A stretch of DNA of 41,007 bases from Chitinophaga pinensis (GCA_945861965.1 CAMAWM010000020.1:1-41007), one strand, 5' to 3'; numbered from the stretch's first letter, positions 1 to 41,007 are shown. Made by a program: numbers and translations. Notes: generated by a model from the letters alone, not told the origin.

Positions 1-2
1 AC

Positions 3-86
3 CTTGCTCAAACAGTAAATATTACTACAAAACAATATTTACAGGCAGCTGTTTTTTATAACATTGATTTCAGAAAAAAAGAGTAA
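3..86 (+). CDS. 3' end of an unidentified gene (partial)
   Basis: One forward frame is open from the left edge to a TAA at 84-86. It reads as a plausible protein tail ending ...VFYNIDFRKKE, while the other two forward frames stop earlier. Only about 27 residues are visible, so no family can be assigned. The tail is mixed hydrophobic and charged and carries no T9SS sorting signature. It would be convergent with the ureohydrolase-like gene, whose stop lies 57 bp further on. No strong terminator hairpin is seen between them, only A-rich sequence. This could equally be a chance open frame. Confidence 0.4.
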   Translation, partial: LAQTVNITTKQYLQAAVFYNIDFRKKE

Positions 87-143
87 AAAAATAAAAGATA
101 TCAATCGAACTTTATTTTTAAACGGTTTCTAGGCAGAATAATT

Positions 144-1304
144 TTACAACAACTTTTGATACGTCTTCATCCATCTGTCTGGTATTTCGTCTTTCATCGC
201 AATTTGGTAATCGGCATAGGTGCAAGGGACTAAAAATTTTCCGCTGTGCTCGCTTCGTTCAGTTGGGTATGGAACTTCCATCCACCATCTGTCGGTTAAT
301 ATATTTCTATAAAAAATAATTTCGTGATTTCCGCTTTTAGATGTTGTTCGGTAAATCATGTAATCTTTGCTTTCTGTTGCCGGATAATCGTATTTGCGGT
401 TGTAAAATCCTTCAATAAAATACCAAATCATTTGTGCTGCAAGTTTTGAAGTTTGGCTATTGATATCAAACGAAGGATTTACATCGTACAATCCAAAACT
501 GCTTAGTTCATTGCTCATGCCAGCATAGCGTGTAATTTGACAAGCTTCTTCGCCACTAAATCCATTTGGCGATGCATCGCATTGTCCGGGCGCATCCGAA
601 GCTTTTACACAACCCATATTCATCACCAGCATATCGGTATTGCGTAACAAGGGTTCTACATCGGCAATTTTGTGCCGCAAATTCCCAAGTCTAATCATAT
701 CAAAATTCATTCGTTCAAACGCATCGTAACTTTCAGATTCAACAAAATAACTTTGATGTCCAATATGCGTAATGTTAAACAAGAAATTTTTGGGATAAGA
801 AATAATTCGCGAGATATGACTTGAGTTTAAATCGTTTTCCTCGTCTGTTTTCATGTCTACTTTATTGTCGGCAATCATCAAATTCAAATTTGTTTTTACG
901 CCCTCATAAGCCGCAAACTGTGAGTAAGCCAAATCCTGCATTCCGCCCAACACAATGCAAACAATTTTTTTTTCAAACAAGTCGCCCAAGGTTTGCTTCA
1001 AAGCAAAATAGGTATCGTTTATTTCATTTCCGGCTTCAATATTTCCTAAGTCGGCCAGTTTAATTTCGTACCGAGGTTTTATCAATTTGTAAAACTCTTT
1101 GCGTATTTCATCAGGAGCTTCTGATGTTCCAGCTACAGAATTTCGCAACCTGTCTTCATTAACACCAACAATTGCAAGTTGAATTCCGCTCAAATCAACA
1201 TTTCCATTTGTATTAAAAACGGTATGTTGAAATAAACTTCGTGCATCTGATTTTTCGCTTAATTCAGAATACAATGGGGTTGATATAGGTTTTGTATAAT
1301 CCAT
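144..1304 (-). CDS. Formimidoylglutamase/arginase-like protein with degraded metal site
   Basis: A ureohydrolase-fold protein of 386 aa, longer than classical arginases (about 300-320 aa). The family skeleton is visible in order: IVLGGMQDLAY (about 118-127) replaces GGDHS, IADNKVDM (144-151) replaces DAHxD, NMGCVKASDAPG (229-240) replaces SxDxDxxDP, and GLYDVNP (271-277) lies near the C-terminal motif. The metal-binding His of the first motif is Gln, the His of the second is Lys, and the Asp pair of the third is lost. Hydrolysis by the usual binuclear Mn mechanism is therefore doubtful, although databases probably label such proteins formimidoylglutamase. The open frame extends to a TTG at 1337. 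I prefer the first ATG at 1304 because the extra 11 residues are low complexity. It is divergent from the SDR gene. The role is unknown; the well-preserved remainder (for example DRWWMEVPYP) argues against a decaying gene. Confidence 0.85.
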   Translation of the reverse strand: MDYTKPISTPLYSELSEKSDARSLFQHTVFNTNGNVDLSGIQLAIVGVNEDRLRNSVAGTSEAPDEIRKEFYKLIKPRYEIKLADLGNIEAGNEINDTYFALKQTLGDLFEKKIVCIVLGGMQDLAYSQFAAYEGVKTNLNLMIADNKVDMKTDEENDLNSSHISRIISYPKNFLFNITHIGHQSYFVESESYDAFERMNFDMIRLGNLRHKIADVEPLLRNTDMLVMNMGCVKASDAPGQCDASPNGFSGEEACQITRYAGMSNELSSFGLYDVNPSFDINSQTSKLAAQMIWYFIEGFYNRKYDYPATESKDYMIYRTTSKSGNHEIIFYRNILTDRWWMEVPYPTERSEHSGKFLVPCTYADYQIAMKDEIPDRWMKTYQKLL

Positions 1305-1425
1305 ACTTTTAGTTTTTGAAATAGTATCTCTTACCAAAAATTCGAATTCTATCTTTCAGAATTAGGTTCAAGTGTTTGTCAAAATTCTATATTTTCGCGC
1401 ATTCATAAAATAAATATTTCCACAA

Positions 1426-2445
1426 TTGATATTAGTTAGCGGAGCAACAGGATTTTTAGGCGCACACACTGTTTGTTTCTTATTAAAAAACAACAAACAA
1501 GTTGCAGCATTAAAACGCAAATCTTCTTCGTTGCTCGAATTTGATTTGATTTTTAATCACCACTTTAAAAGTTTTTCTGACAATCAACTAGCAAACATAA
1601 AAAACAATTTAAAATGGCACGATGCGGATGTGTTGGATTTGCCTGCATTGGAGATGGCGTTTCAAAACATCGAAGAAGTTTACCACTGCGCTGGCATTGT
1701 TAGTTTTGAAAAAAAAGACTTTGCTAAAATTATAAAAACCAATGTTGAAGGAACAACAAACATGGTAAATCTTTCGATTGAATTTGGAGTAAAAAAATTC
1801 TTACATATAAGTTCAACTGCAGCAATTGGACGAACCGATAGCGGAAATGAAATTGTCGAAAACACAAGATGGGAAAGCTCAGATTTGAACAGCAATTACG
1901 CCATCAGCAAACACAAAGCCGAAATGGAAGTGTGGCGAGCAAAAGAAGAAGGATTGAATGTTTGCATAGTAAATCCAAGTATAATTTTGGGCATTGGCGA
2001 TTACAATAAAGGTTCGGTAAATATTTTTAAAATGCTGAAAAAAAAACTGCCGTTTTATACTTTAGGTGTCAATGGATTTGTGGATGTTGTGGATGTTTCG
2101 CGAGCAAGTTTTGAGTTGATGGAAAACAATATTTTTGGCCAGCGATTTATCTTAGTTAGTGAAAACACATCGTACAAAAATTTGTTTTTTTTGATAGCCG
2201 ATGGCTTCAATTCGGCAAGACCAAAAATTGAAATCGGTAAATATTTATCCGAAATTTCGTGGCGAGGAGTTGCGTTTTTAAAACTTTTTGGACTTGCAAA
2301 AATTAACATTACAAAAGAAACATCGCGCACATCGCAGAAAAAATATTTTTATTCAAACTCAAAAATAAAAACCGCAATTGGTTTTGAATTCAAACCCTTA
2401 AATCAAACAATAAAAGAAGTTTGTGATTTTATTTTGCACCAGTAA
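1426..2445 (+). CDS. NAD(P)-dependent epimerase/dehydratase (extended SDR)
   Basis: A 339-aa extended short-chain dehydrogenase. The N-terminal Rossmann motif is GATGFLG (about residues 6-12). The catalytic set is visible as Ser in HISSTAAIG (about 127-135) and Tyr/Lys in YAISKHK (about 158-164). The family acts on sugar nucleotides, dihydroflavonol-like substrates or sterol-like ketones; the substrate cannot be read from sequence. The start is a TTG at 1426: a TAA lies in frame at 1411-1413 and no ATG precedes the Rossmann motif, so a rare start codon is effectively forced. The stop is 5 bp from the stop of the convergent S41 protease, leaving no room for a separate terminator. Soluble and cytoplasmic; no signal peptide. 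Confidence 0.9.
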   Translation: MILVSGATGFLGAHTVCFLLKNNKQVAALKRKSSSLLEFDLIFNHHFKSFSDNQLANIKNNLKWHDADVLDLPALEMAFQNIEEVYHCAGIVSFEKKDFAKIIKTNVEGTTNMVNLSIEFGVKKFLHISSTAAIGRTDSGNEIVENTRWESSDLNSNYAISKHKAEMEVWRAKEEGLNVCIVNPSIILGIGDYNKGSVNIFKMLKKKLPFYTLGVNGFVDVVDVSRASFELMENNIFGQRFILVSENTSYKNLFFLIADGFNSARPKIEIGKYLSEISWRGVAFLKLFGLAKINITKETSRTSQKKYFYSNSKIKTAIGFEFKPLNQTIKEVCDFILHQ

Positions 2446-2450
2446 TTCAA

Positions 2451-4076
2451 TTATTTTTTCGAATTAGAAAGCAAGGATTCGTAATTTTCAAATGCCTTCA
2501 AAGCCCTGTTTATAATTTTGTCTTCTTTGCTTAACACTTTGAAATAACCATTGTCGCGCCATAGCTGCCGAGCAATCATTGCTTTAACTTGAAGCTTAAT
2601 AAAGTTACTTGATCGTACAATTTCGGCATCGCTTGGTTTGCGTATTTTATTGGCAATACAAAAACCCGCAAATTGTTGAATTAAGTTTCCATCAAATTTA
2701 AAATGACCTTCAAATGCAGTTTCATTAGCAAAACGTTGTTCTATTTTTTTTCTGTTTTTGTCCAAATAATCAAAAGAAAATTTACTGAAAATACCTGCAG
2801 AAATTACTTCGGTTAAAAAGGTGGAAATATGCGATGTGTCAATGCTTACTTTTACATCGGGCTGTATGCCTCCTCCAGCATAAACAACTCTGCCTTTTAT
2901 TCTTGTGTGGTATTTAGTGGTATCGAAAATACGATCGCTGTTTTCGCTTTCCAATTCGCCATTTTGATATCGGTTCATTAGTTCATTTTCATACTCTTGA
3001 TATCCATTTTTTTTATACTCTTTTTGAATGCAACGTCCCGTTGGAGTATAATATTTTGAGACCGTTAATCGTATGCCCGAACCATCGCTCAAGTCAAAAG
3101 GTTGTTGTACCAATCCTTTGCCAAAACTTCGTCTGCCAATTATCAATCCGCGATCCCAATCTTGTATGGCACCACTTACAATTTCGCTTGCGCTAGCACT
3201 TCCTTCATCAATCAAAACAATTAGTTTTCCTGTTTCAAAAACGCCAGTATTATTTGAAACAAAATCTTCTCGCGGTTTAATTCTTCCTTGCGTGTAAACA
3301 ATTAATTTTTTGTCGTCCAAAAACTCATCTGCCAAATCGGTAGCAGCATCCAAAAATCCACCAGGATTTCCTCGCAAATCAAGTATTAAATTTTTAACGC
3401 AATTGTTTTTATTGAGCAAATTAAATGCGGTTTCAAATTCGTCTTTTGTAGTAGCGGCAAATCGACTTATTTTTATGTAAGCCGTAGTTTTATCCAACAT
3501 TAGCTGAGCATCTACGCTATAAATTGGAATAGTTCCGCGCTTTATGATATAATTAATTTTTTGTTTTGATGAAGGGCGATAGATAGCAATCTTCACTTCG
3601 GTTCCGCTTTTGCCACGCAAATTTTTTATTACCTTTTCGTTAGTGATTCCAACTCCTGCCAAATTCATAGTATCCGCACTTAAAATTCTATCGCCACTCA
3701 GAATGCCAAGCTCTGCCGAAGGCCCACCAGCCAATGCCGCAACAACCATTATTGTATCGTCCAAAATATTAAATTCAATTCCAATGCCTTCAAACTCGCC
3801 CGTCAATGGCTCGTTTGCAGCTTTTAACTCGCTTGCCGGAATGTAAATGGAGTGAGGATCAAGAAAAGCAAACATATCGTTTAGCGATTTTGTTTCCAGC
3901 TCTTCTACATCAACCGTGTCAACATAATTTTCGTTTATAATTTGATAAATTTGACTGAATTTATTTCTGATTCCCAAACCGTTTTCGATAGGTTTTAAAT
4001 AAATTCCAATCAACAAACCGAATGAGATTAAAAGTCCATAAATAAAAGGCTGCCAGTTTTGGCGATTATTTTCCAT
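2451..4076 (-). CDS. S41 family C-terminal processing peptidase (CtpA/Prc-like)
   Basis: A 541-aa serine protease of the Tsp/CtpA family. An N-terminal membrane segment (about 11-28) places the body in the periplasm. A PDZ domain follows (about 85-165, with EFEGIGIEF and LSGDRIL). The S41 core is at about 190-360: LILDLRGNPGGF precedes GSASASEI, in which the middle Ser295 is the likely nucleophile. Lys320 in SFGKGLVQ lies 25 residues on, the spacing expected for the Ser/Lys dyad. The last 130 residues are a C-terminal extension also common in Bacteroidota homologues. Such enzymes trim or degrade envelope proteins at their C-termini. It starts with ATG and has its own probable promoter at 4102-4130. 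Confidence 0.93.
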   Translation of the reverse strand: MENNRQNWQPFIYGLLISFGLLIGIYLKPIENGLGIRNKFSQIYQIINENYVDTVDVEELETKSLNDMFAFLDPHSIYIPASELKAANEPLTGEFEGIGIEFNILDDTIMVVAALAGGPSAELGILSGDRILSADTMNLAGVGITNEKVIKNLRGKSGTEVKIAIYRPSSKQKINYIIKRGTIPIYSVDAQLMLDKTTAYIKISRFAATTKDEFETAFNLLNKNNCVKNLILDLRGNPGGFLDAATDLADEFLDDKKLIVYTQGRIKPREDFVSNNTGVFETGKLIVLIDEGSASASEIVSGAIQDWDRGLIIGRRSFGKGLVQQPFDLSDGSGIRLTVSKYYTPTGRCIQKEYKKNGYQEYENELMNRYQNGELESENSDRIFDTTKYHTRIKGRVVYAGGGIQPDVKVSIDTSHISTFLTEVISAGIFSKFSFDYLDKNRKKIEQRFANETAFEGHFKFDGNLIQQFAGFCIANKIRKPSDAEIVRSSNFIKLQVKAMIARQLWRDNGYFKVLSKEDKIINRALKAFENYESLLSNSKK

Positions 4077-4101
4077 ATTTTTGAAGAAGCTAAAATTGCA
4101 A

Positions 4102-4130
4102 CAAATATAATAGCAAGGATCACACTCAAA
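4102..4130 (-). promoter_or_regulatory. Probable promoter for the S41 peptidase gene
   Basis: On the minus strand a perfect Bacteroidota -7 box TATATTTG (4109 to 4102) is preceded after 17 bp by a -33 box TTTG (4130 to 4127). The expected RNA start would leave a leader of roughly 20 nt before the ATG at 4076. The spacing is slightly short of the usual 19-20 bp. The match is to a published consensus (TTTG and TAnnTTTG) and is not an experimental start. Confidence 0.5.
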
Positions 4131-4146
4131 AGTTTTAATTTAAACA

Positions 4147-4971
4147 ATGACAGAGAAAAAAGAAATACGAATTACCGAACAAAATTCGAGCTACAAACAG
4201 CTCGAAAAAATGAGCACTTCTATGCTGCTCAAAAACATAAATAAAGAAGACAAAACGGTTGCAATTGCAATTGAAAAAATTTTACCTGAAATAAAAAAAA
4301 CGGTAGATGCCGCTTATTTACAATTACAAAAAGGAGGCCGCTTATTTTATATTGGTGCTGGCACAAGTGGTCGTTTGGGAATTGTTGACGCTAGTGAATG
4401 TCCGCCAACTTTCGGTGTGCCACATGGCTTGTTTATAGGAATAATTGCTGGTGGAGACAAAGCCATTCGCAAAGCAGTAGAATTTGCCGAAGACGATTTG
4501 AATCAAGGATGGAAAGATTTAAAAGAGCACAAAATTTCGAAAAAAGATTTTGTAATTGGAATTGCCGCAAGTGGTAGTACGCCTTATGTTGTTGGCGCTT
4601 TAATGCAAGCCAACAAAAACAATGTTCCGACTGCATGTATTGTATGCAATAAAAACAGTTTGCTGGCTATCAATTCAAATTTTCCGATTGAAATAATTGT
4701 TGGGCCTGAGTTTGTAACTGGAAGCACACGCATGAAATCGGGCACTGCGCAGAAATTAGTTTTAAATATGATCTCGACAAGTTTGATGATAAAACTTGGA
4801 AGAGTAAAAGGAAATAAAATGATAGACATGCAACTTAGCAACAATAAACTCATCCATCGCGGCACCAAAATGCTAATGGACGAACTGAAAATTAATGAAA
4901 CAAAAGCGAACAAGTTGTTGTTAAAACATGGCAGCGTTCGCAAGGCTATCAATAAATATAAAGGAAAATAA
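4147..4971 (+). CDS. murQ: N-acetylmuramic acid 6-phosphate etherase
   Basis: Cleaves the D-lactyl ether of MurNAc-6-phosphate to GlcNAc-6-phosphate and lactate, a cytoplasmic step in peptidoglycan recycling. The 274-aa protein has the SIS fold: GAGTSGRLGIVDASECPPTF (about 72-91, phosphosugar loop and catalytic Glu region), GIAASGSTPYV (about 138-148) and GPEFVTGSTRMKSGTAQK (about 183-200, highly typical of MurQ). It is slightly shorter than the E. coli enzyme (298 aa), missing some C-terminal UBA-like sequence. It begins at ATG 4147; the open frame from 4059 in another phase is a shadow. It is followed after 2 bp by the next gene, so transcription is probably shared. Confidence 0.95.
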   Translation: MTEKKEIRITEQNSSYKQLEKMSTSMLLKNINKEDKTVAIAIEKILPEIKKTVDAAYLQLQKGGRLFYIGAGTSGRLGIVDASECPPTFGVPHGLFIGIIAGGDKAIRKAVEFAEDDLNQGWKDLKEHKISKKDFVIGIAASGSTPYVVGALMQANKNNVPTACIVCNKNSLLAINSNFPIEIIVGPEFVTGSTRMKSGTAQKLVLNMISTSLMIKLGRVKGNKMIDMQLSNNKLIHRGTKMLMDELKINETKANKLLLKHGSVRKAINKYKGK

Positions 4972-4973
4972 TT

Positions 4974-5441
4974 TTGACCGAAACGATTATAGAATATCTT
5001 GCAGTGATTGCATTGTCAAGCGTAAAATTTTTGTTTGGCTTTGGTGGTGCGCTTTCCAGAGGGTTTAATTTTTTTGAGGTGATGCTAACAACAGTTGGCG
5101 GTGGAATGTTAGGTGTAGTTGTTTACCTTTATTTATGGGAATTGATAGTAAAAATAAAACGAAAATTTTTTTCGAGCAAAACAAAAACCATTCGCATAAA
5201 TAAATTTACTCGCTTTCTGGTAAAAATAATTAAGGAGTATGAAATTTATGGAATTGCATTTTTAACACCACTCGTTTTAACGATGCCAATTGGAACCGTA
5301 ATAGCATCATCAATTGAACACAATAAATGGAGAATAAAATTGTTCATGTTTATTTCTTTAACATTTTGGACTTTGTTGCTTTATGGTTTGAAACAGCTTT
5401 TAGGAATTGATATTCCAGGATTGATAGATAGAATATTTTGA
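4974..5441 (+). CDS. Small multi-pass membrane protein, function unknown
   Basis: A 155-aa hydrophobic protein with about four membrane segments: 5-27, 36-58, 90-112 and 118-142. A basic loop around residues 59-85 ([18 protein letters not shown]) is probably cytoplasmic. The size and the [17 protein letters not shown] segment recall the small multidrug-export (PF06695-like) family, but this is only a resemblance. It starts with TTG 2 bp after murQ, and its TGA overlaps the region where ltaE begins, so it is embedded in the murQ-ltaE operon and probably translated by coupling. No catalytic motif is visible. Confidence 0.75.
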
Positions 5442-5452
5442 AAACAAACGAG

Positions 5453-6478
5453 ATGAATAGTATTGATTTAAGAAGCGACACCTTAACCAAGCCATCGCCT
5501 GAAATGCTAGATGCAATGATGAAAGCGAAGGTTGGCGATGATGTGTTTGGCGAAGACGAAACGGTAAATATGCTACAACAAAAAGCGGCTGAACTTTTTG
5601 GAATGGAAGCTGCACTTTTTTGTCCCAGCGGAACGATGACAAATCAAATTGCAATTAAAATACATACACAAGCTGGAGATGAAGTGATGTGCGACAAACT
5701 ATCGCATATTTATTTATTTGAAGGCGGTGGAATTGCTGCAAATTCGGGCGCTTCAGTGCGATTACTGGATGGAAATTTAGGAAGATTTTCTTCGTCACAA
5801 GTACTAGAAAATATAAATAAAGACGATGCTCATTTTCCGCGAACAAAATTAGTGAGCATAGAAAACACAGTAAATCGTGGCGGTGGATCAATTTGGGATT
5901 TTGAAGAAATAAAAAAAATAAAAGCAAGCTGCATTTCAACTAATTTATCACTTCATTTAGATGGAGCGCGATTGTTTAATGCGCTTGTCGAAACCAAAGA
6001 AACAACAACTGATTACGGAAAAATATTTGATACCATTTCAATTTGTCTTAGCAAAGGTTTAGGAGCGCCAGTTGGAAGTTTATTGTTAGGAAATCAGCAG
6101 CATATTTATAAAGCCAAACGTGTAAGAAAAATTTTTGGTGGCGGTATGCGACAAGCGGGTTATTTGGCTGCTGCCGGAATTTTTGCGTTGGATAATAATA
6201 TTTCAAGACTGAAAATAGATCATGTTAGAGCCAAAGAAATTGAAAAAATATTGTTGCAAAAAAACTTTGTTTCAGAAGTTTTTCAGGTTCAAACTAACAT
6301 TGTTATTTTTAAAGTAAACGAAACTATTTCGACAGAAATATTTCTGAAAAAACTTTCAGCTCAAAATATAAAAGCCGTTAGTATTGGCAAAAATTTGATT
6401 CGATTTGTATTGCATTTAGATGTTTCTGAAGAAATGTTTGAGCAACTTAAAACTACAATTTCAGAGATTAATTTTTAA
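5453..6478 (+). CDS. ltaE: Low-specificity L-threonine aldolase
   Basis: A PLP enzyme splitting L-threonine and L-allo-threonine to glycine and acetaldehyde. The 341-aa fold-type I protein begins [15 protein letters not shown], the usual start of the family. It has [16 protein letters not shown] (cofactor phosphate region), [11 protein letters not shown] (Asp stacking with PLP and the following Arg) and [16 protein letters not shown], where Lys should form the Schiff base. The open frame reaches a TTG at 5438 overlapping the previous stop. I choose ATG 5453, which gives the compact N-terminus seen in this family; TTG 5438 remains possible. It is the last gene of the murQ operon. Confidence 0.93.
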
Positions 6479-6581
6479 AAAATAAACGCAATAATTTGCA
6501 TTTATAATGTGAATATAGCATTTTAGCGCATTGGCCAGTTTGATTTTTATAACAAATTCAGCATATTGCAAGTCAAAAAAA

Positions 6582-6995
6582 ATGAAAAAAGTAATACTAT
6601 TGATAGCGTTGTTTGTTGGTATTTTTGTTAGCAATAGCACAGCACAAAAAGTTGCAAGCAAAAGTAAAGTAAATGGATACGATGCCATTTATCCCTTTAA
6701 AAAGGGAAAAGCCAAAGTAGAAAAAAACGGTAAAATGGGCTACATTGATATGACCGGAGAGGAAATTATCAAATGTAAATACGATGCCATTTATCCATTT
6801 GAAGACGGAAAAGCGAAAGTTGAAATAAACGGAAAATTTGGTTTTATTAATGAATTAGGCGAAGAAATAATCGAAGTGAAATTTGATTACATTGGACCAT
6901 TCAAAAACGGCCGAGCAGTTGTTCGATACAATGGAAAGTTAGACATTATTGACGAAGAAGGATTGGTAATTACCGAAGCAAATCACACCAAATAA
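6582..6995 (+). CDS. Secreted WG-repeat protein
   Basis: A 137-aa protein with a signal peptide (MKKVILLIALFVGIFVSNS, cleavage near STAQ) followed by three WG-type repeats of about 34 residues. The repeats begin YDAIYPFKKGKAKVEKNGK, YDAIYPFEDGKAKVEINGK and FDYIGPFKNGRAVVRYNGK, each followed by a [GM]xI(D/N)xxGEEII turn. WG repeats form small beta modules; no activity is known for most members. ATG 6582 was chosen over the upstream start at 6531 because it sits exactly at the signal peptide. There is no T9SS sorting domain, so it probably stays in the periplasm or envelope. The repeats are nearly identical, suggesting recent internal duplication. It is convergent with the FAD oxidoreductase gene. 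Confidence 0.85.
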   Translation: MKKVILLIALFVGIFVSNSTAQKVASKSKVNGYDAIYPFKKGKAKVEKNGKMGYIDMTGEEIIKCKYDAIYPFEDGKAKVEINGKFGFINELGEEIIEVKFDYIGPFKNGRAVVRYNGKLDIIDEEGLVITEANHTK

Positions 6996-7014
6996 GTTCA
7001 ATTTTTTTAAGAAA

Positions 7015-8142
7015 TTACTGAAGCAAATCAGCCAAATCTTCGGCTATTTTACTGCCCAAAGCTACGCCCATTCCATTCAGTCTGGCACCAACTGCAATTC
7101 TGTCGCTCATGCGTTGTACAATAGGTAATTTGTTTTCGCCAAAAGCCATTATTCCTGTCCATTTATAGTCGATTGTAAATTGCTTTTCGGGAATAATCAA
7201 CTCTTTCAAATACCATTCAAGTTTTGATATTATTGTTTCATTCAATTCGAAATTCGTTGTTCGTTCTTTTTCAAAATCTAAATTTCTACCACCACCAAAA
7301 ATTATTCTGTTTTCAAAATTTCGGAAATAATAAAATCCCTCATCAAAATTAAAGGTTCCTTTTATTTTTAAATTTTCGATAGGAGAGGTGCAAATAACTT
7401 GTCCGCGACCTGGAATTATTTCTAATTTCGGAAATAGTTTTTTTGTAAAAGCATTGGTGCAAACCACTGTTTTTTCAGCTTTAAAAGTTTGAGTGCTTTG
7501 GTTGCACGAAACCAAAATCTCAACACAATGATTATTCTCTTCAATAGAATTTACCTCAGCGCCTGTAATAATTTTTATACCAAGCGATGCTGCATAATCA
7601 TGCAATGAATTCATCATTTTTCCAGTATCAAGCTGACCTTCAATTTCATTTTCAACAATTGAACTCAGAAGTTTTTTGTTAAATCCAAACGCATCAATTT
7701 TATCCTTTTTTTCAACAAAAATATTTTTTCCAAACAAGGGAAAAAGCATTGCGTTCATGAAATCAATTTTATCTAAATGATTTTCAATTCCACTGTTAAA
7801 AACGAGTTCATATCCACCATTGTTTTGAAAATCTATTTTTGCATCGCCCAATCTTTTTCTTAGCAATTGCAATCCTTTCCAACGATTTTCAACCAATTGC
7901 AATAAATTTTTTTCGCCCATTAAACTTAAATCGTAAACTTTTTCACTTAAGGTTCCAATGCAAGCAAATCCAGCATTTTTTGTCGATGCACCGGTAGGAA
8001 ACAATCCGCGTTCAAGTATTAATATTTTTGCATTTGGATTTCTTTCTTTCAGAACGCAAGCGGTCGAAAGTCCTGTTATTCCTGAACCAACGATGATATA
8101 ATCGAAATGAATAAATTCTTTTTGTTCCCAAAAACTTAACAT
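7015..8142 (-). CDS. FAD-dependent oxidoreductase (DAO family)
   Basis: A 375-aa flavoprotein of the D-amino-acid/glycine oxidase superfamily. The dinucleotide-binding motif YIIVGSGITGLSTACVLKE lies at about 14-32, followed by the acidic end of strand 2 in ILILERG. GASTKNAGFACIG (about 52-64) is the conserved FAD-contact region, and GRGQVICTSP and IIFGGGRNLD are typical of the substrate-barrel part. The C-terminus NGMGVALGSKIAEDLADLL closes the FAD domain. The substrate is probably an amine or amino acid and cannot be read from sequence. It is monocistronic, convergent with the WG-repeat gene and divergent from the serine hydrolase. No signal peptide, so cytoplasmic. Confidence 0.88.
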   Translation of the reverse strand: MLSFWEQKEFIHFDYIIVGSGITGLSTACVLKERNPNAKILILERGLFPTGASTKNAGFACIGTLSEKVYDLSLMGEKNLLQLVENRWKGLQLLRKRLGDAKIDFQNNGGYELVFNSGIENHLDKIDFMNAMLFPLFGKNIFVEKKDKIDAFGFNKKLLSSIVENEIEGQLDTGKMMNSLHDYAASLGIKIITGAEVNSIEENNHCVEILVSCNQSTQTFKAEKTVVCTNAFTKKLFPKLEIIPGRGQVICTSPIENLKIKGTFNFDEGFYYFRNFENRIIFGGGRNLDFEKERTTNFELNETIISKLEWYLKELIIPEKQFTIDYKWTGIMAFGENKLPIVQRMSDRIAVGARLNGMGVALGSKIAEDLADLLQ

Positions 8143-8243
8143 GGATTGATAAAAAAATATGTTGCGAAGATGTAAAAATACGCAGTAAAATAAAATGTTA
8201 AACGAATTACTCTTTAAAAAACGAATTGGATAAAACCAATGAA

Positions 8244-8265
8244 TTTCTTAAAAGTTTCTTAAAGG
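8244..8265. repeat. 11-bp tandem repeat in a divergent intergenic region
   Basis: Two adjacent copies of TTTCTTAAAAG/TTTCTTAAAGG (10 of 11 identical) lie upstream of the serine hydrolase gene, about 65 bp before its ATG. The one-helical-turn period would suit two side-by-side binding sites of a regulator. The match could also be chance in A+T-rich DNA. Nothing else identifiable was found in 8143-8329. Confidence 0.3.
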
Positions 8266-8329
8266 CCTTTTGTTAAGGATATTAGTATGATTATTACACT
8301 AGAAACCACAAAAAACAAGTAATTATTGA

Positions 8330-9367
8330 ATGGATTTTAAGAAAATAAAATACAAATCTCTTTTGCCATATCTCTTAGCCGTTATAACTCTTATAATAGG
8401 AATTTCTACACAAAACATCTTTTTTAAAAAGCAACATAAAGCCGAAAAGCCAGTAACTATTACACACAAAGAGTTTTCGCATTTAAATCCTTTTTTGAAT
8501 TGTATCGAAGACAAAGGGTTGAACATGAGTGAGCTTAAATCTTTTAAATCCGATATTGATTCGTACATTAACAATGTACATCAAAAACATCCGGATGTAT
8601 TTATTTCATACTATTTCCGCGATTTGAATAATGGAATGTGGCTTGGAATAAATGAACACAAAAAATTTAGTCCGGCAAGTTTGATGAAAGTTCCGGTTAT
8701 GATTTCGGTGCTGAAAGAAGCACAAAAAAATCCTGAAATATTGAATACAAAATTGCTGTATCTGAAAAGTTATTTTGAAATAATAGATGAGGAAAGTGGA
8801 TTTGAGAAAAAAGATAGTGCTGGTTATACCGTTACAGAATTGTTGGAGCAGATGATTGAATATTCAGACAATGCAGCTGCATTATTGCTTATGAAATTTG
8901 TGGGAATGGATAAAGTAGCAGAAACCGAAAAAGATTTGAATTTAGCAATTGGCGATGATTTTGATATCAATACTAATTTTGTTAAAGTAAAATCATACGC
9001 AGCAACATTTCGTATTTTATACAACGCATCTTATTTAAATGCGGAAATGTCGGAATTGGCATTGAGTTATTTATGTAATTCAAAACATTCAGGAGGAATT
9101 AGAGCAGCGATTCCAACCGCTTACAATGTTGCACACAAATATGGCGAAAGAGATGTATTTGATTCAAAAGGAAAGAGACAAACTTTGCAACTTCATCATT
9201 TTGGAATAGTTTATTATCCAAACAAACCTTTTTTAATTGGTGTAATGACACGTGGATCAAACAAAGAAGCGAAAGAAAAAATAATTCGTGATTTATCGAG
9301 AATTACTTTTGAGAATGTAGAAAAGCAAGCAAAAAATAACAAGCAATCAGTAGACGTAAATTACTAA
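8330..9367 (+). CDS. Membrane-anchored class A beta-lactamase-like serine hydrolase
   Basis: A 345-aa serine hydrolase of the beta-lactamase/DD-peptidase superfamily (Beta-lactamase2-like). One N-terminal membrane segment (about 11-28) has a basic flank before it, so the enzyme should be tethered in the inner membrane facing the periplasm. The catalytic motifs are in family order and spacing: SLMK (Ser117, Lys120), SDN (179-181) and KYG (270-272) in place of KTG. Ordinary class A beta-lactamases have Thr or Ser in the last motif, so antibiotic hydrolysis is uncertain and a peptidoglycan-related hydrolase is possible. It starts at ATG 8330 and ends 8 bp from the convergent gmhA stop. Confidence 0.85.
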   Translation: MDFKKIKYKSLLPYLLAVITLIIGISTQNIFFKKQHKAEKPVTITHKEFSHLNPFLNCIEDKGLNMSELKSFKSDIDSYINNVHQKHPDVFISYYFRDLNNGMWLGINEHKKFSPASLMKVPVMISVLKEAQKNPEILNTKLLYLKSYFEIIDEESGFEKKDSAGYTVTELLEQMIEYSDNAAALLLMKFVGMDKVAETEKDLNLAIGDDFDINTNFVKVKSYAATFRILYNASYLNAEMSELALSYLCNSKHSGGIRAAIPTAYNVAHKYGERDVFDSKGKRQTLQLHHFGIVYYPNKPFLIGVMTRGSNKEAKEKIIRDLSRITFENVEKQAKNNKQSVDVNY

Positions 9368-9375
9368 AAAATACA

Positions 9376-9942
9376 TCAGCAATTTGTTTCGATATAATCG
9401 ATTAGTGAGTGAATTATTTTAATGTGAATTTCTTGAGCTCGATCAGCGTATTTTGAAAATGGAGCACGAATTTCAACATCACACAATTCGGCCATTTTTC
9501 CACCATCTTTTCCTGTTAATCCTATAATTTTTATTCCTTTGTTTTTTGCAACTAGCATCGCATTCAAAACATTTTTTGAGTTTCCGCTTGTAGAAATTGC
9601 CAACAAAATATCGCCTTCTTTTCCAATAGCTTCAAGGTATCTGCTGAAAACAAAATCGTATCCGTAATCGTTGCCAACACAAGCCATGTGGCTAACATCG
9701 CTCATTGCAATAGCGGCAATTGCAGGACGATTATCGCGGTAACGACCAGTTAGCTCCTCGGCAAAATGCATCGCATCGCACATGCTTCCACCATTTCCGC
9801 AGCTCAAAATTTTATTGCCGTTTTTAATTGATTGAACCATAATTTTTCCGGCAGATTCAATGGCTTCAAAATTTTTGTCGGATGACAAAAATTTTGAAAG
9901 TACTTCCTGCGCTTCACTAAAATGTTGTTTGATGTTATTCAT
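9376..9942 (-). CDS. gmhA: D-sedoheptulose 7-phosphate isomerase (GmhA-type SIS protein)
   Basis: Predicted to convert sedoheptulose 7-phosphate to D-glycero-D-manno-heptose 7-phosphate, the first step to the heptose used in LPS core or other glycans. The 188-aa protein matches GmhA in length and motifs: [20 protein letters not shown] (about 43-62), the family core with substrate and metal residues, [14 protein letters not shown] (about 112-125, phosphate loop) and a C-terminal helix with [14 protein letters not shown] (Gln/His metal ligands). Its ATG overlaps the stop of the upstream GNAT gene as ATGA, so translation is coupled. Other heptose genes are not in the window. Confidence 0.87.
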
Positions 9943-10358
9943 TTTTTGTAAATCATTTTTATATGCTCAATATCTGCTTCCCAAAAGTTTTCTCCTTCGG
10001 GCTCAAAACCATTTTTTTCATAAAGTGGTTTTGCAGTTAGTTGTGCGTGCAAATATATTTTTTTGTTTAACGGAATTATTTCATTTAAAATATTTTTGAG
10101 TAGCGATTGTGCAACTCCCGTTCTTCGAAATTCTTTTAACACGGCAAATCGTTCAAGCTTAATTCCGTTTTCGGTTTCGCGCCAACGTGCGCAGCCAGCT
10201 GCTTTGCCATTAACTGATGCCAGAAAATGTTTGCTCTCTTCTTCAAATTCCCATTCAATTTCTTCGGGACAATTTTGTTCAATTACAAAAACAACTCTGC
10301 GAATATCCCACACTTTTTGTTGCTCTTGTTTTGTAATGGCATTAATTATTTCAATCAT
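9939..10358 (-). CDS. GNAT family N-acetyltransferase
   Basis: A 139-aa single-domain GNAT protein. The acetyl-CoA pyrophosphate loop is visible as [10 protein letters not shown] (about 92-101), preceded by strand 4 ([10 protein letters not shown]). [15 protein letters not shown] (about 114-128) is the usual C-terminal strand-helix with the conserved Tyr. The N-terminal part [20 protein letters not shown] resembles the YjcF/ElaA-like subgroup. The acceptor substrate is unknown. It sits 3 bp after the outer membrane barrel gene and shares a 4-bp ATGA overlap with gmhA, which suggests joint expression, though not necessarily a heptose substrate. Confidence 0.85.
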
Positions 10359-10361
10359 AAA

Positions 10362-11495
10362 TTAAAAAGCTTCGTTCATTGTAAAATAAAATCCTTGTAT
10401 TCCATTTTCGCCTCGTCCGTAATCTATTCTAATATTTAAGTTTTCTTTTTTGATAGCAAGGCATCTAAATCCAATTCCATAATTTGGTTTTATGTTGTTT
10501 AATAAAGTGGATGCTTGATTGCTTACGTTGCCAAAACTCGCAAACAAAGTACAGGAAAAAGGTCCCCAAATTTGTTTTCTCAATTCAGCTTGAAAAGTTG
10601 CGGCATGCATATCTCTAAATCTTCCGTTGTAATATCCGCGCATATAGATTTCGCTGCCCAATGTTGCAAGTTGACGAAAGGGGACATCGCCACTATTAAA
10701 GTTCCCATACGCTTGAATTGCCAATACATTTTTATTCCAAAGATGAATGTATTTTCTTGCATCAACAATCAAATTTGTAAAGGCAAAATCGCTTCCTAAA
10801 TAGTTGTTATGAAACATCAAAGTTGCGTCAACAAAATATCCATCCAGCGGAAAATAAATTTGTTTGCGATTATCAAAACTCAACGCTAAACCCAAACCAG
10901 AAGTAAAACTTCCTTGAGCTCCGGCAACAGTCGAATTTTTTAATGTGCTACCGCGATAGTTCATATTGTTCATGTTGGTGGTTTGAAATTGCAAACCTGC
11001 GTACATGTTTTTGTAAAATTGATACGTTCCTCTAAACTGAAATCGGTTTAATGTAAAATCATACAACTCTTTTGTTGCATCGCTTGTATTGTTTCCAATT
11101 CCCCAATAATATTCAATAAATTTTGTGTAGGTGTAAGATGCGCGAATATTGAATTTGTTTTGTGAGGTAAAAATATCAACGTAAGGGCGAATGCTAAACT
11201 GATCTTTTTCGGTGATGAAAGAATTAAGTCTAACAATTGATGTGCGAGTGATGGAGTCGTTTTTTAAGTGAAACAAACAAACAGCGCTTAAGCCCAATTG
11301 CCAACCGGTTTCGGGGTAAACACCCCAAATAGGAAGTATAAATAAAATACTTTTTTGTGGCTTTGCAGAATCTCCTTCTAGCTTATCGTAAATTGAATTT
11401 ATATAATTCTCAAGTTTTTTTTGAGCCGAAATTTGTTGTTCTGTAAAAAACAAAAAAACAAAAAAAACAAAAACTATTTTTTTGTTTACAACCAT
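10362..11495 (-). CDS. Outer membrane beta-barrel, BamA/D15 surface-antigen type without POTRA domains
   Basis: A 377-aa protein with a signal peptide (KKIVFVFFVFLFF, cleavage after ISAQ) and alternating aromatic/polar strands typical of a 16-strand surface-antigen (PF01103-like) barrel. GSEIYMRGYYNGRFRD (about 283-298) contains the RGY signature of the barrel's inner loop, and the chain ends in Phe, as outer membrane barrels usually do. There is no room for POTRA repeats, so it is not BamA itself. It resembles short, lone D15 barrels of unknown cargo or phospholipase-like families. It overlaps the end of the DUF4421-like gene by 10 bp and leads into GNAT-gmhA, so it is probably part of one operon. 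Confidence 0.8.
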   Translation of the reverse strand: MVVNKKIVFVFFVFLFFTEQQISAQKKLENYINSIYDKLEGDSAKPQKSILFILPIWGVYPETGWQLGLSAVCLFHLKNDSITRTSIVRLNSFITEKDQFSIRPYVDIFTSQNKFNIRASYTYTKFIEYYWGIGNNTSDATKELYDFTLNRFQFRGTYQFYKNMYAGLQFQTTNMNNMNYRGSTLKNSTVAGAQGSFTSGLGLALSFDNRKQIYFPLDGYFVDATLMFHNNYLGSDFAFTNLIVDARKYIHLWNKNVLAIQAYGNFNSGDVPFRQLATLGSEIYMRGYYNGRFRDMHAATFQAELRKQIWGPFSCTLFASFGNVSNQASTLLNNIKPNYGIGFRCLAIKKENLNIRIDYGRGENGIQGFYFTMNEAF

Positions 11496-12478
11496 TTAAT
11501 TTTAGGTATTAATTTTTTGAAACGATAGCCAATATTAAAACCAAAACTTCCAGATTCATTTGCAACTGACATGTTTGATGGAAATGTATTGATTGCAATA
11601 TCGTAGGTTAAAAAAAAATTCCAAAAATAATCGGGATGATTATTTCCGGTCGAAATTTTTATGTGCGCATTGGCTTCAAAACTATTTCCCGAAATAGAAT
11701 TTTGCGGGTTTCGTATTTGATAGCTTGCCCATCCGGCACCAACAAAAGCAGAAGGCGAAATAAACCATTTGCCATCGTTAAAACAAAAATTGTAAGCATA
11801 GCCAGGTCTTATATTTATATGCCACAGTTGCAAATATTGCAAAGATTCGAGCACACCGTAATTTTCGCTTGAATCATTTTTTTCGGGGATTAAAGATGAG
11901 TCGGCATCAATTGTCCGATTTCCGATATTGCTCATCAAAAGAAAAGCGCCCGATGATTTTTTTTGAAACTCGGCCAAAGATAAAGCGCTGCGATACGAGA
12001 ATTTTTTATGGTTGAAATTATAAAATAAATTTAATCCGTACGAACCAATTTTTGTGTCGGGTCTAACATCTGCCAAAGTATCCAAACCAACTATTCTGTA
12101 AGCTCCGCTAAATGACCGCGAGTAAATATCAACGCCAAAGAAAGATTGATAATAGCTGAAACCAAAATCAAAATAATTGGTGCGGCCAAACGATTTTTCA
12201 TTGTTATTAGTTCCCGGAACTTGCACGCCAAATGCGAGTGTAACATATTTTAATCCAAATGAAAGGCCTGATTGCAAACTAATATTTGGCGATACAGCAA
12301 TCGTTTTTCCATCGTTGGATAATTGCCGAGGATTTATTTTGAAATTGTAATCGTTGAGCCAAGTATTGAATTGAATGTTGTATGGCTTTTCAAACTGAAC
12401 AATGTAGTTATTGTCTTTTTGTGCCGTAGCATGGAACGAAAAATAAATTAATGCTATTGGAACAAGAAGCCATTTCAT
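11486..12478 (-). CDS. DUF4421-like outer membrane protein
   Basis: A 330-aa exported protein starting with the signal peptide MKWLLVPIALIYFSF (cleavage near HATAQ). The body is rich in amphipathic strands. YIVQFEKPYNIQF at its start and KFSYRSALSLAEFQKKSSGA in the middle recall the Bacteroidota-restricted DUF4421 family, whose function is unknown. The open frame continues to an ATG at 12523 inside the end of asnS. I choose 12478 because that is where the signal peptide begins and because a perfect -7 promoter box lies only 8 nt upstream. It ends without an obvious sorting signal and overlaps the next barrel gene by 10 bp. Confidence 0.75.
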   Translation of the reverse strand: MKWLLVPIALIYFSFHATAQKDNNYIVQFEKPYNIQFNTWLNDYNFKINPRQLSNDGKTIAVSPNISLQSGLSFGLKYVTLAFGVQVPGTNNNEKSFGRTNYFDFGFSYYQSFFGVDIYSRSFSGAYRIVGLDTLADVRPDTKIGSYGLNLFYNFNHKKFSYRSALSLAEFQKKSSGAFLLMSNIGNRTIDADSSLIPEKNDSSENYGVLESLQYLQLWHINIRPGYAYNFCFNDGKWFISPSAFVGAGWASYQIRNPQNSISGNSFEANAHIKISTGNNHPDYFWNFFLTYDIAINTFPSNMSVANESGSFGFNIGYRFKKLIPKIKWL

Positions 12479-12485
12479 GTATGGG

Positions 12486-12493
12486 CAAATATA
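12486..12493 (-). promoter_or_regulatory. -7 promoter box for the DUF4421-like gene
   Basis: TATATTTG on the minus strand (12493 to 12486) fits the TAnnTTTG consensus perfectly and ends 7 nt before the ATG at 12478. A weak -33 candidate GTTG lies 16 bp upstream. The implied leader is only a few nucleotides. The box sits between the asnS stop and this start, so the gene could be transcribed apart from asnS. Confidence 0.45.
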
Positions 12494-12503
12494 ACAGAAT
12501 AGT

Positions 12504-14024
12504 TTAGGGCAACAATCGACCATACATTCTAGGAAATGGAATTGATTCGCGAACGTGTGGCAATTTACAAATCCAAGTAACTAATCTTTCCAAACCCAAA
12601 CCAAAACCTGCATGAGGAACAGAACCGTATTTGCGCAAATCCAAATACCAATTGAATGCTTCCATCGGCAGTTGATGCTCTTTTATTTTTTCAATCAACA
12701 ATTGCGTATCGGTTTCGCGCTCTCCTCCTCCAACAATTTCACCGTATCCTTCGGGGGCGAGTATATCAACGCCTCGGGCAAAACGCGAATCGTCTGGATC
12801 GCGTTTTAAATAAAACGCCTTAACAGCATGTGGCCAATTATAAACCATAACAGGCACATCAAACAATCGAGTCAAAACTGTTTCATCGCTTCCGCCAAAA
12901 TCTTGTCCGTATTCAAAATTTTTAGCAGAATTTAACCAACCCGGAATGTTGCGTTGTTGTTCTTCAAAATCAGACAACTCTTGTTTCAATTTATCAATTT
13001 TTGATTGGTTGAAACCAATCTCACCTTTTTTCATTCCAGGTGTCTTTATTTTTTCTTCGCGATCAGTTATTTCATTATTTATTTCTACAATTCTTGATTC
13101 TACTTTTTTCAAATCATCCTCTAAAGTTTTGATTGAATTTTTTCCGGCCACATCTTTTTCGCCTTTGATAATTGATACGGCTTCATCGTAAGTAAGTCGC
13201 GGAAAAGTTTGCGAAATATTTTTTAATACACTTGTGTCTCGTCCAATCATTTCTAACTCGCTTTTGCAATTTTCTAAAACACCGTTTACCACATTGCGCA
13301 AAAATTTTTCAATCAAATCCATGTTTTGAAAAATATCAAAAAAAGCCATCTCGGGTTCTATCATCCAAAACTCGGATAAATGCCTACGGGTTTTTGATTT
13401 TTCGGCACGAAAAGTTGGACCAAATGTGTAAATTTTTCCCATCGCCATCGCCATCGCTTCGCCATAAAGTTGTCCCGATTGTGATAGATAAGCAACATCG
13501 CCATAATAATCGGTTTCAAATAAATTGCTTGTGCCTTCGCACGCGTTTCCGGTAAAAAGCGGTGCGTCCATTTGCACAAATCCTTCGGCTTGAAAAAAAT
13601 TATGTATAGAAAAAATAAGTTGATTTCGTATTTTCATTATCGCCCATTGTCTTTGGGTACGAAGCCATAAATGCCTTTTGTCCATCAAAAAATCGACACC
13701 GTGTTCTTTTTTTGAAATGGGATATTCTTGAGCAATAGATATTATTTTTACATCAGTTGCCTGCAATTCAAAACCACCAATTTGCTTTTCGTCTTTGCGC
13801 ACAATTCCAGAAATTTCAAGCGAAGTTTCCAATGAAATATTTTTGCAATTTTCGAACACCTCGGCACTTACCGACTCGCTGTTTACCACACATTGGCACC
13901 AACCTGTTCCGTCACGCAATACAATAAAATACAAACCTTTGCTATCTCTGCGATTGCTTGCCCATCCACGTAAGTGAATTGTTTTTTCTTCGTGATTTTT
14001 TAAATCGTTAATTAATGTATACAC
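12504..14024 (-). CDS. asnS: Asparaginyl-tRNA synthetase with an extra coiled-coil insertion
   Basis: Charges tRNA-Asn with asparagine. The protein has 506 aa against 466 in E. coli. The N-terminal OB-fold anticodon domain (about 15-100, with HLRGWASNRRDSKG) precedes the class II core. Motif 2 is FRAEKSKTRRHLSEFWMIEPE-like (206-225) and motif 3 is GFGLGLERLV (473-482). Residues about 291-365 form an insertion not present in the E. coli enzyme. It is charged and heptad-like (LEDDLKKVESRIVEINNEI and KIDKLKQELSDFEEQQ), with a GMKKGE turn between two helices, and lies between LTYDEAVSII and the FGGSDETVLT region. It starts at ATG 14024, divergent from gltX. A TATTTTCG box upstream on its strand is a weak promoter candidate. 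Confidence 0.95.
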   Translation of the reverse strand: MYTLINDLKNHEEKTIHLRGWASNRRDSKGLYFIVLRDGTGWCQCVVNSESVSAEVFENCKNISLETSLEISGIVRKDEKQIGGFELQATDVKIISIAQEYPISKKEHGVDFLMDKRHLWLRTQRQWAIMKIRNQLIFSIHNFFQAEGFVQMDAPLFTGNACEGTSNLFETDYYGDVAYLSQSGQLYGEAMAMAMGKIYTFGPTFRAEKSKTRRHLSEFWMIEPEMAFFDIFQNMDLIEKFLRNVVNGVLENCKSELEMIGRDTSVLKNISQTFPRLTYDEAVSIIKGEKDVAGKNSIKTLEDDLKKVESRIVEINNEITDREEKIKTPGMKKGEIGFNQSKIDKLKQELSDFEEQQRNIPGWLNSAKNFEYGQDFGGSDETVLTRLFDVPVMVYNWPHAVKAFYLKRDPDDSRFARGVDILAPEGYGEIVGGGERETDTQLLIEKIKEHQLPMEAFNWYLDLRKYGSVPHAGFGLGLERLVTWICKLPHVRESIPFPRMYGRLLP

Positions 14025-14096
14025 AAAAGTTATCTTAAATTATTTTTGTAAAAACCGATGCGAAAATAAGCGAAAAGTTTGATTTGCTTAATTCCT

Positions 14097-14104
14097 TATC
14101 TTCG
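14097..14104 (+). promoter_or_regulatory. Possible -7 promoter box for gltX
   Basis: TATCTTCG matches TAnnTTTG in all but one position and ends 9 nt before the chosen gltX ATG. A TTTG lies 15 bp upstream (14078-14081), shorter than the preferred spacing. If real, it favours ATG 14114 and excludes the longer frame starting at 14084. Moderate to low certainty. Confidence 0.35.
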
Positions 14105-14113
14105 CGACCGAAT

Positions 14114-15649
14114 ATGATGGATGAAAGAAAAGTTAGAGTACGATTTGCACCAAGCCCAACGGGCCCTTTGCATATTGGAGGAGTTCGTACAGCGCTGTAC
14201 AATTATTTGTTTGCCAAAAAACACCAAGGCGATTTTATTTTACGAATTGAAGATACCGACCAAACACGATTTGTTTCAGGCGCTGAAGAATACATTATTG
14301 AAAGTTTGAAATGGTTAGGAATAGAACCAAACGAAGGCGTTGGATTTGGCGATGGACAATTTGCGCCTTACAAACAAAGCGAAAGAAAAAATAGTTACCG
14401 TCAGTATGCCGAACAATTGGTGGCAAGTGGAAATGCCTACTATGCATTTGATACTTCAGAAGATTTGGAAGCCATGCGCGAAAGATTAAAAGCATCAAAT
14501 GTGGATGCAAAGTACGATTCAATTACGCGCAGCACAATGAAAAATAGTTTGACTTTGTCTGAAGATGAAGTGAAACAACGATTAGAAAACAAAGAACAAT
14601 TTGTGATTCGTTTAAAAGTTCCTCGCAAGGAGGAAGTAAAATTATACGATGAAATTAGAGGATGGGTAAATGTAAATACTTCCTCAATTGACGATAAGGT
14701 TTTATTTAAAAGCGATGGCATGCCAACCTATCATTTGGCAAATGTGGTGGATGATTATTTAATGAATATTTCTCATGTCATTCGTGGCGAAGAATGGTTG
14801 CCTTCAGCTCCTTTGCATGTGTTGTTGTATCGTTATTTAGGTTGGGAAAGTGTGATGCCTAAGTTTGCGCATTTGCCACTTTTACTAAAACCTGAAGGAA
14901 ACGGAAAGTTAAGCAAACGCGATGGCGATCGATTGGGATTTCCTGTTTTTCCAATAGAATGGAAAGATCCGACAACAAATGAAATTTTGAGTGGGTACAA
15001 ACAAAATGGATATTTGCCCGAAGCGGTTATTAATCTTTTGGCGTTTTTGGGTTGGAATCCTGGCACAGCGCAAGAAATATTTAGCAAAGAGGAATTGATA
15101 CAAGCATTTTCGATTGAAAGAGTTAGCAAGCACGGAGCAAAATTTGATGTTAACAAAGCCAAATGGTTCAATCAACAATATGTTAGGCATGTCGACAATA
15201 AAATTTTAGCTGCTGAATTGAAAAATAATGTAACAGAAAAAAATATTTCTGTTGACGAAATCTACGTTGAAAAAGTTTGCGGATTGGTGAAAGAAAAAAT
15301 AAGTTTTACAAAAGAACTTTGGGATTATAGCCAGTATTTTTTTGTAGCGCCAACAAGCTTTGATGAATCTGTAATTAAAAAACGTTGGAATGAAAAATCG
15401 GCTATTGTGCTAAATGACATAATTGAAAGTTTTCAAAACAGCATTGAGTTTTCGCATTCAACAATTGAAAACGCATACAACGAAGCATTGATTAAAAACG
15501 AAATGCAAAGCAAAGATTTTTTGCAATTGTTTCGCGTTTGTTTAAGTGGAGTTGCAAGTGGTCCGCCCATTTTTGAAATGGCGGAATTGTTTGGAAAAGA
15601 GAATACGATTTTGAGATTAGAAACAGCATTAAAAAATATAAAACAATGA
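14114..15649 (+). CDS. gltX: Glutamyl-tRNA synthetase
   Basis: Charges tRNA-Glu in the cytoplasm. The protein has 511 aa and is a class I synthetase with the HIGH-type motif in [20 protein letters not shown] (about 9-28). The GluRS insertion has the typical [14 protein letters not shown] and [15 protein letters not shown]. The KMSKS-type motif is [17 protein letters not shown] (about 276-292). The C-terminal anticodon-binding part is helical. The start is ATG 14114, directly followed by another ATG at 14117; the open frame from 14084 would add residues before the first strand and cross a probable promoter box. Its TGA overlaps the ATG of the next gene (ATGA). Confidence 0.96.
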
Positions 15650-16050
15650 ATCGACCTATACGCGTATTAGTGGCCAAAGTTGGTTTAGATGGGCACGACC
15701 GTGGCGCAAAAGTGATTGCAACCGCTTTGCGAGATGCCGGTTTGGAAGTAATTTATACCGGTTTGCGCCAAACGCCAGAAATGGTGGTTCAGGCTGCTTT
15801 GCAAGAAGATGTGGATGCAATAGGAATAAGTATTTTATCGGGTGCTCACAACACGGTTTTTCCGAAACTAATTGATTTGATGAAAAAAAATAAACTTACC
15901 GATGTGTTGCTTACAGGTGGCGGAATTATTCCGGAGGAAGATATTGTAAAACTAAATGAATTAGGTGTAGGAAAACTATTTACCCCAGGCGCTAAAACCA
16001 ATGAAATTGCTGATTACATAAAAGATTGGGTGAGCAACAATAGAAAATAA
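15646..16050 (+). CDS. Stand-alone cobalamin-binding subunit of an acyl-CoA mutase type
   Basis: A 134-aa protein consisting only of a B12-binding Rossmann domain of the methylmalonyl-CoA mutase C-terminal type. The base-off/His-on signature is complete: GLDGHDRG (14-21, DxHxxG with His as lower ligand), SILSGAH (about 66-72, SxL) and LTGGGIIP (about 89-96, GG). The domain is covalently attached in MutB/MutA but a separate small subunit in isobutyryl-CoA and 2-hydroxyisobutyryl-CoA mutases (IcmB, HcmB) of about the same length. No catalytic subunit is in the window. It overlaps gltX by 4 bp, so it is co-translated with a housekeeping gene. The substrate is unknown. Confidence 0.88.
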
Positions 16051-16054
16051 ATTG

Positions 16055-16080
16055 GACAAGCCTTTTTAAACGGCTTTGTC
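16055..16080 (+). terminator. Probable terminator hairpin after the B12 gene
   Basis: GGACAAGCC pairs with GGCTTTGTC around a T/A-rich loop (16055-16062 with 16072-16080), leaving one unpaired T in the right arm. It starts 4 bp after the stop of the B12-binding gene. There is no long U tract after it, so it may be a processing or attenuator hairpin and not a true terminator. Confidence 0.4.
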
Positions 16081-16089
16081 GTGCGAAGC

Positions 16090-16168
16090 GAAGCATCTGA
16101 ATGAAGATTCTTCGCTAAACTTGGTTGTCATGCTGAGTGAAGCATCTAAAAAGAAGATCCTTCGCTAA
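16090..16168. repeat. Two direct copies of a short palindromic intergenic element
   Basis: GAAGCATCT...(A)GAAGAT[TC]CTTCGCTAA occurs at 16090-16118 and again at 16139-16168, 49 bp apart. The second copy lies in a longer hairpin: GCTGAGTGAAGCATCT (16132-16147) pairs with AGATCCTTCGCTAAGC (16155-16170) with three mismatches over 16 positions. This looks like a dispersed miniature repeat of the REP-like kind rather than gene-specific regulation. Whether other copies exist in the genome cannot be seen here. Confidence 0.6.
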
Positions 16169-16177
16169 GCGTGCTGT

Positions 16178-16236
16178 GTCAGTCTGAGCCTGACGAAGAC
16201 TAATCAAACAACCCTTCGTCAGGCTCAGGGTGACAG
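16178..16236. repeat. Inverted repeat with about 21-bp arms
   Basis: The left arm 16178-16198 contains CTGAGCCTGACGAAG. Its exact complement CTTCGTCAGGCTCAG is at 16214-16228, and pairing extends outward to about 21 bp with two mismatches. The loop is 15 bp (16199-16213). A fragment GTCAAGCTCAGGGAC further on looks like a decayed partial copy. The arms are G+C-rich against the surroundings, which suggests an inserted mobile palindrome. Confidence 0.65.
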
Positions 16237-16303
16237 AATACAAAAGTCAAGCTCAGGGACTTTTTATCCGATAGAATTGCAATTGAATTTTCGAAATTCC
16301 AAC

Positions 16304-16339
16304 AAAAAAACCCGATCGAAATTTCCATCGGGTTTTTTT
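16304..16339. terminator. Perfect bidirectional terminator
   Basis: AAAAAAACCCGAT (16304-16316) and ATCGGGTTTTTTT (16327-16339) are perfect 13-bp complements around a 10-nt loop. The hairpin gives a G+C core followed by a T run on either strand. It therefore suits both the rightward gltX-B12 operon and the leftward giant PKD gene, whose stop codon is 18 bp away. Confidence 0.88.
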
Positions 16340-16357
16340 GTTATTTAAAAAGAGAGT

Positions 16358-19300
16358 TTACTCTCTAATTAATGTAATAGTTCCTCTGACTGTTTTTTCA
16401 ACTTCGCCACGCAATTTGTAAGTGAAAATATAATAATATGTTCCACTTGGACATTGGCTACCATCGTTGTAATTGCTTCCATCCCAAGTTTTCAAAGGCT
16501 TATCGCTTTCAAATACTTTTGCTCCCCAACGATTCCAAATACTTAGATCGTATTTTTCTTCGCCTTCAATTACAATTACAAAGTTGTCGTTTACTTTATC
16601 GCCATTTGGCGTAAACACATTTGGTATGTTTATCTTTTTCTGGAATCTTATATCAAAGACTTTACAAACCGAATCGGGACAAACAGTTGGCGCTTCCATT
16701 CGAGCCACTAAACAAACCAAGAATGTTCCGGTATCGTCTGGAGTTTTAGCAAACTCTTCGATATAATCATTCATTGGGTCGCCATCTTTAATGTTTATCG
16801 GATAACCATTTCTAAGTGTTCCATCTGGATTATAAAGATACCAAGTGTAATTGTCGGCCGATAAAGTATCAGAACGATTAATGAAATTCATAGTCAAGAA
16901 ACTTGTTCGTATGGTATCAAATTCTGCTTTGGTCTTAACGGCTACAACTGTTGCGGTATCTCTCCAATAACAAGGAGGCATATTCAACATAAATCGCGTT
17001 GAGTTAAGTACAAATCGATACGTTCCAGGCGACATAAGTCGATACTTGAACGATGTATCAAGTGTAAAGTTGGTTTTATACAAAGTATCAATTGAATTTA
17101 TAAATGCTGAGTCTAAAACAGCAAGTGTAAATCTCTTAATGGTATCTAATTCTGAGCGATTGAGTACTTTAAATTGTTCGCCAACACAGACTCTTTGTTT
17201 ATCTGTTTCTACATCAACTTTGTAAGGTACTTTGACATGAACGCGTATTGCGGGCTCTACTCCTTGGAAAGTATCGGGAACAAATACCGGACGACAATGT
17301 GCATTGCCCGGTAAATAATCATCGAGTCCAACTCCGGAAATATAATAAGTACCAGCTTTATCGTATGTAAACTCTACGGTATCAATTACCGAATTGTAAA
17401 TTGGAATTTGAGTTCCAGGAATACCCCAATCTATCAAGGTGAGTTTTGTTGGTGTGTCAACAATACCAGTTAAATCTCTATCGGGAATACTTAATATTCT
17501 AACTTTAAATGGAGCACATCCAATGGTATCGTCAAGCAGTATTATTTTTGGTCGAGGTCCCGTTATAAATATGTCTTTTCGGACAGTATCAACACAACCT
17601 TGATCGGTTACAATTACCATCTGCACAGTCCACTTTCCGTTTTTACGATAGTCGTATGTTGGGTTAATTACAACCGAACGGTAGGCATCTGGTCCATAAC
17701 CAAAATCGCCAAACCACCATTTGCGCGAGGTAACATAATCGCAACTTACCAAACCACCGCTATTGATATAACATTGATCAATAACATACGATGAATCTCT
17801 GAATTTAACGGTATCCATACAGAAGAAATAATCGCGACTTGCTATGACAGCCACTGGTTTTACCACATTCAAAAATCTGAAACAAGTATCCCAATATCCA
17901 CAACTATCTCGCGAAATCATAGACACTTTGTAACGACCGGGCGCATCAAACTTATAGGATGGATTTTTTCCTGCAAGGTCAATAACTCCATCCGATTGGA
18001 AATCCCAATAAATGCGTTCAAAGTAAAATGTATCTATTTTAACACAAGATGGTTTTGTATAGGTAGCTGCATCATATATCCAACCGTAAGGACAGGTTCC
18101 TGAAGTCAATGGATAATATTTGGTAACATTAGGATATATTTTAAGGGTATCGTCTGGCCATGTTTTCATTGCCTCGCCATGCAAATCAAAATCGATATAC
18201 GGAAGCTGACCTGGTAACAATGGTCTGAATGGATCGTACAGTGGTCCAGAATTAGGGAACCAATATCTGATGGAATCTGTAAAATGAGCAGTTTCGCCAA
18301 CACAGAATATGGTGTCGTTTATGTCAAACGTATCAATAACCCCGATGACCAGATATTGCAGAGCATAATTTAGACATTCTGTAGTTGTGGTCATTACATG
18401 TTGTAAAGGAGTAATATCTCCTCTTCGATCAAACGTTCCGGGTATTCCTCCAGGTACCATTTGTTCCCAACTTGATTTGAAATATCGGTGTGTTACAGGA
18501 AAGAGTAAAAATGCTGTATCTGTAACCTTTATATTGACATCAATTCTTCCAGGCGCACCAATTTTTAATGGATTATTGCATTGCCAAATTGTATCTCGAA
18601 TGGTATCAATTCTAACATGAACCCCGACCTCAAAAGTGTCAATCTTTAAGACTCGCCAAGGACTCGTATCGTTACTAAACGTGTATCGATATCGTGCTAA
18701 TGGAACTTGGTTAATTCCGTAAAAAAATGAATCGACCGTGATAATTCCATCACCCCAATCCCACGCATCGGCTTTCAGATATTCTTGAGTGCTGTCGTAA
18801 TAATGCACAGATATTTCATCGCCTTTGCCTCTAAGATAACAAAATGCAGACTTAAGTGGAATTACACTATCCCAACGCCAAACAGTAAAGTTAGCATTCA
18901 ATTGAATAAAGTGCCAGAAATTGTGATACCAAACTGTATCAGTTATACATCCCGGTATAGCACAATTACTAGGCGATAAACAACCGTTTCCTAAAATTAA
19001 TCCAATGGTTACCCATCCGTTTGGATCGTATGGAAGACTTTCGTACGCAAGCCCTGGTTGACCAGGAACGTATTGTGCAATAGCACGATTTCCTCCAGGT
19101 CCTGTCCACATAGTTAATGGATTCCAGTTTGCACCATTAAATAATGGCGGCATACTCAAACCACCGGGAGTAACTCCTGTTCCGGTCATTGGCGAAACGC
19201 CAGAGAAATCTGTAAATGCATCCAATGCACAACGCGTATTATCGTATCTGTCGCGAAGCGAATCTTGGTTTATCAATAAGTAAGTTCTTCCGCAAGGAGG

Positions 19301-22015
19301 CATAGTTCCAGGGCTTGGTTGATTTCCAAATGGGTCTAAAAATCCTGATGTGTTAAATGTAAATGTTGGTGTTCCTCCGCCTTGAGCTGCAAATCCGGGG
19401 CAAATTTTTCCATCCATTCCCAAACCATAAGCATCTGGACGAGCTAATGGCAATTGTACTGTGCTTGTTCCATGACAATCCAATGCATCAATAATTAATG
19501 AATCGGTTGGGAAACCAGCATCTTGCGATTTATGATTGAATGAATCGTATTCCATCAATTCGACAGAATAACATTTTTGTATTCTTCGGTCAAATACATA
19601 TCTATAAAAAGTTCGTGGTGGATTTGAATTCGGTATGATATCACTTCCTCTGTATCTACGAAGTGTTCCGTCAGGCATTGGAGTTAAATCGTTTGGAGTA
19701 ATAAATCCACCGGAATCAATGGTGTGACCAGTATTGATTATGGCATCCCAATATCCTTTTGCCTGAGCGAATGGATCGGGAATTGCTACACCAATTGTTA
19801 TCCTTCTGTTTGGATTCATATCGGTTGGCCAAATGCCTCTCATCGTATCCATTCTGGTAGGTACTGGACCTCCAGCAACTACGGGTTTATTCCATTCTTG
19901 AGTATCTTCTTTATGAACAAATTTTCGTCCGGTAGCTCCATTCCATGTTACCAAATTGGGGTCTTTTGTCCAACCCGTTGTTGAGGTATCACATGGTGGA
20001 AAATCGTGTCCGAATTTATACCAGTTAAATACTTTATCCCAGTTTTGGAATGGGTGAATTGGTAAGGTATCGTGAGAAAAATTACAACCAATATATCGAC
20101 CAATATAATCTCTTCCATTTGCAATAAAGCGACCTTCTGTTCGATTAAACATATCGGTAGCGGTATAGTAAGGAGGATTTCCAAAATTGGCTGTAGAATA
20201 ATTTGGAACCGAATAAGAGGTACATGTTGGAGCATAATCACGATCTCCAAAATCCCATTTAATGTAAAAATGTTCTGAGAGATATGTTTTACTTGAATTT
20301 ACAAATTCAACTGGATAATCAGGTCCGCATTGGTTTTTTTGAAATTGTGCCATTGTAATAGGCGGATGATTTCGCGGATCGGGAGCTACTTCGTAAGGTT
20401 GTGCATTTTCAATTTGAACATGTGGCCCTATAATCTGAATTCCATAACCCCAAAATTGTGGCCTTACAAATTTTATTACAGAATCGAGTGGTTTATTATT
20501 AAAAAACCAATAATGTGATGTAATACTATCACCTATTGAATAAGTGCCATCTATTTGTTTTTCAAGTAAAAAACGATACAATGGAATAGAGTCCGTTGGT
20601 TGAATCAAATAACCATTAATTGTATTTAATCTTGGATTTTGTCTTGGCGGGTAGTTTTCTTGATAGTAATTTGGATTGGCTACACCCTCGTACAATGGAT
20701 ACCATCGGTAAATAAATCTTGGATCTGAAAAAGTATCAACTTTAGTATAATAATTATACATTACCGATTTGGGTGGACTACCCGGACAAGAAACTCTTAA
20801 AGTTGGGAAAAACTGCCCCATGTCTTGGTATTTATAACAAGGAGTAAGTTGGTTCAAAAACTTATCCGATCCAGGCGGGTTTGCATTAGGGTCTGCAAAA
20901 TCCCAAAGTATTCCAACTCGCGTTCCTCCAGGCCCTTCAAGCGCATATTTGTTGTACAAACAAACACCGGCTCGACCAAAATCATTGTAACAAATCGAAT
21001 CGCCAAGACTATCGTTAGTAGCACTTCTGCGAGTCATGATATCAATTTTAATTTTTATGTTTTCAGGAAGTTGATTGCCAGTTTGTCCGTAATCAAAAGT
21101 ATCGATGCAATTAAAATATCTATGTTTGATAATCAACTTAGGACGAAACACGCCTTCGATAATGTATTTTTTTACAAATGGAGCCTGGTACATATCTCTA
21201 TCTTTAGTTCCAGTTGGAGTTGTATCGGATGCGTAATAAGTGCCATCGCCAAAAATCCAAACATAGTACCCAACTTCACCGTAAGGAGTTTGGCTTGTAT
21301 TGATAAATGTGTAGGGTGTTGTATCGCAACGAGGAGTGCCATTCAAAGTAAAGCTTGGTCCAATATCTCTTGCAACAAAAATATCGCGTCTTGATTTTAC
21401 ATCGGCATCGCTTGTTTTACAACCTCTGATATCGGTTACGCGCAACGATGTTTGAAATACTCTGTTGCCAAGCGAGTAGTGATGACAAGTTAATCGGTCG
21501 GTAGTATCGTAAACAGCTTTCACTGTTCCATCACCAAATACCCAATAGTAATTAAGCAATGGATTGCTTGGTTGTACATTTTGAGCGGATGTGTTATTAA
21601 AACAATAGCTGTTGTTTTTAAAACATTGCGAATCGCTAGCAGCAAGATTGTAGCTGGTTGATGGTAAGTTATAAACGGTATCCAAATAATTTTTTACTAT
21701 GTCTGGATAGATACCGCCTTTGAATTTAACGATATAGGTAATGTTTAAAAACTGTCCTGTCGTAAATACTTTTTGGAAAAACTGTGTTACTGGGCTTCCT
21801 AAATTGATAACCGCACTGTCGTTTACTCCAAAACGAAGCGTATAGGATTCGACTTGCGAAGCATTAGCAACGCCACCTACCGTAAAAGTATATTGAGCCA
21901 TGTTTCCGGCACATAATATATTTGGCGAAATGGTCATGTCTGCAGTTTGACTTTGCGCTTGAAAGGCTGCAAAAAGCATGAATAAAAACAAGCTAAATTG
22001 GATTGTTTTTTTCAT
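16358..22015 (-). CDS. Giant secreted PKD-domain protein with T9SS type B sorting domain
   Basis: A 1,885-aa protein. The signal peptide MKKTIQFSLFLFMLFAAF ends near QAQSQ. At least seven PKD-like cores can be read: WVFGDG (about 160), WIFGDG (about 255), WDFADP (about 372), WDFGDR (about 588), WDWGDG (about 1085), WDFQSDG (about 1337) and WWFGDFG (about 1435). The stretch of about 640-1060 has no such core and is rich in Pro, Asn, Gly and aromatics. The last 90 residues are a canonical gliding motility-associated domain (NVFTPNGDKVND, LSIWNRWGAKVFE, WDGSNY, GTITLIRE), so it should cross the outer membrane by T9SS and stay on or leave the surface. The open frame reaches 22081, but that start lies upstream of the predicted RNA start. 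ATG 22042 is an alternative to 22015. It is probably an adhesin or matrix protein and lies 93 bp below the anti-sigma-like gene. Confidence 0.9.
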   Translation of the reverse strand: MKKTIQFSLFLFMLFAAFQAQSQTADMTISPNILCAGNMAQYTFTVGGVANASQVESYTLRFGVNDSAVINLGSPVTQFFQKVFTTGQFLNITYIVKFKGGIYPDIVKNYLDTVYNLPSTSYNLAASDSQCFKNNSYCFNNTSAQNVQPSNPLLNYYWVFGDGTVKAVYDTTDRLTCHHYSLGNRVFQTSLRVTDIRGCKTSDADVKSRRDIFVARDIGPSFTLNGTPRCDTTPYTFINTSQTPYGEVGYYVWIFGDGTYYASDTTPTGTKDRDMYQAPFVKKYIIEGVFRPKLIIKHRYFNCIDTFDYGQTGNQLPENIKIKIDIMTRRSATNDSLGDSICYNDFGRAGVCLYNKYALEGPGGTRVGILWDFADPNANPPGSDKFLNQLTPCYKYQDMGQFFPTLRVSCPGSPPKSVMYNYYTKVDTFSDPRFIYRWYPLYEGVANPNYYQENYPPRQNPRLNTINGYLIQPTDSIPLYRFLLEKQIDGTYSIGDSITSHYWFFNNKPLDSVIKFVRPQFWGYGIQIIGPHVQIENAQPYEVAPDPRNHPPITMAQFQKNQCGPDYPVEFVNSSKTYLSEHFYIKWDFGDRDYAPTCTSYSVPNYSTANFGNPPYYTATDMFNRTEGRFIANGRDYIGRYIGCNFSHDTLPIHPFQNWDKVFNWYKFGHDFPPCDTSTTGWTKDPNLVTWNGATGRKFVHKEDTQEWNKPVVAGGPVPTRMDTMRGIWPTDMNPNRRITIGVAIPDPFAQAKGYWDAIINTGHTIDSGGFITPNDLTPMPDGTLRRYRGSDIIPNSNPPRTFYRYVFDRRIQKCYSVELMEYDSFNHKSQDAGFPTDSLIIDALDCHGTSTVQLPLARPDAYGLGMDGKICPGFAAQGGGTPTFTFNTSGFLDPFGNQPSPGTMPPCGRTYLLINQDSLRDRYDNTRCALDAFTDFSGVSPMTGTGVTPGGLSMPPLFNGANWNPLTMWTGPGGNRAIAQYVPGQPGLAYESLPYDPNGWVTIGLILGNGCLSPSNCAIPGCITDTVWYHNFWHFIQLNANFTVWRWDSVIPLKSAFCYLRGKGDEISVHYYDSTQEYLKADAWDWGDGIITVDSFFYGINQVPLARYRYTFSNDTSPWRVLKIDTFEVGVHVRIDTIRDTIWQCNNPLKIGAPGRIDVNIKVTDTAFLLFPVTHRYFKSSWEQMVPGGIPGTFDRRGDITPLQHVMTTTTECLNYALQYLVIGVIDTFDINDTIFCVGETAHFTDSIRYWFPNSGPLYDPFRPLLPGQLPYIDFDLHGEAMKTWPDDTLKIYPNVTKYYPLTSGTCPYGWIYDAATYTKPSCVKIDTFYFERIYWDFQSDGVIDLAGKNPSYKFDAPGRYKVSMISRDSCGYWDTCFRFLNVVKPVAVIASRDYFFCMDTVKFRDSSYVIDQCYINSGGLVSCDYVTSRKWWFGDFGYGPDAYRSVVINPTYDYRKNGKWTVQMVIVTDQGCVDTVRKDIFITGPRPKIILLDDTIGCAPFKVRILSIPDRDLTGIVDTPTKLTLIDWGIPGTQIPIYNSVIDTVEFTYDKAGTYYISGVGLDDYLPGNAHCRPVFVPDTFQGVEPAIRVHVKVPYKVDVETDKQRVCVGEQFKVLNRSELDTIKRFTLAVLDSAFINSIDTLYKTNFTLDTSFKYRLMSPGTYRFVLNSTRFMLNMPPCYWRDTATVVAVKTKAEFDTIRTSFLTMNFINRSDTLSADNYTWYLYNPDGTLRNGYPINIKDGDPMNDYIEEFAKTPDDTGTFLVCLVARMEAPTVCPDSVCKVFDIRFQKKINIPNVFTPNGDKVNDNFVIVIEGEEKYDLSIWNRWGAKVFESDKPLKTWDGSNYNDGSQCPSGTYYYIFTYKLRGEVEKTVRGTITLIRE

Positions 22016-22074
22016 AAAAAAATTGGTAATAGTTGTATTCATGATGATGTGATTTCTGGTGTTAATTTTTTTCG

Positions 22075-22105
22075 CTAACATAGTATTATATTTTTTATAA
22101 GCAAA
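22075..22105 (-). promoter_or_regulatory. Candidate promoter for the giant PKD gene
   Basis: On the minus strand TTTG (22105 to 22102) is followed after 19 bp by TATGTTAG (22082 to 22075), one mismatch from TAnnTTTG. Spacing and order are as expected for the Bacteroidota housekeeping promoter. The predicted RNA start near 22068 excludes the longest start at 22081 and leaves 22042 or 22015. It would let the adhesin be transcribed apart from the sigma/anti-sigma pair. Confidence 0.5.
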
Positions 22106-22108
22106 CGT

Positions 22109-22975
22109 TTATCTCAATAAATTCAATCCTCTATTTTTGGTTCTAACTTCTTGTTGGTTATTTAATTGATAAACAACAGTAACTGCATACATTCCAACTT
22201 CGCAAGGCAAGCCATTTTTATAGTTGCCATCCCAACCCTCATTTTTATCATCGGTTTCAAAAATCAACTCGTTTTTAAAGTTGTAAATGCTTAGGTGAAA
22301 GAGCTTTTCGTTTTCAATTTTTACAATGTATTTATCATTCAATCCATCGTTGTCGGGCGAAAATGCGTTGGTCAAAACGACAGCATCGTCTTGCAATTGG
22401 TTATCTGAAACTGGTTTTTGGATGGCTGTATTATTTGACGGAACAACATTTGAATTGTGTTTTACTGCTTTCGGAGCTACTTCAATTTTTGCTGCAGAAT
22501 GGATTACGTTATCAATGGCTACTTTAGTAAAATCAATTTTTGCTGCATCAATTGTTGTTGAAATCGAAGCCACATTTTCAACTAAATTAATTGGAGTTGA
22601 TTTTATTTCAGCAGCTTTAATTTTACTTTTTACTTTGGGTTTTATTAGAATAGTTTCTGTTTGAATACTTGTTTTTTGAATGTCAATAATGGGCTCAGGC
22701 TTTACTTGAGAAGCTGAAATATTTTGCTCTGTTTTAGTTGCGTTTTCTGTTTGTTTAGTTGCAAAGTAAGTTAATGCAACTGCAGCCGGAACAACAAGTA
22801 CCGCAACGGTTTTGCCAAACCAAGCTAAGTTTTTTATGCTTGAAAATATATTGCCCGAATTGCCAGCTGCATTATTCGCAGCTTTTTCAATTCCACTCCA
22901 AACACCCGAAGGAGGTTCGGGAGCATAATTCTGCAATTGTTTTTTTAAAATAATATCTAACGAATTATCTTCCAC
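22109..22975 (-). CDS. Anti-sigma-like membrane protein fused to a T9SS type B-like domain
   Basis: A 288-aa protein without a cleavable signal peptide. Residues 1-50 are a short cytoplasmic part with LKKQLQNYAPEPPSGVWSGI, the kind of N-terminus found in Bacteroidota proteins encoded after ECF sigma genes. One membrane helix (about 55-71, VAVLVVPAAVALTYFA) follows. A Lys/Ile/Val/Thr-rich linker (72-195) leads to a gliding motility-associated domain (201-288: NAFSPDNDGLND, HLSIYNFKNELIFE, GWDGNYKNG, RGLNLLR). In this copy the usual NRWG is NFKN and the C-terminal GTITL is altered. The start is GTG 22975, overlapping the sigma gene by 11 bp; no ATG precedes the membrane helix. That position and the topology suggest an anti-sigma factor. 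Classical zinc anti-sigma motifs are absent, so binding to sigma is inferred. Confidence 0.8.
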   Translation of the reverse strand: MEDNSLDIILKKQLQNYAPEPPSGVWSGIEKAANNAAGNSGNIFSSIKNLAWFGKTVAVLVVPAAVALTYFATKQTENATKTEQNISASQVKPEPIIDIQKTSIQTETILIKPKVKSKIKAAEIKSTPINLVENVASISTTIDAAKIDFTKVAIDNVIHSAAKIEVAPKAVKHNSNVVPSNNTAIQKPVSDNQLQDDAVVLTNAFSPDNDGLNDKYIVKIENEKLFHLSIYNFKNELIFETDDKNEGWDGNYKNGLPCEVGMYAVTVVYQLNNQQEVRTKNRGLNLLR

Positions 22976-23519
22976 TTACCAAGTTGTTATTTAATTTTTT
23001 GTACTCTTCCATAAAAACTTTTCTTGCTCTGGATAATTGAGATTTTGATGTCCCTTCGTTTATTTCGAGCATATCAGCAATTTCGGCATGGCTATATCCT
23101 TCGATAGCATATAAATTTAAAACTGTTCTATACCCTGGGGCCATTTTATTCAACACTTCCAATATTTCTTTAATACTTATTTTTTCTAAACTAAAACTAT
23201 CAAAACCAACCGACCATGCTGTATCTACATCACTTTGTGCTTGGTACACTTTGTTTACTCTGTAATGTTCCAAAGCACAATTAATAAAAATTCGTTTCAT
23301 CCAACCCTCTACACTTCCTTTGCCACTGTATTGATTTATTTTGCTAAAAATTTTTATAAATCCCTCTTGCAAAATATCTCTGGCATCGTCTGACGAATTG
23401 CTATACCTAACACATACACCGTACATTTGGCTTTTGCACAAATCGTATAATTGTTTTTGTGCTTTTGCCTCGTTTTTAATACATCGTTGTATAAGTTCGG
23501 GTTCAATCTGTAAACTCAC
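22965..23519 (-). CDS. ECF-type RNA polymerase sigma factor
   Basis: A 184-aa sigma-70 family protein with only regions 2 and 4, as in ECF factors. Region 2 (about 10-88) includes DDARDILQEGFIKIFSKI, the core polymerase-binding helix, then GSVEGWMKRIFINCALEHYR for -10 recognition. Region 4 (about 115-172) includes MAPGYRTVLNLYAIEGYSHA and EIADMLEINEGTSKSQLSRA, a helix-turn-helix for the -35 site. The start is GTG 23519, since an in-frame TGA lies just upstream. It overlaps the anti-sigma-like gene by 11 bp. Likely targets are its own operon or nearby surface genes, but none is proven. It is divergent from the SBBP-type gene. Confidence 0.93.
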   Translation of the reverse strand: MSLQIEPELIQRCIKNEAKAQKQLYDLCKSQMYGVCVRYSNSSDDARDILQEGFIKIFSKINQYSGKGSVEGWMKRIFINCALEHYRVNKVYQAQSDVDTAWSVGFDSFSLEKISIKEILEVLNKMAPGYRTVLNLYAIEGYSHAEIADMLEINEGTSKSQLSRARKVFMEEYKKLNNNLVSGR

Positions 23520-23655
23520 CTTTGGTCAATTAATGTTAATGATTTGATTTGCGCTCTTTTGGTTGCAAGCAAAATAAAATTTATTTATTTTTTTATAAAA
23601 ACAACTTCAACTTCAATTATTTAATCTATAATGTATTAATTTAGCAGATGTTTTT

Positions 23656-26463
23656 TTGAATAAACACCTTGAATTGAACCCATATAAACAAAATATTTTC
23701 TTTTTCTTTTTGCTGATTGGGTTTGCTCAAAACATTTCGGCTGCAAATGAAATTCCTTCGTTCAAACCTCAAATAGAATTTACTGAAAACAAAGGGCAAT
23801 GGAACGAAGATATACAATTCCGATTTTTTTCCTCATCGCTCGATATTCATTTGAAAAAAAATGGAATCAATTATTACCTTTTTGATGAAAAAGATATAGC
23901 GGAAATTTTTAAACATCCAAGCTCTGAAAAACCAAAAATAACAAGCGCCAAATCGCATTTTATTCAATTAAATTTTATAGGTGCAAATTCAAACATTGAA
24001 ATTAGCAAACAAAAGAAGTCAGCGCATTATTACAACTACTTTTTGGGCAGTGAAAGAAACAAATGGAAAAGTCGTATTTATGCTTATCAAGACATACTTT
24101 ATTCAAATATTTATGAGGGAATTGATTTAAAAATTTCTTCATCTGGTGATGAGTTAAAATACGATTGGATTTTGAAGCCAAATGCCGATCCTACAAAAAT
24201 TAAAATGAACTTTGAAGGTGCCACTAATTTAAAATCAGAATACGGTGATTTGTTCATTTATCACAGTCTTGGTTTTATGCGCGAACGAAAGCCCATTGCT
24301 TACCAAATTATTGACGGAAAACATGTTGACGTTTTAGTTGAGTTTGTAATTTTGGGTAAAAATGTAAGTTTTAATTTACTAGAAGGGTACAATAAAAATT
24401 ACGAATTAATTATTGATCCTCAACTCATTTTTAGTACCTATTCGGGCTCGCGAGTTGATAATTTTGGTTTCACTGCCACATACGATTCGCAAGGACATTT
24501 ATACATTGGCGGAATAGGAAGCAGCCATGCATTGGGAAACAATTTTGATACTTCAGGATACCCAACAACACCAGGAGCTTTTCAGAAATATTTTAAAAAC
24601 GGAAGTGCAATGCCGCCAGTAAATTTGCCTTGTGATATTACGATTAGTAAATACAGTGCCGATGGAAAAAATTTACTTTATGCAACTTATTTTGGCGGAA
24701 GCGGAAATGAACATCCGCATAGTTTGGTTGTAGACAAAGACGATAATTTTATTTTTTTTGGAACCACTAATTCTTACGACTTTCCTACAACAATAAATGG
24801 ATACGATACCACCGCAAATGGATCGTTTGATTTGTTTGTCGCCAAGTTTGATTCGGCTTGCAATGGATTAATTGCATCAACCTATTTGGGCGGATCATAC
24901 AACGATGGATTGAATAATATTGACGAAGGAACTGGAGGATTGCATCATTTTTATGCCGATGATTTTAGAGGCGATATCATTCCGGATAAAAGCGGAAATA
25001 TCTTACTTGCCACGGTTAGCCAATCAGTAGATTTTCCTGTTACAAATGGTTCATTTGGCGGAGCAATTACACAAGGACAAAAAGGAGTTGTGCTAAAGTT
25101 TTCGCCCAATCTTGATTCATTAATTTTTAGCGGATCAATTGGCGGAAAATCAGGAAACGAAGCAATTTATAGCATTGATTTAAATAGTAACGAAGATATT
25201 TATATAGCCGGAGGAACCAGCAGTGTTGATAGTTTTCCGGGAATAACGAACACTTATTTTGGTGGCATTTCAGATGGATTTATCACAAAAATAAAAAATG
25301 ACGGATCGCAAATTCTCAAGTCCTTATATTTTGGTACAAACAAGTACGACCAAATATATTCACTGGAATTAGACAAAAGCGAAAACGTTTTCATTGTTGG
25401 GCAAAGTTTGGGAAATATTGCAGTAAGTCCAACGGTTTACAACAATCCAGGAACGCATCATTTTATTGCTAGTCTCGACAAAAATCTAAACGCAACAATT
25501 TTTTCGACCGTATTTGGAGGAAGTAAAAATAATCTCAACATCACCATCAACGCTTTTTTGGTTGATGATTGTGGAAGAATTTATGTTGCAGGTTGGGGCG
25601 CATCAGGTTTTACTCCAGCATCGGGCACAACAGATAGTTTGCCAGTAACAACCGATGCGTATAAAAAAACTACTGACGGAAGAGATTTTTATTTATTGGT
25701 TTTAGGAAAAAATGCAGAGAATCTTTTGTATGCAAGTTTTTTTGGTGGAACCAACAGCAGCGACCATGTGGATGGCGGAACGAGTAGATTTGACAAAAAA
25801 GGCGTGGTTTATCAATCGGTATGTGCCAGTTGCCAAAATCCGGGACCGCCATTAAGCGATTTTCCTACAACTGCGGGAGTAAAATTTCCGCAAAACTTAA
25901 GTCCGCGTTGTAGCAATGCGGGGTTTAAATTTGATTTTAAAATTCCCAATGCCGACTTTGATTTTGGAATTGATACCTGTGCCGACATCATAAATTTTGC
26001 AAGCAAAACTCCAGATGCTGACGGTTATTTATGGATTTTTCCGGATGGACAAACAACGACAGAAAAAAATCCCGTAATGGTATTATCCAAACTAGTAAAT
26101 AAAGAGGTAATGCTAATCACCAATCCGGGAAGTTTATGCTCAGATACGATTAAAAAATTAATTATTTTTAACGATACAATTGTGTTTCCGTTTGTGCCCA
26201 ATGTGTTTACACCCAACAACGATGGCGTAAATGATTTTTATTTTTTTAACGGATTAAAAAGAGGTTGCGACAAAGTTGAAATTAAAATATACAACCGTTG
26301 GGGACAATTGTATTTTGAAGCATCTCAGACCGATTTTACATGGGACGGAACAGACGGAAAAGGAAGTTTAGCTCCAGTGGGCGTTTACTTTTACATAGGA
26401 ATGTTTAAGCAAATGGGCAAACCCGAAGTAAAATTACATGGAACAATCACATTATTGAGATAG
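23656..26463 (+). CDS. Secreted SBBP/beta-propeller protein with T9SS type B domain
   Basis: A 935-aa exported protein. A hydrophobic signal segment (IFFFFLLIGFAQNISA) is followed by a DUF7948-like N-terminal domain (about 35-260, with FTENKGQWNEDIQFRF). Then come SBBP-type beta-propeller repeats (about 265-720, recurring patterns such as YATYFGGSGNEHPHSL, ASTYLGGSYNDGL and YASFFGGTNSSDH). A PKD-like turn follows, and the last 85 residues form a canonical gliding motility-associated domain (NVFTPNNDGVND, IYNRWGQLYFE, WDGTDGKG, GTITLLR). The start is uncertain: TTG 23656 is in frame, TTG 23674 would also keep the signal peptide, and an ATG at 23648 is out of frame because of a seven-T run. It is transcribed away from the sigma gene. 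Confidence 0.88.
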   Translation: MNKHLELNPYKQNIFFFFLLIGFAQNISAANEIPSFKPQIEFTENKGQWNEDIQFRFFSSSLDIHLKKNGINYYLFDEKDIAEIFKHPSSEKPKITSAKSHFIQLNFIGANSNIEISKQKKSAHYYNYFLGSERNKWKSRIYAYQDILYSNIYEGIDLKISSSGDELKYDWILKPNADPTKIKMNFEGATNLKSEYGDLFIYHSLGFMRERKPIAYQIIDGKHVDVLVEFVILGKNVSFNLLEGYNKNYELIIDPQLIFSTYSGSRVDNFGFTATYDSQGHLYIGGIGSSHALGNNFDTSGYPTTPGAFQKYFKNGSAMPPVNLPCDITISKYSADGKNLLYATYFGGSGNEHPHSLVVDKDDNFIFFGTTNSYDFPTTINGYDTTANGSFDLFVAKFDSACNGLIASTYLGGSYNDGLNNIDEGTGGLHHFYADDFRGDIIPDKSGNILLATVSQSVDFPVTNGSFGGAITQGQKGVVLKFSPNLDSLIFSGSIGGKSGNEAIYSIDLNSNEDIYIAGGTSSVDSFPGITNTYFGGISDGFITKIKNDGSQILKSLYFGTNKYDQIYSLELDKSENVFIVGQSLGNIAVSPTVYNNPGTHHFIASLDKNLNATIFSTVFGGSKNNLNITINAFLVDDCGRIYVAGWGASGFTPASGTTDSLPVTTDAYKKTTDGRDFYLLVLGKNAENLLYASFFGGTNSSDHVDGGTSRFDKKGVVYQSVCASCQNPGPPLSDFPTTAGVKFPQNLSPRCSNAGFKFDFKIPNADFDFGIDTCADIINFASKTPDADGYLWIFPDGQTTTEKNPVMVLSKLVNKEVMLITNPGSLCSDTIKKLIIFNDTIVFPFVPNVFTPNNDGVNDFYFFNGLKRGCDKVEIKIYNRWGQLYFEASQTDFTWDGTDGKGSLAPVGVYFYIGMFKQMGKPEVKLHGTITLLR

Positions 26464-26469
26464 CTTGTT

Positions 26470-26477
26470 TATCTTTG
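26470..26477 (+). promoter_or_regulatory. -7 promoter box for the PTPS gene
   Basis: TATCTTTG is a perfect TAnnTTTG box 7 bp after the previous stop codon and 18 bp before the ATG at 26496. No good -33 TTTG at 19 bp was found. It supports ATG 26496 over the TTG at 26475, which lies inside the box. Confidence 0.4.
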
Positions 26478-26495
26478 AAGCCCCAAAAAAACAAA

Positions 26496-26906
26496 ATGGA
26501 AATAACAGTTTCGCGAAAAACAAATTTTAATGCTGCGCATAGGTTGCATGTAAATTCGTGGAGCGATGAAAAGAACAAATCAATTTTTGGATTGTGCAAC
26601 AATCCAAATTTTCATGGACATAATTACCAATTGATTGTTGCTGTTAGCGGAGAAATGGAAACAGAAAGCGGGTTTTTAATTGATTTAAAAATATTGAAAC
26701 AAATTATTTTTGAAGAAGTTGAAGAAAAATTTGATCACAAAAACTTGAATATGGATACCGATGAATTTAAAAATATAAATCCAACGGCAGAAAATATTGC
26801 AATTGTAATTTGGAACTTGTTGAGAAAAAGATTGAATACGAATTTAAAAATGAAAGTCACACTTTATGAAACCGAAAGAAACTTTGTTGAGTACAACGGA
26901 AATTAA
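26496..26906 (+). CDS. 6-pyruvoyl-tetrahydropterin synthase/QueD family enzyme
   Basis: A 136-aa enzyme of the PTPS/QueD family, acting on 7,8-dihydroneopterin triphosphate. The zinc ligands are visible: His in NAAHRLH (about 15-21) and the HGH pair in CNNPNFHGHNY (about 35-45). The catalytic Cys stands five residues before HGH, the spacing of animal 6-pyruvoyl-tetrahydropterin synthase; E. coli QueD has three. The C-terminal TLYETERNFVEY carries the pterin-binding Glu. Many databases would label it 6-carboxytetrahydropterin synthase, so the product (queuosine precursor or a tetrahydropterin) is open. ATG 26496 was chosen because a -7 box precedes it. It overlaps folE by 41 bp. Confidence 0.88.
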   Translation: MEITVSRKTNFNAAHRLHVNSWSDEKNKSIFGLCNNPNFHGHNYQLIVAVSGEMETESGFLIDLKILKQIIFEEVEEKFDHKNLNMDTDEFKNINPTAENIAIVIWNLLRKRLNTNLKMKVTLYETERNFVEYNGN

Positions 26907-27558
26907 AAAATTAGCGGAGTCTGAAATTGAAAACGATCATTCTTCGTTTTCGATGGATACTGCACTTAGAGAAGATGCATTTGAGTTGGATGACGATTTG
27001 AAAATTGAATTGATCGAAAAGCATTTTAAAGAAATTATGCTCATTTTGGGGCTTGATTTAAATGACGATAGTCTTAGCGGAACTCCGCACAGAGTTGCCA
27101 AAATGTATGTAAAAGAAATGTTTAAAGGCCTAAAACCTGAAAACGAACCCAAATCGCGCCTTTTTGAAAATAAGTACGAGTACAAGAACATGCTGATCGA
27201 AAAAAATATTTCGTTTCACAGTGTTTGCGAACATCATTTTGTACCAATTATTGGCAATGCGCATTTGGCATATTTCCCCAACGATCAAGTTATTGGTTTG
27301 TCGAAATTAAATAGAATAGTGGGGTATTTTGCACAAAGGCCACAAGTGCAAGAACGAATGACAATGCAAATTTCAAAAATGTTGAAAGAGGTACTGAAAA
27401 CCGAAGATATTGCTGTAATAATTGAAGCCGATCATTTGTGTGTAGCCATGCGTGGCGTACAAGACGAAAGCAGCAGCACAGTTACCAGCGATTTTTCGGG
27501 AAAGTTTAAAGATGCCGAATGCAGAGAAGAGCTTATTAAATTTATTTCGATGAAATAA
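26866..27558 (+). CDS. folE: GTP cyclohydrolase I
   Basis: Converts GTP to 7,8-dihydroneopterin triphosphate, the substrate of the preceding enzyme and the entry to folate and pterins. The protein is up to 230 aa. The zinc ligands are visible in HSVCEHHFVP and ADHLCVAMRGVQ, with SKLNRIVGYFAQRPQVQERM in between and GTPHRVAKMY near the N-terminus of the core. The first 45 residues are an acidic, poorly conserved extension, and ATG 26866 lies inside the preceding gene. A later ATG at 26953 is possible and would remove most of this overlap. The stop is 1 bp from the convergent permease stop. Confidence 0.95.
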   Translation: MKPKETLLSTTEIKKLAESEIENDHSSFSMDTALREDAFELDDDLKIELIEKHFKEIMLILGLDLNDDSLSGTPHRVAKMYVKEMFKGLKPENEPKSRLFENKYEYKNMLIEKNISFHSVCEHHFVPIIGNAHLAYFPNDQVIGLSKLNRIVGYFAQRPQVQERMTMQISKMLKEVLKTEDIAVIIEADHLCVAMRGVQDESSSTVTSDFSGKFKDAECREELIKFISMK

Positions 27559-27559
27559 G

Positions 27560-28777
27560 TTAAATTAATTTTGCGGCTTTGCGTGCTGGATAAATGGAGG
27601 TTACTATTCCAATACAAAATAGCGTTGCAAATACAATTACAACATCTTCAATTTTCATCATTATTGGATATTCCTGCGACAGCGAACTCATTCCATTTAG
27701 TTTTACCCAACCATAAGTTTGCTGAGCTTTGCAAACTAGGTATCCAACAAAAAGACCAATGATTGATCCGCAGATTGCAAGCATCAAACTTTCAAAAATA
27801 AAAACCAAGGAAATGTTTTGTCGTGTTATGCCCATACTCGACAAAATAGAAATGTCTTTCTTTTTTTCAATCACTAACATATAAAGCGAACCGATGGTAT
27901 TAAATGCTGCAATAATTATAATAAACAGCAAAATCATATAGGTTATAAATCTTTCGGTTTTTACAACTTTATAAAACGACTCTCTTTGCATAAAACGATT
28001 TTTTACCGAGAAATTTTTTCCGCAAATTTTTTCAATCGCAGTCAATATTTTGTCTGAATTTGCATTCTTGTCAAGTGTAATTTCTATGGCAGATATTTCA
28101 TTTTCTTTTTCGAGCAATGGCGCAAAAACGCGTAGCGGGATTATCGCATATTTATCATCAACTTCTTCTTGAATTGAAAAAATAGCAGAAGGCGAAAGCG
28201 TATATTTATTAAATGCCGCACTTGGATACAACAAATCAATTTTCCCTTTGCGAGGAGCATATATAGTCAGAAAATTAAATTGATCATTTGGATCAACTCC
28301 AAGCCGGTAAGCCAAGCCATAACCAAGCATTGCATAATTTTGGGTTTTATCTTGCAACACAAATTCGCCTCGAACGATATTGCTATCAAGTTTACTTGAA
28401 TTTACATAAGTGGAATCGACAGCTTTAATTGTGGCAATGGCTTGTTTGTCGTTGTATTTTACCATAACATTTTCTTCAAGCACATAGCACATAGTTGCTA
28501 TTTCGTTTATTGATTTTATTTTATCAATTGCCAATTGATTTGGGTTAAATGTTTTGCCTTCGTTAATTGAAATTGAAATGTCGGGATCAAAGTTTTTGTA
28601 CATCGAAGAAAATAAATCTTCGAAACCATTGAATACAGAAAGCACAATAAACAAAGCTGCAGCGCCAACTACATATCCCAATAAACTGATGGCCGAAATA
28701 ATTGAAATGGCATTAAATTCTCCGCTTTTTTTTCGCGAAAAAAAATAACGCAATGCAATTTTTAATGAAAGTTTCAA
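27560..28777 (-). CDS. LolC/LolE-type ABC transporter permease (FtsX family)
   Basis: A 405-aa membrane protein with the four-helix MacB/FtsX layout: one helix near the N-terminus (about 22-45, AISLLGYVVGAAALFIVL), a large periplasmic domain (about 50-265) and three C-terminal helices. The first of these begins at about 270 (YMILLFIIIIAAFNTIGSLYM), and the next is FESLMLAICGSIIGLFVGYL. The family extracts lipoproteins for outer membrane transport or exports other substrates with a LolD-like ATPase, which is not in the window. There is no ATG start. TTG 28777 (MKLSLKIALRYFFSRKK) gives the usual short N-terminus; TTG 28801 adds 8 residues. Confidence 0.85.
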   Translation of the reverse strand: MKLSLKIALRYFFSRKKSGEFNAISIISAISLLGYVVGAAALFIVLSVFNGFEDLFSSMYKNFDPDISISINEGKTFNPNQLAIDKIKSINEIATMCYVLEENVMVKYNDKQAIATIKAVDSTYVNSSKLDSNIVRGEFVLQDKTQNYAMLGYGLAYRLGVDPNDQFNFLTIYAPRKGKIDLLYPSAAFNKYTLSPSAIFSIQEEVDDKYAIIPLRVFAPLLEKENEISAIEITLDKNANSDKILTAIEKICGKNFSVKNRFMQRESFYKVVKTERFITYMILLFIIIIAAFNTIGSLYMLVIEKKKDISILSSMGITRQNISLVFIFESLMLAICGSIIGLFVGYLVCKAQQTYGWVKLNGMSSLSQEYPIMMKIEDVVIVFATLFCIGIVTSIYPARKAAKLI

Positions 28778-28815
28778 TTGTTTTTTGTTTATAAAAAGCA
28801 AAAACTAAATCCAAA

Positions 28816-29619
28816 TTATTTCCAAGCTTTCACAATCAAACCGGTTCCGGTTGAATTATTTGCGTACGTATCAAAGCAGTTTAAAATAAAACTAATTGGA
28901 TAGGCAATTGCATAATAAAACGGAAGCAGAGCGAAAAATAATTTGCTTGTGTTTAGCATTAGCATCGGATATTTCATACTCAATCGCCAAGCAATTTTTC
29001 CGGTAGTTCCGTAGCTGTATAAAATCTCGATTTTTGAAAATCCGGCTAGCATAAGTTTTTCACGCATTTCATCCACATTGTAGCCATCTCTTACATGTTC
29101 GCCAATAAACGAATCGCCTGTTTCTTCATGCACATCGCTTCCGCCTTGGTCGCTTGGAGTTGAAATCAAAAGCATGGCTCCGGGTTTCATTGCAGTGTAA
29201 AAATTTTGAAAAACCAGGACGTCTTCCAAAATATGTTCCATTACATCCACACATAATACCAAATTGTATTTATTTACGGCTATCGATTTTGTTAAATCGC
29301 CAACAGAAAAAGCAACATTTTTTAAGTTGCATTTGGCAAAGAATTTATTGCAATCTGCAATTTGTTCTTCTTTAACATCTATCGAATCTATTTGGCAGGT
29401 TCTGCACTTTTGCGCGATGTAAAAACTGTACTGTCCAAATCCCGAACCGGCATCTAAAATTTGTGGCGATTTGTTTTTTTTGAACCAATCTCTTAGCTCT
29501 CTGTGAATATGCCAGCTGCGAAGCAACAACAAATCCAAGAGCTTATAAAATAGTTTTCGTAATAAAACGGATTGATTAAAAACGCTGCCTAAATCTTTTT
29601 TTATTGGATCGTAATTCAT
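28816..29619 (-). CDS. Class I SAM-dependent methyltransferase
   Basis: A 267-aa protein with a Rossmann methyltransferase core: motif I ILDAGSGFGQYSFYIA (about 53-68), an acidic residue at the end of strand 2 (DSIDVKEEQI), motif II-like SVGDLTK, and motif IV/V LVLCVDVMEHILEDV (about 120-134), followed by MKPGAMLLISTPS. The C-terminal 80 residues are hydrophobic (LFFALLPFYYAIAYPISFIL), suggesting membrane association and perhaps a lipid or glycan substrate. The substrate is unknown. It lies 21 bp below rbfA and 14-38 bp above the permease, so it is probably co-transcribed with both. Confidence 0.85.
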   Translation of the reverse strand: MNYDPIKKDLGSVFNQSVLLRKLFYKLLDLLLLRSWHIHRELRDWFKKNKSPQILDAGSGFGQYSFYIAQKCRTCQIDSIDVKEEQIADCNKFFAKCNLKNVAFSVGDLTKSIAVNKYNLVLCVDVMEHILEDVLVFQNFYTAMKPGAMLLISTPSDQGGSDVHEETGDSFIGEHVRDGYNVDEMREKLMLAGFSKIEILYSYGTTGKIAWRLSMKYPMLMLNTSKLFFALLPFYYAIAYPISFILNCFDTYANNSTGTGLIVKAWK

Positions 29620-29640
29620 TTGCTAATTGCGTGTTTCTAT

Positions 29641-30009
29641 TTAATTATTATTGCCTTTTTTCTCGTCTTCTGATTTCACGTTTTTCAATACCTGCTCCAT
29701 ATGAAATACATAATCTAAACTATCGTCAACAAAAAATTTTAACTCGGGAACAATACGCGCTTGTTTTCTGATTTTTTTAGCCAATTCTCTGCGTATTTCT
29801 TTCGAATTTAGTTCGATTAAATCCATCACAAGTTTTATATTCTTTGGGCTAATAAAGCTCACATATATTTTAGCGTAACCCAAATCGGGCGAAATTTCAA
29901 CTTTGCTAATGGTTATAAATTCATTATTGAAAGAGGCGGATTCTAATCGAAATATTTCTGCCAAATACTCTTGTATCAATCCGGCAAATTTTTCTTGTCT
30001 GATGCTCAT
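29641..30009 (-). CDS. rbfA: 30S ribosome-binding factor A
   Basis: Helps mature the 5' end of 16S rRNA and 30S subunits; also important in the cold. The 122-aa protein has the compact KH-like fold: N-terminal RQEKFAGLIQEYLAEIF, the ITISKVEISPDLGYAKIYVS strand-turn (about 32-51), and RRELAKKIRKQARIVPELKF (about 73-92), which contains the expected AxxG/N-type turn region. The C-terminus is Lys/Asn-rich. A perfect -7 box ends only 4 nt before the ATG at 30009, so its message may be leaderless. Confidence 0.93.
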   Translation of the reverse strand: MSIRQEKFAGLIQEYLAEIFRLESASFNNEFITISKVEISPDLGYAKIYVSFISPKNIKLVMDLIELNSKEIRRELAKKIRKQARIVPELKFFVDDSLDYVFHMEQVLKNVKSEDEKKGNNN

Positions 30010-30013
30010 GTGG

Positions 30014-30021
30014 CAAATATA
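30014..30021 (-). promoter_or_regulatory. -7 promoter box abutting rbfA
   Basis: TATATTTG on the minus strand (30021 to 30014) matches TAnnTTTG exactly and is separated from the rbfA ATG by only 4 nt (CCAC). A -33 TTTG at the right distance is not clear. If the box is used, transcription would begin within or at the start codon. It lies in the 76-bp gap after feoB. Confidence 0.4.
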
Positions 30022-30085
30022 ATAAAATCGAATTGACTGGAAGGTATTAAATGAGTTGAACTCAATCGAAGTAAAAAATCCAAGC

Positions 30086-32176
30086 TTATAAAATATTGAA
30101 AATTAATAAACTGCTTCCGTAGGCCAAAAAAGTTAAATAAAAAAACTGAATCAGCGTCCATTTTAAACTTTCTGTTTCTTTTTTTACCACTGCCATAGTG
30201 CTCATACATTGAAGCGCAAAAGCATAAAATATCATTAGAGATAATATAGTTGCAATGCTGTATTCTTTTTGCATTTTTTCTTTGATAGTCGAAAAGCTAT
30301 CCTTACTTGAATCGTTGTTTACACTGTAAATGGTGCTTACTGTTCCAACAAAAACCTCGCGAGCAGCTAAGGATGTTAAAAGGGCAATTCCAATTTTCCA
30401 ATCAAAACCCAATGGTCGAATTGCAGGTTCTATCATTTTTCCAAATTCGCCTGCATAACTTGCCTCTAATTTTTCGGAACTGATTTTTAGTTTTGTTGCT
30501 TCAATTACCGAATCGGGCAATGCGGGAATTGTATTTAAAATGCTATAATATTTTTCGTCTATTTTCTTTATGTTGTCTTTTGGCCCCGATGATGCCAAAG
30601 CCCAAAGTACAACCGACACGGCAACAATAATTTTTCCTGCGCCCCAAACAAAAGCACCTGCTTTTTCATAAACGGTGATGGCCAAATTGGTCAACAAGGG
30701 CATTTTGTAACCGGGCAGCTCCATTATAAAATAATTTTTTTGCTCTTGTTTTATAAAAAGTTTAAAAATCCACGCGCTAAAAATGGCTGCTATAAAACCA
30801 ATCAAATACATAAACATAAGCACCAATCCATGTAAATTGAATGGCCCCCACTTTGCAGTTGCAGGCAATAAAATTCCAATAAGTAAAGTATAAACGGGCA
30901 AACGCGCTGAACAACTCATGAGCGGAGTGACCAAAATTGTTATCAATCGTTCTTTTTTGTTTTCGATGCTGCGTGTTGCCATAATGCTTGGAACGGCACA
31001 AGCAATTCCGCTAATTAAAGGAACGATAGATTTTCCGTTCATTCCAAACGGACGCATCAACCTATCCATCATAAAGCCAACACGAGCCATATATCCTACA
31101 TCTTCTAATAGGCTAATAAATAAAAACAGTATTATTATTTGTGGCAAAAAAACGATGACGCCACTTAGCCCAGCTAAAATTCCATTTACCAACAAGTCAT
31201 TTAAAATGCCTGCAGGCAAAGTTTTGTTAATGGAATTTCCTAAAAAATTAAATGCGTTTTCAATCCATTCCATTGGATAGGCGCTCCAACTAAACATGGC
31301 TTGAAAAACGAGAAACAATAAAACCAAAAAAATAGTTAATCCCGCAAAACGATGCGTAATGATTTTATCTACTTTTTGTGTCAGCGATTTTTTAATTATT
31401 GATTGGTTTTGAATGCGAGAATTTTTTACGGCAGCATCAATTGTTGTATATCTAGAAAGGATTTCTTCTTCTTGAAATTTTTTTACGTCAAATTGATGGC
31501 GTTTAAAAATCTCATTAATTTGTTTTGCATTTTCGCTTAGCAAATCGCAAACATTAATTGCGTATTGCAAGGCGGAATAATTATTTCTTTTGTCGGTTAC
31601 TTTTCCAATCTCATTTAAAAGTTCTTCGCTTAAATTTTCGATGCTAAAATAATTAACGCTTGATTTTAGGTTTTCATTAAGCAAGGCAGCTTTAATATTT
31701 TCGAGTCCTTCGCGTTTTCTAGCATTGATAGCAAAAACAGGTATTTTCAACTCTGTTTGCAATTTTTTCAAGTCGTATTTTATGCCTTTTCGTTCGGCAA
31801 TATCAACCATGTTTAAAGCCAAAATTATCGGAACATTTAAATCAGCAACCTGTGTCATCAACAAAAGGTTTCGCTTAAGGTTGCTTGCATCGGCAATAAA
31901 AACTACTACATCGGGAAAATCGTTTTCGGATTTATTTCTTAATATGTCGTAGGTAATTAATTCATCAGCCGATTTTGGATAAAGACTATAGGTTCCGGGA
32001 AGGTCAATTACTCGTGCTTTTAAATGAGAGGATAATTTTGTTTCGCCAATTTTTTTTTCGACAGTAGTTCCAGGAAAATTACTCACTTTATGGTTCATTC
32101 CCGTCAAAGCGTTAAACAAGGATGTTTTTCCGCTATTGGGGTTTCCGATTAAAGCAATTTTAATTTCGTTTTGCAC
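30086..32176 (-). CDS. feoB: Ferrous iron transporter FeoB
   Basis: The main Fe(II) uptake permease of the inner membrane. The 696-aa protein begins with a G domain: G1 GNPNSGKTS (11-19), FPGTT (G2), DLPGTYSLYP (G3) and NMVD (G4). A helical GDI-like part and the membrane core follow, with GVIVFLPQIIILFLFIS, two Gate motifs (including IPLISG-type VPLISGIACAVPSIMATR) and LAAREVFVGTVSTIY near the end. The open frame extends to TTG 32230, deep inside feoA. I choose GTG 32176 (M-QNEIKIALIGNPN), whose first base is the last base of the feoA stop (TAGTG), a tight coupling. Confidence 0.95.
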   Translation of the reverse strand: MQNEIKIALIGNPNSGKTSLFNALTGMNHKVSNFPGTTVEKKIGETKLSSHLKARVIDLPGTYSLYPKSADELITYDILRNKSENDFPDVVVFIADASNLKRNLLLMTQVADLNVPIILALNMVDIAERKGIKYDLKKLQTELKIPVFAINARKREGLENIKAALLNENLKSSVNYFSIENLSEELLNEIGKVTDKRNNYSALQYAINVCDLLSENAKQINEIFKRHQFDVKKFQEEEILSRYTTIDAAVKNSRIQNQSIIKKSLTQKVDKIITHRFAGLTIFLVLLFLVFQAMFSWSAYPMEWIENAFNFLGNSINKTLPAGILNDLLVNGILAGLSGVIVFLPQIIILFLFISLLEDVGYMARVGFMMDRLMRPFGMNGKSIVPLISGIACAVPSIMATRSIENKKERLITILVTPLMSCSARLPVYTLLIGILLPATAKWGPFNLHGLVLMFMYLIGFIAAIFSAWIFKLFIKQEQKNYFIMELPGYKMPLLTNLAITVYEKAGAFVWGAGKIIVAVSVVLWALASSGPKDNIKKIDEKYYSILNTIPALPDSVIEATKLKISSEKLEASYAGEFGKMIEPAIRPLGFDWKIGIALLTSLAAREVFVGTVSTIYSVNNDSSKDSFSTIKEKMQKEYSIATILSLMIFYAFALQCMSTMAVVKKETESLKWTLIQFFYLTFLAYGSSLLIFNIL

Positions 32177-32403
32177 TAATTCTCTATTAATTTTATTTCG
32201 ACACAAGCCGCATCTGCCAATCGCAAACAAATTTTACTTTCATTCAATGCAAAAGCAATAGGATCGCCAAAAGGCGCAATGTTTTCAAGCGCAATTGTTT
32301 CGCCTGGCAACATTCCCATTTCAAAAAGTTTCAGCGCAAGTAAATCACCGTTTACTTTGCTTATGATTGCTTTTTGACCAGATTGCAGTTGAGTTAAATT
32401 CAT
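32176..32403 (-). CDS. feoA: Ferrous iron transport protein FeoA
   Basis: A 75-aa SH3-like cytoplasmic partner of FeoB. Typical elements are LTQLQSGQKAIISKVNGD, then LKLFEMGMLPGETIALEN (Gly/Pro-containing turn) and GDPIAFALNESKICLRLADA. The open frame goes to 32490, but ATG 32403 gives the usual start and length; the upstream residues read as an unnatural Ile/Leu/Thr run. It shares one base with the feoB start. A helicase gene ends 64 bp upstream on the same strand. No clear Fur box was recognised in the gap. Confidence 0.9.
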   Translation of the reverse strand: MNLTQLQSGQKAIISKVNGDLLALKLFEMGMLPGETIALENIAPFGDPIAFALNESKICLRLADAACVEIKLIEN

Positions 32404-32467
32404 AAAAAGTGTTGCAATGTAGATGAATTGACTTGGTGTTAAAATGATTTTGATTGTTAGAATAATT

Positions 32468-35400
32468 TTAAGAGTAGTAATCCTTAGCAAAGTTGCACCA
32501 ATGACAATTGCCTTTTCCGCAACCTTTAGAAAACTCTTTGTTTTTTATTTTAGCATAGCTCAAACTAATTTGTTGTTTTACAATTTCAACATCTTCAGGT
32601 ATAATTACTACTTTTTCTTTGATGTAATTTCCGCTTATTTTATCGGGCTCAATAAAATCAAATTCGCAAGAAGTCATTTGCCAATTGTTTAGCTTGTCGT
32701 AGTCCATAAGTATTTTATAAAACAAAGCTTGTCGCCAATAATTTCCGCCAAATTCATCTTCAAATTTTACATCGTTGTTTTGTTCAATTGCTTTTTGAAC
32801 GGCTTCTGTGTTTGGCCTTTTGAAATAATCTTTTGCGGTGGCGTATTGCCCCGTTTTATAATCCACTACGTTTACATTTTTTTCGATAAATTCTTGTTTG
32901 TCAATTGCGCCATTTATCGGAACATTTTCAAACAAAACATTTCTATATTTTTGCTCAACATTTGTAACTTTATTCCATTCGTTTACATATTTTGAATAAT
33001 ATTTTGGCAATATTTGTTCAGCGTATTCAATTTTTCTTTTAAACTCTGTAAGAGTAAAATCGTGTTCGTTTCTTTGCATAAACCATTTAAAGTCCGACAG
33101 CAAATCATCCATCGTTCCAAATTGTTTTTGCTCGTGTGCTTTCATTTTTTCAAATAGTTTTTTAAGCGCAAAATGCACCGCGCTACCAAATGTAGCCGCA
33201 GCACTTTTTGGTGAAGGAATTCGTATTAAATTTTGGAAATAAAAAGTGGTCGGGCATTTTAAATACGAATTGAGATGTGTTACACTTAAACTATAATTTT
33301 CCAAAACGGCATCAAGCAATTCGTTTTCAAATAAATTATTTTTAGTTTGTATATTTTGGCTTTTTAATACATTTATCTCAAAATCTAAAACTTGCTCATC
33401 AGAGGCATGATGATACGTAATTTTTAGTTCGGCATTTATTTCAAGTTCGGCAACAAAAAGACTTTTTTCTAAATCCTTATCTTTCAAATCTTTTTTGGCA
33501 TAACTAATTGTCAATTGCTTTTTAGCCCTTGTCATTGCTACATAAAATAGTCTTCTGTTTTCTTCAAGATCGTCATCGTTTGCCGAGTCAAATAAATTGT
33601 CGGGCAATTTAAAATCCGATTTGTAGGAGCTGCTTTCCCAATTTTTATTAGTACAACCAAGTAAAAAAACATATTCAAATTCCAATCCTTTTGACGAATG
33701 AACCGTGATAAAATTTACTCCGTCTTCAGCATAAATTATTTTTTCAATTTCTAGCGATACTTTAGTTTCAATCATCAACTTTAGTGTATCGCAAATGCTA
33801 TGCAAATTTGATTTTGTTTTTCGGCTGCATTCGTCTTTTACAAAATCAAAAAATGTATGCAACATTTGCATGTTCCATGTTTTTTCATTGGATGTTAATG
33901 CTTGAAATAATATTCCGCTTTCGTCAACTATTTTTTCTAACAGTTGCTGAACTGTCAGGTTTAATGAGTCTTTCATCCAGCCTTCAATTGTAGTTGATAC
34001 TTTTGAAAACGGATTTGAATATTCGCTTTCCGAAAAAAGTTCATTCGGCATTTTGATGGCTCTTTTTTGCAATTCTTCGCGCCAACTTGTTTTTTCTTTC
34101 GAATAATTTTTATCAAATATTTCGAGCGATAATTTTGCTATTTCAATTGGCTCAAGTTTAAAAAAATCATAGTGCAATATTTCAAAAAGATACACTTCAC
34201 CAAGTTTTGGTTTGGTAGTTTCGGCATCTATATAAAATAAAATATTCAGCAGTTTTTGAATAAATTTTTCATTTAAAATATCTGTTTTTTTCTTTGCGTT
34301 TATCGAAATGTTTTTTGATTGTAGATACTTAATAATATCTTCAGATTGTTGATGCTTTCTATACAATACAGCAATCTCTGAAAGTTCAACGCCTTCATTT
34401 TTCAACTTCTCAATTTCGTTTGCAATTCCTACATTTTCGTGCGATAAATTATAGTATTCTCTAAGCTCGGGATGAATGGGCAAATTGGCATATTTTTCTT
34501 TTCGCGCCACCAAAGTTTTGTCTTTATTTATTCGAGTTGTATTTTGTTTAATCAATGCATTGGATGCATTTAAAATGTTTTGTGAGCTTCTGTAATTGTC
34601 CTCTAACGAAATCTCATTTAATCCATATGGCAAATACCTTTGCTTCATGTGCAAAATGTTATCAATATTTGCGCCCTGAAATCGATAAATACTTTGATCG
34701 TCATCGCCAACACAAAACACATTTGGGCTGTCCCAATAATCAACCAATAAGTGCAACAATTCGTTTTGCGATCCATTGGTGTCTTGAAATTCATCTACCA
34801 AAAAATATAAATAACGCTCTTGATAATTTCTAAGTAAATTGTTTTCCTTTTTTAAAATATTGATCACCCAAATCAACATATCCGAAAAATCATATCTGTT
34901 ATTTTGCGACAATTTATTTTGATACAAATCGAAACAATCAGAAGCCGCTTTCAGCTTGTTCATTTTTCTGATTTCGTCTTCTATTTTATTAAGTTTTACG
35001 TCCCCTTTTTTAGAGGTTTTTGTCGCTCTTTTGTAAATATATTCTTCGCGATTTGGCAAATCGGCAATGTATTCATCCACTTTTTCTTTGATATAAGCCG
35101 AGCTCCAATTTTCCTTTTTCATGTTGTCAAAAAGACTCAAAAGCGATTTTGTTTCATAAAAAATATCGCCAACAAATCGCATAAGCGGATTGTTGTTGTG
35201 AAACCCCGATATGATTTGACGAACAAATTCAATTTGCTCCAATTCGCTAATGGCATCAAGGTTTCTAAAGCCAAAAAAATCTGCATTTTCTTGTATTACG
35301 GTATTGCAAAAAGCATGAAAAGTAAAAATATTTACGCGATAAGCCTCTGTTCCAATTGTGCTAAAAAGACTTTTTCGCATGGCAACAGTTCCGGCTTCGG

Positions 35401-35602
35401 TATATGTTAAACACAAAATATTTTCGGGTTTTGCGTCAGTCTTCAGTAGTATGTTTGCAATGCGTGAGGTAAGTACTTTGGTTTTGCCTGTTCCTGGTCC
35501 GGCTATTACTAAAACAGGGCCCTCAATCTGATTAACGGCCTCTTGTTGTTTTGGATTTAGACCAGAATAAATCGCATCAAATTTTTCGGTATTCATGGGC
35601 AT
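32468..35602 (-). CDS. UvrD-type helicase with a RecB-like nuclease and a probable Fe-S cluster
   Basis: A 1,044-aa superfamily 1A DNA helicase. Walker A is VIAGPGTGKTKVL (about 32-44). Walker B is FLVDEFQDTNGSQNELLHLL (about 265-284), followed by GDDDQSIYRFQGAN (motif III). Motif V/VI include NFITVHSSKGLEFEYVFLLG and RRLFYVAMTRAKKQL. The C-terminal 260 residues are a PD-(D/E)XK nuclease: GSAVHFAL (His810), NGAIDKQ (Asp901) and VVDYKTGQ (Asp914, Lys916). Four cysteines, Cys783 in LKCPTTF and Cys1028, Cys1033, Cys1036 in GCGKGNCHWC, are placed like the iron-sulphur staple of AddB. It probably processes DNA ends in repair; a defence role is also conceivable. The start is ATG 35602, with ATG 35596 possible. 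Confidence 0.92.
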   Translation of the reverse strand: MPMNTEKFDAIYSGLNPKQQEAVNQIEGPVLVIAGPGTGKTKVLTSRIANILLKTDAKPENILCLTYTEAGTVAMRKSLFSTIGTEAYRVNIFTFHAFCNTVIQENADFFGFRNLDAISELEQIEFVRQIISGFHNNNPLMRFVGDIFYETKSLLSLFDNMKKENWSSAYIKEKVDEYIADLPNREEYIYKRATKTSKKGDVKLNKIEDEIRKMNKLKAASDCFDLYQNKLSQNNRYDFSDMLIWVINILKKENNLLRNYQERYLYFLVDEFQDTNGSQNELLHLLVDYWDSPNVFCVGDDDQSIYRFQGANIDNILHMKQRYLPYGLNEISLEDNYRSSQNILNASNALIKQNTTRINKDKTLVARKEKYANLPIHPELREYYNLSHENVGIANEIEKLKNEGVELSEIAVLYRKHQQSEDIIKYLQSKNISINAKKKTDILNEKFIQKLLNILFYIDAETTKPKLGEVYLFEILHYDFFKLEPIEIAKLSLEIFDKNYSKEKTSWREELQKRAIKMPNELFSESEYSNPFSKVSTTIEGWMKDSLNLTVQQLLEKIVDESGILFQALTSNEKTWNMQMLHTFFDFVKDECSRKTKSNLHSICDTLKLMIETKVSLEIEKIIYAEDGVNFITVHSSKGLEFEYVFLLGCTNKNWESSSYKSDFKLPDNLFDSANDDDLEENRRLFYVAMTRAKKQLTISYAKKDLKDKDLEKSLFVAELEINAELKITYHHASDEQVLDFEINVLKSQNIQTKNNLFENELLDAVLENYSLSVTHLNSYLKCPTTFYFQNLIRIPSPKSAAATFGSAVHFALKKLFEKMKAHEQKQFGTMDDLLSDFKWFMQRNEHDFTLTEFKRKIEYAEQILPKYYSKYVNEWNKVTNVEQKYRNVLFENVPINGAIDKQEFIEKNVNVVDYKTGQYATAKDYFKRPNTEAVQKAIEQNNDVKFEDEFGGNYWRQALFYKILMDYDKLNNWQMTSCEFDFIEPDKISGNYIKEKVVIIPEDVEIVKQQISLSYAKIKNKEFSKGCGKGNCHWCNFAKDYYS

Positions 35603-35656
35603 TAATATTTAATTCAAATAAAATAAAATTTCCGATTTTTTCCGATAAAATCTTAG

Positions 35657-35675
35657 AATTAAATTAGATTTAATT
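35657..35675. repeat. A/T palindrome in a promoter region
   Basis: AATTAAAT and ATTTAATT form perfect 8-bp arms around TAG, about 55 bp after the divergent helicase start and 140 bp before the DUF4397 gene start. It could be an operator, or chance in A+T-rich DNA. Beside it, TTTCCGATTT/TTTCCGATAA is repeated with a 10-bp period at 35629-35648. Confidence 0.3.
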
Positions 35676-35751
35676 TAATTGCATCGCTGAAGTTTAAATA
35701 ATTTATATATTAGCAAATTAAAATTTGGTCAATTCTTATTTATTTTTCATC

Positions 35752-35781
35752 CTTGAGAAAACAAATCAATTTTTATATTTG
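35752..35781 (+). promoter_or_regulatory. Probable promoter for the DUF4397 protein gene
   Basis: CTTG (35752-35755, one base from TTTG) is followed after 18 bp by a perfect TATATTTG box (35774-35781). The expected RNA start near 35788 leaves a leader of roughly 29 nt before ATG 35817. Of the candidates in this window it is among the best in both box and spacing. Confidence 0.55.
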
Positions 35782-35816
35782 CTCAAACTATCATTCAAAT
35801 AATAAGTACTCAAATA

Positions 35817-38312
35817 ATGAAACAAGGTAATTTTTTTACAAAAGGAATTTTCACATTCGCAGCTATTGCAGTCTCTACATTTGGTATTGCACAAACCGCA
35901 AAATTTCAATTGATACACAACTCGGCAGATCCATTGATGGACAGTTGTGATGTATACATCAACGGTGAAAAACTGGATAATTTTTTATTTAGAAATGCAA
36001 CAACTTTACAAACGGTAAGCAGCGGAGTTCAAAAAATTAACATTAACAATCGCAACAGCAGCGATAGCGGAAATTTGGTTATTGCGCGTTTTACACAAAC
36101 ACTTGCTGCAAATAGCAATACATTGTTGATGTTGGCTGGAGTAATCAATCCAAGTTCGTTTTCTGCAAATCCCAATTCTGTTTCTACAGCTTTGCGTTTG
36201 ATAAGCAAAACAATTCCAAATAGCTCTGCTTGGTTCTCGCTTGCTGGGCGTGCTCACATCAATATTTTTAACGGAGTAACCGATGCGCTAGCGGCTGATA
36301 TTGTAAGCAAACCAGCTGCATTTTCGGGCACAATACCAACTAATTTAAAATTTGGAGATGCCAATGTAAATGCTGGTGGAAACCCACTTTTTCTTAGCAG
36401 TGTTTCTACTTATTTCGAATTAAAATCAACGGCAACAGGAAATGTATTGAGAGGATATGCAACAGATTTAACACTTCAAAGCCAAAAATTTGTTACCGTT
36501 TTCGCATCGGGTTTTATCAATTCGGGCGCAAATATGAATGGAGCTGAAATGGGTTTGTTTGCTGCCGATACAAGTGGAACTGTGTGGCAAATTTCAGAAG
36601 CTGCGCGTCTGCAATTAATTAACAATTCGCCAGATATTGACAACAACAGCATTGATTTATACATAAACGATACGAAAGTTATTTCCGGAATCGACTTTAG
36701 AAAAGCATCGCCTTATATTACAATTCAAGCTGGAATTGTAAAAGCAAGAATTAGCAAGAAAAACATGGACGATACATTGTGTTTATATGCCGGAGCGGTT
36801 ATAAATTCGGGAGTTGCTTATTGCACGATTGCCTCTGGTGTTAAAGACACAAGCTTATATGCAGCAAATCCAAACGGAACGAACAGAAGTTTTTCGATAG
36901 CCGGAATTGATAGTGTTAGAGAAAATTCAAGTTCGCCATCTGCTTTTCAATATTATGTAATCAACGGAGTTCAAGATGCTGCAGCAATTGATTTTAATAG
37001 ATTAAGCCCAGCATCAACAATTATAAACGATCTTGTTTATAATCCTCAAAGTGATTGCCCTTACTTTTCATCAACAAGTAATTTTATATTTAATATAAGC
37101 AACGCTAACAAATCAAATTATTGGGCTAGCTATAATTTGCCAGCTACAAGTTTGCTTGGTCAAAGTGGTGTGGTATTTACATCTGGATTGTATCAAACAA
37201 CAGGAAATCCAACTGGTTCGCAAGGTGTAAAATTATTTGCAGCACTTTCGTCTGGAAATGTAATTGAGATTAAAAGACTTACCGGAAAAATGCAATTTAT
37301 ACATAACAGCGCAGATAGCTCAATTGATAAAATAAATATTTATGCCAATGGAGTAAAAATTTATGACGGACTTGAGTTCAGACATTCAACCGGATTATTA
37401 GCTATCGATTCTTACATTCCTGTTCGATTAAATATTGCAGCATATCCAACCAACGATACAATGTCTTCGTTATGGGCTTCAACCATTTTGCCCGATTCGG
37501 GATACAGTGTTTCAATAACAAAGGGCTTAGCAAATTCAACAGGATATGTTGCTAATCCAGATGCAAGAAGTACCAGTTTTGGAATGATTACTTATGGTAT
37601 AGGAAAACTAAAACCAACAATAGCAACCAATAACGAATTGTTGTTTTTTAATGGATTAACAGATTCAAAACAAATAACACTTCAAGGCGAAGGCGAAGGA
37701 TTGTTTATGGCATATAATGTTGGATATGGTAGTTTTAACAAATACATACCAGCAAAAGCAAATGCCGCAAGCAAGTATTATGTAAGCGATGTAAACGGAA
37801 AAATTATAGGAGTGTATAAAGCAAATTTTGTTGGAAAAAGCGGAAAAACGGGCGTCTTGTTTTCATCAGGTTTTGTAAAAACGATTGACACCATAATTCA
37901 TAAAGACGCAACAGGAAAACCAAAAGACACCGTATTGGTTAAGTTCAATAAAACAGGCCCAGCAGTTGGGTTTTTTATAGCTTGGAACGATGGAACTATT
38001 GACACATTGGAAATAGAATTAGCAATGGGTTTAAGCGTTGATAAAATAAACAAGCACGAAGCAACAGCTAACATTTTTCCTAACCCTGCTTCAACTATAA
38101 TTTCAGCTACTTATGAATTGCCTTTTCAATCAACTATGTCAATTGCTATTTATGATGGAAATGGGAAATTGGTAAAACAAATTTCAATAGAAAAAGCATC
38201 AGCAGGAATTCATCAATCGAATATAAACATTGAAGAATTACAAAACGGATTATACCTGATTCAATTGAAAACTGATTTTGGAGTTAAAACATTTAAACTA
38301 GTTGTTGAATAA
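35817..38312 (+). CDS. Secreted DUF4397 triple-repeat protein with T9SS type A sorting domain
   Basis: An 831-aa exported protein with a signal peptide ending near FGIAQ (25). The body is three alternating pairs of modules. DUF4397-type modules begin FQLIHNSAD (30), LQLINNSPD (265) and MQFIHNSAD (492). Each is followed by a second module beginning INIFNGVTDALAA (148), YYVINGVQDAAAI (379) or LLFFNGLTDSKQI (608). Pairs recur every 227-235 residues. The last 84 residues are a Por-type (type A) sorting domain: IFPNPAST, MSIAIYDGNGKLVKQ, GLYLIQLKTDFGVKTFKLVV. The protein is therefore a T9SS cargo for the cell surface. The function of DUF4397 is unknown. It has its own promoter; a weak A/T hairpin follows the gene near 38333-38353. 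Confidence 0.88.
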   Translation: MKQGNFFTKGIFTFAAIAVSTFGIAQTAKFQLIHNSADPLMDSCDVYINGEKLDNFLFRNATTLQTVSSGVQKININNRNSSDSGNLVIARFTQTLAANSNTLLMLAGVINPSSFSANPNSVSTALRLISKTIPNSSAWFSLAGRAHINIFNGVTDALAADIVSKPAAFSGTIPTNLKFGDANVNAGGNPLFLSSVSTYFELKSTATGNVLRGYATDLTLQSQKFVTVFASGFINSGANMNGAEMGLFAADTSGTVWQISEAARLQLINNSPDIDNNSIDLYINDTKVISGIDFRKASPYITIQAGIVKARISKKNMDDTLCLYAGAVINSGVAYCTIASGVKDTSLYAANPNGTNRSFSIAGIDSVRENSSSPSAFQYYVINGVQDAAAIDFNRLSPASTIINDLVYNPQSDCPYFSSTSNFIFNISNANKSNYWASYNLPATSLLGQSGVVFTSGLYQTTGNPTGSQGVKLFAALSSGNVIEIKRLTGKMQFIHNSADSSIDKINIYANGVKIYDGLEFRHSTGLLAIDSYIPVRLNIAAYPTNDTMSSLWASTILPDSGYSVSITKGLANSTGYVANPDARSTSFGMITYGIGKLKPTIATNNELLFFNGLTDSKQITLQGEGEGLFMAYNVGYGSFNKYIPAKANAASKYYVSDVNGKIIGVYKANFVGKSGKTGVLFSSGFVKTIDTIIHKDATGKPKDTVLVKFNKTGPAVGFFIAWNDGTIDTLEIELAMGLSVDKINKHEATANIFPNPASTIISATYELPFQSTMSIAIYDGNGKLVKQISIEKASAGIHQSNINIEELQNGLYLIQLKTDFGVKTFKLVVE

Positions 38313-38446
38313 AAAAGCGAAAGGGATTCTTTGATTTTTTTTAAATTAAAAATCCATTGAGTACCAACTAATTTTCTTTTCTATCGTATTTAGTTGAGAT
38401 TTCATTTTCATAAAAATCGAAAAAACAAAATAAATAAAATAGGGCC

Positions 38447-41007
38447 ATGAGAAAATTTAACAAATTATTTTTACTGCTTTTTGTGTTTTTAACATTTGCA
38501 AATGTAAAGCCGCTTAAAGCCCAAGGCATCGCATACCAGACATTAGACATGGTGCTTGTCGGATCAGTTATTGCAACTTTTCAGTGTGCCGATTATGAAG
38601 CATACAGACTTGCACTGCTTCGTACAGATTATGTCGAGTGCACAATTAGCACAAGCATTAATTCTACCGTTCATACGTGTACAAACCCAACCAATGTTAT
38701 GCTTATTGCCAATGCATTAAGAACTGCAACGGCTGCAACAATTGTAGACGGTTCAAACACATGGATTATAAGCTTAGCTTGTGGTTCAAGTAGTTTTGGT
38801 GTTGCTGTTGAACTAACAGTGAACAATGGAGGCGCATGTACTTGCGGAACCATGACATCATTACGTCCATGTATTGGAACTACAGTGAATTGGGGAGGTG
38901 TGGGTGGAAACCCTTGCCCACCATCTTCGCAAACTATCACGCTAAAATTTGGTTATCCTAGTTCAGGCGGCCCAACCTTACCCCCGATAGCAAATTTTTT
39001 CCAAGGAGTAAGCGACACAACAGCTGGTCCAATGGACACAGTATGGATCAACAGCCCACAAACGATAGTTAACACATCGAGCAATCAGAGCAGAGTGTAT
39101 TGGGATATCGAACAGTACATGCCTACAGGCGACACTACGTTGAATGGAGGATATTTCCGTCAGAATGTAAAATGGACAGCACAACGCTATATCGACACAT
39201 CAAAATATAAGAACAACTTAAATTATACTTTCGACAAACGCGGATGGTGGAAACTCAGACTGTTGGCAGTAAACTTTCTAAAATCCGATTCCTTACGAGA
39301 TTCAATCACCAAATACATTTGGGTAGATACCCCAAGCCGAGCACCACGAGCGAACTTCATCACCTTTAAAAAGATAGTAGGATTTGCAGACCAAAGCTCC
39401 TTCATAGATTTGTCAGACAACGGACCTAATCAGTGGCAGTGGGATTATTTTCCACCCTGTAACAAATGTAGCATAATGCCATTTGCACCCAATTACTTCG
39501 ATCCATACAACACGGTAGCCAATCCAAAATTCACCGGATTCGACCCCGGCATATATACGATTTGTTTACGAGTATGGAACGCCAGAGGAACCGACTCCGT
39601 GTGTAAAACCGATTACATAAAAGTAGTCAACGGTTACAACATGTGTAGCGGAACGGGATCTTTCGGAAGCCAAGATGCAGAAGGATACATTTATGGACCA
39701 TCAGGGCCAAACTTTTCATACACTCGTTCGCAAGTTGCAGCATGCCCAGGATTCTTAATCAATCCATGCGCAGATTCAATTACTTTGTATATTGAAAGAA
39801 TAAAAATGTTGCCAAGCGATAGCTTACAATTCTTCAATGGTTTTGATGCAAATGCACCAAAAATTGCAACAGTTGGAGCAAGTACAGGTGGGCAACTTGC
39901 ATTGCCAAATGACAAAAAAACAATACGTGCAGGAAGAGCAGTGTTTTTGAAATTCAAAACAGGTGGAGCAGCAATTCCAAATCCTTACGATTCGGCTGGG
40001 TTTGTTATCCGTTGGGACATGAAACCTGCCAGCTATCCAAAACCAATGGCATCGTTTACAGCACCTGATACTATTTACAATGCAACACCTACATTATTAA
40101 CTAATACCTCAGTAGGAACTTTGATGCAATACAGCTGGGATACAGATGGCAACAACGTATATGATTCAGTAAGCAAGAATCCATTCCGCAGCTTTAATGT
40201 CACCATACCATCCATTCGTAAAATATGTTTAGTAGCATACAATTGCATAGGAGTAGACACCTTCTGCAAGAACATCGTATTCTTGCCAGTAACCAGTCCG
40301 CCCGTAGCAAGATTTGAAGCCAACAAAGTAGTAGGATTCAATACCGATACCTTTAATTTGATAGACAAAAGTTTGAACGGACCATCAAGCTGGCGTTGGA
40401 GCTTTATGCCAACCTCGGCACAATACCTTGCAGGCACACCCACCAGCCAGTTTCCAAGAGTACGCTTTACCTCAGCCGTAAGTTACACCATAAAATTAGT
40501 AGCCTGCAACGCTTTGGGATGCGATTCAATGACTCGCTCGGCATACATATCCGTTACCGCATATCCAACACCAAGCAGTTTGAGTGATTTAGCAAGCATT
40601 GGCAATGGCAGCATGGGCATATCCAGAGTATCGCTAAGCGCCATTGATACCACCTTCCCCAACGCAGTAGGGCCAGGCTACCAAATGGTAGTAGGAAATC
40701 AGTCGGCCAATCTTTTCCGCGGAGTAAAATACGTATTGAGCATGTACCGCCCGAACGATCAGGAATTCATGGATCGCAAAGCTTGGATAGACTTCAACAT
40801 GAATGCAGGATTTGAAGCCAACGAAACCATCATCAACGAGCGCAACGCAAGAACAGTAGTACGCAGCGATACCTTTATGATTCCTAACAACCAAACCATA
40901 GGAAACACACGCCTGCGTTTAGCTATAGACATAGGAAACTCGACCTTAAATCCAGTAAGTGCCACCTTGGGAATGTTCAAAGACTTTACCTTGTATTTCC
41001 CTAGAGA
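38447..41007 (+). CDS. Large secreted multidomain protein (PKD-, CUB- and GEVED-like), truncated by the window edge
   Basis: An open frame runs from ATG 38447 for about 853 codons to the edge without a stop. The signal peptide MRKFNKLFLLLFVFLTFA ends near LKAQ (26). A Cys-containing N-terminal region (about 27-180) has no recognised family. PKD-like parts carry WQWDYFPP (about 320), YSWDTDGNN (about 560) and WRWSFMPTS (about 647). Residues about 405-530 look like a CUB domain (SDSLQFFNGF, RAVFLKFKTG, GFVIRWDM). The last portion (about 710-853) resembles a GEVED domain (KAWIDFNMNAGFEANE, FKDFTLYF). A T9SS sorting domain would be expected past the edge. Codons ending in C (AAC, GAC, ACC, TTC) are much more frequent than in neighbouring genes, especially at 39000-39700 and after 40090. 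Confidence 0.87.
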   Translation, partial: MRKFNKLFLLLFVFLTFANVKPLKAQGIAYQTLDMVLVGSVIATFQCADYEAYRLALLRTDYVECTISTSINSTVHTCTNPTNVMLIANALRTATAATIVDGSNTWIISLACGSSSFGVAVELTVNNGGACTCGTMTSLRPCIGTTVNWGGVGGNPCPPSSQTITLKFGYPSSGGPTLPPIANFFQGVSDTTAGPMDTVWINSPQTIVNTSSNQSRVYWDIEQYMPTGDTTLNGGYFRQNVKWTAQRYIDTSKYKNNLNYTFDKRGWWKLRLLAVNFLKSDSLRDSITKYIWVDTPSRAPRANFITFKKIVGFADQSSFIDLSDNGPNQWQWDYFPPCNKCSIMPFAPNYFDPYNTVANPKFTGFDPGIYTICLRVWNARGTDSVCKTDYIKVVNGYNMCSGTGSFGSQDAEGYIYGPSGPNFSYTRSQVAACPGFLINPCADSITLYIERIKMLPSDSLQFFNGFDANAPKIATVGASTGGQLALPNDKKTIRAGRAVFLKFKTGGAAIPNPYDSAGFVIRWDMKPASYPKPMASFTAPDTIYNATPTLLTNTSVGTLMQYSWDTDGNNVYDSVSKNPFRSFNVTIPSIRKICLVAYNCIGVDTFCKNIVFLPVTSPPVARFEANKVVGFNTDTFNLIDKSLNGPSSWRWSFMPTSAQYLAGTPTSQFPRVRFTSAVSYTIKLVACNALGCDSMTRSAYISVTAYPTPSSLSDLASIGNGSMGISRVSLSAIDTTFPNAVGPGYQMVVGNQSANLFRGVKYVLSMYRPNDQEFMDRKAWIDFNMNAGFEANETIINERNARTVVRSDTFMIPNNQTIGNTRLRLAIDIGNSTLNPVSATLGMFKDFTLYFPR

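Follow-up and report, generated by a model that had tools for sequence, protein, structure and literature searches.

The 41,007-nucleotide stretch of DNA analysed here (the window) carries on its minus strand a three-gene unit consisting of an ECF sigma gene, the gene of an anti-sigma-type one-pass membrane protein that ends in an altered T9SS type B C-terminal domain (CTD) of the CHU_C family, and the gene of a giant T9SS cargo protein with a canonical domain of the same family. An anti-sigma-type protein tied to a type B export tag, usually with a co-directional cargo gene, was found in at least eleven family-level groups, and the unit is widespread among Bacteroidota. The arrangement suggests that cells may match the amount of a surface protein that they make to the condition of the route by which it is exported.

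The sigma gene (positions 22965-23519, minus strand) encodes 184 amino acids from a GTG start, and its Sigma70_r2 and r4_2 domains score above the Pfam cut-offs. The top NCBIfam match of the protein is NF058625, below the cut-off of that model, and identity to its orthologues is 35-68%. The second gene (22109-22975, minus strand) also starts with GTG, overlaps the sigma gene by 11 bp and encodes a protein of 288 aa. After a gap of 27 bp follows the third gene of the operon, that of the cargo (16358-22081, minus strand), which has PKD domains (PKD_4 by Pfam search) and a canonical CHU_C domain containing IWNRWG. Counted from the first ATG the cargo measures 1,907 aa; the later start at 22015 (MKKTIQFSLFLF...), which gives 1,885 aa and a normal signal peptide, is the likelier one. 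The CHU_C profile PF13585 (cut-off 27) scored 45.3 bits with the 288-aa protein and 74.9 bits with the cargo. With the type B sorting domain model TIGR04131 (cut-off 35) the cargo reached 46.2 bits and the 288-aa protein remained below the cut-off at 31.0, a first hint of an unusual CTD. A first-pass annotation of the window had described a sigma gene overlapping the gene of a one-pass membrane protein by 11 bp, a 1,885-residue cargo with coordinate 22015, and a C-terminal domain family common to the membrane protein and the cargo encoded by the next gene. The open reading frames lie as described, the cargo length and coordinate correspond to the later start, and the shared family is borne out by CHU_C scores above the Pfam cut-off in both proteins.

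The 288-aa protein begins with a conserved module (residues 1-35; 22871-22975, minus strand), recognized by homology and invariant residues, with the pattern ID.LLK......P.P..VW..I (PPxxVWxxI motif), in which P22 and W26 are invariant among 25 homologues. A single hydrophobic segment spans about residues 50-74. No N-terminal signal peptide was apparent, as judged from the position of the first hydrophobic segment around residue 50, behind the conserved soluble module; from this layout we infer that a signal peptide is absent and that the N-terminus is cytoplasmic. Mean identity is 36% over residues 1-35, 13.7% in the linker and 39% in the CTD. The AlphaFold2 model of the protein has helices at residues 5-14 and 25-35, low confidence or disorder from 39 to 195, and a CTD at 198-288 (22112-22384, minus strand; PF13585) with pLDDT values of 94-97. 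The tether measures 122-204 aa in 32 short forms, and several forms of the anti-sigma protein have a PKD domain ahead of the CTD. Foldseek placed the CTD among Ig-like domains, with matches that include the T9SS proteins PorU and PorZ as well as FlgD. Adjacency by chance, and the alternative that the protein is a cargo with a wrongly assigned start, were ruled out, the N-terminal module being kept before the transmembrane segment in 25 homologues.

The assignment as an anti-sigma-type protein comes from its relatives. The neighbours of related sigma genes encode proteins that share the N-terminal module and the transmembrane segment but end differently: some are long, several of them with an evident outer membrane β-barrel, some are short and end without a recognised domain, and some end in CHU_C. 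Three of the four long partners tested matched outer membrane β-barrel models near or over the cut-off. Alignment of the N-termini of the CHU_C group with those of the long, barrel-type group by hhalign gave a probability of 98.5% (E 1.9e-15), and 8 changes sufficed to place the CHU_C label on a tree of 125 sigmas, compared to 39.7 in shuffles. By this homology the window protein would bind its sigma as an anti-sigma factor. The anti-sigma-like character first proposed for it is supported on three counts: the N-terminal module in common with the β-barrel-ended partners of related ECF sigmas, the transmembrane segment and the operon. The proposal of a CTD-family domain beyond the membrane, with a CTD cargo encoded in the same operon, is supported as well.

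When 58 relatives were searched, full-length homologues of the 288-aa protein with 25-35% identity were found in the window's family. A contig scan with the 288-aa protein as query gave no match, and the sigma alignment was used instead. By construction, every survey locus has an adjacent ECF gene. The pair of sigma and CHU_C-protein genes was read in 64 loci overall. Within the window's family it occurs in 34 of 35 genomes, as established from the loci, a contig fragment (L271) and a targeted search; the sole genome of the 35 in which it was not seen is G003, which is 91% complete. This family includes Bacteroidetes bacterium UKL13-3 (CP012155.1), whose sigma is identical to that on contig G021:C1. 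Ten further family codes of the class (f5, f9, f15, f18, f19, f20, f22, f38, f44 and f53) have the pair, as do the cultured Crocinitomix catalasitica ATCC 23190, there with no adjoining cargo, and other named records. The gene order is therefore not peculiar to one genome. Long open frames hinted at natural sigma/anti-sigma fusions; on inspection, L263 and L264 have separate genes, and L262 showed no fusion.

The third gene follows a similar pattern. Of 30 loci, 29 have, after the sigma gene, the CHU_C-protein gene and then the gene of a large protein that clusters with the window's cargo; at the thirtieth (L043, from another family) the third gene encodes a cargo too divergent to cluster. The order of sigma, anti-sigma and cargo genes is kept at these loci and the other flanking genes vary at nearly every one. 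The third gene encodes a CHU_C cargo at all 25 window-family loci where it is complete, and also in f9, f20, f22, f38, f44 and f53. The pairs of f15, f19 and several Flavobacteriales have no adjoining cargo, as is also the case in the lineages L127, L178 and L185. Since some lineages maintain the pair with no adjacent cargo, the switch can do without it.

A bipartite element with the shape of an ECF promoter, TTGCAACC-N16-[AC]ATC[AT] (MATCW), precedes the sigma start codon by about 20 bp. The copy in the window, TTGCAACC-N16-AATCA (23540-23568, minus strand), is upstream of the sigma gene and separated from its GTG by about 21 bp. In a slightly relaxed form the element was found at 18 of 20 window-family loci, compared to 0.025 expected from shuffles, and variants of it precede sigma genes in several other families. 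The strict form has two matches in the window's own genome, namely the sigma promoter and one site with wider spacing. This conservation points to the element as the promoter of this very sigma, and the simplest reading is that the operon, including the cargo gene, is autoregulated; the gene spacing suggests co-transcription. With a conserved promoter of ECF type belonging to the operon itself, sigma and cargo probably form a circuit. A wider regulon was considered and dropped, as the extra sites in the family were scattered and a conserved second target was not seen among the sites inspected. A divergent cargo gene, absent from the first-pass description and identified by its Pfam domains as DUF7948/SBBP with a canonical CHU_C end (23656-26463, plus strand), adjoins the operon in the window and in 21 of the 30 loci; within the window no sigma motif was found on its side.

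The CTDs of the anti-sigma proteins differ from those of cargo in a specific way. The RWG of the I.NRWG signature was found in none of 64 anti-sigma CTDs, whereas 33 of 36 CHU_C third genes encode it, and an earlier set gave 0 of 51 anti-sigma partners compared to 53 of 58 other CHU_C proteins, counts that come from related sequences and do not represent independent events. In the window protein the NRWG is replaced (IYNFKNELIFE). The signatures PNVFTPN.DG.ND, W.G and G.Y are largely kept, nearly as conserved as in cargo, and the C-terminal motif is weakened, being less well kept than the other signature positions. A single origin of the anti-sigma CTDs was not rejected (AU p 0.334, from an alignment of 87 columns with little resolution), and several separate origins were accordingly not adopted. 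Type B CTDs have five motifs, A-E, of which B, D and E are situated on strands, and secretion depends on every one of the five (Paillat and colleagues, PMC12618676). By order and position the RWG would belong to motif B. Taken together, the sequences indicate that the anti-sigma CTD is probably no longer an export signal, yet keeps some surfaces of one. Cleavage and secretion of the CTD as in ordinary cargo is unlikely, with both the signal peptide and the motif missing. A related idea is that the CTD is taken through the T9SS translocon to the cell surface while the N-terminus is left in the inner membrane, making the protein a trans-envelope surface sensor. The tether of 122-204 residues could cross the periplasm when extended and the C-terminal end is partly conserved, but RWG is missing in 64 of 64 sequences, mutations in the motifs block type B secretion, and at 90 residues the anti-sigma CTD is shorter than the minimal type B signals reported (PMC12618676). 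We regard this surface-sensor reading as highly improbable.

Comparison of the CTDs themselves bears on the relation between regulator and cargo. Identity between anti-sigma and cargo CTDs is 0.378 within the same genome and 0.383 between genomes; these values lend mimicry of the cognate cargo no support. The anti-sigma CTD is less similar to that of the divergent cargo (0.303), whose CTD in turn shares 0.386 with that of the operon cargo. In the first-pass annotation the membrane protein was suggested to compete with cargo at the secretion machinery or to sense unsecreted cargo domains. Developed into a decoy mechanism, this would have the anti-sigma CTD vie for the shuttle or translocon with cargo CTDs awaiting secretion, a backlog displacing it and altering sigma activity. 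Such competition would fit with the CTD family that the anti-sigma protein shares with its own operon's cargo, with the conservation of a co-operonic cargo in the window's family and several others, and with the anti-sigma CTD being nearer to the operon cargo than to the divergent one. Against this, the identities reveal no tracking of the cognate cargo, the two cargo CTDs resemble one another to the same degree, RWG is lost in all 64 anti-sigma CTDs, and pairs exist with no adjoining cargo. Furthermore, a backlog that frees sigma would lead to more cargo and hence to positive feedback, except where displacement made the protein bind sigma more tightly. The suggestion gains no support from these observations and we judge the decoy unlikely. 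The broader notion of feedback between adhesin export and transcription remains plausible.

The mechanism that we prefer is an autoregulated sigma/anti-sigma/cargo operon in which a Dma-like anti-sigma protein docks with its CTD on a PorP/SprF-type barrel or other T9SS part, and a change in docking frees sigma; by analogy with Dma we put its chances at just short of even. The cytoplasmic N-terminus would hold sigma, one helix would span the inner membrane, and the long disordered tether would allow the folded CTD to reach the outer membrane, where it would dock, unexported, on the barrel or other component. If docking were altered, with the barrel occupied by cargo, missing or disturbed, sigma would be released and would transcribe its own gene, that of its inhibitor and that of the giant surface protein. 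The architecture, its conservation, the gene order, the promoter element and the RWG loss are seen directly in the sequences; sigma binding, topology, docking partner, release step and the assignment of the promoter element to this sigma are parts that we infer. Docking of this kind is the most likely mechanism because type B CTDs bind PorP/SprF-like outer-membrane barrels (SprB/SprF and PG1035/PorP; PMC9143113). The window's own genome encodes a T9SS, with SprA at 2451.7 bits and three PorP/SprF genes. These three are on other contigs and the module itself contains no PorP/SprF gene, which counts against docking, as does the fact that the anti-sigma CTD does not track that of its cognate cargo. 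The loss of RWG could also mean that the CTD no longer touches T9SS parts.

This last point leads to a serious rival, in which the CTD is an Ig/FlgD-like fold reused for another signal, as a periplasmic ligand sensor or envelope-stress sensor that makes no contact with the secretion system. Its attraction lies in the vanished RWG and weakened C-terminal motif, the PKD domain before the CTD in several forms, the FlgD and general Ig-like matches found by Foldseek and the pairs that lack a cargo gene. A bare fold, however, might not need PNVFTPNxDGxND, WxG and GxY, which are nearly as conserved as in cargo, and in several families the third gene encodes a CTD cargo. We therefore consider reuse of the fold rather unlikely, if deserving of attention. 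Returning to docking on the T9SS, it is possible, though we would not call it probable, that a worn type B tag was captured by a trans-envelope anti-sigma protein and now serves it as a pseudo-substrate, registering how far a T9SS shuttle or translocon is occupied and so linking transcription of the surface protein gene to the route by which that protein is exported.

To our knowledge, few links between the T9SS and the control of gene expression have been described, namely PorXY-SigP and PorA in Porphyromonas. With the unit described here, whether cells sense the export state of their T9SS becomes a directly testable question. The absence of RWG combined with an N-terminal PPxxVWxxI motif is also diagnostic, separating regulators from cargo among proteins annotated 'gliding motility-associated C-terminal domain'.

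The closest counterpart in layout is formed by the Dma anti-sigma factors, which have an ECF neighbour, an N-terminal sigma-binding region, a transmembrane helix, a disordered tether and a β-barrel end (PMC13088901). The window protein likewise adjoins an ECF sigma and has an N-terminal module, one transmembrane helix, a long disordered tether and a C-terminal envelope domain, and dma2 is also part of a three-gene operon (PMC13088901). In contrast to the β-barrel of Dma, the window protein ends in a degenerate T9SS type B CTD (CHU_C, Ig-like), and the third gene of its unit usually encodes a large T9SS cargo. Lacking the barrel that helps to define Dma, the window protein is Dma-like and not Dma, a comparison that draws on the published description of these factors. 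A second precedent is PorA of Porphyromonas gingivalis, which has a CTD and influences an ECF sigma from upstream, via PorXY-SigP; in this organism only PGN_1317 has a type B CTD (PMC7712824). Both cases involve a T9SS CTD-domain protein that influences, or here would influence, an ECF sigma. PorA, however, is a surface protein with a signal peptide and stands upstream of a two-component system, whereas the window protein joins its CTD to a membrane protein of anti-sigma type with no apparent signal peptide. With type B cargo served by a PorP/SprF shuttle (PMC9143113, PMC12618676) the window protein shares the CHU_C family, and the operon's cargo is of this kind; unlike such cargo, the anti-sigma protein lacks a signal peptide and RWG, scores below the TIGR04131 cut-off and has no adjacent shuttle gene. 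In the literature searched, which did not extend to the original Dma1 paper (PNAS 2024), there was no described case of an anti-sigma factor with a CHU_C or type B CTD. The initial remark that no system of exactly this form was known is qualified by Dma, whose layout is the same but for a β-barrel where the CTD would be, and by the precedent of PorA. What appears to be new is the anti-sigma protein that ends in a type B CTD; the barrel-ended Dma factors and PorA, acting upstream of an ECF sigma, are the nearest precedents. The relationship suggests a larger family of anti-sigma factors in which the outer end can be exchanged and of which the Dma type would be one branch.

The sigma operon is adjoined by a divergently transcribed gene for a DUF7948/SBBP cargo with a CHU_C domain in 21 of 30 loci. 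In the window this gene occupies positions 23656-26463 on the plus strand, and its product carries the CHU_C domain in canonical form. The sigma motif, the ECF-type promoter element preceding the sigma gene, was not found on the side of the divergent cargo within the window. Two genes overlapping by 41 bp (26475-27558, plus strand) look, by the appearance of their sequences, like those of a 6-pyruvoyl tetrahydropterin synthase-type protein and GTP cyclohydrolase I. Two genes downstream of the operon's cargo, a gene with a PorV-like start (GATGMQFLKVVPDARSSAMGG) was observed in three genomes (loci L070, L073 and L076).

In family f15 (L253 and L257) the CHU_C anti-sigma-type gene is flanked by two ECF sigma genes with profile scores of ~230 and ~125. 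Anti-sigma-type proteins with about three tandem N-terminal modules are encoded at L263:1994-3196 (minus strand) and L264:2406-4136 (plus strand); one terminates in CHU_C and the other perhaps in a beta-barrel. A typical Bacteroidales-type sigma/anti-sigma pair (L148) occurs on a contig labelled Treponema, probably due to a binning error.

The window's own genome harbors a second, more distant ECF on contig C21 (L266:2413-4204; 138 bits against the profile), followed first by a gene for a 406-aa protein, whose N-terminus (IDELFRNKL) resembles that of the anti-sigma-type proteins, and then by one for a PKD protein. Comparison with Pfam gave no barrel at this locus.
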